This document shows positions 1-64,000 of a DNA stretch of 64,000 nucleotides, piece by piece. Within the stretch, counting starts at the first letter, position 1. The number at the start of each line of letters is the position of its first letter. The notes under the pieces are model-generated. The model was not told the DNA's origin. It made no database searches and saw only the letters and a list, made by a program, of their open reading frames with translations. The position numbers and the translations under genes are program-made. This stretch comes from Acanthamoeba lenticulata (lineage: Eukaryota > Discosea > Longamoebia > Acanthamoebidae). The stretch covers positions 1 through 64,000 of the forward strand of contig NAVB01000126.1 in assembly GCA_002179805.1 (NCBI GenBank), read 5' to 3'.

Positions 1-60
1 CAAACAAACAAACAAAACAAAACAAAACAAAACAGAACAAAACAAAACAAAACAAAACAA
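1..60. repeat. (CAAAA)n / (CAAA)n simple repeat
   Basis: About 60 bases of CAAA, CAAAA and one CAGAA unit lie at the very edge of the window, inside the intron that follows the exon ending at 88 of the PAK-type kinase gene (minus strand, so read as TTTTG). A-rich tracts like this are rare in the otherwise GC-rich window. No function is visible. Confidence 0.8.
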
Positions 61-2333
61 GACGAGGGAGATGAAGAAGGAGCGCACCTTGCAGGTGTAT
101 TCCTTGCCCTTGACCACCTCGGGCGCCATCCAGTAGGTGGTGCCCACGACGGACGCGCGCTTATCCTGCCCACCGGCGCCGAGCTGCGCGCCGTAGCCAA
201 AATCGGTGATCTTGATGGAGCCGTCGAGGCCCAGCAGGATGTTGTCCGACTTGATGTCGCGGTGGATGATCGGGTTGGGTCGCGTGTGGAGGTACTCGAG
301 GCCCTCCAGCACTACCTTGCACACCGTCGCGATCTGTCGCTCCTCCATCGTCTTGCACACCTATTGTGGTTGTTGTTTGTTGTCGCGGCTCGGGTCAGGC
401 GCAACACACACCAGCTCAAAGGACTGAGGGATGGAGCAGAACCTCGATGAGCTCGGCCAGCGAGCCGCCAGTGATCAGTTCCATGACGACCCACAGCGTG
501 CCCTCCACTATGTACGAATCGATGTAGTTGACGATGGCGTGGTGGTGCGACTCCTTCATGATCTGAATCTCGTTGATGATGATGTCGGCCTTGACTTGCC
601 TGTGCCCCGATCCCAAATCAGCACCACACCATGAGAGGCCAAAGGAAGGAGGCATGGGCTGCAGTACGCACTTGGACATGATCATCTGCTTGATGGCCAC
701 CTTCTTGCCCGTCCTTGTGTCGATGGCCGAGTAGACTGAACCCGACGCGCCCTGGCCGATGATCTCCATGTCCTTGAAGATGGTGAGCGGGTCGCCCTCG
801 GAGACGAGGTCGCGGATGTTGACCTGCGGACGTGCCGGCTGGGGCGCCGGAGCCGCCGCCGGAGGGCCGCCGGCCTTGGGCGGCTGTGGCCGCGGGGGAG
901 CCGGCCGCCCGGCGACAATGGGCGGCGTGGGTCGTGACAGCGTCGCTGTGGCCGCGGCACCACTTTCCTCTGCTGGCGGGGCAGGTGCTTCCTGAGGCAC
1001 CGGCGCCGGGACGGGAGCCGGTGGGGTCACGACCGGGGGCACCGGGGCGGGTGCGACCGGGCGCGGAGGGGCGGGCTGCCCCGAGGGGCGCATCGTGGGC
1101 CGCACAGGGGCGGGCTGGCCAGGACGCGGCGGCGGCGGGCCGCCGGTGGGCTGGCCCGGCCGCATGGGCGCAGGTTGGCCGGGGCGAGGTGGGACGCCAC
1201 CGGGCCTGGGCGGCCCGGGGAGTGGTCCGCGCGACAACGGGCCGGGCGCCGTGTTGGTCGGAGGTCCGCGCTGAAGCGGCATCGGCGCGCCGTTAGGCGA
1301 GGGACCGCCTGGGCCGCCTGGGCGCGGAGGAAGGATCCGAGAGCCGCCCGGAGGAGGCGGCATGCCGGGACCTGCGGGCGCGCCGCCTGGCGCTGGTGGC
1401 AGACCGCGACCGGGCGATGGCCGGCCGGGCGGCCCACCACGCCGCATGGGGCCACCACGGCGCACGGGCGGGGGCTGGTTGGGGCGCGGCGGGACCGCCA
1501 TGCCAGCGTCGGCCCCAGGCGCGGGCTGGGGCGGCGTGGATATCGGTCGCGGCGGTAGCGGCGACACCGCCGTCCTCTGCACGTGCTCGGTGGTGAGCGG
1601 GGCTAGCCCGGAGTGGGCAACGGAGGGAAGGAGGGAGAGGTACCACAGGTTCAGGCTCGCGAGGCACGGGCGGAGGCGGTGGCGCCTCGGATGAGACCTC
1701 CTCCTCGTCGTCGCGCGGGGGTGGAGGCGGCGGGGGCTCGACCACGGCAAAACTGGGAGCACCAGGCTGCGGGGGTGGCGGAGGAGGAGGGGCACCACCA
1801 CGGAGGAGGTTCTGCTGGAACTGCATGACCTCCACCAACGTCTTCGGGTCGGATTCAATTTCCTTCTGGCTGAGACCAGAGGTGCCCAGCATGATTTTCC
1901 ATTCCTCTGGCAAGCCCTGTTATGCAAGGCATTTAAAAGAGACATTTAGAAATCGAAGTTGGAGCTCTAATGATGAAATTAATAGTAAACGCACCTCGAA
2001 TGCTCCCGTGGATGGGTCGAAACCAATGTGCATTTCCCGTTTAAAGTTTGTCGGCCCTGAAATTGGTGTGGCATCCTCCTCTGCCTCCTTCGAGCCAAAG
2101 AAGCCTCCAACCTGGCCCCAGAAGCCTTTCTTTTTCTTCTTAGCATCCGCAGCCTGTTTCTTCTTGTCCTTATCTGTCTTGGCGCCATTGGAGGGCGATG
2201 TGGGAGCAACAATCATCGATCCACCCTTGGGGGCGGGTGTTGGCTGGAGGCCCATTTGTCTGTACAAGTCCTCCGTTTTAAGATCTCCCGCGAGAATGCT
2301 CGCCAGTCCGTTCTTCACTTCCGAATTATCCAT
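1..2333 (-). CDS. PAK-family Ser/Thr kinase with CRIB and proline-rich linker (probably myosin I heavy chain kinase), 3' part outside window
   Basis: Rac/Cdc42-activated kinase acting on the actin-myosin cortex. Exons 2333-1995, 1916-1644, 1576-672, 599-443, 360-88 give 649 in-frame residues; the C-lobe continues beyond base 1. A basic N-terminus precedes a CRIB motif at residues about 91-125 ([16 protein letters not shown]), which is split by intron 1 before GLPEEW. Residues about 150-450 are Pro/Gly/Arg-rich. The kinase starts near residue 465: glycine loop [13 protein letters not shown] lysine, HRDIKSDN catalytic loop, DFG and WMAPE. CRIB, very long basic Pro-rich linker and C-terminal STE20 kinase is the known layout of Acanthamoeba myosin I heavy chain kinase, and the projected size (about 780 aa) is close to it; identity with that gene is inference. 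The ATG at 2333 is the first in frame. It is divergent from the next gene. Confidence 0.9.
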
Positions 2334-2678
2334 GATTGCCACCTCGTGTATGTTGACGCGTTGTGTCGCCCAGCGGCGTGCAGCGCTCGATCTTGAGGCG
2401 AATTAGGCGCCGGTCAAAAGCGACGTGAAAGCGGTCGTCTTGAACTTAAACTCACCAAGGGATCAGCTGAAGCTGGGCGTGCCGTTCGTGGGCCTTCGCT
2501 CCGTGAATCCACCTTCGAAGGCACCTGGTCCTTTATCCTGTCGCTCTTTCGCCTGCCAACGTCGGCAGTTCGCTTGCGCTCTTTGCTGCGGGCTAGGATA
2601 TTTCTGGCCACGAATATATTCGTGGTGTGTCCATGAATAAAATTTATTTAGATTGTTGGCAAATCTCACCCCTACATC
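2334..2678. promoter_or_regulatory. Shared 5' intergenic region of two divergent genes
   Basis: These 345 bases separate the start codons of the PAK-type kinase (minus) and the BRAT1-like gene (plus), so both promoters must lie here. There is an AT-rich patch with an inverted ATATTCGTGG-like segment near 2610-2650 (ATATATTCGTGG and AATAAAATTT), but no recognised element. No additional gene is supported. Confidence 0.45.
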
Positions 2679-5600
2679 ATGGACGCCCAAGTCCGACAAC
2701 TTGCAGGCAAGCGCAAGTTGGAAGACGCGGAAACCGATGTCACGGCGCAATCCGAGCGCGCCAGATTGCTGCTCCGTGCGCTGCTGGTGATTCCCCAGGG
2801 CGAGCTGGACGACACGCACTTCGAAAAGTTGCAATCGCTTATCTCCTACTGCCAAGGTTCACTTCAGCTATTGCAAGCCTTTTTGCAAGTAGGCGCCATG
2901 GAGACGCTACAGGTGCTCCTTTTTGTCCTGTGAATGAAGCGTGCACTCTACGAATCTCAAGAGGAATAGCGCTGATGTTAGGCGCGTGACAGAACGGCGT
3001 CAAATCGGATGACTTCAGAATCGTGTCCGTGTGCTGGCGGCTGCTGGGCAAGCTGTGCCGTTCCGGCGGACGCACAGCCGCGGATCTCCTTACAACACAC
3101 GCGCCTCTGTTCGAGGAACTGCTCACGCAGGCGACCTCCGCGCGCGAGCCGCTCGTTCGCGACTCAGCCTTGAACTGTCTGCTGGACTTGACCCACCACA
3201 CCGAGGGGCTCCGGTGGTACAGACGTCGTCCTCCCGCCCTTCAGGCGCGTCCTAGCGGTCTCTAAGGACGTGCTTTGTTTCCCATTTGCGACAGGCTGGG
3301 CACACACAACAAGCGGGTCACGGAAGTGCTGATGATGGACTATCGAAGCGAGAGCCATTTTGTTGCTGACTCGGCTGTGGCGCTCCTGTCTGCTCTGCTG
3401 GCCAACGAAGGTAAAACGAATCCCATGGCCTAATTCGCAGCATCCAGCACCTCACTGTGATGCGTTGGCCGGCAGGTGGCGACGGCTTCTGCTTCCCGCC
3501 TACCATGAACCTGCCTTCTCTTCTGTCCGACTTTCTCGACAACCCGACTGAGGACTCAGACATCAAAAAGAGAACGCTCAACCTGATTGATCTACTCATG
3601 CAACAGGACAAAGGTTACAAATTACTGCAGGTACACATCAATCAAGACAAGATCGTCTTAATGATGACTTACGCGTGCTTTCTGCATGGGACAGCAACAT
3701 GACCTGCTTCGAAAAGCCCTCCCGTTGCTGTTTTCGCCCGACCGACTGGTGCGATCCAACTTGTTGGAGCTTCTCGAAGACGTGCTCGCCCAGGGCCACC
3801 CAGAACTGCTGGCCGAGAACGGCTCAGAAGACCCCGAACAAGGTGTGTTACGCTCGCCCTTCTTGTGTAACGGAAACCGGGCACGCATGACCAGCCGTGG
3901 CTCACTTTCGACTCCAACAGCGGCCGTTCAAGTCATGCACGACTGCTTCTGGTCCTTGTTCGCGGCGCCCGAGGGAGAGGATAAGGACGAGCCGCGCACC
4001 GTGCTTCGGCACCGCACGTACGTGTACACTGCGCTCGAGCTCGTTGCGGTGCTGGCACGATGGCCGTCCGACGCCGGCCGCGCGTTGGTCTCGTCGGTCT
4101 TCCTGGTCCTGGCCGGCCTCTGCCAGGGCGCTCCGGCCCTACAGGCGGACCCGCTGGTCGACTTCCTCGCCCGGTGCCATGCGCTCCTGGTGTACAAGGC
4201 TCTCCATGTGTCCTCGGTCCTGGTGTCGCATTACGCCAGCTACGCTCATGTACTTGAGGTGAGTCTTGCCCATCCAGCTTCCGCGTTGGTGTTTTGTGCA
4301 ACTGCATTACCCTCTGCATTGGCAGAAAACCGAGTGGATGACGTGGCTCCTGCACCTACTGGAGATGCACGGGAAGGGCGAAGAGGGGTTTGCGCACGTT
4401 GAGGACCCTCGCGCCATCAAACTTGCTCTCGAGATCCTCCTTCGGTACGCGCACCAGTCAACCAACCAGCCACAGGCCAACCTCGAGACCGAACAAGCTT
4501 AAAATATTTATTCTTGTCGGCTTGTTGGCAGGTTCCCACAGGACCAGTGGGCCCGGCGGCTGAAATGGACCGAAGAGGGGGAGGGGAAGACCAGCGCGCT
4601 GGTCTCGCCGGGCTTTCCCTCGATCCTGCGGCTCATACGCCAGACCACCGACCGAGCGGTGCTCATGGCCGCGCTCAAGCTGCTGCAGACCCTGCTTGCC
4701 GAGCCCATAATTAGACCCGTTCTGCTGCAAGATAAGGTATGGTCCTCCTCCGCGAAGAAGGCAAGCTCTTTCTTACGCTCCTCGCTCTCTTCGCCCGCCT
4801 CTCCACTCGTAGAGCTTCGCGCAGGAGCTGAACGCCGCGATACGCGCGCTGGCGGCCGATTGGAACTGGGAACTGCGCGAGTCGGTGACCACGTTTGTGG
4901 CCTCTTTCTTTGGCCCGGGCACTGCGAGTGAGGACAACTTGCTGGTAAATCGAGCGCATATTATCATGGTGGCTTATCCGCTTGAGCAATTTCTCAAACT
5001 CACGTGCCGTGGCACATAAACACAGGCTCGGACCTACGCCATAGACCACGATCTCCACGGCTTGGTGCTGGAGAAGCTCCGCGACAGTGAAAGCTACGTG
5101 CGGGCCGCCGCGTTGACCACCCTGTCTTCGATCACCAAGACGAACGAAGGCTGGCGCGCCGTGGTAGAGTCGTCCCCCGACGCCGTGAATCTTGTCTTCG
5201 CCGCCCTTGCCGACACCGAGGCCTTTGTCAAGAGGTAGCTCCCTTGTGCTTGTGGGAAAAAGGGCAGGACTAACCTTCATGTTCCACTTGCACGCCCGCC
5301 AGAGCCGCACTGGAGCTGCTTGGGTCGTGGCTCGCCCACCGACACACGCTGGGCGTGCTTCGCGTGGCTGTTGAGCAAGCCGACCAGAAGACCGACTTTC
5401 GGTAGTGACGCGTTCCTCTCCATCCTTTTTCCACGCGCAGAACACGAACTCACACTGTGGCACAGGCAACAGATTGCCGCGGCGATGCACGACTTTGATT
5501 GGGAGGTCAAGTTGCGCGGTGTGCGATTGCTGCACGCACTCCTGGTCATGACGCAGCCACTGCTTTACATCGACGATGGCGCCGCTTCTCCCTCGGCAGA

Positions 5601-5997
5601 GACCAAGAAGCGCCGACTGGGCAGCACGGCCGAAGACAAAGACGAGAGCGAAAACGACTTCAGACAAAGGACATCACTTGCTCTGTTCGTTGCGTTTGAC
5701 GGCGACCAACTACTGGTGAGTGCGCTCAAGGACTATGAACGTTTGGTGCGGCTCGAAGCCGCCACTCTGCTCGCTTCTGTGCGTGCCAAGGTTCCTGCCT
5801 CGACGGAAGCTGCAAGTGAGGAGGAGAGGCGAATGGTCATTTTCTGGCGGAGCGTGAGTGAGGCCGATCTCGAGTCCATCGCACGCGAAGCCGGGCCGCG
5901 TAGAGATGAAGAGGAGGACGATTTCCTGACACGACACCTCAATGCGCCCGCCGTGGATCCCGCCGTGGAGCAGCCCTTCCTCGACTGTCCCTTCTGA
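2679..5997 (+). CDS. HEAT-repeat protein resembling BRAT1 (ATM activator / Integrator INTS9-INTS11 partner)
   Basis: Alpha-helical repeat protein of about 837 aa, close to human BRAT1 (821 aa). Exons: 2679-2912, 2993-3213, 3295-3410, 3476-3630, 3695-3842, 3933-4258, 4326-4444, 4532-4736, 4813-4944, 5026-5234, 5303-5401 (end uncertain), 5441-5997. Repeated helical pairs such as SYVRAAALTTLSSI and DWEVKLRGVRLLHALL are HEAT-like; no catalytic motif. The N-terminal segment (DDTHFEKLQSL) and the DWEVKLRG repeat resemble BRAT1 as I remember it. The protein ends in FLDCPF, like the short cysteine-containing tail by which BRAT1 occupies the INTS11 active site. One junction is odd: GT at 5402 with AG at 5439-5440 loses the frame by one base, so either a GC donor near 5352 is used or there is a frameshift. 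A generic HEAT protein remains possible. Confidence 0.6.
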
Positions 5998-6069
5998 TGA
6001 AGAAGAGAGAAAAAAGACAAATAAGAAAACGCAATGCCAACGGCAGCAGGTTTTTTTTCTCAGTTCGAG

Positions 6070-7584
6070 ATGGAGCGCAAGGGAAGGAAGGCAACAGCTG
6101 CGGAGGAGGGTCGATCGCGCCACGGAAAGGCACGAGGAGGCGGCGGAGGCGGCGCGAAAAGTCGCAAGTACGCTTGGCCAAGCTTCCAAGATAATCCATC
6201 ACTTTCATCTAATCTCGAAACAATTTCTGCAGGTATCAAAAGCCGTCACGCTCAGTGCGCGGGCACGCAGAGTATGCACGAGGCATTGAAGAGGATGAAG
6301 AGGGCAAGGTCGTTCACTTTCCTATCCATCTCGCAATGTGGGTACGGCAGCCTTTGATAGCACCGCATCGTTCAGCACTGGTTTGATTGCGACTGCGTCG
6401 TGCAAAAACAGGACTTTGGGCAATGCGACGGCAAGCGCTGCACAGGCCGCAAACTCTGCCGGCTAGGTTACATGAAGGACATGCGCGTGGGGCAGAGCTT
6501 CCGAGGAGTTGTACTCAGGTACGCCCACACCACGATGACCTGCTCAAGCTTTAGTGCTCACTTTATTCTTGCATGCATAAAACTGCAGCCCCATGGGAGA
6601 ACGGTCCGTGTCTGCCGAGGACAGGGAGCACGTTATTGCTTCCGGCATCTCTGTGATCGACTGCTCGTGGGCATTGATCGATTCCATCCCGTTCAGCAAG
6701 CTGCGCGGTGGCTTTCATCGACTGCGTACCGCACCAACCTCCCTTGTTGTGGTGTGGGAAGGCGAATAAGTCTCACCAGGAACTCGTTTGTGTGCGCAGT
6801 GCCGTTCCTCGTGGCGGCCAATCCAGTCAACTATGGGCGCCCGCTGAAGCTATCGTGCGCGGAGGCAGCCGCGGCCACACTCTACATCACCGGATTCAAG
6901 GAAGAGGCCGAGCAAGTAATGAGCAAGTTTAAGTGGGGGCACGCCTTCTTCGATGTCAACAGGCACCTTTCCCATCTGTCCTTTGACTCGTTTCATCTGG
7001 TGTCACTCACGCTCGCCGACTGGCAACAGAACGCTGCTGGACCGGTACGCGGCCTGCGCCAACAGTGCTGAGGTGGTGAAGGTGCAGAACGAGTGGATTG
7101 AGGCCTGTGAGAAAGAACAAGCAGACAAGCATGCCGGTACATGTCCTCTGGACTCGCGACTGAGCCCATAATTCTTTGGGGTCCACTCTGCTGACACGCT
7201 ATGCGCATGACAGCTGGCGATGATGATGACTTGTTGATTGCCAACCCCAACCACGCCAATCGCGGTCCCACCGGCGGTGATGACGATTCTGACGATGAAG
7301 ATGACGATGACGATGACGATGACGATGAAGATGATGAAGACGAAGAAGAAGAAGATGAGGACGACGAGGACGACAGCGAGGAGGAAGGTGATGACGATGA
7401 CGATGATGACAATGAAGAGGACACCAGCGAGGAAGGAAGCAGTGAGGACAGCGAGGAGAATGAAGATGAAGGCAAAGGCGACAGAGGCGTAGACAAGGTG
7501 GCGAAGAAGATGAAAAAGGCAACGATCGGTTCAGCTCGCGGTGGACGGGGCCGCGGGGGCAGAGGTGGGCGTGGCCGGCGGTGA
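6070..7584 (+). CDS. TSR3: TSR3, 18S rRNA aminocarboxypropyltransferase
   Basis: Transfers the 3-amino-3-carboxypropyl group from S-adenosylmethionine to the hypermodified pseudouridine of 18S rRNA (m1acp3-psi) in late 40S maturation. Exons 6070-6167, 6233-6341, 6412-6518, 6589-6725, 6800-6962, 7030-7136, 7214-7584 give 363 aa, exactly in frame. Family landmarks in order: [70 protein letters not shown]. The last exon adds an Asp/Glu run of about 80 residues and a Gly-Arg tail ([15 protein letters not shown]), an extension also seen in shorter form in other TSR3 proteins. Intron 5 (6963-7029) uses a GC donor; only this junction gives the conserved NRTLLDRY. The gene starts 72 bases after the preceding stop codon, on the same strand. 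Confidence 0.95.
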
Positions 7585-7758
7585 CTGGCCACGTCAGCGG
7601 GTAAAGAAAAAGGAATTCTACCCTGATTTCCTATTCGTTTCCTCTCCAGCAGAACGGGAGCTGGCGGTTTTTCAACTGTGTTGGGAGAGAACATCCGAAT
7701 CGGGATTGACACAGCAAGAGAAGAGCGAGCAGAGATCATCACACAACGATCAGCGGTC

Positions 7759-10045
7759 ATGAGCGAAGGAGGCAAGATCAACGTTTCTATTAAGAGCTCT
7801 CACGGCGAGAAGCTGGTGGTGGAGGTGGACCCCACTGCCACGGTGTTGGAATTCAAGCAGATTTTGCAGGAGAAGACCAACATCCCACCAGAGCAGCAAA
7901 GATTGATCTTCGGCGGACACGTGCTCAAAGATGCTAGAACTGTGGAAAGTTATGGTGCGTTTTCCAAGATCTCTGATGAGACCTTGCAGGTTATTCACCA
8001 ACGGCTGTGGTGTTTGTTCGCTTGCTGCCACGTGGGAACAGCTATCAAGGATGGCTTTACCGTTCACCTTGTTCGAGGAGCGAGCAACAACATCGCGCAG
8101 CAAGCTGCCCCGCGGCCTGCACCTGCCGCGGCGCCTGCCGCGGGTGGTGCGGCGGCGTCCACAAACCCTTTCGCCGGCCTCGGCGGTCTTGGTGGTGGGC
8201 TGGGCGGCCTCGGTGGTCTTGGCGGAGGGGCTGACCTGCAGCAGATGTACTCGCAAATGATGCAGAACCCACAAATGGTTCAGCAGATGATGAACAACCC
8301 GATGGTCCAACAGATGATGAACAATCCCGAGCTGCTGCGTACTATGATGATGAGCAACCCTCAAATCCGCCAGATCATCGAGAGCAACCCTGAGGTCGGC
8401 CACATCCTGAACGATCCCAACACTCTTCGCCAGATCATGCAGGCGCAGTCCAACCCAGAGATCATGCGCGAGCTTCAGAGGACCACCGACCGAGCAATGA
8501 GCAACATCGAGGCCCACCCTGAGGGCTTTAACGCTCTTCGTCGGCTCTACACCACCATTCAGGAACCCCTCTACGAAGCCACCCAAGCGCAGACGCAGCA
8601 GCAAGCCGGCTCTACCAACCCCTTCGCCAGCCTCCTCGGCGGCGCCACCGAGCAGCCTACCACCACACCCAACTCTGCTCCTCTTCCCAACCCTTGGGCT
8701 CCTGGTACAGCTCGTCTCTCACCTTTTGTTCTCTCATCCCCTCTGTAGATCGTCTTGCTTAGCGTACCTATGTTGAATGCAGGCGGTGCTGCTCGTCCCG
8801 CTGCTGCTCCTGCCGCTGCGGCGCCGACCGCTGCCGCAGGACAGAATCCGTTCGCAAGTACGTTGTACAACGACTTGATAGCTTTCAAACAGCTCGCCAA
8901 CGGCTCACGTGTGTCCTGCATGTAGGCCTAGCGGGTGGCTTGGGCGGCCTGGGTGGTGGAGGCATGGGCGGTCTTGGCGCCATGGGCATGACCCCTGATC
9001 AAATGAGCACCATCATGCAGAACCCTATGGTTCAACAAATGATGCAACAGATCTTCTCCAACCCCGAGACCGTTCAACAGGTACCTGCTCGCTACTTCTG
9101 CTCGTCCTCGTTGCCTTTGTTACGCCTCTGACTGACTAGAGTCTGCTATTGTGTTGACCAGATGATGAGCTCGAATCCGATGGTGCAACAGATGCTGCAA
9201 ACCAACCCACAGATGCGTGAGATGCTTCAGAACCCCGAGTTCCTTCGGCGGTTCGCCGATCCTCAGACTCTGCAGGCCGTGATGCAAATGCAACAGGCCA
9301 TGTCGCAGCTTCAGAGCTCCTTTGGCGGCAGGTGCGTGTGCACGTCGTTTGCCCTCTCGACCTTTCTTGTTGAGGGATCCTTGGTCTCATGACAAGTTGC
9401 TTCATACAGTGCTGCTGGTGGCCTTGGAGGCTTCGGTTCCTTTGCTCCCGGCGCGTTCGGATTCCCACCTGCTCCTGGCGCTGGGGCCACTGCTGCCACT
9501 GCTGCCACTCCCTCCTCGACGACCACTCCCGCAACGCCCAGCTCGACGCCACCAACTGGTGCTGCGACAGCCACTGCCGGGTACGTTTGCATGTCTCTCT
9601 CCTTCCTATGCAACGTTGTTGCGGCGGCTTACACCCTCGAACATCATCCAGAGGCGCCGCGACTCCAACTGCGGCCACAGGCGGCGACCAGGCGGCGCTC
9701 AACCCGATGATGCAAATGCTGCAGCAGATGATGGGCGCTGGTGCCGGAGCCGGCGCCGGTGGCTTTGGTGGGCTGGGCGGTCTGGGCGGTCTGGGCATGA
9801 TGTCCCCACCGGTCACGAGTACGTAGTGCCGTCTTTTCTCCTCCTGGCGGCGAAAGCTTGCTCACGCGGGCGTCTTGTCTGTTTGTTTGTTTTTGAAATC
9901 AGACCCGCAAGAGGCCTACAGAGAGCAGCTGCAGCAGCTGAGGGATATGGGCTTCATCAACACGGAAGCCAACATTGCAGCCCTCCAGGCGACTGGCGGC
10001 AACGTCAACGCGGCCGTGGAGCGCCTGCTCAACCAGCTTGGTTAG
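7759..10045 (+). CDS. UBQLN: Ubiquilin / Dsk2-type UBL-STI1-UBA shuttle protein
   Basis: Carries ubiquitinated or misfolded clients to the proteasome. Exons 7759-7954, 8042-8704, 8783-8857, 8926-9080, 9162-9331, 9410-9580, 9652-9818, 9903-10045 give 579 aa in frame. UBL at residues about 5-78 ([31 protein letters not shown]), a Gly/Leu linker, then two STI1-like blocks rich in Met-Gln-Asn-Pro ([31 protein letters not shown], later [18 protein letters not shown]), low-complexity Gly/Ala/Thr, and a C-terminal UBA ([21 protein letters not shown]). All hallmarks of ubiquilin are present, with four Asn-Pro-rich STI1 units. The start codon sits in GGTCATGAG following a stop-rich region. An AATAAA-like ATAAAAT follows the stop at about 10110. 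Confidence 0.96.
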
Positions 10046-10156
10046 ACGTTGCACAACCTCGTTTTCCCAGCACAGAACACATCTTTTCTTTCTTTTTTCG
10101 TTTTTGTTGGATAAAATTGTATTTCAATTTTACATTTTTAGTGTAAAAGGAAGAAG

Positions 10157-13100
10157 TCAGCTGGGCGTGTTGTAGTGCGCTTGGGCAAAGATGTGCTCAA
10201 AGGGCGCTTGCGGCCGGGCCTCGACCATCATGCCGGCGCCCCGCACGACATCGAACGAGCGCTCCTCTTCCGGATGATGGAAGAAGCAGCACCCGTGGTT
10301 GAGCGAGAGGCAAGAAAGCTCGCGCTTGAAGCGGGTGTCCCAGCCCTTGGACGCCGACCCACCACCGGTGATGACGACGTTGTGGCGCAGTTCATTGAGG
10401 TCGACGCGATTCAGCTCGGGTCCGTTCTTGTGCCGGTCGAGGTCTCGCAGCAGCTCAAACATCAGGGCGGCGGCCGAAGGTGGATTCTCGCAGCCCTTCT
10501 TCATTTCGAGTTTCACGAGTCGGGGCAGCAGCTTGCCCTCGTAGACCGGCGAGATGGAGAACACTTCGAAGCCGACGTCGACCACGATGCCCGTCTTCTT
10601 ACCGTACGTCGCCAGAACCAGCACGCTCGAGTCCTGCCGGATCCATCTGATGCGTCAGCCGCACGTCGCGCAGCTCTACAAGAACGACAACAAGAGGCAC
10701 TTGCCTCAGCACAGAGCACAACGGCCCGTCGCGAGGCTTGCATGACCCGCGCCACCGATTTCCAGTCCCCGATCTGCCATGAGGGCGGAATGGCGAAGAC
10801 GAACGGTACGGCCTGCGTGGACACGTCCAGGTCGCACTCTTTCAACATCGCTTGGATCATGTCATAAAACTTGGTGAGGCCAGCCGGCACGGGTCTTCCT
10901 GTGGGTGGGATGGGGGGGGGGGTGGTCAACTTTAAGGACCAAGCCAAGGAGCTGAGCAGTCTGCGACGAGTGACGCTCACTCATGCGGTATGCGAGCCGC
11001 ACCGCCAGCCACCAGGCATTGCACTCGGCTCGGGTTTCGTTCGATGGCTTCGTCACCGTAGTAATAGCGATCCGGGGCGCGGTAGTGCGACATGCGTGAC
11101 GCTGCACACGTAGCGGAGGACATCACAACGGACCCGAGCTAAGCGATCGGCATCGACCACAGCGTGTACGGTCTTTGCTGATTAGGGGGCGTACGTCTGA
11201 CGTTGATGAAGACCGAACGAGTGGAGGTCTGCCTGTAGACGCCCCGCCGAGAAGTGGTGACCAGGATTTTGACCGCGCGGCTGCCGATGTCGACTGCGGC
11301 GACGAACGGGTACGTGCTGCGCTCGAAGCTTCACCAAGAGCGCGTGCACAACGAGCTCGTCAGCAGGCGCACCCGCATCGGCTGGTGCACAAGCTTGCGG
11401 GACGTGGGCGTGTGCGCACCTGAGGCGGGCCTTCCAGCACCCGTACCAGTCCTCGATCTCGGCGTTGGGCGTTGGGAGCTGGAACGCGCTGTCGAGGTCT
11501 TTGGCGGCAGGCCACTTGGCCTGATAAAACCCCTTCCACAGCTTGCCGTCCTGGGCCAGGTCATACCACAACTGGGATCGGCCATTTTGTGGCTTAATGA
11601 TCTTGACCGTGTATGTGTGGCCATCACCTCAACAAAAGGCTGCGGGGACGGACCTTGGACACCAGTTGCAGGCGGCCAATCTGGACGGGCGAAAGGTAGC
11701 TGAAGATGAGCTGGTAGAGCTCGTAGGGGAGCTCCATCTCGGCCAGGCGAGCCTTGTCCTCCGCTGCAGGCATACCATCGTCGTGCAATTGAAGATCAAC
11801 TCTTGTCTTCGCGACTACCGTGGGGGCGTGGACGTACCAAGGGAGCGCTGCTCGTTGCGCTGGAGCTGGATGGCCTGCAGGTACTTCTCCACGAAGCGCT
11901 TGTGGTCGCCCTCATCGGCTGCGTCATCCGACTTGGTGTAGACCTTGATCAACTGCACATCACCGCGATCGTCTATCAGACGTGAAAGCATGGCATGTAC
12001 AAAGGGCCCAACAACCAACCTTGCGATAGGCCGACTTGGCAAGGTAGTCGCCTGTGCCCACCATCGCGCCCGTGTCCACCCGTTGGAACATCATCTGCGC
12101 CCAAGTCGAACCATCAGTCCACGCTGGGCTACACGAGAGACGAGTAGAGGGATGAAGGTCATGCCTCGGTTCGCAGGATGTACTTGTTCCCGTCCTCTAC
12201 GGGCTGTCCCTCGTGGTAGGTGTCGTGGTTGAAGAGCAGCGCGGTGCCCGTCTGTGGGCGCACCTGCCACAGCAACTCGCCCGTGCCTGAGGAACCAAGA
12301 CGACATGAGGCCTCTCATGGTCTGTTGTGTGCAATTTTGATCGCGACTGTTCCAGAGGAGGCTCTACCTTCGGAGCGAAAGATGGTGTTCCCGCCCGTGA
12401 ACGAGTCGTTGAGGTAGATGACCACCGTGTAGATGGAGCTCTCGTCTAGTCGAGGCACCCAAGGCCCGTCCACGTGAGCCCTGCATGTAGTGTGCGTGCG
12501 TGTCGATGAGGTTCGGGAGTAGCACTACGTGGTGATGCACTTGGCTGCTGCGACTTAATCCGTACGCAAAGTGTTGATGGGGCTTGTAGCGAACCATCTT
12601 TATGCACTCATTGAGTCGGTAGGGCCGCCACGTCCCCGCATTGCCGAAGCCTGTTGCGAGTAGGGAACACGCTTCACACGTAAGCCATAGCCTGAAATCG
12701 ATTGTAGAAAGTAAAAGAAGCACGAAGTAGAGGCCTAACGTGATGGCGAGGAGTACCAATGGGGCGCACGCGGAGGACATCGTCGACTTTGAGACCAGGC
12801 TTGATACGGTTCCAGAGCTTGTTGGCCAACGGCTCGTCCATGAGCAGCAGACGGTCCCCGCTCCGGTATTCATAATCAAACAGTTGGTCGAGGCCCTCCC
12901 AGCCCCCGCCATGGAGCTTTTCCTCTGCCGCGGTGCCCTCGACCACCCGTAGGAGCCGTGCGCATTCAAGCGGCGTGAGCACGTCCTGCAGGAGGAAGCA
13001 CCGGCCATGGCCCTGCAGGTCCACGTCCTGCCTCGGGGGCTGGCGTGCCTGTTCCGGTTGCTGTTGTTGTTGTTTTCGCCCTGGTTTTTTCGATTTGTGC

Positions 13101-13246
13101 TTCTTCTTTCGGCTGGCGGTCTCATCGTCAAACACCTTGTGCAGGGGCAGGGGCGGCACGAATGGGCTCGCTGGAACAGAGGGTGCTCGAACCATTTCCT
13201 GCACTTGTGCTCCCGCCAAAGGGCCTGCCTGTACGTCCGGCTCCAT
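10157..13246 (-). CDS. Composite protein: 2-oxoglutarate/Fe(II) oxygenase + F-box + actin-like domain
   Basis: Twelve exons (13246-12757, 12650-12566, 12480-12368, 12286-12165, 12094-12020, 11952-11838, 11763-11654, 11571-11420, 11328-11195, 11101-11003, 10898-10742, 10646-10157) total 2142 nt, 713 aa. Residues 1-75 are low complexity (Lys-rich, poly-Gln). Residues about 75-300 are a prolyl-hydroxylase-like oxygenase: iron ligands H194 and D196 (AAHVDGPW), IYLNDSFTGGNTIFR, distal H254 (NHDTYHEG) and 2OG-binding KYILRT. Residues 344-390 are an F-box (ELPYELYQLIFSYLSP, LVSKLWYDL). From 427 an actin-fold segment runs to the end: VAAVDIGSRAVKIL, YYYGDEAIERN, YGKKTGIVVDVGFE, SPVYEGKLLP, VVITGGGSASKGW. 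At about 285 aa it is shorter than actin (375). Introns at 12095-12164 and 10647-10741 read as GC-AG. The family knowledge is standard; the single-gene fusion is my splice inference. Confidence 0.72.
10911..10922. repeat. Poly-G run
   Basis: Twelve consecutive G on the plus strand inside an intron (10899-11002) of the oxygenase/F-box/actin-like gene, i.e. a C-rich polypyrimidine tract before the acceptor on the coding strand. A similar run of G at about 34517-34527 lies in an intron of the SET-domain gene. Both are probably polypyrimidine tracts. Confidence 0.6.
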
Positions 13247-13421
13247 TCCTCGTCACCAGGCCATTGTGCCCAAGACCAAAGGTGCTAGCCCAGCATTCCC
13301 TGAACCCACAAACAAGGAAAGGAATGTGAAGGATCGGAAAAAAGGAAAAGGTCTGCCCAATTTTTTTAAAAAGAAAAAGAAAAAGAAAAAGAAAACAAAG
13401 ACAAAAAGCATACACGCACAC
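13247..13421. promoter_or_regulatory. 175-bp bidirectional promoter between two F-box genes
   Basis: The start codons of the oxygenase/F-box/actin-like gene (minus) and the FBA-type F-box gene (plus) are separated by only this stretch. It holds an A-rich core (13356-13405, repeats of AAAAAG) immediately upstream of the plus-strand ATG. No TATA box is evident. Confidence 0.45.
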
Positions 13422-14470
13422 ATGGAAGGGCTGGCTGTGTGCAGGCCTGCCAAAGATGACGACACGCTGCCGCCTGAGATGTGGCTCCAAGTGCTGTCTT
13501 GGCTCTCTCCGCTGGAAGTCCTCACCACGGCAGCCTTGGTGAGCCGCGATTGGTTTCAGCTTTCGCGTGAGGAACTACTCTGGTACTTGATTTGCATCCG
13601 TAAAGGCCGCTTGGCCACTGGGTCGTCCTTGAAGCCCGAGAGCTGGCGTTTGTTCTATTTTGGTACTTGTCTCCTTTGTCCTCCTTAGCTTGGCTGGCCA
13701 TGACACACGGGTCGGACACGCAGCGCCACAGAACATGCTCAGCAACGCGAGCGCTGAAGAGGAGTGGACCGGATGGACGTTTATTGGCGGCGGCGACGGC
13801 TGGGCAATCGAAGAGCTCGACCCCGACACGGCCACGCGCTTGGGCTGCCATCACAACTTCGTCTCCTCCTATATTGTAGAGCTCCACCCTCCACTCTGGC
13901 ATCGCTTTCTGCTCGCTCTGCTGCCCTCCCGCAAGCTCTAAAGGAAACGCTCCCCGCCCTTGTAGTGGTGCCTCAAGGAACAGACCGTCACGCTGACTGC
14001 TCACGGCCTGAGCGAGGCCTTCCTTGATTCATCGCCACCCATCCGAGTCTCTGAGTGGTTCTGTGCTCGAACCGACTGCGGCAGCACCTACCAGCTCACC
14101 GTGCCCTCTACTCCACTTGCCCACCGTACGGTGAACAATACGCTTATCCTAGGGTTGGGGGGGGGCAGGCAACGCTGCAAGATGCAGACCACGCCGTGCT
14201 GGCGACATGGACCACCGGTAAGAAGGAGGCGCAGACCATTTGGACGCAGGAGGAGCACGTCTTTCGTGATTATCCCGCCGGGGTCAGGTAGATACCAACC
14301 TAGACATGACGTGTTTCTGTTCCATCCCTTTCACACTTTGAGCTGATGACATCCCTTGGCGGCCAAGATCGCTGAAAATTGAGGCCAGGGGCAAGGACAA
14401 CAAGTTCTGGGCGGGCCACTACGGCGCCAAGATGACGGGTGCCCTGGCATCCATCGCCTGGGACAAGTGA
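13422..14470 (+). CDS. F-box protein with FBA (sugar-binding type) domain, FBXO2/FBXO6/FBXO44-like
   Basis: Predicted SCF substrate receptor of the Fbs class that recognises N-glycosylated, misfolded glycoproteins. Exons 13422-13662, 13724-13875, 13966-14100, 14169-14287, 14368-14470 give 249 aa in frame. F-box at residues about 17-60 (LPPEMWLQVLSWLSPLEV, LVSRDWFQLS). The FBA jelly-roll follows: NMLSNASAEEEWTGW, GGDGWAIEEL, FVSSYIWCLKEQTV, SEWFCARTDCGSTYQL, FRDYPAGVR, KFWAGHYGAKM. In human FBXO2 the glycan pocket includes a Tyr-Trp-Lys in this last segment; here it reads Phe-Trp-Ala, so the Trp is kept. Length matches the mammalian proteins. It is head-to-head with another F-box gene. Ligand specificity is inference from the family. 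Confidence 0.9.
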
Positions 14471-14607
14471 TCAAGGGAAGGAGCGGTGGGCAAACGACAA
14501 GCAAGTAACTCATCAAGTGGTTTGCGGAGAAGGCTATCTTCATTCATTGTGCTAATGGGAGAGACTGTACAGTCAAAAAAATTGATTTGGGGAGGGAGGC
14601 GCTCGAC

Positions 14608-15639
14608 TTAGTAGTTGGTGCCGGCCATTTCCGCCGAGAAGACGCCAGCGCCGTTGTCCCGCTCCTTGCCCTTGAGCTTCTCCTCGTCGAGCAGGGCCTT
14701 GGTCTTGTCCTCGGTCTGGGTGTGGATGAGGTTGGGTCGCTTGGCCACCACTTCGTGGAGCACCTGGCTGCGCTGCTCGTCCACGGAGCCAAGGTTGCGC
14801 AGGAGGTCGAGGCGGGGCTGCGAGCGGTCGTGGATGAGGGCGGCGTCGATGTGGCGCAGACGCTGCGGGTCGCTGCGACGGATGGCAGCCCAGAGGTCGG
14901 TGTAGAGGAGGCGGCCCTTGAACTTGATGTCCTTCTTCTGCAGGGGAATGGAGCGCATGAGGCCACGCTCGTGGACGTTGACGTAGACCATAGGCTTCCT
15001 GGTGCGACGGTTGCGGATGTCGTCGAGCAGTTGCTGCTTGTTGTAGTGCTTGAGGGCGAAGGTCGTCTTGCCGCCCGCGCCGATGAAGATGTTGGACACG
15101 GGCTGCTCGCGCACCTCAACGTGGCGCAGCTTTCCAGCCATCTTGTCGAAGCCGCCCTGCTGGGCAAGCTGGGCGAGCAGAGCCTCACGGCGCATGAGCG
15201 TCTCCACGATGGCCTCGCGGATCTTCTGCTGGCGCTTCTCCTCGCCGAGGGCCTTCTGCAGCGCCACCTCCGCCTCGCCCTTGAGCTTCTGCTCCTGACC
15301 AGCGCGCTTGAGCTGATCATCCTTGAGGACGTGGCCAAAGGCTTCCTTGACGGCACCGAGGAACTGGTCCTTGTAGCCGATCACGTACGAGGCCTCGGCC
15401 TCAACCTTGCCCTTCACCTCCTCGTAGCGCTTCTGGTTGAAGGTGGCGTCGAAGCCCTCGCGCGCCTGATCGATCGTGTCGTAGGGGTGAGTGACGGCCT
15501 CGTTGAAGCCCTTCTTCAGGCCAGTCGCGCGGTCCTCCATCTCGCCCACGAACTTGCCCGTGATCTCGACCACGCTGTCTTTGTACTCAGTGAACCTCTC
15601 CTGCGCGGCCTGCTTGGTGTATGCCATGGTGCTCGCCAT
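14608..15639 (-). CDS. Intronless charged protein with a CsbD-like segment, function unknown
   Basis: Single exon, 343 aa, rich in Lys, Glu, Gln and Ala and using mostly G/C-ending codons, which suggests high expression. There is no signal peptide or membrane segment. Residues 1-80 look amphipathic-helical (YEEVKGKVEAEA). Residues about 89-130 (YKDQFLGAVKEAFGHVLKDD then LKRAGQEQKLKGEAE) follow the spacing of the bacterial CsbD stress-protein repeat (G-x-x-KEA-G-x-x-x-x-DD-x-L-x-x-x-G-x-x-x-x-x-G). Residues about 165-340 form a separate globular or helical part (FIGAGGKTTF, RKPMVYVNVHERG) that I do not recognise. The start at 15639 (MASTMAYTKQ) is followed by a second Met at 15627 that could also serve. 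CsbD similarity is by eye and modest. Confidence 0.8.
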   Translation of the reverse strand: MASTMAYTKQAAQERFTEYKDSVVEITGKFVGEMEDRATGLKKGFNEAVTHPYDTIDQAREGFDATFNQKRYEEVKGKVEAEASYVIGYKDQFLGAVKEAFGHVLKDDQLKRAGQEQKLKGEAEVALQKALGEEKRQQKIREAIVETLMRREALLAQLAQQGGFDKMAGKLRHVEVREQPVSNIFIGAGGKTTFALKHYNKQQLLDDIRNRRTRKPMVYVNVHERGLMRSIPLQKKDIKFKGRLLYTDLWAAIRRSDPQRLRHIDAALIHDRSQPRLDLLRNLGSVDEQRSQVLHEVVAKRPNLIHTQTEDKTKALLDEEKLKGKERDNGAGVFSAEMAGTNY

Positions 15640-16049
15640 CTTTCTTTGTTTTCTTTTCTTCTACTTGTCTGGGCTTATCGCTGTTGTGTTGCGCTTGCGC
15701 TTGAGTTGTTGGTGAATTGAAGGTCAGGAGGTGGCGAGCGCAGCAGTTTTGTGGAAGAGGGGACCAGAAGAGGTCAAGTCGTGGCGCTCGAGGGAATTTC
15801 TCGGACTTTTGTTCGCCTTTGTACGGTCGTCGTTCTCGTCAGCTGGCGATTGGCCAGATTTTAACTGCCCCTCCAATCCGCCACACAGGGGCCGGGCGGG
15901 TGGGAACGAGGAGCTCTTCATGTCGCCGCACGCGGCAGGGAACCAGCACAGCCTCTTCATTTGCCTTCAAAACTCGATGAAATAATAAATAGTCTCTTGT
16001 ACGTGTGTGGACGACGCGAGGGCGAGAGCTGGGCCCGAGTGGGATGCGG
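15640..16049. other. Intergenic, no gene seen
   Basis: This 410-base gap between two minus-strand genes must hold the promoter of the CsbD-like gene and the 3' end of the ZNF598 gene. It contains an AAATAATAAATAG stretch at about 15977-15990 but no ORF with coding character, RNA gene or repeat. Confidence 0.5.
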
Positions 16050-18521
16050 TCACCCGAAGCGCAGGAGGACTTGACCCTTCTTCGACTTCTTGCCCTTCTT
16101 CCTGTTATTGTCGTTGTGGAAGCAGAAGATGGTTAGTGTGTTGATGTTGAATGACGTCAAGCCATCACCAGGAAGATGGAGCACGTACCCCTGCTGTTGC
16201 TGCTGGAGATTGAGGTTGTAGGAGAGCATTCGGGCCAGCTCGGCGTCCGCATCGGCCTGGCTCGTTGGGGCGGTGGGCAGCGAGGGGAAGTCCTCCGCGG
16301 TCATGCGCGCGCCACCAGCGGGGCGCACGGGCGGCCCCGAGACCCAGGCCCCGTCAACACGGGGCCGGGCCGCGGCCACAGCGGCCGCCAAGGAGCCGCC
16401 CTGAGGCGGCTTCCCGCCCTCGCGTTCGCCTCGGCCAGGCCCGTTGAAGCCGGCCGCGCGGGCAGCATGACCCGCGTGCTGCTGCTGGCCACCAGCAGCC
16501 GGCGGTGGAGGCTCGCGGGGCTCAGGCGGCTCGCGAGGGTAGGCCTCGACCTGACCCTCGGCCACGGCCTGCCGGTGGATGGTGGTCAACTGCGTGCGGA
16601 GCACCGGGTCCGGCAGGAGGGAGACGAGCTCGGGGAAGAGCGTGGGCCCGTGGTAGGGCCCAAACAGCCGCAGGTACTTGGCGTAGTACTGGGCCGGCGT
16701 GATGCGCGCCTGGCGCAGGTCGACCGACAGCTGCTTGAAGTTGGGGAACTCGCCCTCGCCGATGGCGCTCCGAATCTTGACCACCAGCGCTCCGTTCCTC
16801 GTCCGCCGTTCCTCGTCGCTCGTCGGCTCTGGTGGGAACTGCACCGTCCGGGCCGGCTGCTCAGAGTTGCTGCCACCCTCGCCACTGCCGCTATCGCCGG
16901 TCGCCTCATCGCCGGCGGCCGCGTTGTCCCCTTTGGTCTTAGGCTTTTGCTGCTTGGCGGCGTTGCTCTTCTGTTCGGCCGGGGTGGGATTGGCGGCCGC
17001 GGTCGCAGCAGAGACGGGCACGCGCGGAGGCGGATGAGAGAGCATCGGGTTGAAGACGACCACATCCTCCCGGTTGCGGCCCCTTCGCTCGCTAGGCGCC
17101 GGCTTCTCAAGGAAGAGCCCCAGTTCGAGCCTCTGGGCTTGCTTGATCTCCGCTTTCGAGAGGCCCCGCTCTATGGCGTGGACCTTTAGGTCATGCGCCT
17201 GGTGTTGTGCAAGCCCATATTAATAAAAAGAAAATACTCCATGATTAAATGAACAGGAAAAAGGGATCGAACCCGGAGATCAAGCGCGCTGCCAAAGACG
17301 ACGAACTTCTTCTCGAGGCAGGACCTGTCCTCGCAAAGGAAGTGCTGCCGCCGGAAGTGTCGCTCTAGCGCTCGGTAGTCTTTGAAGTAGTTCCACTTGA
17401 TGTCGTTACGCTCGCATATATGGCACGTGAAATGCTCCTTCATGAGGTGCTGGTAGATGTCATCCTGTTTGAATACCAAGTGCGCTCAAGTCAGCCAGTC
17501 AGCGCGCGGGTTCGTTCTGGCCGACCGCGTACCTTATCGAAGAACAGACGCGAGCAGAACTCACACCACTGGTGCTGGTCGAGCTCCTTCTCGCCCTCAC
17601 CGAACTCGTGTTTCTCCAAGGTAGCGTCGGTGTACACCTTTTGCTCCTTAAGGAAGATCTTACGGTGCTGCAGGCACAGCTCACTACACGAACAACGAAA
17701 CGATCACCAACGACTAAGAAGAAGAAGAAGACGGCAGAGGATAAGGTTGTATGTACCAGTAGTACATGCGATGGACCTTGTCGAGATGCTTCTTGAGGTT
17801 GGAGAGCGACGAGAGCGGACGCTCGCAGTCTTTGTCGCACACGGGGCAGGCAAAAGTCCAGAGCTTGCGGGACTGCTCGAAGTGGTGCTTGTCCTCGAAG
17901 TAGCACTTGCTCGTCTCATCAAAGAACAAAGACGAAAGTGCAAACGAGCGGCAAGCCTTGGTCCGACTTCGCGAGAAGATCGTCTTGTCCAGCTCTTGCT
18001 GCAGCCGGACAGCGGGTAAGGCAAAATGAACAGACAAAATCATTCTCAATACGAGGTTGGGATGCACGTACTTTGCAGATGCAGCAGTGCAGCTCCTTGT
18101 AGAGCCCGCGACGACGGAGCGTGCATTGCGAACACACGAAGCGATGCTCACAATCGCCAACGGAGAAGAAGTCGATGGGCTCACAGCAAATGAGGCACGA
18201 CAATTCCTCTTCCTCCTCCTCCTCCTCCTGCTCTTTTTTTGCCTCCTCCACTTTGGCTATCTGCTGTGTACTAGTACCTTCCTTGCTCTTCTTTAATCCA
18301 TTCGTTTCATTCTTGGCATTTCCGTTGGCACCCTTCTTCGCTCCTCCATTCGCTTGATTGCCTCCCTGCACTTTCTTTGGCTGATTGCCAGAAGGCTTCT
18401 GTGCTCCGCCGGCACCGCCACCTGCCTTCTTCGCTTTGGGAGCGCCGTTGGATTCTGGCTGCTTCACGTAGGGCCGTCCTCCCGTCCTTAGCTGTTTCAT
18501 CCTCAACGCTTCTTCCGCCAT
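16050..18521 (-). CDS. ZNF598: ZNF598/Hel2-type RING E3 ubiquitin ligase (ribosome collision sensor)
   Basis: Ubiquitinates 40S proteins on collided ribosomes to start ribosome-associated quality control. Exons 18521-18072, 17998-17757, 17683-17533, 17464-17273, 17198-16189, 16101-16050 give 698 aa in frame. After a Lys/Gly/Asn-rich N-terminus and an acidic run, a RING-type finger (LSCLICCEPIDFFSVGDCEH, CSQC, CCIC) is followed by the family's unusual array of zinc fingers: FACPVCDKDC with H-x3-H, CELCLQHRKIFLKEQ, WCEFCSRLFFDKDDIYQHL, FTCHICERNDIKWNYFKDY, FLCEDRSCLEKKFVVF. The C-terminal half is disordered and ends in a basic KKGKKSKKG segment. Order and spacing match ZNF598 and Hel2 throughout. 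The donor after FGSALDLR is GTTCGA, also seen in four neighbouring genes. Confidence 0.95.
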
Positions 18522-18711
18522 TGAAGAATCGTGCGCTGATATGATGATGAATGGAATTCGAATCTACGCTTGCGTGTTGCCTCTTGCGAAGCCGATCTCA
18601 GGTTTGCCGGCGCAGGCAAAAATCGCGCAAAAAATGTTTTTTGTTGGCGGGAAAAAACTGACCAGTCGTGGGGCGGAGAAAAGAGAAGGCAAGAGGTTTG
18701 TGTGGCCTGGC

Positions 18712-20769
18712 TCACGCGCGGGCAGTCGTAGTCGCAGAAGAAGCGGCATTCTTCTCCTTCTGCAGCTTGCGGAAGTAGAGTTGAAGGAAAGAGTGCGGGA
18801 TGTGATGTTCCGACAGCTTGAGCTTGTCGGCCAACGCCACCACAGCCACACGGTTCTTGCCCTGCGTGCACCCATCTCAGTCAATGCGGCGCAAGGGCCT
18901 AAAGGGATGCTGCTGCGATGTAGTACCTTGATCTGAATGAAATCCTTTTGGAGCTCTTTGATGCTCTCCTTGGTGACTTGAAGGCCGTTGGCGTCGTACC
19001 AGGTCTCCGTTCGGCGGTTGAGGATGGCACCAATCTCGTAGCCCAGCGAGAGAAGGCCGGAGATGACCTTGACCGAGATCTCAAAGTTGACTGTGGGCCG
19101 CGTGTTGCAGTTGGAGCCCATGATCTCTGAGTAGAAGTGGATGTAGAAGAGGCCTTCCATGCGCCGTATGCGAATCCAGTTGGTCCGGCTCCCCTTGCCT
19201 CGCGAGGGCGCCTCACCGCTCCGCATCACACGAGGTGGCGCCAAATACATGTCCGAGATCTCCTTTACCACCACCTGTCCGGCCTGTTCATTGTGTCCAC
19301 GATAGTGAGCCAGAAGCAGCACCTCGCTTCGTCATCTCGTGACGAGAAGGAGCGCGTCGAACCTGGTCCGGCGCAAGCTCCCCGAGGAGGCCCGGGAGAG
19401 CAGCCTTGAACTTGTCGAAGTCCCAGTCCACCACGCCCAGCTTGGCCTGCATCGCACGGGAGGATGAGTGGCAATGACCAAGCCAAGGGCGCCAGCGTTT
19501 GTTTTTTGGGGCAGCCAGGAGGCGGCACCTTGCACGAGTAGATGGGGTCGACCATGGCCGCCATCGGGTTGTAGGTCGAGTGGATGCGGATCTTAGCGGC
19601 CTGCAGGTCGGGCTCGATAAAGGCCTTGTACATGGGGAACATCACGTTGGTGACGCGCAGGAGTGCGTCCTTCTGCTTCTTGCTGACCGAGTGCATGTCC
19701 CGCATGATGCTGCATCATGTCATCATCAACAACACGTGAGCACAGTCAATCCCGCCATAAGCTGAAGGAAGGGGTGAAGTCCAACACACCGCTTGACCAG
19801 GTCGAGGTGCACGCCGCCCGTGATGGCGACCGTGATGTCTGTGTTCCCCACGCACAGGTCAGTGAGCGGGTGGAGCGGACAGGAATGATGACAATGTTAT
19901 ACCGAGGAGCGGTCGAATCAACGGGTTGAGCGCGTAGGAGCCCTCAAGGATGACAACGCGCGACGGCAGCGGCGAGACGCGCGCAAAGCCCGTGCGCTTC
20001 CGCTGCTCGGGCGAGAAGATCGTTACCTGTACGTCGGGGTGAAGGCGTTAGATGATGGGGATGAAGAAGGAGAAGAAAACTGAGAAGGTGGACATGCAAC
20101 GAACCTGAGGCACCTCCACTTCGTTGCCGGCCTTGAGGGCGGTGAGAGCCTTGACCACAAGGTCGAACTCGACAAGCGAGATGTCGTCAAAGTTGGCATC
20201 GATAACACTGTCCACCCGCACGAACGACTCCAGCGGCAACACGAGCGCATCCCCCAGCAGCCTGCGACCCCCGCAGACACGGCCGGGGTGAGCTCTTCAT
20301 CATGCCCGAAGACCAGCCATGGGGACAACGGCGGCGCGCACTCATGCATCTTGCGTGCGAACGTCGTCTTGCCTGAACCGGGTGGACCGGCAACGCCAAC
20401 GATGACAACACGGTCAGGGCGCTGGTCTCGCATCTGCGCTCGTCGCCATCATAAGCGAACTCATAAGCTCCTCTGCACACGTGTGTGGTCTAGAGAAGAG
20501 GGCAGTGATACCAACTCGATGGCGCGGATGGCGTGGAAGAAGCCCTGGTCGAAGGACAGAATGTGCGGAATAGCCACGAGCACGTCCTCGCCCGTAGAGG
20601 CGTTGCGCTCCAGCTTCACATCAAACTCCTCACCATAGAAATCGGGCTCGGCCGCGTCCCTAGCCACCGCGGTGGGTCAGCCGCCAATTGCTCATCGCTG
20701 GAGATTTCTCGTTGTAAATCTCAAACCAGCAATTGAAAGAAAGCCGTACAAAGTATCGAGGCCGTCCAT
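18712..20769 (-). CDS. Uridine-kinase-like + CYTH protein (triphosphate tunnel metalloenzyme, plant TTM1/TTM2-like)
   Basis: Exons 20769-20750, 20659-20512, 20433-20330, 20261-20105, 20026-19903, 19838-19790, 19709-19529, 19446-19363, 19274-18927, 18861-18712 sum to 454 aa in frame. The N-terminal half is a P-loop kinase of the uridine kinase family (VAGPPGSGKTTFARKM; VVILEGSYALNPLIRPLLD; TGGVHLDLVKR; FPMYKAFIEPDL). The C-terminal half is a CYTH beta-barrel (RIRRMEGLFYIHFYSE, VNFEISVKVISGLLSLGYEI, TWYDANGLQVTKESIKEL). The fusion order and joining motifs are those of Arabidopsis TTM1/TTM2, which hydrolyse pyrophosphate; activity here is inference. Typical TTM proteins carry a C-terminal membrane anchor, which is missing here: the protein stops soon after the CYTH domain. 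Start codon choice is uncertain because exon 1 is only 20 nt; the frame is open upstream. Confidence 0.85.
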
Positions 20770-21030
20770 GGCCTGGGTCTTTTTCTTGTCTCCGCTGCAG
20801 CTGCGAGCTACCAGCGCCTGCGGATTGGGGCACTGGGCAGGCCGAGGGGCAAGATGGCCCGCCACAATTTGAGTTCGTTGCGCGGCTCGTCGCGGAGCAT
20901 GCTCTGAGAAGACGTTTGCGCACTTCTCCATCTCTCCCTGACCTTCTCTTTCGGGCTGATGTGGTCTCCGTGTGGCGCCCACAACGTGAAAAGAAGGGAA
21001 AAAAATTGAGAAACTCACACCATTACAAAG
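20770..21030. promoter_or_regulatory. Bidirectional promoter region (TTM-like / eEFSec)
   Basis: These 261 bases lie between two divergent start codons. The minus-strand frame is open through much of it, so the TTM-like protein could start further upstream (for example at the Met near 20936). A short A-rich patch (20990-21010) precedes the eEFSec ATG. Confidence 0.4.
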
Positions 21031-23463
21031 ATGGAGGCGCCTGCTGGGACACCTGCAAGTACAGTCAACATCAACTTGGGCATCCTCGGCCATGTGGACA
21101 GCGGCAAGACTAGCCTAGGTATGCGATTGCCTGCTTGCTTTAACTTTTTGATGCGTTTTGTGGCGGATGCTCACCCTTGCCGCATGGGGCAGCCAAGGCA
21201 CTTTCCACGCTTGCATCCACTGCTGCATTCGACAAGCATCCACAAAGCAAGCAGCGCGGCATCACCCTTGACCTCGGCTTCTCCGCGTTCACCACCGACC
21301 CTTCGCCTCGGCTTCGAGGTTTGCCTTCCCCGGCCTCCACCCCGGACTCCATCTGGCGCTGCCGACTAAAACTCAGCCCCCGCCTTCCTGCACCCACACC
21401 AAGCAGAGGCCGGCTACGAGCAGGTGCAGTACACGCTGGTGGACTGCCCGGGCCACGCGTCCCTCATCCGCACCATCATCGGCGGAGCCCAAATCATGGA
21501 CCTCGCCCTCCTCGTCATCGACATCGTCAAGGGCATCCAGACACAGACCGCCGAGGTACGCAGGTCTTGTGCCATTTGGCCCATGCCTTGTCGCGCGAGG
21601 GATCTCAATAGCCCTGGGTGGGTCGGTGGGCGGTGGGTGGCGTGGGACTAGTGCTTGGTGATCGCCGAGATGACAACGGACCGGCTGCTGCTGGTGTTGA
21701 ACAAGGTCGACATGCTGCCCGCTGACAACCGCGACGCGCACATCAAGAAGGCACAGGAGCGCATCCGGCGTGGCCTCAAGGGTACCAAGTTCGCCGATGC
21801 GCCCATGGTGGCCGTCGCCGCCTCTCCCAGCGCCGACGACAGCGCGCCGCCGCTCGGCCTTCCCCAGCTCGTATGTACCTCGCGACCTTTGGCCAATGTG
21901 CGTGTCGCCTGACGCGGGCGACACAGGTCGAGACCTTGCGCGAGATGACGGAGCTGCCCCGCAGGTCGGCCGAGGGGCCGTTTCTGCTGGCGGTCGACCA
22001 CTGCTTCCCGGTCAAGGGCCAGGGCACGGTGCTCACCGGGACCGTCCTGTCCGGCAGCGTCAAGGTCAACGACACCATCGAGCTGCCCGAGCTCAAGGTC
22101 CAGAAGAAGGTCAAGTCGCTGCAGGTCCGCGCCCCGGCCCACCACGCCCAGCCTCGGGGCCTTTTCATTGGTGACAAATCGCCATCTCTGCAGGTCTTCC
22201 ACAAGCCCGTGCCGAGCGCCAAGCAGGGAGACCGCGTGGGCATGTGCGTGACCCAGCTGGACGCGAAGCTGCTGGAGCGCGGGCTGGCCGCCACGCCGGG
22301 CTCCGTGGTCACCATGACCAGCGCCATCGCCGCCCTCAGGCGAATCAAATACTTTAAGCAGCCCATCCTCAACCGCACCAAGTTCCACGGCACGTCTCGC
22401 CTCCTCTTCTTCTTCTTCTTTCTCGTCCAACAGCAGTCGACCGGCCACTGCTGACACAGAAACAGTGACCGTGGGCCACACGACGGTGATGGCGACGCCG
22501 CTTTTCTTTTCTCTGCCCGTCCACGAGGACTCGCCTCCCGTCGCCGCCACCGCCGAGCTTCCCAGTGCGTTCCTCCTCCAGCAGCATCATCATCTCTTCT
22601 CTCGTGATCTGTCTTTGGTGGTGTCGTAACGCCGCTCGCGCACGTCAATAGCCAGCTTCGACTTCTCGCGCGAGTACTTGCGACAAGACGAGATGCTGGC
22701 CTCCACCAAGGACCGTCAGGTGCGACGACCCCCTTGAGCTTCCACTGTTCAAATAGCTCACATCGAGCACATGGGCGCACAGGTCGGCCAGCAATGGGCG
22801 CTGCTGCGATTCGAGAAGCCCGTCACGTGCTCGCCCCAGAGCCTCCTCATTGGGTCACGCCTCGACAGCGATATCCGTACCCCCCTTCCCCTTCCCCCCG
22901 TGTCGTCGCCTCACCTCCACCAACGGGCTATTTGACGGAGCGGTGTGACACACAGACAGCAGCACATGCCGCATCGCCTTCTATGGGCGGTTGCTGGGCG
23001 CGGCCGAGGAGCCCAACCAGGCACAGCTCAGGCTCTACAAACACAAGCAGCGAGAGGGGTAAGTAAGCTTGTTTTGGGGGTTTGTTTTCGAAAATGAGCC
23101 TGGCTCACCACAGTTGATCGCGTGTAGTGTGATCGACCGAGTGCAGGACCAGTACACGGTCATCGGTCGCGGGTTCTTCAAGAAGGAGACGGACCTCACC
23201 ATCTTCTTGGGCCTCAAAGTCGAGGCCTCCACCGGTATTGTATTTTCCCTTTGCCGCCCCTCGTCGACGAGGCCCGAAAACTATGGCAGAGGCTGACCCG
23301 AGCGAGCGTTGAAGGCGAGGTGGGCGTGCTGGAGTCGCCCTTTGGCAAGACGGGCAAGTACAAGGTGACGTTCCCCGACGGAGTGCCTAAAGATACCAAG
23401 GCCAAGCTCTTCCTCAAGTACCGCACGTTCTTCTTTGGGGACAAGCGCAAGATCGCCCAGTAG
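21031..23463 (+). CDS. EEFSEC: Selenocysteine-specific elongation factor eEFSec (SelB)
   Basis: GTPase that delivers Sec-tRNA to UGA codons with a SECIS element. Twelve exons (21031-21118, 21193-21318, 21377-21555, 21652-21870, 21927-22124, 22194-22389, 22466-22564, 22652-22719, 22783-22876, 22956-23058, 23128-23234, 23315-23463) give 541 aa; human eEFSec has 596. G1 GHVDSGKTSL, the eEFSec-specific ALSTLASTAAFDKHPQSKQR with RGITLDLG, G3 DCPGHASLIRTIIGGAQ, G4 NKVD; then domain 2 (FPVKGQGTVLTGTVLSG) and domain 3 (KFHVTVGHTTVM) and the C-terminal domain (VIGRGFFKKETDL, FGKTGKYKV). Intron 22390-22465 has a GC donor, and intron 22125-22193 is 69 nt without a stop, so it could be retained in frame. 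The basic C-terminal tail of the human protein is absent; the gene ends KRKIAQ. Confidence 0.96.
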
Positions 23464-23557
23464 GCCTTTTCCTTGTGATCCCAACCGGTTCTGTTTTTGG
23501 TGTTGTTCATGGTTAATCAAACAGGCTATTATGTCAATTAATTGGCTTCCAGATAAT

Positions 23558-25651
23558 TTATTCCTTTTTCATGCCACCGTTGCATCCTCTTCTTCGCTTC
23601 GACCGTCGATCCGGCGGTGATGTGCGGGACAGCTCGGGTGGGGCAGCCGGCGGATGTGCCAGTTGATGGTTGTAAAGCCCATCTCGGCCATAAGGCGCCG
23701 CATGGGCGCAGAAGGTAGTTGATTCGGGATCGAGCAGAGACGCGATGCTGGGGAGGCGAGAGGGTGGCGACGAGGACTCGCGCTGCTCAGGAAACGGCGA
23801 CGACTTCTCTCGAGATGAGCCAAACGGGTCGAGCGCCCACGAAACGGGCACAGGTGGCCGCATCCTCTTGGAGGTGCGAGTCTTCTCGACGAGTGGCGGA
23901 CTGTCCGGGTGTGTGGGTTCCGGATTGAGCAGACCACGAATGGAAAAGGGAGATACAGGGCTGGAGGGCTGAGGCAATGGGGCCGATGGGGGACTTCGTG
24001 TTGAGGACGGGGCCAGTGGCGGGTGGAAGAGGTCCAAAATGTTTCCGGGCGTGTCCTCGCGCTGTGTGAACACGGTCGTCACGCTGTTGTGCATGGCCTG
24101 CTCGGATCCGCCCAGCTCCTTGAACACCTGACCAGAGATGCACGCACAAGCAGATCAGCAACCTGTTCATGATGATAATCCAGTCGTTGGCAAGAGTACA
24201 TGAATCATTTCCATAATCTTCAGCTGTAGCCCAGCACAGTTGTTGCTGTACTTCCTGATGGTGCGACTCTTCGGGCAGTCTCGCCTTACATCAGTGCCAT
24301 CTGAACGCAGAAAAGTGAGACAAGGGCAGCTCTGGCTTGTGACCAAAAGGTGAGCGGCGGAAGTCGCACCGTCTTCGGCCTGCGAGAGGTAGAGCGAGTG
24401 AGAAAACACCTCCACAGGCGATGACAGCACAACAAGCTCCGAAAAGGGGCCGAGATCGGCTGCGGGGCTGGTGAGGCGAAAGCGGAGCGAGAACTTGGAC
24501 CCCGAGCGCTGTTGGGAGGTGGTGAGCAGCTTGAGCTTCCTGAACGAGGCGGAAAACACCCCCGCATTCCAGTCGCTCTGTAGACAACATCGAAGGCCGA
24601 TGAGTTTTGTGGTTGAGATGCAAGTTATCTTGCAAGGGTCCCACCTTCTCAAGACGCAATCTGGTGGAGCCCTCAATGGCCCTCTCCACCGCTTCTCCGT
24701 TGTCACTACGGACCACGCTCACCTCGACGAAGACTCCACCACCCGCCAAAGCAGCTAAAAGTCGCGGCAGGTGGTCATCTCGGAGGGCTGCAGGATTGGT
24801 TGATTGAGTTAGCCAGGACCAATCACCGTCGTGCAAATTTGTTGTGCAACTTCCGGAAAGCACGTGATCAAAAACCCAAAAGGGGAATTTAATCACGGGC
24901 AGCTCCCCAACCGGTTTTTTATAAATTACTGTTTTGGGCGACTGCTGGAAGGAGAAGCTGAAATAGCGATGCCTTGGCGTACCTGTCAGGACACCACTCG
25001 TGGGTGGGGACGGTGGGGTGATAAGGTAGACCGAGGGGAAGGGCTTGAGCAGGCGCTGGTAGACGGTGCGAGACGGCGGCTGTACCCCCATCTGCAGCAC
25101 GACCTGGGGGACCTGTGACCCCAGCTCAGGCCTGACCATCGCCACCACATGGTGATTTAGATAACGGACATTGTACGGTCAGTAAAGGCAAATCCGGTAA
25201 CACGCCGCTGAGGTGGTGGCTCAGCAACGTTGAGGCGCTGAAGAGGTGAACTGGGGCTCCAAGAGATACGGACCGTGAGCGGGTAGGAGAAGATCCGCTG
25301 CATGGGGCAGTATCGGGCAACGCGAGATGTGGAGGAATTGAAGGCCTTGGCGTAACGGGCGGACGTCGTGTTGTGGGTGGGGGAGAGTGAAGATATGGCT
25401 CGGGCATCTGTGGAGGAGACGAGTCAGATCTCGCGGCGGTACATCAACAGCAAAGAGAAGACACACACCAGAGGTTGGCCCAACCAACTCTCTTGTGGGG
25501 CGATGGGTTGAGCGGGAAGAAACTGGAATGGGTAGGAAAAGGGAGATGAGCTTGATGAGCTGAAAGGAGGAAGTCCTGGTCCGTGGCTTGTGGTAGATGA
25601 TGTCATGGACGACGTGTGGGCGGTGAATACCGCGCTCAAGAATGGATTCAT
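23558..25651 (-). CDS. Candidate DNA-binding transcription factor A (CudA/STAT-like beta-sandwich?), paralogue of 31518-33087
   Basis: Exons 25651-25469, 25407-25177, 25112-24983, 24787-24645, 24577-24370, 24300-24200, 24127-23558 total 521 aa in frame. The N-terminal 140 residues are Ser/Pro-rich. The conserved core has QPPSRTVYQRLLKPFPSVYL, a strand-rich part, FRKLKLLTTSQQRSGSKF with LRFRL, VVLSSPVEVFSHSLYL, and YSNNCAGLQLKIMEM. The C-terminus is Pro/Ser-rich and basic (SKRRRG). The pattern of a QPP-x3-VY-x-R-x-LKP-x-P entry followed by a K-L-K-L-x-x-x-S-Q-Q strand and an S-x-P-[IV]-x-V-x-SH strand recalls beta-sandwich factors of the p53/Rel/STAT type; Dictyostelium CudA is the nearest family I can suggest, from memory. 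Core intron positions match the paralogue. Function is inference. Confidence 0.75.
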
Positions 25652-26687
25652 GAATCTGACTACTACCACAGTAGGAGTCAAGAAGGCGGCAGCCGTAGAG
25701 GCGCACTAGCCGATCGCTGGAGGTCACTTGTGTTGACAACGGTGAGGAAAGCTTTGTAAAAGTAGTGACTGACCTTACAGGCTGGACGTGAAGAAAGTGC
25801 GCAAGGAAACTTTAAAAGAGAACGAGACGAGGATTGCAGCACACGCCGGATTGCGCCAGTGACCAAGGGCTTCATTTTTCCTCGGTCCGGAGGGTGGGTT
25901 GAACGCGTATCTCCATCACCACACAACGGGGGCCCTAGCCCCCTTTTTCCGACTCGCCCGCGAAACTTGGCGCAGCGAGCCAAAAGAACCAGAGATCTGG
26001 CTTCCTGAATGCCTCGTGGACTGGCAATGTGCAGCCCAATGCTGCGCTGATTCCCGGCCAATAAACACCTAACCGGCGATTTCTTACATGTCATGCGTAG
26101 CATTTCAAACCCATGGCCAATCCCAGCGTTCCCATCACGCACACCCACGCACATTGATCCACCTGGTTGGTCCTCGCGGCTGGCAAGCTTTGACAGCCAA
26201 CCACTGGAAGTCGAGGAAGCTTCACAATAAAAAGGCCGCGCAGAACAGATAACGCGAGAGAGCTGCCCGAGAACTTGAGCAGAAAAGGCCGCGCGCGGGC
26301 GCGATGTGCAGAGAAGCTGTGCATTTCTCCCGGCGGTAAAATTCGTGCCCCGCTAAAGCCACATGGGGCTGTCTCTCTCTGCTGTATGGCCCCAACAGCA
26401 GTGCACAAAGTGACCGACGCGCGGTGATCAGTCACACCACCAAGAGGAAGCTGGTTCTGTTGGCCGAGAATAGAACAGAGATAGAACAGAGGAAGAAAAA
26501 CAACGGTACATTGGGCAAGGTGGTCGGCACAGGTACGCACACACACACACACACACCGTTGTTGTTGTGGCGGTGTTGCAGCCAACCATCGCGTGTTGTG
26601 GCCACACGCCCATGTGGTCACATGACGTCGATGACAGAGAAAGAGAGGATAGGGAGGAGAAGGAGGGATTCCACAACGTTGGAGGGC
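25652..26687. other. 1.0-kb intergenic region, no gene found
   Basis: Between the start of factor A and the 3' end of the AMMECR1-DnaJ gene (both minus). Reading frames on both strands are broken or lack coding character. A (CA)n microsatellite lies near 26533. Nothing resembling a tRNA, snRNA or transposon terminus was recognised. It is the longest non-coding gap apart from 33088-34193, so it probably contains the factor A promoter or an unannotated non-coding transcript. Confidence 0.45.
26532..26554. repeat. (CA)n microsatellite
   Basis: A run of about eleven CA dinucleotides in the intergenic region upstream of the AMMECR1-DnaJ 3' end. It is likely polymorphic and has no visible role. 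Confidence 0.8.
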
Positions 26688-27851
26688 TCAGCGCGCAGGA
26701 CCTGTTCGCGGACCAGAGCCAGGCTTGTTGATGAGCCGCAGGGTACCCTTCTCGTAGTCGCCGATCTGCTTGTAGGCCGAGTTGATTTCCACAAACTTAC
26801 GGTCACAGTCGGGACAATTGGTATGCTTGTCGGGATGATATTGTAGAGAGAGCTTGCGGAAGGCCTTCTTGACGTCGGCCATCGGAGCGCCTCTTGGCAC
26901 GCCAAGGACGTCGTAGTTGGTCTGGAATTCGTCGTAGTCCTTGTCGTAGGTGACTTCCATGCCGCGCAGCACGAACACACTCACGACCAGCGCCGCAATC
27001 GCCAGCATGAAGAGCCACGTCGACATGGGCGAAGAGGAAGATGCTGACGAGGACGACGAGGAAGAAGAGGAAGATCGAGAGGAGGCGGAGGCGCCCGCGC
27101 CTTCTTTAAGACGCTTCGTGAGGGAGGTAACGTAACGGTGACGTCGCCTCCGGATCGTGCGCTCCAGCTTCGTCTTTTCATCTTCCTCGGTGTCGCGCCC
27201 GTGGGTGGAGAGCTCCTTGAGCCTCGCCTCCTTCTCCTTGGCATCGACGTGCTTGAAGTAGTCCTTGGCCGACACGATGCACGACGAGGTCTCGAAGCGG
27301 ATGATTTCGACGCTGGCCATAAATTGAGGCGTCATCTCCCCCGTGTAGCCCGCTTTCCTGATACCCTCCTCGATGGCCGCCTTTTTACTCCATCCTCGTG
27401 CTAGAATCGTCTCAGGAGGGTACACTTTGCTATACTGCGTGTTGCCCACCTTGAACACAATCCGAATGCCGTGCTTCCCGACCTCCCAATCGTCTAACTT
27501 CTGGATGGTCTTGTACGTCCTGGGCAAGATGACGCTGGCCGAACAGCGCAGGTACGGAATGTCCTCGGCAGTGATGGGGCTTTGGCGCGGATCTTCGAAC
27601 GCGCTGGCTCTAATGGTACGCAAGAACTGGTCCGAGTGAAGCTGCACCGGCGTCATCGTGATAAGAGAGCCTCGCGCCTCGAAGACGGTTCGTTCCTTGC
27701 CCTGCGAATCCTGCTTCTTCACTCGCTTGGCCCATGAAATACACAGCGGGCACGACGCATCCGGGAATTCGGGAGGGGCGCATTTCTGCTTCTCTAGATG
27801 ACTCACTACTGTGTCGAAGCAGTAGTAACACAATTCACGAGACGCCTTCAT
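26688..27851 (-). CDS. AMMECR1-domain protein with transmembrane segment and C-terminal DnaJ (J) domain
   Basis: One uninterrupted exon, 387 aa. Residues 1-206 align by eye with human AMMECR1 over its whole fold: LCYYCFDTVVSHL, LHSDQFLRTIRASAF, ITAEDIPYLRCSASV, DWEVGKHGIRIVF, RGWSKKAAIEEGIRKAGY, CIVSAKDYF. The AMMECR1 signature LRGCIGT is replaced by ARGSLIT at residues 59-65. A charged linker and a poly-Ser tract (258-274) lead to a hydrophobic segment (278-296, TWLFMLAIAALVVSVFVL). Residues about 311-373 are a J domain with HPD at 339-341 (LGVPRGAPMADVKKAFRKLS, YHPDKH, INSAYKQIG). A J domain with HPD predicts stimulation of an Hsp70; AMMECR1 activity is unknown in any organism. Topology (J domain cytosolic or luminal) cannot be told. 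No intron breaks the fusion, so it does not depend on splicing. Confidence 0.92.
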   Translation of the reverse strand: MKASRELCYYCFDTVVSHLEKQKCAPPEFPDASCPLCISWAKRVKKQDSQGKERTVFEARGSLITMTPVQLHSDQFLRTIRASAFEDPRQSPITAEDIPYLRCSASVILPRTYKTIQKLDDWEVGKHGIRIVFKVGNTQYSKVYPPETILARGWSKKAAIEEGIRKAGYTGEMTPQFMASVEIIRFETSSCIVSAKDYFKHVDAKEKEARLKELSTHGRDTEEDEKTKLERTIRRRRHRYVTSLTKRLKEGAGASASSRSSSSSSSSSSASSSSPMSTWLFMLAIAALVVSVFVLRGMEVTYDKDYDEFQTNYDVLGVPRGAPMADVKKAFRKLSLQYHPDKHTNCPDCDRKFVEINSAYKQIGDYEKGTLRLINKPGSGPRTGPAR

Positions 27852-28147
27852 CTCTCTCTCTCTTTCTCTCCTCCTTTTGTTGAAGCTCCCCCTCACTCTC
27901 TCTTGTGTGCGAGTTTCCGTCACAGCAAGCAGTACTCCACGGTTTGGCTGCGCAGTTCCACTTCCCTTTCTTCTTGTCGTTTTTTGTATTCGAAAGTGTC
28001 GACACCAGCTGGGCGTAACGGACGGCCACACACTACTGTAGCGCCCGTGTGGGCGTGACGTAGGCGCACGGCTCCTTACGCGGTCTGCTAGCCCTTTCTG
28101 ACTGGGGAAGGAAGGAACACTAAAATGCCTTTTCGGTGCTCTCACGC
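27852..28147. promoter_or_regulatory. Upstream region of the AMMECR1-DnaJ gene with CT-rich tract
   Basis: A (CT)n/(TC)n tract (27852-27876) sits directly upstream of the minus-strand ATG, i.e. a GA-rich 5' leader on the coding strand. The rest of the 296 bases also includes the 3' flank of the SGNH hydrolase gene. No further gene is seen. Confidence 0.4.
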
Positions 28148-29085
28148 TTACTGTTCGGTCAACCAGCTGAGTTCCTTCACGCGAGCGTACAGCAGCTCCC
28201 CGAACCGATCGTAGCCATGTGGAGTGAAGTGCAGCCCTGTACCACGACCCAGCGCATCATGAACAACACTGATCAAGCAGGAGAGCGAGCAGTGAGTCTG
28301 ATTGTACCATCATCCCAAAACAAGCTCCTCTCTGCCTCGCTCAGACTGAACTGGGGCAGGAGAACGGCCAAATCGAAGAACTCAACCTTGTCGTTCTCTT
28401 CAGCGAACCTCCTGTGTGGTGACAACCGAAGCACAGGTGAGCACAATGCAACGAGGGATGTGCTTTAGGCAGCTTGGGCTTACTTGAGGTCTTCGTTGAT
28501 GCCCTTGCGCTTCTCTGCGATGCTCGCGTACTGAGGCCTAACCTCCATGTGATGTTCGGGAAGGGAGATAGCCAGCGTGCAGCACCCGTGTGCGTGCGCT
28601 GTTTGGTGCAGGCCACGGATCGTGCTCACGATCTGCTCTCGGGTCTGGTGGCTGCCCAGGTCGTTTGTGCCTTAGCACCGCGGAGTGAGATGGACCCTTG
28701 CAGTAGTTCCCACAGCTTGTGAAGGTATCATACCACCGAGAATGAACACGAAGTCGAAGGGGGGCTTGCGTTGTACGTAGGTTTCAAGCACCTGTGGCAG
28801 TCGCTTTTGCATTTCCTGTGTTCTTTCTCCAGAGAGACCTGCCTCAACAACCTGCACAACCAAGAAAAGAGGACGTGAGGGAAGGAACTGATCTTGAGGG
28901 AAGCATAGAGGCGGTACCAGCCAGCGGGAGGCGGTGGTCTCAGACGTGCTGACGTGCGCGTCAAGGAGGGCTTGCAGACGCTGCGCGTAAGGATGCATGC
29001 GCCCCCACGCATGGTAACCCTCGGTGAGACTGTCCCCAAACGCCAAAATCAGTTTTGTTTGTGTTGTCATCAAGCGCTTCAACAT
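28148..29085 (-). CDS. SGNH/GDSL hydrolase, isoamyl acetate-hydrolysing esterase (IAH1)-like
   Basis: Small cytosolic serine esterase. Exons 29085-28954, 28851-28734, 28670-28484, 28411-28308, 28236-28148 sum to 209 aa in frame. SGNH blocks: block I LILAFGDSLTEG (nucleophile Ser), block II VVEAGLSGERT (Gly), block III LGGTNDLG (Asn), block V DGGLHFTPHGYDRFGELL (Asp and His). Length and block spacing fit IAH1 and plant GDSL esterases of the CPRD49 type. There is no signal peptide. The alternative start MTTQTK at 29070 gives a protein five residues shorter. Substrate is unknown. Divergent from the calponin-homology gene. Confidence 0.88.
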
Positions 29086-29286
29086 CAAAAAACAGGCCGT
29101 ACAAGATCTGCTTCAGTTTTGGCCCTCTGTGCCTCTGGGCTTGGTGGGCAAGTGCGAAACGCGATAATAATTGCAACTCCGGTGGGCTGATACGGTCGGA
29201 AGAAGAGAACGAAGTCACCACGGGCCAACGGCTCCATTTCACAACAGCGCGAACTTGCGGTGAGGAGATCTTTCTCTCGCCTCACC
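29086..29286. promoter_or_regulatory. Bidirectional promoter (SGNH hydrolase / CH-domain protein)
   Basis: 201 bases between two divergent start codons. No clear TATA box or known motif; no extra ORF. Confidence 0.4.
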
Positions 29287-31046
29287 ATGGAGTCGTGGTT
29301 AAACTTGATCGCAGCTTGGCCCATGTCCACCTCCAGCGATCTGCGATGGGGCGTCCTTTTGGGCATGGCCATTGGAGGCGGCCTTGTCGCCCTTGTAAAC
29401 TACCTGCGCGACCTCCGCCGCCAGCACGTCGGTACACGCTTTTCGAACTCACCTCTTTTTTCCTCTTTTCTACTCATCCTTCTTTAGTTTTTATTTATTT
29501 ATTTGTTATTTATCTTATTTGATGTTCTTTGGCTGCCCCAGATAAGCTGGTGGAGGAGAAGGTGGAGCGCATTTTGGCCTTGGTGGAGCAGCGACATGCT
29601 GAAGTGGAACGTCGCCTGCAAGCGGAGAGCGAGGCCAAGGAGTCTTCGCGCGTCGCCACCCCCGCTGCGAGCAGCTCCACGAGCAATGCCAGCTGGGAGC
29701 AGAAGAAGCCATACACGCCCACTCACGTTCGATACCGTCCCCTCCCCCCCCAATGCTCTCCGTGTGCCCCCAATGGCCATGCCTTCTTATACACACTCGC
29801 GCATCGCCGTTGATCAATGGTGTAGAGATCCTCCCTGCTCAAAGCGGCCACCACCACCACACGGCCTGCCGCGACTCCTTCGCCGTCTTCATCACCCTCT
29901 TCCTCGTCAGCTTCGTCCACACCGTCACTGTCTCCTTCGTCCTCACCCTCTTCCTCGTCGTCCACCAACTCCCCAACCAAGAGCGAAAAGCCCAAACTGC
30001 AGAAGTCCTACAGCACAGCCAGTACGCGCGCTCCCTCTTTCTGCCCTCCTGCTTGATCAGCCACGCGCTCGGCGTGCAAACTGATGGCGGCCCCTTCTCC
30101 TCCTCGCTGCAGCGATTTGGCGAGGCGAAGACGAGGCCACGTTGAGGAAAAGGTCCTCTCTCCTCTCCTTCTCGACCTCAAAGGTCTTGTCCTCGACCGC
30201 GCTGCTCACAAAGGAAGGCGAGTGGCGACAACAGACAAAACCTGGAGCGGCAGAGCAGCATGCAGCAGCTGTACGGCATGGAGGTCGAGATCGCCAAGAA
30301 GATCGAAAAGAAAAACGAGCCGCTCATCGGGCCCATGATCAAGTGGGTCTACGAGGTGATCGGCGAAGAGGCCGTGGGCGAGTTCCCCGACTGTCTCAAG
30401 AGCGGCCGGGTGCTGTGCGCGCTGATGAACAAGCTGTGGCCGGGGATCATCACCGACGTCCACACGCGTCCCATTGTCCTGCTCGAGCGGGTGCGCCGGG
30501 CCATCTCCCTCCCACCTCCTTATCTCTCTCTCTCTCTCTCTACAACTCCACCGCCACATCCCACAACGAAAGACACATGTGTCAAACTCTTCCTCCCTTG
30601 GTCACGTCACACGCGACCACCGCTGTCTCTGTCACGACTGACGAGTGCTGGTGGTGGTGGCTGCATCGTGCGTGCTCGTCATTCTGGAAAAACAAACAGG
30701 AAAACATCCAAAAGTATCTGGACGCGTGCGCCAAGATGGGCATCAGAAAGGACGATTTGTTCGGAGTCAGCGACCTCTACGAGGAGGTACGTGTGCTCTG
30801 GTCCCGTCTTGTCTCTTCGGCCGTCAAAAGTAATCATCACCAGGGCACCCACGATTGGTTGCTATGTTGAAGAAATTCTCACAACACACGTGGCCACACT
30901 CGCCCACACGCGCCGTGCAGAAGTACCTACCGGGCGTGGTCCAAAACGTGTATGCCGTGGCGCGCTCCGTGCAGCAGCGCAAGACTTGGGACGGCCCCGT
31001 GCTTCTTCCACCGCCCGCGGAGAAGACGGTCGACATTTCGGCCTGA
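29287..31046 (+). CDS. Membrane-anchored transgelin/calponin-like protein (single CH domain)
   Basis: Exons 29287-29431, 29542-29726, 29826-30021, 30113-30140, 30235-30490, 30700-30786, 30921-31046 give 340 aa in frame. The N-terminus has one hydrophobic segment at about residues 20-40 (WGVLLGMAIGGGLVALVNYL) followed by Arg-rich residues, a signal-anchor pattern. Then a coiled-coil stretch (EEKVERILALVEQRHAEVER), a Ser/Thr/Pro/Ala linker, and from residue about 195 a type-3 calponin-homology domain close to transgelin: LYGMEVEIAKKIEKKNEPLI, LKSGRVLCALMNKLWPG, ENIQKYLDACAKMGIRKDDL, VSDLYEEKYLPGVVQNVYAV. Transgelins bind and bundle actin but are soluble; a membrane anchor would tether actin to a membrane (inference). 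The 28-nt exon 4 and its flanking introns are the least certain part. Confidence 0.82.
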
Positions 31047-31517
31047 ATGTTTTATATTTCTGTGCGTGTGTGCGTGCGGGCCCTCAGGCGTGCTTTTGCC
31101 AGGCAGAAAGAACACCAGCTTGCGCGTGTGCTCGCCACTCTGGCGCGTGTGTGTGCTTTGGTCCGCGGGACCCCAGAATAAAAATTCCTCGGGCACTAAC
31201 CGTCGGCGCGTGGGCGCTCCCCGGATACAGCCGGGGCCTGAGACGGGGGAGTTTGCCGTGCTTCTTCTTCGAGCTTGGGTTGTGTTGGGGGCCTTGTGTG
31301 GTTGGCGCCAATTGGCGCCCGACGAGACCAGGTGGCTGGAGAGGCGTTGGTGTAACTTGGCGGTCCGGAGCACCGTTGCGCAAGCGGAGTGAACGTGGGC
31401 GATTATGTGCACAAAGGAATATGCTTGAAGCAGTAGTCCTGCAACCTCCTTCACACCTCGCCCTTCGTTCACAACTACAACAACTCTCTGCTGCGCCGTC
31501 AAGAAGAAGTCGCCCTC
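31047..31517. other. Intergenic / 5' region of factor B with a 16-bp palindrome
   Basis: 471 bases between the calponin-like gene and the first credible ATG of factor B. A perfect palindrome, GGCGCCAATTGGCGCC, lies at 31304-31319; each half resembles an E2F/DP site (TTGGCGCC). One or more 5' exons of factor B may lie here, because the frame upstream of the chosen ATG is open back to an acceptor-like TAG at about 31437. Confidence 0.4.
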
Positions 31518-33087
31518 ATGAGCGCAGCGATGCCGCCAGCCGAGGGACAGGAGCTCAGGTATGTACTTTAAGTGTGGAGAGGCGCGCTTATGGACTGCGC
31601 ATCTCACTTGGCGGGAATAATGAAGAGCTGTGCTGCAGATGGGCGCGCAGCCACCTCCTCAGACGGTCTACCAACGCGCTCTCAAGCCCAGCCCGAGTGT
31701 CTATCTGCTCGTCCCGCCGGTCGCTCCTTCTTCTGGTCCGGCTCCTTCTCCTCCAGAGGCGGCCGACACATATTCTCACTTGCATCGACCTTATGCAGAG
31801 TCCGCCACCACTACCGAGGCCGCTTCATCCAGTCTCAGGCAGCTTCGGCGACTCCGGCAAGCCCTCGCCGAGCAGGCTGTGCACGTTGAGGCTCGCGTCG
31901 TGGACGCTCGGGGGAACGAGCCAGCCAAATCTCTTGACGGGGTGACGTCCGTTCGGCTCCAAAACGTACGCTTCAGCCTTCTCGCATGGCACAGCCGAGG
32001 GCTGCCCTCACCAAAGGCCCGTGGGTGGGGGGTATGTACGTCAACAGTGTGGGTGGCACGATGGTGTCTATGTGGCCACCTTCAAGAAGCTCAAGCTCCT
32101 CACGACGTCACAACAGAGCGCTGGCTCCAAGTTCCGCCTTCGCTTTCGCCTCCAGTGCACGACGCTGAACCTTGGGCCGCTGGCCGACATGGTGGTGCTG
32201 TCGAACCCGATCGAGGTCTTCTCGCACACCCAGTATCTGGGCGCCTCTTCGACCAGCAGCTCCAGCAGCGACCTCCGCGCCAAGTATGCCAACAACGCGG
32301 TGGGCCTCCACATCAAGGTGATGGAAATGCTCTATGTACGCCAAACGCCCACCCAGGCTCCTCCCTTTGCCGTCGTCGTAGTTGTCCAGAGCCTGAAGCT
32401 TGTTCTGGTGGGTGCTTGGTGGAACAGGCTTGCAAGGAATTAGGGGGCACTCAAGACCTGCTGCACCAATGCGTCCAGGCTGCCTTTGCTGGTCCCTCGG
32501 GTAACCTGCCTTCGGCGCTCTTCTCGTTGGAATCGGGAACGGCGGCAACCCACGAGGGAGCAGCCGAGCCGGCAGGTGGGGTGTCGCATGACTACAACAA
32601 CAGCAGCAGCGGTTCACCGCCTGCTGTCTCGTGGGGAAGGAAGCGGTCTCGGCCACCCTCGCCGCCCGACCGGGACGTTGCCCGCCCTCAGCCAGCGATC
32701 CTGCCTTCTCCTCCGCCGCGGTTGCCGCCGCTGCTCTCCATATTGCCCTCCAGCTTTCTCCCCACCTCCCCGTTCATGCCCAACCGCCTTCCAGACGCGC
32801 TCGTTCCACCTCTGCCGTCGGCGACCGTCAGGCCACCCGCGGGCTTGTGGTCTGCTCAGCCGCCACTGCCGCCCGTCGAGCACACGCGGTCCCTCAGAGC
32901 GCCTCCCCCTCTCTTGTTGCCGCCACAAGACGCGGACTCCGTAGCCACTTCGGACCGGCTGCGGCCTTCGTCGATACGGGGCCTGCTTTCGCTATTGCAA
33001 GAGCAGGTACACGATCTCGGCAGCCGCGATGCTGAGGCTCCGCCCCACGCCAGCCACAAGAAGCGACGAAGGGGTGGTCCCAGCTAG
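31518..33087 (+). CDS. Candidate DNA-binding transcription factor B, paralogue of 23558-25651
   Basis: Exons 31518-31558, 31626-31965, 32048-32335, 32428-33087 give 442 aa in frame; the N-terminus may extend upstream, since the paralogue has about 100 more residues there. Shared core: VLQMGAQPPPQTVYQR, LKPSPSVYL, a variable strand-rich block (VHVEARVVDARGNE), WHDGVYVATFKKLKLLTTSQ, QSAGSKFRLRFRL, VVLSNPIEVFSHTQYL, YANNAVGLHIKVMEML, KELGG. Introns fall at the same codons as in factor A before the CGW/SDW segment and before CKELGG/FKELGG, so the two arose by gene duplication. The C-terminus is Pro/Ser-rich with SIRGLL and a basic KKRRRG tail, both also in factor A. Beta-sandwich DNA-binding role (CudA/STAT-like) is inference. 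Confidence 0.72.
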
Positions 33088-34193
33088 ACCCATATTTCAT
33101 ATTCGCCGTTTCCTCTTAGCTGCGCGGCGATGTCGCGCAGCGCCACTACCGCTTCAGAGAAGCGGAGAGGAAGCTTCCTACCTCCCTGGAGGCAAAGGTG
33201 TGTGTCCTCGAGTTCATCCACAAGAAGACTGCATACCACAAATGCCGTTCTGGTTTGGGTACAAAAAGGGAGTCCTTTGGGAGTTGGTGTTTCTTTTTTG
33301 CGCCACACTCATGAGGTAGAGAGGTAACAAGGCACGAACATCGACGAAGCGAGCCTGCTTGTCAAACAGGAATGGCTGAGGCAGGAACGCAACTATAGGC
33401 GTTGCTTACCCTCGTTTTGCTTCGCTGTATGCCGAGGAGGCCATTCGTAAGGTGACTAACATACTCAGCTTCCGATGACTGCGAGCGGAGGCAGCATGCT
33501 CATTACAGGTCCTGCAAGTGATATTGAAAGTCATCGTTGCCGTGATCGGAGAGGCATTCGCTGGTGGCTTGATGAATAAGGTTGCTTAAACGCAGCTTCT
33601 CTCCTGGAAAGTCGTGGTAAATACTCACAAGGTTCCAGCTCGCCTAGAACCTTTTCACGTCCTGCATTAGAGTCGTTTTGCCTATCCCCGCTTCGTGGAT
33701 TGGGCCGCCCAGTTGTGATGTTCCTTGATGGAATTCTAGCACTTCTGAAGGTTTGAGAGCATGTGGGAGCCAACGCTTGACCTCGCCAAGGTGGACAGGT
33801 TCTTTGGGCTGGATGGCCTGTTCGTCTGCAAAGATCCCAAGAAGACGACCACTACGAGATTCACGCCCTGAGGATTGTGCCCGGCCTCCTCAGCAGAGAG
33901 CTTACAGCAGGTGGCATGAAGGCCATCATTGCCAAGGGCCATCATGTTCTCGCCCTTTTTCCTTAAGGACTTGGCTGGCAAGACTCGATCAGCAGGATCA
34001 CCTTCACCCTCTTCACCACCATGAAGGTCTGACCCAATGACGCGGCTGTCCTAGAGGACGGATTCGTTGTAGAGAGCAAGCAGGTGGCCTGCTATCTGCG
34101 TGACCAGGCGGCCACCCTCATGCTTGTGGAAAACTGGGCCTTGCGCCTCATTGGCGTCTGAATAAAACGTGATGTACTTGTTGAGGCTGCACC
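33088..34193. pseudogene. Region with decayed coding fragments, no intact gene
   Basis: On the plus strand three adjacent stretches look protein-like but lie in different frames and are broken by stops: DLAKVDRFFGLDGLFVC (about 33778-33830), HALRIVPGLLSRELTAGG (33860-33960) and ISRITFTLFTTMKV then VVESKQVACYLRDQAATLML (33985-34160). No GT-AG pairs rescue them cleanly. I do not recognise the family. Near 33124-33156, minus strand, a short stretch reads EAVVALRDIAA and matches the REAVVVALRDIAA exon of the neighbouring SET gene, so part of the region may be a duplicated and decayed piece. It could also be a genuine gene whose exons I have failed to join. Confidence 0.35.
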
Positions 34194-36285
34194 TCAAGCA
34201 TGAGCCTCGCGGTGGCAGCGAGAACAGCCACAGACAAAGTTGTACTCCAAGAGGTCAGCCTGCCGCTCGTCGAACGGTCGGTCGTTCTCGATGTAGCTGT
34301 GGGTCAGCTCCTCGCCGGCGGCAATGTCGCGCAGCGCCACCACGACCGCTTCCCTGGACCGTCGCCACCCGCCCCGCCAGCACAGCTTCTTAGTAACACA
34401 CTTTTGTCATCATCATCATCGATTACGCGCACCGGTTGCGGCCAAACTTGACTTGCGTGTTTGGCTCGCATGAATGCTGTCGTGTTGGGCTCAGTTAGGC
34501 CTCTTCGAGTTTGATCGGGGGGGGGGGATGACGCACGTTCATCATGGCGGCGATAGGGAAGAGCCCGAAGCCCTCAAAGGCCGGGAACATTTCCTGCGCC
34601 TCATCTCCTTCCTCCTCGTCCTCATCATCGTCATCATCATCGGCCTTGCCTTTGCCCTTTCGATCGTTGTCATCTTCATCTTCCGAAGGCTTCGCTGCGT
34701 GGTGATGGTGGCGGTGAGGGGCTGCCGCTTCTCCGTCGGAATCGCAGTCATCGGCAGCTTCGTCGTCGTCATCATCATCAGCGTTGTGCACGGCCTCAAC
34801 CCGTGCAAGCAGCTCGGCGGTGGTTGTCAGGCGCGTCCAGAGGGCCCGTGCCGTATCGGCTTCGAACGGCGGCATCGCTTCGTCGTGCCCGGCAGCCTCA
34901 GCCAGTCCCGCCTCGACTTCTTGCGCCAGCGGCTCCTCCCTGTCGATGCAACGTCGACGTTGTGTGGCGCAGCCAACATCAGCAGCCGACGATACCACAG
35001 CTCGCGAAGTCAGAAGCAAGCCGTGCCCGAGGCTTGACGTGGGAAACGACGCGACTTACCCGGGGAAGAGGTGGTCGTGCAGGCGCGCGGCGAAGGTCTG
35101 CAGCGGAGAGGCGATACGGATCGCATTCTGGTTCATCTCGAGGAGGCCCAATAGCTCCGAGTAAAAGTCCATCGTGAAGAGCTCCTGCAGGGCGCTCTTG
35201 GTCGGGCCTTGCAGCATGACGTATCGGCGGCGCGGAGGCGATGAGCTCAGAGGCGCGAGTGGCGTGGGTCGATGTGATCATTAGTACCTTCGGTGGCAAA
35301 GGGCGAGGGAGAGAGGAAAAGGGCCATCCGCAGCGATGTATAGGACTCCTCGAGCAGCCGCTTCACCATCTCCGGAGAAAACTCATCATCATCATCCTCG
35401 TCAGCATCGTCCTCACGCGCCAGCTTGCGCGACTGCTGGGCGGCGGTGATGATGTCGACCCAGGGGCGGTGGCAGAACGAGTCCAGGAAGCGTCGCGCGT
35501 AGTCCACGTCGGCGGCGCTGTCAGCGGTTCCTGCACGCGCGCCTACGTGAGCAACGAGAAAGGAGCAGGATCCGCAGCGTGACGCATACCTCGGATGGTG
35601 TTGAAGATGCGCACAACGAGGTGCGCGGCGAGGAGGAAGAGTTCGTTGTGCTGCACGGCGTGCTTCTTGAACACGACGAGCGGGTGCAGCTCAGAGTCCA
35701 CGCGGCCAACGCACAGCGCTTCGTGGTGCTCGGCGTAGGCTTCGTCTCGGCAGCGTTCGCTGCAGTACATCTAGTGGCGAGTGTCTTGGCATCAGACACG
35801 ATGGGTCGCAGGGTGGGCACGTGAGGCGCTCAGGCAGAGGAGCGTCACCTCACCACAGGCGTGCCAACACTCGACGACGTCCGTCCGCAAGAGCGCGCCC
35901 TCCGGCAGTAGCACGACTTCATCCTCCTCCTCGCTGAGCGGAAAGTGAGCACGTGCTTCGCACAAAACAACAAGAAAAATCGCAGATGTTACCCCAAAAT
36001 CGCTTCGATTTGTCGTCGATGCCACTTCATCTGGCCTTCCAGCGATTCCAAGAAGGTACAGCAATGGCTGCACGTCCATGCTCTGTGACGATTGGCCACG
36101 TCTTGCACAGCCACGAACGGCAACTCCTTCATCACTGACGTGCCGGCATCAAAGCTTTGAAGCGTGAAGGCGCCTCGGCCCTTGTCCTCCTTCGACACTG
36201 CTGCAACATCAGCAATGAGGCGCACTTCTACGTCCTTCGGGAGAGCGCGAGCGGCGACGGGCAAGAGAACGGGCGCAGTTGCCAT
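34194..36285 (-). CDS. SMYD-type SET/MYND-domain protein (putative lysine methyltransferase)
   Basis: Exons 36285-35993, 35933-35849, 35770-35590, 35530-35288, 35207-35060, 34939-34537, 34476-34433, 34353-34194 total 518 aa in frame. A split SET domain: N-terminal part DKGRGAFTLQSFDAGT, then an MYND-like zinc finger interrupted by an insertion (WTCSHC ... VECWHACGEMYCSERCRDEA, H-x3-C), a helical insert, an Asp/Glu/His-rich tract, the SET core FPIAAMMNHSCEPNTQVKF and GEELTHSYIENDRPFDERQ, and a post-SET CGCSRC. NHSCxPN and GEELxxSY are the cofactor and substrate site motifs of SMYD proteins. The Asp/His/Glu-rich insertion inside the SET domain is unusual in length. The exon 5/6 junction is the weakest; a 27-nt alternative intron was rejected. 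Target is unknown. Confidence 0.85.
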
Positions 36286-36429
36286 CTTGTTGTCGAACAC
36301 AAGATTTGTTTTTCTTTCCCGCCCAAAAGAAATAACAATAATGAATGAAAAATCTCTCTTTACATCTGTGAGTGGGCGAGTAAGAAATTAAGAGCGCATG
36401 TGGACAACGCTGTCGGTTTCCTCTCCCTG

Positions 36430-36804
36430 TCACGGCATGCAGGAAATGAGTAAAAATAAAGATGATATTTTTAAAAGATAATGGCGTACCGCAGGGGGGA
36501 TAAAGCCCTTCCACTTCTCGAGCCTCTTCATGTACTCCTGATTTCATGCAATAAAAATAAAAATAAATTCTTTAGAGTGAATGGTAATGGGAGGAGGTAC
36601 CTCGGCAAGGGGGCGGCACTTCTTGCGATAGTTGACACCCTCCTTGTAGTAGCACTGGTTGAGCTGCCTCTGCAATTCGGCCATCTCTTCAGTGGCCACA
36701 ATGTGCTCAATGGCTCGCTGCTTAATCGCCCGCTGATAGGCCACGGGGTCCTCCGTGTCAAAGTCGGAATCGTTGAAGTCAGGCACCTTGCGTCCACTCG
36801 ACAT
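36430..36804 (-). CDS. NDUFB10: NADH:ubiquinone oxidoreductase subunit NDUFB10 (PDSW)
   Basis: Accessory subunit of mitochondrial complex I, on the intermembrane-space side. Two exons, 36804-36601 and 36537-36430, encode 103 aa. Motifs: DPVAYQRAIKQRAIEHIVAT, then LNQCYYKEGVNYRKKCRPLA with the twin cysteines of the family (C-x-x-x-EGVN-x-x-x-x-C), and LEKWKGFIP. Length and sequence fit the plant-type subunit better than the longer animal one. No cleavable presequence, as usual for this subunit. The last about 15 residues after GFIPP are unrelated to the family and could instead be removed if GTACGCC in exon 2 is a donor to a further exon. Confidence 0.88.
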
Positions 36805-37029
36805 CTTGGCTCAAATCAATTCTTTATTTTGCTGTTTTTTCATCTTTTCTTTTCCGCGAGCTTGGGAAACAGGAAAAAAGGTTTTGGGACGAGAAGAAGA
36901 GGACAACAACGCACGTGTGGCTGGCCTTAATTTTTTTTACAAACCGGCTGGCCAAACCGGCCAGTTGCTTGTCCCACGACTTGTTGTTTGGATCTGATGA
37001 CGAGTGGAGGAATCGGGGTATGATGATAT

Positions 37030-39866
37030 TCAGTGGAAGCGGCCGAGTGAGGCCTTCTTGTAACGAGTGCGTGGGTCGATGGTGTGGGCGCCCATGTTCG
37101 GGTTAAGATCAGCCGGTGATGCTGTCGACTGGTCAAGTTCAAGATGGCGCATGTCAGCGCCAACGTACACAGGGAAAGAGAGCTTCTGTGTGCGTACCAT
37201 CGTCTTAAAGTCGGCGTTCCACTCAGCAACGAGCTTGGCTTCGTCCGCCGTGGCGCCTCGCTCAAAGAGGCCCTTGATGGCCCACGCCAGGTCAAAGCAC
37301 GAGAGAAAGGCCCGGTTGGCGCCTGTGCCCTGCGGCCAGAAGGGCTCCACGAGAGCGTCTCCCACGATACCCACCAGCAAGCGCGCGCCGCCGGAGCCGT
37401 GCACGATCTTGGCCGGCGACGTGCACACCTGCTTCCTGTTGTTGTTGACGACAATGATGAAGATTACAGTCAACTGCAGGAGTTATGCAACAAATCAGGT
37501 CAGCAAACTGCGGACGCACTTGGAAAAGTCAAATATAGCGACGTCATTGACGCCCCGCTTGCTCTTGACCCACTCACACCCTGCAGGCAGGCCTGTGAGC
37601 GTCGCCACCTGCCTCACAAACTCCTGCTCGGCAGCCACACACCGCGTGAGCAGCCGATTGACAGTTCCTACCCAAAGCCTCGGGCAGGAGCCGTACCTCG
37701 AGCTTGTTGCGGTCGAGGTTGTCGGGGGCAAGCAGGGTCTCCACGGGCCGGTCCTCCTTGACGACCCCCTTGCGCAGCAGGCTGGGCCGCTTGGCGGTCA
37801 TGACAAAGTAGTGCGTCTCGCCGCGATAGTAGACCAAGTTCTCGAGCTCGATGTCGTGCGCGGTCTTGAATTTGGCGAAGAAAGGCTGGTTGTACACCGA
37901 CAAGAGGCCAAACTCGGTGAGCCGCTTCTCGTCGGGCGTTTGCGTATTGACAAAGTTGGCCGTGATCCCGATTGCGTCGCTCCCCTTGAACGTTTTCTTC
38001 TCGAACCCGAACTCACGCGCGATTCCCGAGTTGGCTCCTTCAACCACCACCATCATCAAGGAGCCGTGAGCCAATAGCCAAGGTCACACAGAGGCGCTGG
38101 ACATACCCTCCCCGCCAACGAGAACGTTGAACAGGAAACGGTCCTCGTCGTGGCGCTCCTGAGTCTGCACCTCGGCCTTCCAGAGGCCACCGCTCTGTTG
38201 TTGCTGGCTGCGCACGTAGGAGCCATGCACGATGTGTACCCCCAGGAGGAGCCCGATCTTGAGCAGCACCAGCTGCAGCTTCCGAATGGCCACATGACTA
38301 TGCGTATGTTCGCGTCCAGCCCCCCATCCCCCGCGCGGTCAGCCAAGGCCGCAGATGCGGGCGCAGGGCGTCGAGACTCGTACTTGATGCCGCCGGTGCA
38401 AAGCTGCGGGTAGAAATATTTGGCGCCGATGTTCTTGAGGTCGCGAATGGAGCTGTCCCAGATATGCAGCAGGTTGTGCCTTGAGAACTTGCTTCTCTTC
38501 TCCACGACCGTCACCCTGGTCCCGACATGATTCATGCCGCGGTGAGTCATGCGGGGGCTGGCCAGAGGGACGGTTTGCGTACTGGGTGCCAAGGAGGGCG
38601 GCCTCGATGGCCATGCGCAGGCCGGCGGGACCGGCGCCCACAATCAGCACGCGCGGCTTGACGGACGACTTGATGCTGTACTCCTTCTGCAGAAGGAGTG
38701 TCAACAACAGACGCCGCGAAATGATGATAAGAGCGGTAATGGTGTCCAAACCTGCTTGCGCAGCTTGTCGAGCAGCTGGAAGAAGGGCTTCCAGCGTGGG
38801 TGGCCGAACAGGCGCTCGCGCACGGCGTCGTACACCGCGCCGTCATCGGCCGCCTTGCATACCTCCTTGAGCTCCTGTACGCACGTCACCGAGGCTCACC
38901 AATCAGCATCCATTACCCATCAGCGCGCTTTGCAGAGGTCGAGAACGAACGTTGAACCGCTGGCGTGTGGCGAGCAGCGTGTCGCATGCGGCAAAGTCCT
39001 CGAAGGCGCGCACGGCATCGGCCGGGATGTCACCCACGCGGGGACTGAGCCCCGCACGCGATCCAAAGATGTCTTGGTAGGCCGCTACGAGCTCGGCGCG
39101 AGTCAAATCGCCGCTGGCGTCGCCGTCCAGGTGGCCAAACCTGCCCTCCGGCACTCGAGTCATTCCTCATGAGCTGCGAACAACAACAAGAGGGCGAAGG
39201 GCGCACTTCTTCTCAGTGTGGAGGCGGAGCAGCACTTTGGAGACCTGTGGCATGAGCTCCTCCTTCAACTGGTAGAACTCCTCTGCCATGTTGACGGAGG
39301 TGATGCTGTTACTAAACAGACGCATGACAGACGATGCCAAGGAGAGCAACGTCGTACCTGCGTCGATAACGCCATCGCCATCCTTGTCGAATTTCTCAAA
39401 GGCTTGCAAGACCTTCTCGATCTGCTTCACGTCCAACTCTGCATGAGAGAAAAGAACGTAAGCATCAGCAGCAATCAAGTGCTGTGTAGTGATGGCAGAC
39501 TAACCCGGGTGAAGAGAGTGGAGCTTCTGGGCGAGCTCGTTGCGCTCCTCGTGAAAGAGGGAGTTGTAGCCGGCGATGAACTCTTCAATGTCGATGCCGC
39601 CGCTGTGGTCCTTGTCCATCGCATCAAAGTGAAAGTCCATCAACATACGGTCGGCAGCGCCCTTGACTTTGCCAGTCTTCTTCATCTCCTCTATTACCAA
39701 CGCAAATTCGTCTGGTGCAAGACCCCAACCGTGACGTCAGAACTGAGCGCCCACTACTAAAGGGAGGTTATGAAGAGGTTTGCGCACTCTTATCAAGACG
39801 GCCGTTGCCGTCAAGGTCGAACTTCTGAAAGGTGGCTACAATGTTGTTGATTTCCTCCTCTGTCAT
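37030..39866 (-). CDS. Four EF-hands fused to a MICAL-type FAD monooxygenase
   Basis: Twelve exons (39866-39788, 39711-39505, 39438-39358, 39282-39207, 39140-38951, 38874-38752, 38686-38583, 38515-38378, 38297-38107, 38037-37697, 37623-37516, 37428-37030) total 678 aa, exactly in frame. EF-hands: FDLDGNGRLDKNEF (loop 17-28), MDKDHSGGIDIEEF, FDKDGDGVIDAEEF, LDGDASGDLTRAEL. Then the MICAL monooxygenase from its first helices (FEDFAACDTLLATRQRF): FAD motif VLIVGAGPAGLRMAIEAALL, VTVVEKRSKFSRHNLLHIW, IRKLQLVLLK, AIGITANFVN, ENLVYYRGETHYFVMTAKR, VGDALVEPFWPQGTGANR, IDPRTRY. Family knowledge: MICAL oxidises actin Met44/Met47 to dismantle filaments, normally under autoinhibition by CH, LIM and bMERB domains, all absent here. 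Calcium control by the EF-hands is inference. The ATG at 39866 follows an AG, so an upstream exon is possible. Confidence 0.87.
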
Positions 39867-40165
39867 GTCTGCACTTTCGCTCAATCTGTTAGAACGTGGT
39901 GGCTGGTATGTTATGTGTTGTGGGCACAAGGAGGTACCGGGGAAGCGACGAGCCAAGCCCATAGATACCCTGCCGCTCCTGTTCATCGCAGGCAGAGAAG
40001 GGAGAGAGCCTCGTTGGTGCATACTGAGTACGGTAGTTGGTGTAAAAGCGTGTTGTGCTGCGTCCTTGTTGGCTCTGTTGCTGGACAAAGCAGCAAAGAG
40101 GATAACAGAAAAGGCAGGGGAAATGCTGGGGCAGAAAAGACTAAAAGTCGTGACATAAAGGGCGC

Positions 40166-41839
40166 ATGAAGATCAGCTCAAGGCAAGTAGCGGCAGGCCT
40201 GCTCGGGCCGGTTTGGGCTCGCCAGTCAACGTGGCTTCGACGAACGATGCATGTGACCTCAGCAGCAAGTGAGCCATACTCTTTGGACAAGGACGGAACT
40301 ATCGCCACCTCTTCTGTTGTGGACGACGTTACGATCTGGAACTGCGCCGACTTCTTTGCCACCAGCAGCTCTACGCAATCTCTTGAAGAGGCTGCCGGAA
40401 GAAAAATGAACGACGTGCCGCTGGCACTCATCATCGCCAACACGAGCATCCCTAAGCACAGCAACTACTTCCCCTTCCTGTGGTCAAAAGGTGCGCCAGT
40501 CAACTTCTGTGGTCCACGGTTTTGCACGAGCTCATCCCTCTGTAGCGTCGATAAAGGTGTGCGCGGACGGTGGCGGTAATCGATTGTTTGCTTTCGACAA
40601 GCGCAGGTGAGCACCACTTGGAAGGACAAACAAAGAAATGGTCTCGCCTTTAACACCGAACTCTATGTATTTGGCAGGTTTGTGCCCGACGTGATCGTAG
40701 GTGACATGGACTCGCTGCGACCCTCAGTCCGAGAATACTACCGCAACAAGGTCCACAACACAACACGAACAGTCCGCTGAACCTGCTCACGATGTTGTGT
40801 TAATTGGGCAGGGCACGACTATCATACAAAGCCAAGATCAGGAAACTACAGACCTGGAGAAGTGCCTTTTGCGCATCAAGGAGCTTGAAGGTCAGAGCGG
40901 TCAATTGGTGCGTTAAGTGAGCCTCGAGACCACTACGTGTTGCATAGTGAATTCTGAAAGACCGTCTCGCGTGGATCACCAGTTTACGAACCTGTGCGTT
41001 GTCGGCGGTCTCGGAGGCAACTTCTCGCACGAGCTAGCCAACGTCAACATCCTCTATAAGTATCGCCAGCGCCGCATCTTCTTGCTCTCCGAGCTTAATC
41101 TTGTACGCATGACTCTTGCTGAGCTGCGCGACCTCCATTGCCATCTTCGCTATGGCAAAGGCTCACGCTTGAAGTATGCTTTTCTCCGACCAGTCGTTCC
41201 TGATGGTGCCGGGGCGGCACGTGATTCATACCAACGTCTCTCTGGGGCCGCTCGATAAGCGGCGCATCTTCTGCAGTTTGATCCCACTCGGCACCAAGTG
41301 CCGCTCCATCACAACGAAAGGGCTCCGATGGGACCTGGGTACTCTTTCTTCTGCTCTGTCCACTCATCTCTGCCTTGCGCTTGTGGCTTACGCTCATCGT
41401 TACAGCGCTGTCGTCGATGGAATTTGGCGGGCTGGTGAGCACATCCAATGAGATGGCGGCCGAGACGGCCGAAGTCGAGGTGAGCGATCCGGTCCTATGG
41501 ACCTTTGACATTCGGCCCGAGGAAGAGGAGCGCCGAACGCAGCGGCTGGTCGCCTTGGAGGACCATGTCGACGAGATCCGAGCCCACGCCATTGATCACC
41601 GGGACGAGGTGCTGCGCAGCGACGTGTGCGGGTGCTTTGGCTGCTTGGCTACCTTCCAGCCGAACGAAATCCGATCGTGGGTCCAGCTGCCTCGGTCGGG
41701 CAGTTCGGCTGAGCCTGCGGAGGCCGACACGGCCGTATGTCCCGCGTGTCAGCGGGACTCAATGGTGGTGGGATCGGCGTCGGGCTTTGCGATCACCAAG
41801 GAGCTGCTCGATCAAGTAAAGAGCCTGGCTCGCCTCTAA
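40166..41839 (+). CDS. TPK1: Thiamine pyrophosphokinase fused to a C-terminal cysteine-rich (CxxC) domain
   Basis: Makes thiamine diphosphate from thiamine and ATP. Exons 40166-40490, 40546-40606, 40678-40750, 40812-40907, 40983-41102, 41194-41338, 41406-41839 give 417 aa in frame. TPK landmarks: ALIIANTSIPKHSNYFPFLW, VCADGGGNRLF, FVPDVIVGDMDSLRPSVREY, QDQETTDLEKCL, VVGGLGGNFSHELANVNIL, SLIPLGTKCRSITTKGLRW, FGGLVSTSNE, PVLWTFDI. The first about 60 residues could be a transit peptide or leader. The same last exon then continues, without an intron, into HRDEVLRSDVCGCFGCLATF, IRSWV and VCPACQRDSMVVGSASGFAI: a roughly 75-residue putative zinc-binding domain that I recall as a free-standing small protein in bacteria. 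The join is in one exon, so it is read directly. Confidence 0.92.
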
Positions 41840-41922
41840 GAGCGAGTTGCATTCAACCTGCGACTTGTAAACGAAGCATGTCTAGTTGTTCTTTGCTAAG
41901 TCAAGGAGGAACGTTGCTGAGG

Positions 41923-42432
41923 TCACTCTTCCCTGAGCTCAGAGAAATACCGATCGACGAGCGTCCACTCTAGTTCACGCACAAGACCGGACAGCATGCG
42001 CTGCAGAGTAGTCAAGCTCTTCTTCAGCTCCGCGTTTGCTTCCTCCCGACGCTTATTCTCTGCTCTGTGTTAGCTTCGCGACGGTCGGCCAGGAGATGGG
42101 AATACCTGCTAACTGTTCTTGTGTAGCGGGGTGATGGCTAGCCAGGCTGGGAACGTAGAAGCTGCTTATCTCTAAAGTCAGCCCGGCCAGCTTGACTCCT
42201 ACATCTGTTATTATACATTAGAGAATGACACACTTGTTGTTCCCAAACGGCCCTTACCCTCGATAAGCAAGTGTCTGCGTTCGAGTATGTTCATTCGTTG
42301 TTGGATCAGTTGAGCTAGGCGATAGTGTACGTGCACGACGTCCTTCAAGCACAAGTCCCGGCTGTCCTGCCTCTCGGAAGGCGCCGGCCTTGAGGGTGCC
42401 AGTTCATCCTCTTCTACTTGCTTCGCCTCCAT
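41923..42432 (-). CDS. Small coiled-coil protein, unknown function
   Basis: Three exons (42432-42258, 42204-42106, 42059-41923) encode 136 aa in frame. Helical throughout with two heptad-like segments: HVHYRLAQLIQQRMNILERR, and NKRREEANAELKKSLTTLQR followed by MLSGLVRELEWTLVDRYFSE. No cysteine pairs, signal peptide or catalytic motif. Size and helical layout resemble small subunits of kinetochore, Mediator or BLOC-type complexes, but I cannot assign a family. Only 98 bases separate its start from that of the DEG protease gene on the other strand, and its stop lies 83 bases from the end of the TPK gene. Confidence 0.72.
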
Positions 42433-42530
42433 TCGTTTGCTCTTCTCTCTTTTCTGCTTGAAGGGTAAATGTTTCGGAAATATTTGGCAGCTGTTTCCCA
42501 AACGAGAGACACAAACAAGATTGAGCAAGG
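42433..42530. promoter_or_regulatory. 98-bp bidirectional promoter
   Basis: The shortest divergent intergenic space in the window, between the coiled-coil gene (minus) and the DEG protease gene (plus). It contains a TTTTCTGCTTGAAGGG stretch and no recognised box. Both core promoters must overlap here, or the first annotated exons are not the true first exons. Confidence 0.4.
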
Positions 42531-44851
42531 ATGAGGAGGGTGCTGGGGCTTGGCCGTTGTGCAAGTGGGATTCCTATCTCACGAGCAGGGTGCTCACGAC
42601 GCGTCCTCAACCGCAATCCTGCTGCAGCATTTGCAACGTCCGCCACACGCAAGGCCACTCCGATGCGAAGGCCTCCACGTGTGCCCGTGCCACGGCCAGG
42701 CGCTGAAATGTCCGAGGGGGCCAGCACCGCATCAACAGCAGCGGTCCCTGTTCCTGTGATGCCGGTGGGCCAAAACGAAGTGCTGCGGTCGGTAGTCCGC
42801 TTGGAGGTGGCCGCTGCCGAACCGGACTACTCCCTCCCGTGGCAGAAGGGAGACCCATACTACACTTCCGGCTCCGCGTGCGTCATTGAGAGTCCGCCCG
42901 GTAGGCCTCCCTCTTGTTCCTGAGAATCAACCCTGTCGAGTGCTCACTCACGCCGGGTCTCTGGCATCAGGCAAGCTCCGAATCTTGACGGCAGCGCATG
43001 TGGTTGCCAACAACACGTTCGTACGAGCACAGCGACAGGACACGGCGCGCTTCTTCTCCGCCTCCGTCGTCGCCATCAACCACGACTGCGATCTGTGCGT
43101 GCACGTTTCATGCTGCTTGACGTCCTTTCCGTTCATCTGACCTCGTGCGCGTTGTAGGGCGCTGCTTGAGGTGGCCGATCCCAAGTTCTTTGACGGGCTC
43201 ACGCCGCTTCAGTTCGTCGATACGCCCAGCCTCATGAACACCGTCGTCGTGTTTGTACGGCTTCCTCTTCGTGTGCCTGTACGACCCCCACACACAACTT
43301 ATGTTTGAAAACACGCAGGGCTATCCGGAGGGCGGCGAGAGTCTTTGCGCCACGCGCGGCGTCGTGTCGCGCCTCGAGCTGCAGCAGTATCAGATCGTCC
43401 GCTCATTCAAGGACGAGGGCCTGAAGCTTTTGACACTCCAAATCGACGCGGCGATCAACCCGGGCAACAGCGGCGGCCCAGTGCTCAACCAGGACAACAA
43501 GATCGTCGGCGTCGTGTTCCAGAAGATGGGCGGAGAGTGGACCGGTACGGGAGAAAAACTGGGCAGTAAACATGAATCCATTGAACTCGTAATGCTCATC
43601 ATCACTACCGCCATTGATCATGCAGAGAGCGTGGGCTACGTAATCCCAACAGAGATCATCCGCCATTTCCTGACCGACGTGGAGAGCGGGCGCGCGCCTC
43701 AGTTCTGCACGGCCGGGTTTGAGTACCAGAAGGCTGGTACGGCACCACGTCGTCCGCCAAATGGCAGAGCGACCTCGTTTAAACCGGCGCGAGTGTGATG
43801 TCACGACACCAGACAACGAGGCGCTCCGCCGCTGGGTCAAGCTCAAGAAGGGCCAGACGGGTGTCATGGTCACCAAGGTCGACGAGCTGTCCAGCGCCAA
43901 GGGCATCATTCAGCCCGGCGACGTGATCACAAAGATCGAGGGCGTCGAGATCGGCAACGATGGCACTGTGTCGCTAGCAGAGAGCAAGGACAAAGAGAAT
44001 CTCCGCGTCTCCTTTGAGTACTACGGTACGCGAGTTGCACACGAGAAGTCTTTCTGTGCTGGCGGTGGTGGTGGTGCTCATCTGCGAGGCTGCGATGTGT
44101 GCCGGTGCAGTGACCAAGAAATACGTGGGCGAGACGCTGGGCTTCACGCTGGTGCGCGATGGCGTGGAGCACGCGGTGCAGATCACGGCCGAGCCGCGCA
44201 AGTATCTGATTCCCCCGCACGAGGAGCAGCATGGCGTGGCCGTGCCCAACTATTTCATCCACGGCGGCCTCGTGTTCATCGGCCTCAACGAGAACTACAT
44301 TGGACACATCGATGCCGATCCCATCGTCGGTACGCGCCTTGCTTCATAAGTGGACGTCGAGATCGTACTCACCAGCCAGAGCCTTGCACACCGTCACAGG
44401 GCGCCATTTTTACCAGAACACGAAGCGATACGAGGACGAGCAGGTCGTGGTCCTGACGAAGATCTTGCAAGACCAGGTCAATGCGGGCTTCTCGCAGAGC
44501 TACGCTTTGCAGCTGCTGTCCCTCAATGGCAGCGAGATCCGCAACCTGGGCCAGCTCATCAGCGAGGTGGAGCGCTGCAAGGAGCCCTACCTCGTGTTTG
44601 CCTTTGACAGCGGCGAGCGCATCGTGTTGCCCACGCTGCAAGCCCGGACGGCCACGGAGCGCATCCTGCTCAAGTACGGCATCCGGAGTGCCAAGTCGAG
44701 CAACTTCCTTGCCCCAAAGAAGGTGCGAGCCAAGCCACCACGACGGGCGAGGCCCCTGCGCAAGAGACGCTCGGCCGCAGCCGATACGGCGTCAAACGGC
44801 GATAGCGACCATCAGGAGCCCCAGGCGAAGGAAGAGCAGGACATTTCTTGA
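42531..44851 (+). CDS. DEG/HtrA-family serine protease, plant DEG9/DEG2-like, with predicted mitochondrial leader
   Basis: ATP-independent trypsin-fold protease with PDZ domains. Exons 42531-42900, 42971-43094, 43158-43254, 43319-43544, 43626-43736, 43813-44025, 44111-44329, 44400-44851 give 603 aa in frame. An Arg/Ala/Ser-rich, acid-free N-terminus (about residues 1-55) is typical of a mitochondrial presequence. Catalytic triad: His in ILTAAHVVAN, Asp in INHDCDLALLEV, Ser in INPGNSGGPVLN. Also GYPEGGESL, VGYVIPTEII, first PDZ (GVMVTKVDELSSAKGIIQPG with DVITKIEG), and the plant-DEG-type second PDZ region with YFIHGGLVFIGLNENYI. A Lys/Arg-rich tail (KKVRAKPPRRARPLRKRRS) resembles a nuclear localisation signal, as in plant DEG9, which is nuclear; so mitochondrial location is uncertain. 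Confidence 0.92.
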
Positions 44852-45145
44852 GGTGACGCAACTCAAGCAAAACGTTGGTTAAATAATTAAAAAAGACCAA
44901 AACTGGTCAAAAAATTGAAAAAAAGGGGTAATTCATGCCCTGCAGACCAGCTGCTTACCAAACACAAGCTCCAATGCCCTAAATTGGCTTGCCCCCCCCC
45001 CTTCGCCCATGGGCCACAGAGCTGACGCCAGCGCCAAGTGCGTTTGGCCTGTGTTTTCACCGGTGAAGGAAGTGCAAAAAGTGCGAGCGTCACTAGGGCG
45101 CTGAATCAAAAATCTAGCTGCTCGAATTCAAACTGGCTTTCTTGG

Positions 45146-48100
45146 ATGAGCCTGAGGCAGAAGAAGGGAGCAGCCACACCTGTGCGAAGGGCGTTTTCGA
45201 AAAGAGGAAGCGTCTGCGGGTCGTTTGATGTGCACCTCGTGCGAGCCGAGCAGTTACCCTTTCATGAAGACGAGCTCGTAAGGACTCTCCACATGCCACT
45301 TCTATGACCAGCCCCTCACTGACTCTTTACTGATCCCTGGGCGCTCGCCTCTTGGCTACAGGCCTTTGTGCTTCGCGTGAAGCGAGGACCGCAGGCGTGG
45401 CTGATTGTGCGGACGACCTCGCAACTGAATGACCTCCACGCCAGGGTACTCTGTCCTTTTGGCATTCTGCGCTCATCGACGTTGCTCGCTTTGGGCCTCC
45501 ACACTCATCGCCCGCACTGGCACACGCGCAGCTGAGGGGCCGGAGCGCGGACCTGGCTGCCCTCAAGCTGCCGCGCTTCCCCTCCTTCGGCGACGCTGTC
45601 ACTCCGCCACCGACCTCGGGTGAGAGCGTGACGGAGCGCGAGGCCATCGGTGCTCCGCTGCTCGAGGCACGGCTCGCCTTCAAGACCGAGGCCTTTGTGC
45701 GCGCCCTGGTGTCGAGCTGCCCTGGTCCAGAGATCGAAGCGTTCCTGTCGCCCGACGAACGCCCATCGCGCACGCTCAACACGATTGAGGCGTGGATGGT
45801 TCGTACAACCGCCACCACATGCCGGACCACCGTGTGGAACGTGTGGGCTCACCATCTCGGTCGGACCACGATGATGGTTGGATGCAGTTTGGGCCTCTCG
45901 CGGAGCAGCGAGTGTCCAAACAGGGCACGATGAAGCAGTACGGCGACCAGCAATGGCGCGAGTGGCACTTTGCCCTGTGCGGCTCGCGTCTCTTCAAGTA
46001 CCGCTCGGCCAAGCAGCACGCCGCTCAGGTCCCTCTCCGTCGCCTCCCCCAAAGAAGTTGAAGAAGAAGCTCAAACATTTGTGTGGTTCAACCAAACAGG
46101 AGGAGCCGCTGGGCGTGTACGAGCTGAGCTGGTCCGTGGGGGAGAAGATCAAGGCCAGGCCGCTCGCGGAGGGCAGCGCCCCGGGCGACGCCGGCGGCTG
46201 GAGCCCGCTCGAGTGCAAGGCCGGCAGCAAGCTGCTCCGCTTCGCGTGCGCCACCCCGAAGAAGGCGGCCGAGTGGATCGACGCCCTGAACCAGGCCCTG
46301 AGCCGGCTCCAGGGCAACACGCTCACGACGAGCGCCGCACACCGCCGGACGACCACCGCCGTGCTGGGCATGGGCCTCCGGCAGATCGTCTACACCAAGC
46401 GCGACCCGCGCTGGCGTCTGAGCGGTCCCAACCCGAGCCAGGGCGCCTTCATGGACAGCGGCGTCGCGCAGTTCATGGACGAGCTGGCCGGCTTCCTGCT
46501 CGCCTGCGGTACTGCTAGCTGTCTTTGCCCTGAAACGAAACGAAACTCATGCGCGGGCGGGGGCGACACACAGGCCGAGGCAGGACAGACCTCTTTCACC
46601 AGCCTCCCGAGCAAGACCTGGTGCAGCAGCTGCTCGAGGGCGAGGCCATCGACTACAGCACACACAGCTCGAGCCCCGAGAAGGTGGCGGGCCTCTTGCT
46701 GGTGTTCCTGCACCGGCTGCCGGCGCCGCTGATCCCGGCCGAGTATCACAACTCGTTCGTCGCCGCCTTGGGTACATGCCGCATTCTTGGCATTCCACGC
46801 TTGTGATCGTTGTTGTTGTTGACGCGAGGACATGGTCACAGGCCTGCAGGAAGAGCGCAAGCGAAAGAAGCTGGTCAAGTTCCTCCTCTCGCTACTGTCC
46901 TCATTCCACCTCAAGTCGATTCGACTCCTCGTGGGCTTCTTGGCCACCTACCTCGACTCGCTGCCGTCCACCGCCCCAGCCATCAAGAGAGAGACCGTCA
47001 TTGGCGTGCGCCTCCGCCTCTGTCTTCTTCCTTCGAGAGCTTTCCCCCAAACTTTAGTGTCCACATTATTGACGCGTGTTCCACCGAGCAGGCGTTTGCG
47101 AGCGCGATCCTGCGACCGCTGAGCTACGGGGACGTCTCCAGCAACACAGCCACAGCCACGCCACGCATCCTCGAGATCTTCCTGCGGTATCGGCTCAAGT
47201 TTTGGGACGTACGTGGCCTCTCGCCCTTGTCTCTTCCTCTTCTTCCACTTATTTCTGTGTCGTCCGCAGTACGAGGAGGGCTTTGGACAGGAACCGCAAA
47301 CGATCAAAGCGCCGGAGACGCGACGAGAGGAGTTGACTGTGAAACTGACCTCGCCGAGGCCGCTATCCCCCAGACGGCCGCAATCGCCCAGGACAGAGAC
47401 CAACGGCAAGGAGGAGAAATCGCATGAAGAGGATCATTACGCTCGCGCCAATTCGCCCTCCCCGTCCCTGCAGCAGAGGAACCGCCCGAGCACTCCCGAG
47501 AGTGAGCGCAAGAGCGCCTCCACCAAGCGACGGGAGCGGAGGAAGCGCTCCATCTCCTACCGGAAGGTACCGTGCCTTTGCCCTTACCCCCTCTTTTGGA
47601 GCTACTTGACGGCTGACGCCCGACAACTCGCTCACTGTGGTGGTCCTCCAGGAGGGCTCGCCCTACGCGAAACAGCTGCAACAGCAGGGGCCGTCGGCGG
47701 TGACCGTGATCGTGCCGCTGAGGCCTCGTGTAAGCAGCTTCTCGGACTCGGACGACACCCCGCGCTCGGGTCTGTCTGGATCCGAGGACGAGATACGAGG
47801 CGGAGAGGTGGGCAAGAAGGCCACCGGCATCGCCGCCAAGCGCCGCGAGCGCCGACATCGCTCCAAGACGCGGGAGCGCCTCCTTCTACAACAGCAACAA
47901 TCGCCGCGACAGCAGCAGGATGACGTTACATCGTCTCGCTCGGCCAGCACGGCAGGCAGCACCAAGACGGCTGTGGGCTTGATGAGCATGAGCGCCAAGC
48001 TGGCCGAGATCGCGCGGTTGAAGGAACAGCGCCTCTTTGACAAGGGCGGCGCTGTTGTGAACAACAACAACAATCAGAGCGTCCCTTCCTCTTCTTCCTC

Positions 48101-48535
48101 TACCTCTTCCTCCTCTTCTTCTTCCTCTTCTTCATCCTCCTCTTTCAGCAGCAACAACACCAACAACCAGGCCTATCGCGGTCAGGGCGGCGGCAGCTAC
48201 ATCGGCGTACAAAGGAAGCAACAGGCCGACGATGAAGCCGAAGAACAAAAGGAGGGCGGTGAAGAAGGGTCTGTACACGCCGCGCTTAGCAACTCCCTCT
48301 TGTTCCAGCTTCGCAAGTACGCGTCCCGCCCTCTCCCCCCCCCCTCATTTGTGCCATGGCCATGCATGAAGCTCACGACGTTGCGGGTCCACACAAACGT
48401 AGGAACAAGCTGGCGCAATGCTACCAGTTGCGGTGTGTGGAGATCGACGCGGTGGGCCAGGAGAGGAAGCTCATGAGCTTTGACCCGGCCACGCAGGCCG
48501 AGCACAAAGGCGCCCTGCGCTCCTGGGAAGCGTGA
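45146..48535 (+). CDS. PX-PH-RhoGAP protein with long disordered Ser-rich tail
   Basis: Phosphoinositide-targeted Rho-family regulator. Exons 45146-45277, 45362-45445, 45532-45798, 45888-46028, 46100-46508, 46574-46771, 46854-47005, 47092-47208, 47270-47566, 47652-48316, 48403-48535 give 864 aa in frame. PX-like N-terminus (FDVHLVRAEQLPFHEDEL, FVLRVKRGPQAWLIVRTTSQ, LKLPRFPSFG). PH domain (KQGTMKQYGDQQWREWHFAL ... AAEWIDALNQAL). RhoGAP domain from about residue 300 (VAQFMDELAGFLLAC; KVAGLLLVFLHRLPAPLIPA; LVKFLLSLLSSFHLKSIRLL). The Arg-finger position reads LFH instead of LFR, so GAP catalysis is doubtful. The tail carries Arg/Ser-rich segments, a poly-Ser run encoded by a TCC/TCT repeat, and a final conserved-looking helix. 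Exon 3 donor is GTTCGT. Confidence 0.85.
48088..48148 (+). repeat. Coding (TCC/TCT)n trinucleotide repeat (poly-Ser)
   Basis: About 60 bases of near-perfect TTC/TCC/TCT triplets inside the last large exon of the RhoGAP gene, encoding roughly 20 serines with a few Thr. Repeats of this type are prone to length change. Confidence 0.8.
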
Positions 48536-48710
48536 GAAGGGCGCCCTCGACTTGCAAAGTGGTGAAAGAAGGACGCGTGGTTGGAGTAAAAGATACTTTG
48601 TAGAGCAAGTACTACGTATACAGTAGGAAAAGAAAGATAGTAGGAGGAGGAGGTTATTGATCGATCTATCGATCGAGAGAAGAATGGCGGAATGCCGGTG
48701 GAAGCAGAGC

Positions 48711-49424
48711 CTACTGCGGTCCGTAGTAGTACTGGCCATGTTCGCCCATCTCGGGTGGGTAGGCGTCCGCATCGCCCTCGCCGTACCAGCCGGTTTGGGT
48801 GTCGTAATCGTCGAGCAACTCGCTCCAGTCTTGGTCGTTTTGATAGTTATCGAAAGCGTCGCCCATCATACCATCCTCGAAGGAGATCATGTGGCCGAAG
48901 AAGTCCTTCCACGACCCCATCGCTTTCTTCATCGATCCGTTCTGGCAGAGGTAGTAGTTCTCGGCCGCGTGCCTCCACGCTGAACATTGCTCGTCATCTT
49001 CGCTGAGGCTTCGCCACTTACGACAGACCAGGGAGAGTCTCGCGAGCTGCTGGTAATTGTCGCCGATGAGCTCGAAGATGTGCGAAAGCACCTTATCAGG
49101 CAAGGTGTTGATAATGTTGGGTCCCGTGATGATCTCGGGCTCTGGCGCGGGTCGCCGCCAGGAGCTAGCGGAAGGCGGATTACTGATGCTCATAGAGGCC
49201 ATCGATGGCACGATCTCATCTGCGGGCGCAGCGTGAATGAACCAACAGGAGTCACCACGGCTGCAGCGGTTCTGGAGATAGAATTTGCAGACCACGTTCC
49301 TCTGCCATTGTCCTTCTCCGCCACCGCCACCGCCACCTCCACCACCTCTTCCTCCACCCCTGCCTCTGCCGCCTCCTTGGTCGCCCCCATAGCCATATCC
49401 ACCACCGTAGTGTCCGCCGTACAT
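48711..49424 (-). CDS. CCCH zinc-finger + F-box protein
   Basis: Single exon, 237 aa. N-terminus is a Tyr/Gly- and Arg/Gly-rich run (residues 1-36) of the RGG type. A CCCH finger follows (VCKFYLQNRCSRGDSCWFIH; C-x7-C-x5-C-x3-H), a class that usually binds RNA. Then an F-box (IINTLPDKVLSHIFELIGDN, LARLSLVCRKWRSLS) at residues about 105-150, and a C-terminal region in which WKDFFGHMISFED recurs in F-box proteins of amoebae, ending in an acidic Tyr/Asp/Gly-rich tail. RNA binding plus Skp1 recruitment is inference from the domains. The gene is convergent with the RhoGAP gene. Confidence 0.9.
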   Translation of the reverse strand: MYGGHYGGGYGYGGDQGGGRGRGGGRGGGGGGGGGGEGQWQRNVVCKFYLQNRCSRGDSCWFIHAAPADEIVPSMASMSISNPPSASSWRRPAPEPEIITGPNIINTLPDKVLSHIFELIGDNYQQLARLSLVCRKWRSLSEDDEQCSAWRHAAENYYLCQNGSMKKAMGSWKDFFGHMISFEDGMMGDAFDNYQNDQDWSELLDDYDTQTGWYGEGDADAYPPEMGEHGQYYYGPQ

Positions 49425-49863
49425 GTTGTTTGCTAATTAATCCCCTCGCAGCAGCGAAAAGATGTAGACAAGCGCAGTCCTTGTCGACATGCTTCGCAAG
49501 TCATACGGCCGGCAAACCTTTTATTGGCCCTGGGTGCACCTGTGCTAGCTACGTGCTTATAATTGTAAACCAATGGACCATTGCTGGGCTTTTGTTAAAC
49601 TAGTGTTGAGGTGAAGGCTGCAAAGCGAAGAAGGTGTGCCTGGTCATGGTGCTCCTCAATTTCAAAAGCCTCCAGCATGTTCAACAGGCGCGAGACCCAC
49701 GTAGCTCGAGCACTTAGGTGCCTCCCCCAAGAGAGGCAAACCGTTGACTGCAACTAATCGTACGATAACAAAAAACAGGTCAAGTAAGCCTCAGCCGTCG
49801 TCGCCACAAGGTTCCTCTATTGTTCTTCATGCAGACACTTCGTCGGCCACCTCTGCCGAACCC
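49425..49863. other. Divergent intergenic region, possible 5' exon of the Sel1-repeat gene
   Basis: 439 bases between the CCCH/F-box start (minus) and the first good ATG of the Sel1 gene (plus). The Sel1 frame is open upstream to about 49744 with no ATG, and an acceptor-like AAAAAACAG ends at 49777, so an upstream coding exon is possible. No other feature. Confidence 0.4.
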
Positions 49864-50961
49864 ATGTGGCTTCGAGCAATGGAAACTCTGAATGCCGCAC
49901 ACAAGAGTAGTGATGAAGTCGACAACGCGGTGAAGCTCCTACGTCAGGCGGCTCTCCAGGGCCACGTCCACGCCCAGAACGACCTGGGGCGGATGCTGCT
50001 TAACGGCGACGCCGTGGAGCAGGACAACGACGAGGCGGTCGAATGGTTCCGCAAGGCCGCCACCCAGGGCGACCCGATCGCGCAGTACAACCTGGGCATT
50101 GCCTACATGAAGGGCACCGGCGTGGCCCTGAGCGATACCAAGGCGGCCGAGTGGTTCTTCAAAGCCGCACAGCAGGGTCACGCCGGCGCTCAGTACTGCA
50201 TGAGCTGCATGTATGTGCTCGGCAGCGGCGTGGGCCAGAGTGATACCGACGCCGCCAAGTGGTGTCGCAAGGCCGCGCATCAAGGCCTCGCCGAGGCGCA
50301 GTTCGGGCTGGGCTGCCTGTATGCCCGTGGCGAAGGCGTGGAACGGAACGACGTTAAGGCCGTCACGTGGTTCCGACGCGCAGCCAAGCAGGGCTTTCCC
50401 GACGCCCAGTGTAGCTTGGGCGAGATGTACCTCGAGGGACGCCAACTCCAGCAGAACAACGAGCGGGCGCTCAAGTGGCTCATCAGGGCAGGCCAGCAAG
50501 GCCACGCACAGGCCCAAGCGCAACTGGGCTTCATGTACATGGAGGGCCATGCCGGAGTGGCCCAGAGCGACGAGCAAGCCGTGGAATGGTTCACCAAGGC
50601 GGCAGACCAGGGCCACGTTCAAGCGGCATCCCTGCTGGGCTTGATGTACAGAGAGGGGCGAGGCGTCGAGAAGAGCCCTCGCGATGCTCTGCGATGGTAC
50701 CACGCGGCCGGTTCGAAGGGATTTGCTGAGGCGCAGTTCTGGGTCGGCGTCCTCTACGCGGAAGGCGCGGAAGGTGTGGAGCAGGACCTGCAAGAAGCTG
50801 AGCTGTGGCTCCGCCTGGCCGCCGAGGACGGGCGCCACGACGCGCAACTGGCCCTGGAGGACCTCTACCGCATGGGCGTGGCCAAGCCCCACAAGGGCGA
50901 GAAGCTCCAGTCTGCCTCGCCCAAGCAGCGCAACAAAAAGGACGACTGTGTGCTCGCCTGA
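49864..50961 (+). CDS. Sel1-like repeat (SLR) protein
   Basis: Single exon of 365 aa from the ATG at 49864 (the frame is open for 40 more codons upstream). Made almost entirely of about nine 36-residue TPR-like Sel1 repeats with the consensus A-x-x-x-LG-x-x-Y-x-x-G-x-GV-x-x-[DS]-x-x-x-A-x-x-W-[FY]-x-KAA-x-[QK]-G: for example IAQYNLGIAYMKGTGVALSD and AQFGLGCLYARGEGVERND. No signal peptide or TM segment. Such proteins are scaffolds, e.g. in ERAD (Sel1/Hrd3) or chitin synthase regulation; free-standing soluble versions are very numerous in amoebae and in their bacterial endosymbionts. The lack of introns and very regular repeats leave lateral origin possible. Partner unknown. Confidence 0.88.
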   Translation: MWLRAMETLNAAHKSSDEVDNAVKLLRQAALQGHVHAQNDLGRMLLNGDAVEQDNDEAVEWFRKAATQGDPIAQYNLGIAYMKGTGVALSDTKAAEWFFKAAQQGHAGAQYCMSCMYVLGSGVGQSDTDAAKWCRKAAHQGLAEAQFGLGCLYARGEGVERNDVKAVTWFRRAAKQGFPDAQCSLGEMYLEGRQLQQNNERALKWLIRAGQQGHAQAQAQLGFMYMEGHAGVAQSDEQAVEWFTKAADQGHVQAASLLGLMYREGRGVEKSPRDALRWYHAAGSKGFAEAQFWVGVLYAEGAEGVEQDLQEAELWLRLAAEDGRHDAQLALEDLYRMGVAKPHKGEKLQSASPKQRNKKDDCVLA

Positions 50962-51126
50962 CTCCTTGCCAGAGGGCTTCACCACCACTTCCAAAAGAAA
51001 GACAGAGAGGCGCTCCTGTACTGCCTTTGCGTTTGATTTGTTTTTTATTTACACGCTCCAGTGTGTGTACGTGGTCTTTGAAAATCATGGCCCACCTCGC
51101 GTGTGGTCGTTGTTGCGACCGCTCGC

Positions 51127-53057
51127 TCACTGTTCGAAGGCCGACGTCATGTGAAACGCCTGTGGACGCGCAACATACGTGTGTGAGTAGTCACCCAAGA
51201 ACACGAACCAGCTTGGTTGACCAGGAAGGGAGCTACCAACCTGTTGAATGCCTTCGAGGACGACCGTGTGGAGGTGGTCCAAGGTCTCGGGGAAGGACTG
51301 GGCCTTGACCTCCAGCAGCTGGAAGGGCGGGGCGAACCGACAGAGGTACGACTGGATGTACCGCAGGTTGGACAGTAGGGCCGACGTCTGCGCGTGCGTG
51401 TCCTCGCTCAGTCCCTGCTCGCGTTCGTGTTTGTGTGTTTGTGTTTTTGTCAGCAGTGCACACGCGAGCACAGTGCTCGCATTCGAGGCCGGCGACGCAC
51501 CTGCGCAAACTGGCGATCGTAGGTGCTCGCAGAAAGCATGTTCTCCACAAAGAGGCGGTGGTCCTTCTCGTTCATGTTGAAGATGACCGGGAGGATGACC
51601 CCCTTGGGCTCGGCCGCTGCCGTAGCCGCGCCGGTCTCCTGTGCCACGGCCTGGCCCTCGAGCTTCTTCTGGTTGACCTTGGGGTAGGGGATGATGCTGT
51701 TGTGCTCTGCATCCGGACCTCCATTGTTAACCATGATGGAGAGGACGAAGAAGGCGATGGTGCGCTATGAGAGAGGAGGAAGGTGGTACCGATGAGGTGG
51801 AGGAAGAGGGCAGGATCAATATGGAACCCTTCCAAGATGATGGACTTGCCCTCCTTCAGCGCCTTGTCCAGATCCGTCTTCACGGCGTCCCGCACCATCT
51901 TGCAGTCGGCGCGGAAGTCGTCCAGCAGCTCCTTCTTCGACCCAAACCGGCGATAGATCAACGGCTCCTTCGAGATGCCCCTTCACAAGTCGCCAGCCCC
52001 ACCAACAGCACCATCGTCGTTTCACCATCAGACGACACGACCAATTACAAGCAAGATGAACATGAAGAGAAGACGCACTTGACGCTATTGAGAAACTCGT
52101 GCACGAGGTTGGTCTGGAGGACGTTGGGCACGTTGATCCGCTCGGCGAGCTGAGTGGCGAGGAAAGACTTGCCCATGCAGCCCGTGCCTGCGATGATGAT
52201 GATCAGCGGCACTCGCTGGTGGTGGAACCTGGAGAAGAACAAGAAAAAAAAAGACACAAGGTGAGCCACACAGTTCAGTGTAGCGAGAACAAGGAACCAT
52301 TGAGCGTACTTGAGCGTCATGGTGAATCGCTCGCGGTAGATGTGGCCGTAGCCCTTGACCTCCATGAGGTGGAAAAGGTGCTTCTCCAGGTCGGCCTGCG
52401 TGATGCTGAGAAGGCCCTGGTCCACCAGGTCCTTCTTCAACTCGAGCGCTACCTTGATGGCGTCCTCAGGCGGCACCTAAACAAATGAGAACGTGAGAAA
52501 GGTGCCACTGTGGCACAACACAACGAACCAACCGCCACTTACGCAACAAAATGCGTCCAATTAAATTAAAGCATGAGATGAAAAAGAACCTTGATGAGGG
52601 TGAGCATGCGGCTGACGATAAATCGCGACATGATGTAGTAGTGGTCTTCGAGCCACACCTTGACCTTGATGAAGTCATACTTCGTGTGCAGACGCGAAGA
52701 TCGCTCGGGCTTCTCCTCTTGAGGCTCTTGAGCAGCGAAGCCAACCTCTTTGGTTTTGGTGCTGCCGCTCTGCCTCAAGCTGTGCGGATGTCCGCCTGTG
52801 CGAGCGACGTACTCTTCATCAGGCTCAAACACCACCTCTTCTTCCTCTTCGTTTGCCAGATGAAGGTGTTTCATTTGTTCATTGGCCTCGGTTTCCCGTT
52901 TGAGTTCGTCTTCAGCCCCCTTGGCCAGGCAGGTGAGATCAACACCCTCAATGGGAGCATTGTTCACTTGTGCCTCTACCGCTTCCATTTTCTGTTTTCC
53001 CTCTATTACTTCAGCTTCTTTGGTTACTGGAGGCTGCCTCCTCACCGCTTCGGTCAT
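51127..53057 (-). CDS. P-loop kinase-like protein, 2-phosphoglycerate kinase / plant LPA1 homologue
   Basis: Related to plant LPA1 (low phytic acid 1) and archaeal 2-phosphoglycerate kinase. Exons 53057-52590, 52476-52310, 52228-52079, 51980-51790, 51706-51501, 51414-51241, 51159-51127 give 462 aa in frame. The first about 115 residues are acidic and disordered. Then FIVSRMLTLIKVPPEDAIKV, an ATP-cone-like helical part (LLSITQADLEKHLFHLME), the nucleotide-binding core HHQRVPLIIIIAGTGCMGKS (Walker A G-x4-GKS), PNVLQTNLVHEFL, IILEGFHIDP, VIFNMNEKDHRLFVENML, and SALLSNLRYIQSYLCRF. In plants loss of this protein lowers phytate by an unknown mechanism; kinase activity here is inference. The C-terminal exon is only 33 nt (AFHMTSAFEQ). 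Confidence 0.88.
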
Positions 53058-53458
53058 TCAATTAGGTCGATCGCAACCCCCTGGGTGCCATCAATCAATG
53101 AAGCCGCAGAGTTGGCTGCTGGGGCTCCGTGTTGGGTGGTTCTCCGACGAACGGGCTGCGCGAAAGCTGCACAATCGCAGCCACATTAATTATGATCGTC
53201 CGCAGTTCTCATGCTGGCGAGAAGGCGGAATGGTTTCTGGAGTTTCTCGGCCGTGAGATGTGTCGCGGCGGTGAACGCACAAGAACAAGATGAAGATGAA
53301 GATGTATTTCTCGTCTTCCCTCCACGCGTGAGCGCAGGATACGAGCAGGGACGCGCGTGGGGGCAAAACGCCAACGTAAATGAAAACGAAATAAACAAGA
53401 GACGAGGGCCTCCTGGCCGGCCGCAGCGACGACGACAAACGCAGGAAGACGACGACGA
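53058..53458. other. Intergenic, no gene seen
   Basis: 401 bases between two same-strand (minus) genes: promoter of the LPA1-like gene and 3' flank of the ArfGEF gene. Frames are open in places on the minus strand but have no coding character or family match. Confidence 0.45.
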
Positions 53459-56400
53459 TCATTGAGCCGGCGCCTCGATGAAAGCTGAGGCGGTGATGAG
53501 GCCCTGCGTGGTTCCGATCCGCAGGAAGATGGGCTGGAGGGCCGAGCGGACTTCCTTCCGCTCGCTCATCATGAGGCTCACAAAGTGGTTGTAGAGCAGC
53601 GGAATGTGCTTGGCGAACTGTACAGTTATCCCGCCACCATCGTCAGAGGTTGGAGAAGAACAAATTGTAGCAAGAAGAGGAGAGACACCAACCTGAGCGT
53701 CATCGAAATGGAGGATGCCCTGAAGGATCTGGACCATGAGGCCCACCTTGGACTGTGAGTAGGGCGAAGACGAGTTGAGCGCCGTCTGGATGAACTCCTC
53801 CGAGAACTCGGTGATCAGCCTGAAGTCACCCGCCCCTCTCCGCGTGAGTCACACGCGTACGGCCGAAATGTTCGTGGCCGACGTACTTGGTGAGCCGCGT
53901 CTCGCTGATGTCGCGCTTCTCGGAGCCCTCGGGCTCAGCATAGAGCGTGAAGAGGATGCGGAGACAGCTGCTCATGGCCGTCATCTCGATCTTGATGATG
54001 CGTGTCATCACGCCCGTCGGTCCAAGGCCCGTTCGCAGGCGCACATCGTTATTGGCCGAGTAGGCGAACCGGTAGCTGGACAGGATCGCCTCCATCATCG
54101 ACACCACATTGCCTGTGTTCCAATCCATCATTATCATCAGCATCGACATCAACAGCGTCATCATCATAGCTACAGGGTTGGGACGGGCTTGGGCACGTAC
54201 TGAGGGAAAGCTGCGGGTAGTGCTCGAAGAAGATCTCATTGACAGCCTGCAGGAGCAGCAGATGGACGGCGCACCTGTGCCAGTGCACACGAACCGCGTG
54301 TGAGACGTCGGCGACCCGAAAGGGGAGAGAGCAGAGCGGCGCCAAGTACCGGGCGTTGACGGCGGCAAACGAGGAGAAGGCGTTTGGTGGGCGGTGGGGC
54401 GTGGCGCGCTTGAGCTTGACCATCACGATCTCCTCGGGGCTCAGCTGAGCCTTGTCCAGCGTCTCCTCATCCTTGATCGCCTTTTGAACCGCGATGACCC
54501 CGGCGTGTCAAACACACCACAAATGGGGGACAATGATGAAGGGCGGGTGGGGCGAACCTCGAGGACGGCGGCGGGCAGGATGCCGCGCCGAACGGACTCC
54601 TGGCGGAGGAACTCGGAGCCAGAGTGGTGCCGCTCCATCTCCGTGTGGGCGCCCGTGTTGGTTCGCTGGTCCTCCTTCCTCTCGGCCCCGTCGGCCTTGG
54701 GCGTCGCCCCCACTTCAGTGGTGTCGCCGCCTGTGGCCGCCACGGCCGCGGGCTGCGTGGAGGCGGGCTTCTTGGCTCCGGCATTACCCTTGGGCGGGGT
54801 GTAGGCAAACACCTCGACGGGCATGTTGCAGTCCATCACATGCTTGAAGGTCATGCACACGACGTTCCACATGTAGGGCGTGAACTTGTCGCCGTTCTGC
54901 TCATTCATCCACGCCCGCAGTCAAATTTACAGGTTAGACCTTTTGCCGCTCAAAGCCAGGCCGCAAGTCCAGCAAGACGCAAGGGCTCTGGGAGGCGTGC
55001 CTTCATGACGAGGCGGAGGAGGCACGTGCAGCCGATCTCGGCGAGGTTGGCCGTCTCCTGCAGCACGAAGCTGGCCAGGAGGGACAGCACCTCGTTGAGC
55101 AGGAACGAGATCTGGCCAAAGAGGTGGGAGAGCAGGTCCACCAGCGACTGCGTCGCGTTGAGGCACGTCGTCGCGATCCACACATTGTCCTGCTGCGCCC
55201 CCCCCATATTGGAAAGAGCAGACACACACGCGCGTGAGTAAGAGCGCAGTAAGCGGGTCGCTCTCTTGCGTGCCACCTCCGCAGCTGCGGCGGCTCTGTA
55301 GCGCGTGTGGCGAGTGGCGGTCTGCGACGTGAGCACCTCGTTGACGGGACTCTTCTCGTGGGCGATGACGCGGACGCCAATAAATATGGGCAGGATGACG
55401 CCCTTGAAGATCAGGTTCCACAGACTCGGCGTGAACATCGTGCCGTACTCGGTCAACACCCCAAACAAGCGCTCCAGCGCCCTTGTGTGTGTTCAACGCA
55501 TCACCAGGTCAGCTCTCCCTCATAAATAAAAGAATTATTATCAAATAAATTGAAATACTTATAAAGAATGACACAAATAGTGGAAGGCGGCGTACACAGT
55601 GCGGACGTCGATGTGGGGGTGCGACACGACCTCGGAGAAGCCCGTGAGCACCGGGAACCAGTATTTGATGTGAGCGTCCTCGTCGGTGAAGACGTAGCGC
55701 GAATCAGCCTCCTCTCCTTCGGTGTTCTCTTCTTCCTCCATGAGGGCCAGCTCGTCCGGCACCGCCCCCATCGAACTGCTGTCAAGCTGGCGGGCCTCCA
55801 CCTTACGCAGCGGGCACACGTTGCCGCCGGCCAGCTGGCCCGCGCAGAACACCATCGACGCCAGCGCCTTTTGGCTGTTCATTCACGTACATGGGCGCCC
55901 ACCACAGTCAGACTCTCGATGGCAGGCCCCCCAGGCCAGGGGATCGCAGTTGGAAGCGTACCTGACGTCCTTGAAGTGCTGGGCCTTGGCAAAGGCGATC
56001 AGGCAGTTGACGCATTCGACGAAGAAGCTGTCGGCGATGAGCTTGAAGTGCTTGCTCATGATGCTCTCCACCAGCTCGAACGCGAGGCGCACGATTTTTT
56101 CTATTTGTATTTTCAACGCCCCCACACCCGCGTTAGCGCACTCAGTGCACCAGCAATCTCGATGAGATGAGCATGAGGGAGAAGAAGGGAGGAGCGGCCC
56201 ACCATTGGTGTCTGTCGCGGCGACGGAGAGGACGGCAAAGATGGACTTCCAGCCGGACTTCATGTTCTGCGCCTGAGACTGCACCATGTTGGACAAGCAC
56301 CGGATGCACTGCACTCGCCCCCCATAAACACGACATGCACATCAGTCGACTGGCCAGCCAAGGACTCAAGGTCATTCATGTAGAAAAAGGACGAACCATG

Positions 56401-59400
56401 TCACGCGTCTGGACGGAGGTGTGCTGCTGGATAATGGACTCGAAGGGCTTGAGGAAGTCCTTCTGGAAGTGGAAGTTGGCCAACTCGTCCTTGGCCAAGA
56501 ACTTCATAGCCAGCTGCCGCAACGAGTCGATGGCGTACATCGCGATACTCAGGTTCTTGTGGCAGCCCACCTGCACTCCAGCCAAGACCCGCCGGCGGTC
56601 AGCGTCCGGGCACACACAACAAACAGGTGTCGAGCGAGGAGGCGTTTGAGGGGGAAGCCCGCACCATGGTGAAGTGCTGGCCCATGACCTCCCAGATGCG
56701 GGCCCACACGATACGGATGCGGCCCATGTTGTAGTAGGCCACCTCGACCAGCTTCTGCAGGCAGAACATGCGCGGGTTGTTGGAGCTGATCTCATCCTGC
56801 GACACGGCGCACAGGCACTTGACGAAGTCCACGATCGCGTTCTGCCACGACAATACGTCCGTTAGCACCACGAATGGGGAGAAAGAGCGACCTGGTAGGC
56901 TGCGTACGTTGCTGAGCTTGATGCTGTCGGTGAAGAGTCGATCGATGGCGATACTTTCGATCTCCTTTGAAATCAATTCAGCGTTGGCTCCCTCTAGCGA
57001 CGCCAGCTGCTGCGGGTTCTGTAGTTGTTAACGTTGTTGTTAGCTGATGGTATACGAGCTCTGAGCGAGAGTCATGACGTACAAAGTGGGTTTTCGTCGA
57101 GGGCGAGCGGCCCATCAGGTAGGGTGCGATGTCAAAGGTGAGTGACTCGCGTATGCCCTGGCTGGCGGGGCGTCGCGGCGTGAAGGTGCCCACGGACGAG
57201 ATCGAGTGCGTCATCTGGTCGCTCGGCGTCTCCGTTCCCGTAAACGTGTTCTCCGCCGTCAAACCTGCCCACACACATGTGCGCCAGAGAGGCGTCAGGC
57301 TCAGCCCCATCCATTGTCGGCATGATGAAGATGACAATATGGTAGTGGAAAGGGGTAATACCGGCACCGAGCAGGTGCATGGTCTCCAGCTTGGAGATAC
57401 AATCCAAGACGTCCTTCCACGATTCCTGCACGTTTTGAGGAGGAAAATGATGTGTTAAAAAAACATGGATAGATGAATCAGGGATGGTGAAGAGCAAAGG
57501 AACCTGGAGATGGTCGCCGTCCGAGTGAGCAACGCTGATGAGGGTCTTGATGCTGGCGATGTTCTTGTGGCGGATCTCCTTGAGGTTGTTCAGGTGCGTG
57601 AACTTGAAGAGCGACGACACAAACATGTTGCGCGGGGTCTCCATGTAGAACGTGGAGCTCACGCGAATGGCGCACTTGAATCCAGTCAGGCACAGGTCGA
57701 TGATCTTCGGGTCCTCCGACGTCTCCAGCAGCACCGAGAACGCGGCTGTCCAATGTCGCGCGCGGTGGTCAGCTCGAGAAGCCAGATAGAGAAGGCTTCG
57801 AAAGGTGGAAGGCGAGGGGTACCGAGCATGGGGCACCACGAGATCTCAAACATGGGGCGTACGGGCTGGATGCTGGTCGCCTTGAAGTACTTGCTCTCTG
57901 TGGTCCGCTTCTGCTTCAGCATTTGCTGTTGTGACCAAGCAATCACCACAGTGAGACTTGAGGCTGACTCGACAAAGAGAGCGAAAAAAAAAAGCAAGGA
58001 AGAAGTGAGTGAACCTGGACGCGCTTGGCCATCTGCTTGCTCTCAAAGACCCACGTCAGCTCCTTCTGGTGCGGGTCCAAGGGCTCTGTTCATAGCATGG
58101 ACGAGGGCGGACGGGGACAATCACCTGTCAGCTGACTGCGAGCCATAGGCTTCTCTCTTGAGGAGAGAAGAGGAGGGAGCACGCACTGGTGGAGAGCTCC
58201 ATCTTTTCCTCGCCGTGGTCGGTGAGCTTGAGCGGGGTGGCGGCGATTCGGTTGTAGATCTCCTCCTGGTACCGGTGAGGCAGCTTGCCCTCGTTGATGT
58301 CGCGGTTCACGTTCTGCCACTCGGGCAGCGTGATCTTCTTCTTGATCTGCGGGCTGTGCAGATCGGTGGCAAGCATCATGATGGCGTAGGCAAACATGTA
58401 AGCAGCGTCGGCCGAGACGAAGATGGAACCCGGGTTGTCCTCGAACCACCGGGCGGCAAACTTCTCCATCACGCGATCGATCGCCTGAGCCTCACCGACC
58501 ACGCGGAAGTTACCCAGCAGGTTTCTTTTCAACACAACAAGAAATGGCGGGTCAGATGTGCGCACAAACGTGTGGGTGAGGGCGAGGAGGATGCAACAGA
58601 GCGTACCGGAGGGCCAGATCGATGGGCATCTTGGCAAAGTTGAACATGTCGATGTAGGCATGGAGCACCTTCTTGTTGAACTCGCCCTTGGGGCCACTGC
58701 TCAGAAAATATATAAAAAAAAAATATGTCAACAATTCAAGGAATGAGGTGGTGAGGAGAAGGACCAAGGCATACCCCTTGGCAAAGTACTCGCCGATCTG
58801 CTCCTTGTCGAGCTCCTCGCCGTGCTCCTTGAGGAAGCGCGCCACGGCCTCTGGCGTGTATTCGACGAGCCCGGCGTCGACCAGGTACTGCACGCCCTTG
58901 GCCGCGTTGAGGTTGAACTTCTCCTTGCCCGTCTCCAGCTGCAGCTTCATGTGCTTCTTCTTCTCGAACCGGTCCGGCGTCCGGCCCTCGGCCTCGTCGA
59001 CCGACTCCGTCTCAGAGGAGTGGTCCTTGTCCTCCTTGTCTTTAACGAGCTCCGTGCTCCACTCCACGAGCGACTTCATGATGGTCACCAAGCACTCGAG
59101 GCCCAGCGTCTTGAGCGTGGCCTCCTGCACCACCACGGGGCCCGACGCCTGCACGCTCGGCGAGCCCTTGGCCATCGTCGACAGGTCATTCACCATCCTG
59201 TCGTGTGGCGAGTCAGTCACTGAGAGGCAGGCTAGGGGCTGGGGAGTGGAGAAACAGACCGGCCAAAGATGTCCTGGGACTCGAGGCTGCAGTCATAGTT
59301 GACGAAGATGTCCACGAGGACCTGCGCGTTATTGCAGATCTGCAGGAGGCAGTCGAGGACGGAGCTCTTGGCCTGCGTCGTGCTGTTGTCGCTCTCCAAA

Positions 59401-61361
59401 ATACGCAGGAAGATCTTTGTAAAGTAGATCGCGATCTCGTCCTACCAACCCGGCCCACGTCATGTCAGCAAAGAGGCCCGCGTGCCACGGCTGAATAAAA
59501 AGTAGAAATAGTACCTTGAGGTAGTCCTTGAAGTTGGAAATGAGGAGGAGGAAGACGCTGAGGGTGAGCTGGAAAACGCGCGGGAGCGATGAGATGCCGT
59601 TGATGCCGATCGACGGGCACAGGTAGCGCTTGAAGGCTGTGTTGATGAAGCGATAGGTGTCCTTGAAGGTCGGGCCAGCCGTCTGCAGGATTGACAAAAT
59701 CAGCTCCAGTGACAGGATCTTGCTCTTGACGTCCACCGAGTCGGGCAGCAGCCTGATGGGGTCGCGTTGCCGGTCAGTGCCGTGACAGACCACAAATGAT
59801 GGAAGAGAGCAGCCACGGCGCACCCTTCGGGCAGGTCCACGTTGGATAGCTTGCATAGAGCACGGAAGATCATGTGGCAATCGCTAAAGGCCAGCTCAAA
59901 GGCCGGGCTGGTGGGCTCGGTCCTGTGCGCGCGCCACCGCCAAGTGCGCACGAGGCACTAGTGAGTTTCCCGTCCGTGCTTGTTGTGAGGAGCAACAGAG
60001 GAGACAGCAAGGGCGCGTGGTACTTGGGCTCCTTGGCCTTCTCGTGTTCCTTCTTGCCGTTGGACACAACGGTCTCTATGATGCCTTCCAACTCCTCGTC
60101 GGTCTGCACCAAAGACATTATTAGCTTTCTTGATCATTAAAAATAAAGTAATCTTTAACGTACCTCAGCGGTCGACTCAGTCACTTTGTCCTTGCCTTTG
60201 CCGTTGTCGTTGTCGGCATCCTCGGTTTTGGTCGCCTGGCGGAGTGCCGCGCCCTCGCGCTCAAAGCGCTGGAAGATGGCGCCCAGCATCTGGTCGAGCG
60301 TGGCCTTGGCGGTGACCAGAATGAGCGGGCTCACGCTCATCAAGTGGATGTTGTAGCACGTCTTCACCACGCTTAGCAGCAGCGGTCCGTGCACATCAGC
60401 CTTGCGCGAGACGACAGCAGCGAGCAGCGTCTGGTTGTACATCGTACAAGGTGAGCTTATGGAACAAAATGAAGCCTGTCTATACAGACGCAACGGCAAA
60501 GGTCGAAAGCCCAGCACAGGTAGCGAGAGACGGCACCTTGAGGATCTGCAGCTGGACGTTGTCGTCAGGGTAGGTCTTCTCGCCCTTGCGCTTCTGAAAG
60601 CTGGTGTTGATGACAAAAAGCACTCGCTCGATGAGCTTCTTATCCGGTTGCTCGATGTCCACCGCCTCACCGTTGATGTATCCGTAGAGCAGTAGTTTCT
60701 GCACATTTAAAAATTCAAATGTTAAAATAAATAAAATGCTGGCGTGCCGCGTCACAACGCGAGGGCAACATGAACCTGGAAGCAGTCGAGAGCCATTGAC
60801 ATAAGTGAGTACTGGCGGGTCTCGCAAGCCAATTGGAGAGGCACGATGATCTTGCCAACCAGGTCGTCCAATCGCTTCTGATCGGCGGCCGACAGCTCGT
60901 TGTCATCAATTTCACTAACGACAAACAGGGGTAAGATGAGAGATTGAGCTGTGTTCACAAGCATGATGAAAAGATGACTTACAGCTTGGAGATGAAGCCC
61001 TTGTTTTTCTTCAGCAGCTCTGTCAATAAATCGATCGTCAATTACGGCTCCTGCAGAAGACAACTTTCCTGATTTACGCGGCCTGCGTACCGATTGCAGA
61101 GGTGCAAGAGTCGCGCAGCTTCGTGTTGCGTTTAGGGGCCTCTTCAAGAATTGAATTCAACGCCTTGTTGATGAACATGACCATTGTTTGTCCCGTCGGT
61201 CCATCGCTGCCTTTTGCGCCCGATCCTCCAGTGCTCAGTCGTCTGTTGGGAGTGGTACTCCCACTGGCCGATCCTGGTGTTGAGGGGCCCGATGTTGTCT
61301 CTGATTTTCCATTCGATGCCGCTGCATGCACAGATTCCTCGGGAGCTGTGGTTTGCATCAT
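53459..61361 (-). CDS. BIG1/BIG2-type Sec7 ArfGEF (brefeldin A-inhibited guanine nucleotide-exchange factor)
   Basis: Large trans-Golgi/endosomal exchange factor for Arf GTPases, about 7.9 kb with over twenty introns and a projected 1,700-1,900 aa. N-terminus: Ser/Thr/Gly-rich leader, then DCB helices ([19 protein letters not shown]). HUS box at about 59280-59330 ([19 protein letters not shown]). Sec7 domain at about 58190-58930 in three exons: [60 protein letters not shown] with the catalytic glutamate in GEAQ, and [15 protein letters not shown]. The long downstream part holds HDS helical repeats ([14 protein letters not shown] and others) to the stop at 53459-53461. The start ATG at 61361 ([10 protein letters not shown]) is the first in frame; upstream frame is open. 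Exon boundaries outside the Sec7 region were not all worked out. Motif 2 of Sec7 is altered (see findings). Confidence 0.92.
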
Positions 61362-61657
61362 GATTACCTCCTCTCGTTTCTTTTTGGGCCCCGCAGATCC
61401 CCTCTCAAAATGCAAGTGTGCGATGGTGTGGATCGACCCAGGCTCGTGTGTCCCTTGGCTGCGGTGTGCTCAATGCATTCAAAGATGCGAGAGGTGCAAG
61501 AAATTCGCTAAGAAATGCTCCGCGTGCCGTACCGGCGCTGCCCACGTCGACAACGTAGGCTCCGCAGCTTCTTCTTTGGCTGTACAGTCACGTTGCGCGT
61601 TGTTGCACGCACGAGTTTCTTCGCGTGAAGCTTCTGGTCCCCTCTGTTTTTCTCGGC
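61362..61657. promoter_or_regulatory. Upstream region of the ArfGEF gene
   Basis: 296 bases between the ArfGEF start and the stop codon of DUSP12 (both minus). Cys-rich plus-strand frame at 61420-61560 (e.g. CAQCIQRCERCKKF) drew attention but has no start or splice support. No other element seen. Confidence 0.35.
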
Positions 61658-63790
61658 TCATGCCGAGGGGGCGTCCTTGACGTCCGCGCGAGCAGCCTCG
61701 GTGGCGTTGGCGGTCCCGGCGGCGGGCGTGTGCTGGTCCTCTGGGGTCGTGCCCGAGGATGGCGAAGCTTCAGCTCGTGGCGCCGACGCGTCGGAGACAA
61801 ACTTGCGTTCGATACAGAAGGCGGGCATCATCCGCTGACCACAGTAACAGCCGTTGCCCATCCAGTTCCAATAGCCCACCTTGTGATCTGGTGTCACCGC
61901 GTGATGTGAGCCACAAGACCTTGCGACGGGAGGAGGAAAGACAGGTATGCACGCGTACCACAGTCGGGGCAGCGCAGCTCGCCAAATACCTTCTGGAGCT
62001 TGCCCAGCCGCTCCTTGGTGATGAATTGCAGCGCCTCGCCCGTGCGTCGCGAATGGAACGACGACAGATATCGCACCCGCGCGTCGCTTTCCTCATTGCG
62101 CTTCTTTCCCTGCTCCTCATCATCTCCAACGATAGGGATCTAGCCAGGCCACGATGCCGTCATCAGTAAACGAAAGAACAAGCGGAGTAAAGGGTAAACC
62201 TACCTCTTCATCCTTCACGTTCTTGTGCTGTGCTAACATCCAATCGAGAGGTTGGATAAAAATCACATTGCACGCGATCGTTGGCCGTTTCTGAAATTTG
62301 GATTGTTTGCATTAGTCATCAAGCCGTGAACTCACAGGAAGAAACACACGGCTGCACCTTCTTGTGTGGCAGAACGTTGAGCTGCGTGAAGAGGACGCGA
62401 TTACATTGGCCACAGCCGTATGTCCTGCACAGAGGAATCAACTAGTCAGACTAACGAATCGATGCAACCAAAGGTTGTGGACACATGACACGCGCAGCGT
62501 GGATCGTACCGTTCAGGTAGCACGTCCGGAGCGAGCGTGTGTGGGTCTTTCGCGAAGCACTCGGCCGGTATTCGTCCCTCGCCTGTGCGTGGTGGCGTCC
62601 ACAATAAGCTTTTGATCGACCGAGACATCAACCTAAGGCCATACAACCGGGGAGCCAACGTACGCGATAGCTTGTGTGCAGAGTGGTACATGTGGGAGAT
62701 GTGTCGGACCATGGCGTAGTCTTGTTCCGCCCGTTTGCGCTGGTCCTCGTCGTCACAGCGCGTTGCTCGGGTGTCCTCGGCAGTCTTGGCGCGCGCTTCC
62801 TCATCATTGACGTCACACGCTAGGACCTCCTTGGCCTCAGCACAGTCGTCGTCTCGCCGAAGAAATGTGTCGCGCATGATGTGGAACAGGCGGAGCTGCT
62901 GAGCAAACGACGGGTTGGGACACACCTCTGACACGCGCAAACGGCAGAGCATGCGTTAACAAAGTCACAATATGCTTGGCTGCCTGGTGGGTCGGGAGGG
63001 TACTCGAGCGGGCTCGCTTGACGAGACAGTAAGCGTCCTCAGCACACATGTTAAGCTCGTCCATGACGAACGCTGGTTTGTGTTGTGTGGGTTCAATTTC
63101 AAGTTTATCAATACAGTTGGCGAACGCAATGTGTACCAATTACGACGGACGCGGAACGGGACATGCCGACCATGCTGCACAGAAAAAAAACACGACAAGA
63201 CCAGATTGTGAACAAGTGATACTTGGTGTCGGCTATGGGACAAAGGCCGCCACGGGGAAGGGGGAGCACGTACCACACCACCAGGACAGCCCCACCTTGG
63301 TTGCGGGCCTCGTGGATGAAGCTTGTCGTATCGCCAAAGTGCGACATGATGTCTTGCTCCTCTGTGTCGAGCACCTCATGCAGCACAAGGTAGGAAAATT
63401 CCTGATGGAGTGCATGGGAAAGTGTCGGTCACACTTCGGAGTGGTGGCCAAAAGTGGTGGTCCGCTGTAGGTACGTACGGTTGGGAATCGAGGTTGGATG
63501 TTGGCGGCAGCAATAAGAACGTGGGTTACTCCCTGCTCCTTGAGTTTTGTTGCATCCTCGGCGGCCTTGTAAGAGCCAAGGTAGAGGCCAGGCAAGATGA
63601 GGTTTGCATCCTCAAGAACAACCTTAGGCGCTGTGGCAGACTTGCTTCGTGGACGGCGCCCCTCCACGCTTGCCCCATGGCGCGGTTGTGCTGCTACGGC
63701 TGCATCTGTGTGCGATGCATCGCATCTCGTCTCTTCATCATCTTCGGCAGGCGTGACGCACAATTGCGGCCTCACAGATGTTGCCTTCAT
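61658..63790 (-). CDS. DUSP12: DUSP12/Yvh1-type dual-specificity phosphatase with zinc-binding C-terminus
   Basis: Atypical dual-specificity phosphatase; in yeast and humans it releases Mrt4 during 60S ribosome assembly through its zinc domain. Exons 63790-63479, 63401-63274, 63174-63137, 63072-63004, 62927-62510, 62424-62358, 62290-62204, 62139-61959, 61887-61658 give 509 aa in frame. DSP domain at residues about 40-190 (LILPGLYLGSYKAAEDATKL, MSHFGDTTSFIHEARNQGG, active site CMVGMSRS, CPNPSFAQQLRLFH). A charged insertion of about 110 residues follows, then the zinc domain: YGCGQCNRVLF, IACNVIFIQPLDWM, LRCPDCGHKVGYWNWMGNGC and CYCGQRMMPAFCIE. Cys pairs and order match DUSP12. The residue before the catalytic Cys is Val instead of His. 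N-terminus is basic and disordered. Confidence 0.93.
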
Positions 63791-64000
63791 TGAGCTTTGG
63801 CAAGTGTGTTCGATGCTGATCTCTCGAAACAAAACCAAATTCACAACAGGAACAGGGTCGCACAGGCGCGCGTTTACGCGAACGTGGCGCTGGTGGGCGT
63901 GCCCGTTTTCTGCTCAAGTGCATTGTCGCTCAAAAAACTGAAATGGCTTTTTCCAGTTTACAAAATGTGTGACTTTCCGTACAAACGTAGGCCAGCTTGG
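63791..64000. other. 5' flank of DUSP12, no gene seen
   Basis: 210 bases upstream of the DUSP12 ATG up to the window edge. The minus frame is open for about 18 codons above the ATG. Nothing else is supported. Confidence 0.4.

Follow-up and report, generated by a model that had tools for sequence, protein, structure and literature searches.

F-box proteins bind Skp1, and in Dictyostelium a cytosolic prolyl 4-hydroxylase (P4H), PhyA, hydroxylates Skp1 in oxygen sensing. Oxygen sensing by HIF/VHL divides the task: hydroxylation is carried out by one enzyme, and the resulting mark is recognised by a ligase distinct from it. KDM2A and KDM2B (FBXL11 and FBXL10) carry a 2-oxoglutarate (2OG) oxygenase N-terminal to their F-box, as does the fusion protein described here, but they are JmjC demethylases with CXXC, PHD and LRR domains and without an actin-like domain. 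JcdI/Fbxo13 of Dictyostelium likewise combines an F-box and a 2OG/Fe(II) oxygenase in a single chain, the enzyme in this case being a JmjC dioxygenase; it binds Skp1, its Km for O2 is about 22%, and JmjD6-like F-box dioxygenases are widespread in protists (PMC9485057). The oxygen phenotype of JcdI requires the catalytic site but not the F-box (PMC9485057), so that enzyme and ligase roles can be separate and their coupling in the fusion protein is not to be assumed. JcdI differs from the fusion protein in having its F-box near the N terminus, before the enzyme, whereas here an enzyme of the PF13640 type precedes the F-box; a JmjC domain with an N-terminal F-box is not what Pfam finds in the present protein. 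No actin-like part is described for JcdI, and proteins of its type are said to be absent from metazoa (PMC9485057), whereas the fusion family is present in sponges. F-box/2OG proteins such as JcdI and KDM2 are already known, but the trio with an actin-like part appears to be new: no account of an oxygenase, F-box and actin-like combination was found in a literature search conducted mostly outside subscription journals.

The gene lies in a 64,000-nucleotide stretch of Acanthamoeba lenticulata DNA (positions 1 to 64,000 of contig NAVB01000126.1; the window, C113), on the minus strand from 13246 to 10157. The actin open reading frame of the same genome is identical to actin-1 of entry 4efh, an Acanthamoeba actin, at all 375 aligned residues. 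The 12 exons of the fusion gene join in a single frame, as the first-pass annotation had proposed, although the 713-residue product given there has been remodelled to 721 residues. Intron 10 was placed at 11002-10899 because a phase-1 intron interrupts a paralogous gene (contig C45) at the same spot; the acceptor is good and stands behind a pyrimidine tract, and both place and phase are as in C45. An earlier 727-residue model, which has another intron 10 and differs solely around it, served for the Pfam, dN/dS and tree analyses (first model); domain coordinates in the two models are identical through the F-box. The gene is built of the following parts:

10157..13246, minus strand: whole gene, 2OG oxygenase, helical linker, F-box and actin-like part (exon model; Pfam, first model)
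12757..13246, minus strand: exon 1, low-complexity N terminus (residues 1-71), then the beginning of the 2OG oxygenase domain (exon model)
12566..12650, minus strand: exon 2, 2OG domain (exon model)
12368..12480, minus strand: exon 3, 2OG domain, carrying the iron ligands H194 and D196 (HVDGPW) (alignment, exon model)
12165..12286, minus strand: exon 4, 2OG domain with the third iron ligand H254 and R268 (alignment, exon model)
12095..12164: intron 4, GC-AG; GT-AG at the same position in the C45 paralog
12020..12094, minus strand: exon 5, end of the 2OG domain leading into the helical linker (exon model)
11838..11952, minus strand: exon 6, linker with the conserved pattern LYxKS..GD..F...YL.AI.LQ...QRS, modelled as helical in relative P0010
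11654..11763, minus strand: exon 7, first part of the F-box (Pfam, exon model)
11420..11571, minus strand: exon 8, second part of the F-box and a conserved DWYG motif ahead of the actin-like domain
11195..11328, minus strand: exon 9, actin-like domain with the phosphate-1-type motif VDIGS (exon model, actin alignment)
11003..11101, minus strand: exon 10, actin-like domain; 3' boundary from the phase-1 intron common to C45
10705..10898, minus strand: exon 11, actin-like domain (exon model)
10634..10704: intron 11, GC-AG, likewise GC-AG in the C45 paralog
10157..10633, minus strand: exon 12, actin-like domain with phosphate-2-type VVDVGFEV and adenosine-type ITGGGS motifs and most of subdomain 4 lost

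By its iron triad, Arg and Pfam match, the enzyme is assigned to the 2OG-Fe(II) superfamily. 2OG-FeII_Oxy_3 (PF13640) matches residues 181-267 (43.3 bits against a cut-off of 27, E 8e-11; first model), and the HxD...H site is intact, with H194, D196 and H254 where they had been predicted and with R268 presumably the Arg that usually contacts 2OG. All 28 aligned family sequences keep HxD, 27 of them the third His and 26 the 2OG-binding Arg; a paralog on C779/C1325 that lacks the first iron His stands outside this count. AlphaFold models of relatives show the P4H-type double-stranded β-helix fold. The oxygenase profile comes nearest to prolyl 4-hydroxylases, namely 3itq and 5hv0, which we take to be bacterial enzymes, 2jig, presumably, with 3gze, the algal one, and the transmembrane P4H 6tp5. 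These P4Hs are the closest in oxygenase sequence and fold, but to our knowledge carry neither an F-box nor an actin-like part. The F-box, annotated at about 344-390, coincides with an F-box-like domain (PF12937) at 344-387 (48 bits against a cut-off of 24.3, E 1e-12; first model), which places the product among F-box proteins by domain content; the nearest solved relative of this domain, a weak match in a single-sequence search, is FBXL5 (E 2e-4).

The segment from about 427 to 713 that had been read as an actin fold receives a divergent Pfam Actin match above cut-off, strongest over residues 517-608 (40.9 bits against a cut-off of 27, E 1e-10; first model). The nearest solved actin-like relative is Arp2, again weak in a single-sequence search (E 2e-3). 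AlphaFold models of two relatives have the actin fold; the model of P0001 is poor past residue 600. The actin fold (in relatives) and a phosphate-1-type motif are shared with actin and actin-related proteins, but the four-subdomain layout and the hydrolysis residues are not: subdomain 4 is mostly lost, 27 residues aligning against the 89 of actin 181-269, His161 is replaced, and the whole is fused behind an F-box. Alignment to actin shows that the phosphate-1 Asp and Gly are kept in the window protein and that the hydrolysis residues Gln137 and His161 are both Ser. His161 is replaced in 10 of the 10 covering rows, window and C45 included (11 rows aligned, one gapped), and Gln137 is kept in four of the ten (P0007, P0010, P0011 and P0012). 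The earlier suggestion that this part binds nucleotide is compatible with the retained phosphate-1 motif, but ATP turnover is unlikely given the replacement of His161 in all covering rows.

Scoring of the best candidates in the 48.5-Mb assembly placed the actin-like part at four loci (C113, the window; C45; C779; C1325), all of which also carry an oxygenase and an F-box; with the whole protein as tblastn query, the three segments follow in the same order on C45, C779 and C1325. The C45 gene comprises 11 exons encoding 741 residues, with all three Pfam families above cut-off, and its product is identical to the window protein at 401 of 705 positions. Nine of the 11 window introns share position and phase with C45, which has 10 introns, and the common ones include introns that interrupt the F-box and mark its junction with the actin-like part. 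Between the two genes dN/dS is 0.13 for the oxygenase, 0.22 for the linker, 0.22 for the F-box and 0.48 for the actin-like part (first model; rough ratios, at dS 0.8-1.3), so that, among the four parts for which a ratio was obtained, the actin-like one evolves fastest; residues 1-71 have none because dS is saturated. From gene structure and relatives rather than from transcripts, the fusion is confirmed as one gene.

At 95.6% identity across 3,646 aligned columns, C779 and C1325 may be two copies of a single locus. Other near-identical contig pairs are C453/C1673 and C17/C1726, and because several loci are paired in this way both haplotypes may be partly represented in the assembly. In the C779/C1325 paralog (L011/L010), Gln replaces the first iron-binding His and Gly replaces the Asp of FNHD, so that its oxygenase is probably inactive though the three-part order remains. 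Segments of 2OG oxygenases related to the enzyme of the fusion family also lie on C10 (L031/L012) and C236 (L033); no convincing F-box or actin-like segment was found in 5.5 kb at the C10 locus, and C236 gave no match in the actin-like search.

Three protein searches returned 27 relatives (P0001-P0027), a lower bound because in two of them the best word-sharing candidates alone were scored; four sponge matches (P0002, P0003, P0004 and P0009) from one search were not recovered in a later one. P0018 is a EukProt transcript. The sponge relatives come from Ephydatia muelleri (three entries), Halichondria panicea and Oopsacas minuta, and proteins of all three sponges align over all three parts. The order oxygenase, F-box, actin-like part in a single protein is thus borne out by Pfam, by the C45 paralog and by the sponge proteins. 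The first-pass annotation had advised a search for this order in other amoebae; looking beyond the window gene recovered it in sponges and other relatives. It is thus not unique to this gene but belongs to a family whose named members come from three sponges. The three-part architecture apparently marks a conserved protein family that has gone undescribed.

Conservation of the parts is uneven. The oxygenase is above the Pfam cut-off in 24 of the 27 relatives; F-box-like is above it in 18 and below cut-off or absent in nine; Actin is above it in five, below it but at E<=0.01 in eight more, and without a match in 14. All three families are found at E<=0.01 in 12 of the 27 and above cut-off in three (P0001, P0004 and P0011). 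Because the Actin model matches few sequences, most C termini are recognised by alignment to clear members, and some go unrecognised. Shorter or divergent relatives (P0013, P0017, P0021 and P0027, for example) show part of the architecture. P0012 combines an oxygenase with a far more typical actin (E 8e-74) and a sub-threshold F-box, and P0026 has an oxygenase and Actin above cut-off with no F-box match; this pairing of oxygenase and clear actin supports an actin origin of the C terminus. NCBIfam gave nothing above curated cut-off for P0001, P0010 and P0012.

Two relatives carry further domains. Residues 609-647 of P0001 match an FYVE zinc finger (E 2e-10) inside the stretch matching actin subdomain 4, so that this homolog might be directed to endosomes, and residues 200-265 of P0019 match a WWE domain ahead of the oxygenase (E 1e-9), possibly another link to ubiquitin or ADP-ribose signalling.

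A tree of the part from 2OG domain to F-box holds 26 rows, namely the window protein, C45 and 24 of the 27 relatives; P0009, P0026 and P0027, being disrupted, partial or without the rest, were left out. The window protein, C45 and P0001 group together at 99/100. The bootstrap had, however, not settled, several branches are long and 11 of 23 inner branches are open, so that this tree does not tell vertical descent from transfer. A pattern scan of viral contigs, a set that may omit records near the source genome, gave 24 pattern stretches, of which none was confirmed; a giant-virus origin is weakly rejected.

Skp1 binding, enzyme activity, cell location, the function of the actin-like part and any coupling between the two reactions are all inferences; we tentatively prefer to read the fusion as an oxygen-dependent SCF substrate receptor whose oxygenase hydroxylates the client. 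The F-box would dock onto Skp1 of the SCF ubiquitin ligase, and the actin-like domain would serve as a non-hydrolysing pseudo-actin that recruits a client or partner. Substrate-binding modules usually lie C-terminal to the F-box, which is the position of the actin-like domain here. The N-terminal P4H-type oxygenase would hydroxylate the client, or the receptor itself, if O2, Fe(II) and 2OG permit, and ubiquitylation would thereby be made oxygen-dependent. Against a receptor speak the loss of the first iron His in the C779/C1325 paralog pair and the fast evolution of the actin-like part. Some members may lack one or more of the three functions, since the F-box is sub-cut-off or absent in nine of 27 relatives and Actin undetected (E<=0.01) in 14 of 27.

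A three-part protein in amoeba and sponges points to a possible link between oxygen, protein breakdown and perhaps the cytoskeleton. In contrast to HIF/VHL, enzyme and ligase adaptor share one chain here, together with a reduced actin. The family could reveal whether an oxygenase and an F-box joined in one protein act in cis, which is a question for JcdI as well. In its most demanding form the receptor reading makes the fusion a self-contained oxygen-gated ligase receptor, whose P4H-type enzyme would mark a client held by the pseudo-actin and whose same-chain F-box would deliver it to SCF, in a family that, if inherited vertically, would predate the animal/amoeba split and have been kept in sponges; the whole of this is a long shot. 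Were it true, and were the clients actin-binding proteins, the fusion would couple oxygen sensing directly to the cytoskeleton.

It is somewhat unlikely, though worth serious weight, that the F-box instead controls the protein's own level via SCF while the oxygenase acts on an unrelated substrate recruited by the actin-like part. JcdI offers a parallel, since catalysis is needed there, the F-box is dispensable and more Skp1-bound JcdI accompanied lower JcdI levels in development (PMC9485057); the weak or missing F-box of the nine relatives points the same way. However, conservation of the F-box and the DWYG linker from amoeba to sponges is good, and the F-box dN/dS of 0.22 is expected if the F-box matters.

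We consider it unlikely that the actin-like part binds actin-binding proteins through its kept subdomain 1/3 side, which would make the fusion an oxygen-gated regulator of the actin cytoskeleton. The actin fold modelled in two relatives, the truncation of subdomain 4 with the phosphate-1 Asp and Gly retained, and the more typical actin of P0012 are in keeping with such a role, but this part evolves faster than any other with a ratio.

Hydroxylation of Skp1 in cis, in the manner of PhyA, is highly doubtful, although the oxygenase shares with PhyA and PHD2 its 2OG chemistry and an SCF link through Skp1. The F-box would bring Skp1 close, and a target-like proline is kept in two Skp1s of the source genome: the best-matching one (C76) has the context NDFTPEEEE, presumably that of the Dictyostelium PhyA site, and the second (C544/C1522) has NDLTPEDEA. 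Nothing beyond this favours the PhyA analogy drawn at first, which is weak: the profile of the enzyme lies nearest to other P4Hs. PHD2 and PhyA chains were absent among the 17 chains that the profile matched at E<=10, which leaves room for distant kinship. A separate open reading frame (C1726/C17) has, in its C1726 copy, 6t8m ('Prolyl 4-hydroxylase subunit alpha', E 2.6e-18), which we take to be the Dictyostelium PhyA structure, as best solved relative, with HIF prolyl hydroxylases ranking after it. A PhyA-type enzyme is thus present apart from the fusion gene, and cis-hydroxylation of Skp1 is accordingly given low weight. Acanthamoeba is counted among protists with Skp1-modification-pathway-like genes (PMC3515798), and the Dictyostelium site, Pro143, corresponds to Glu147 in human and to Glu in many complex animals (PMC7864055), so that the target proline may be absent in sponges too.

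That two or three neighbouring genes have been wrongly joined is hardly credible and is taken as ruled out: C45 has nine of 11 intron positions in common, domain joints included, the paralogs keep the same order, and this order recurs in sponges and in P0001, P0011 and P0012, whose 811, 976 and 786 residues nearly fill contigs of 2579, 3050 and 2388 bases and leave little space for separate genes.

The genes on either side of the fusion gene lie on the plus strand. The divergent neighbour (13422-13941) encodes another F-box protein (PF12937, 40 bits), the two start codons, as read, being 175 bp apart; farther along the plus strand, another piece weakly matches the F-box-associated (FBA) family (E 6e-4, below cut-off). 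The convergent neighbour (about 9132-10045) looks like a ubiquilin, with a UBQLN1-like piece and a C-terminal UBA domain. With an F-box protein on one side and a ubiquilin-like one on the other, the three adjacent genes all appear ubiquitin-related.
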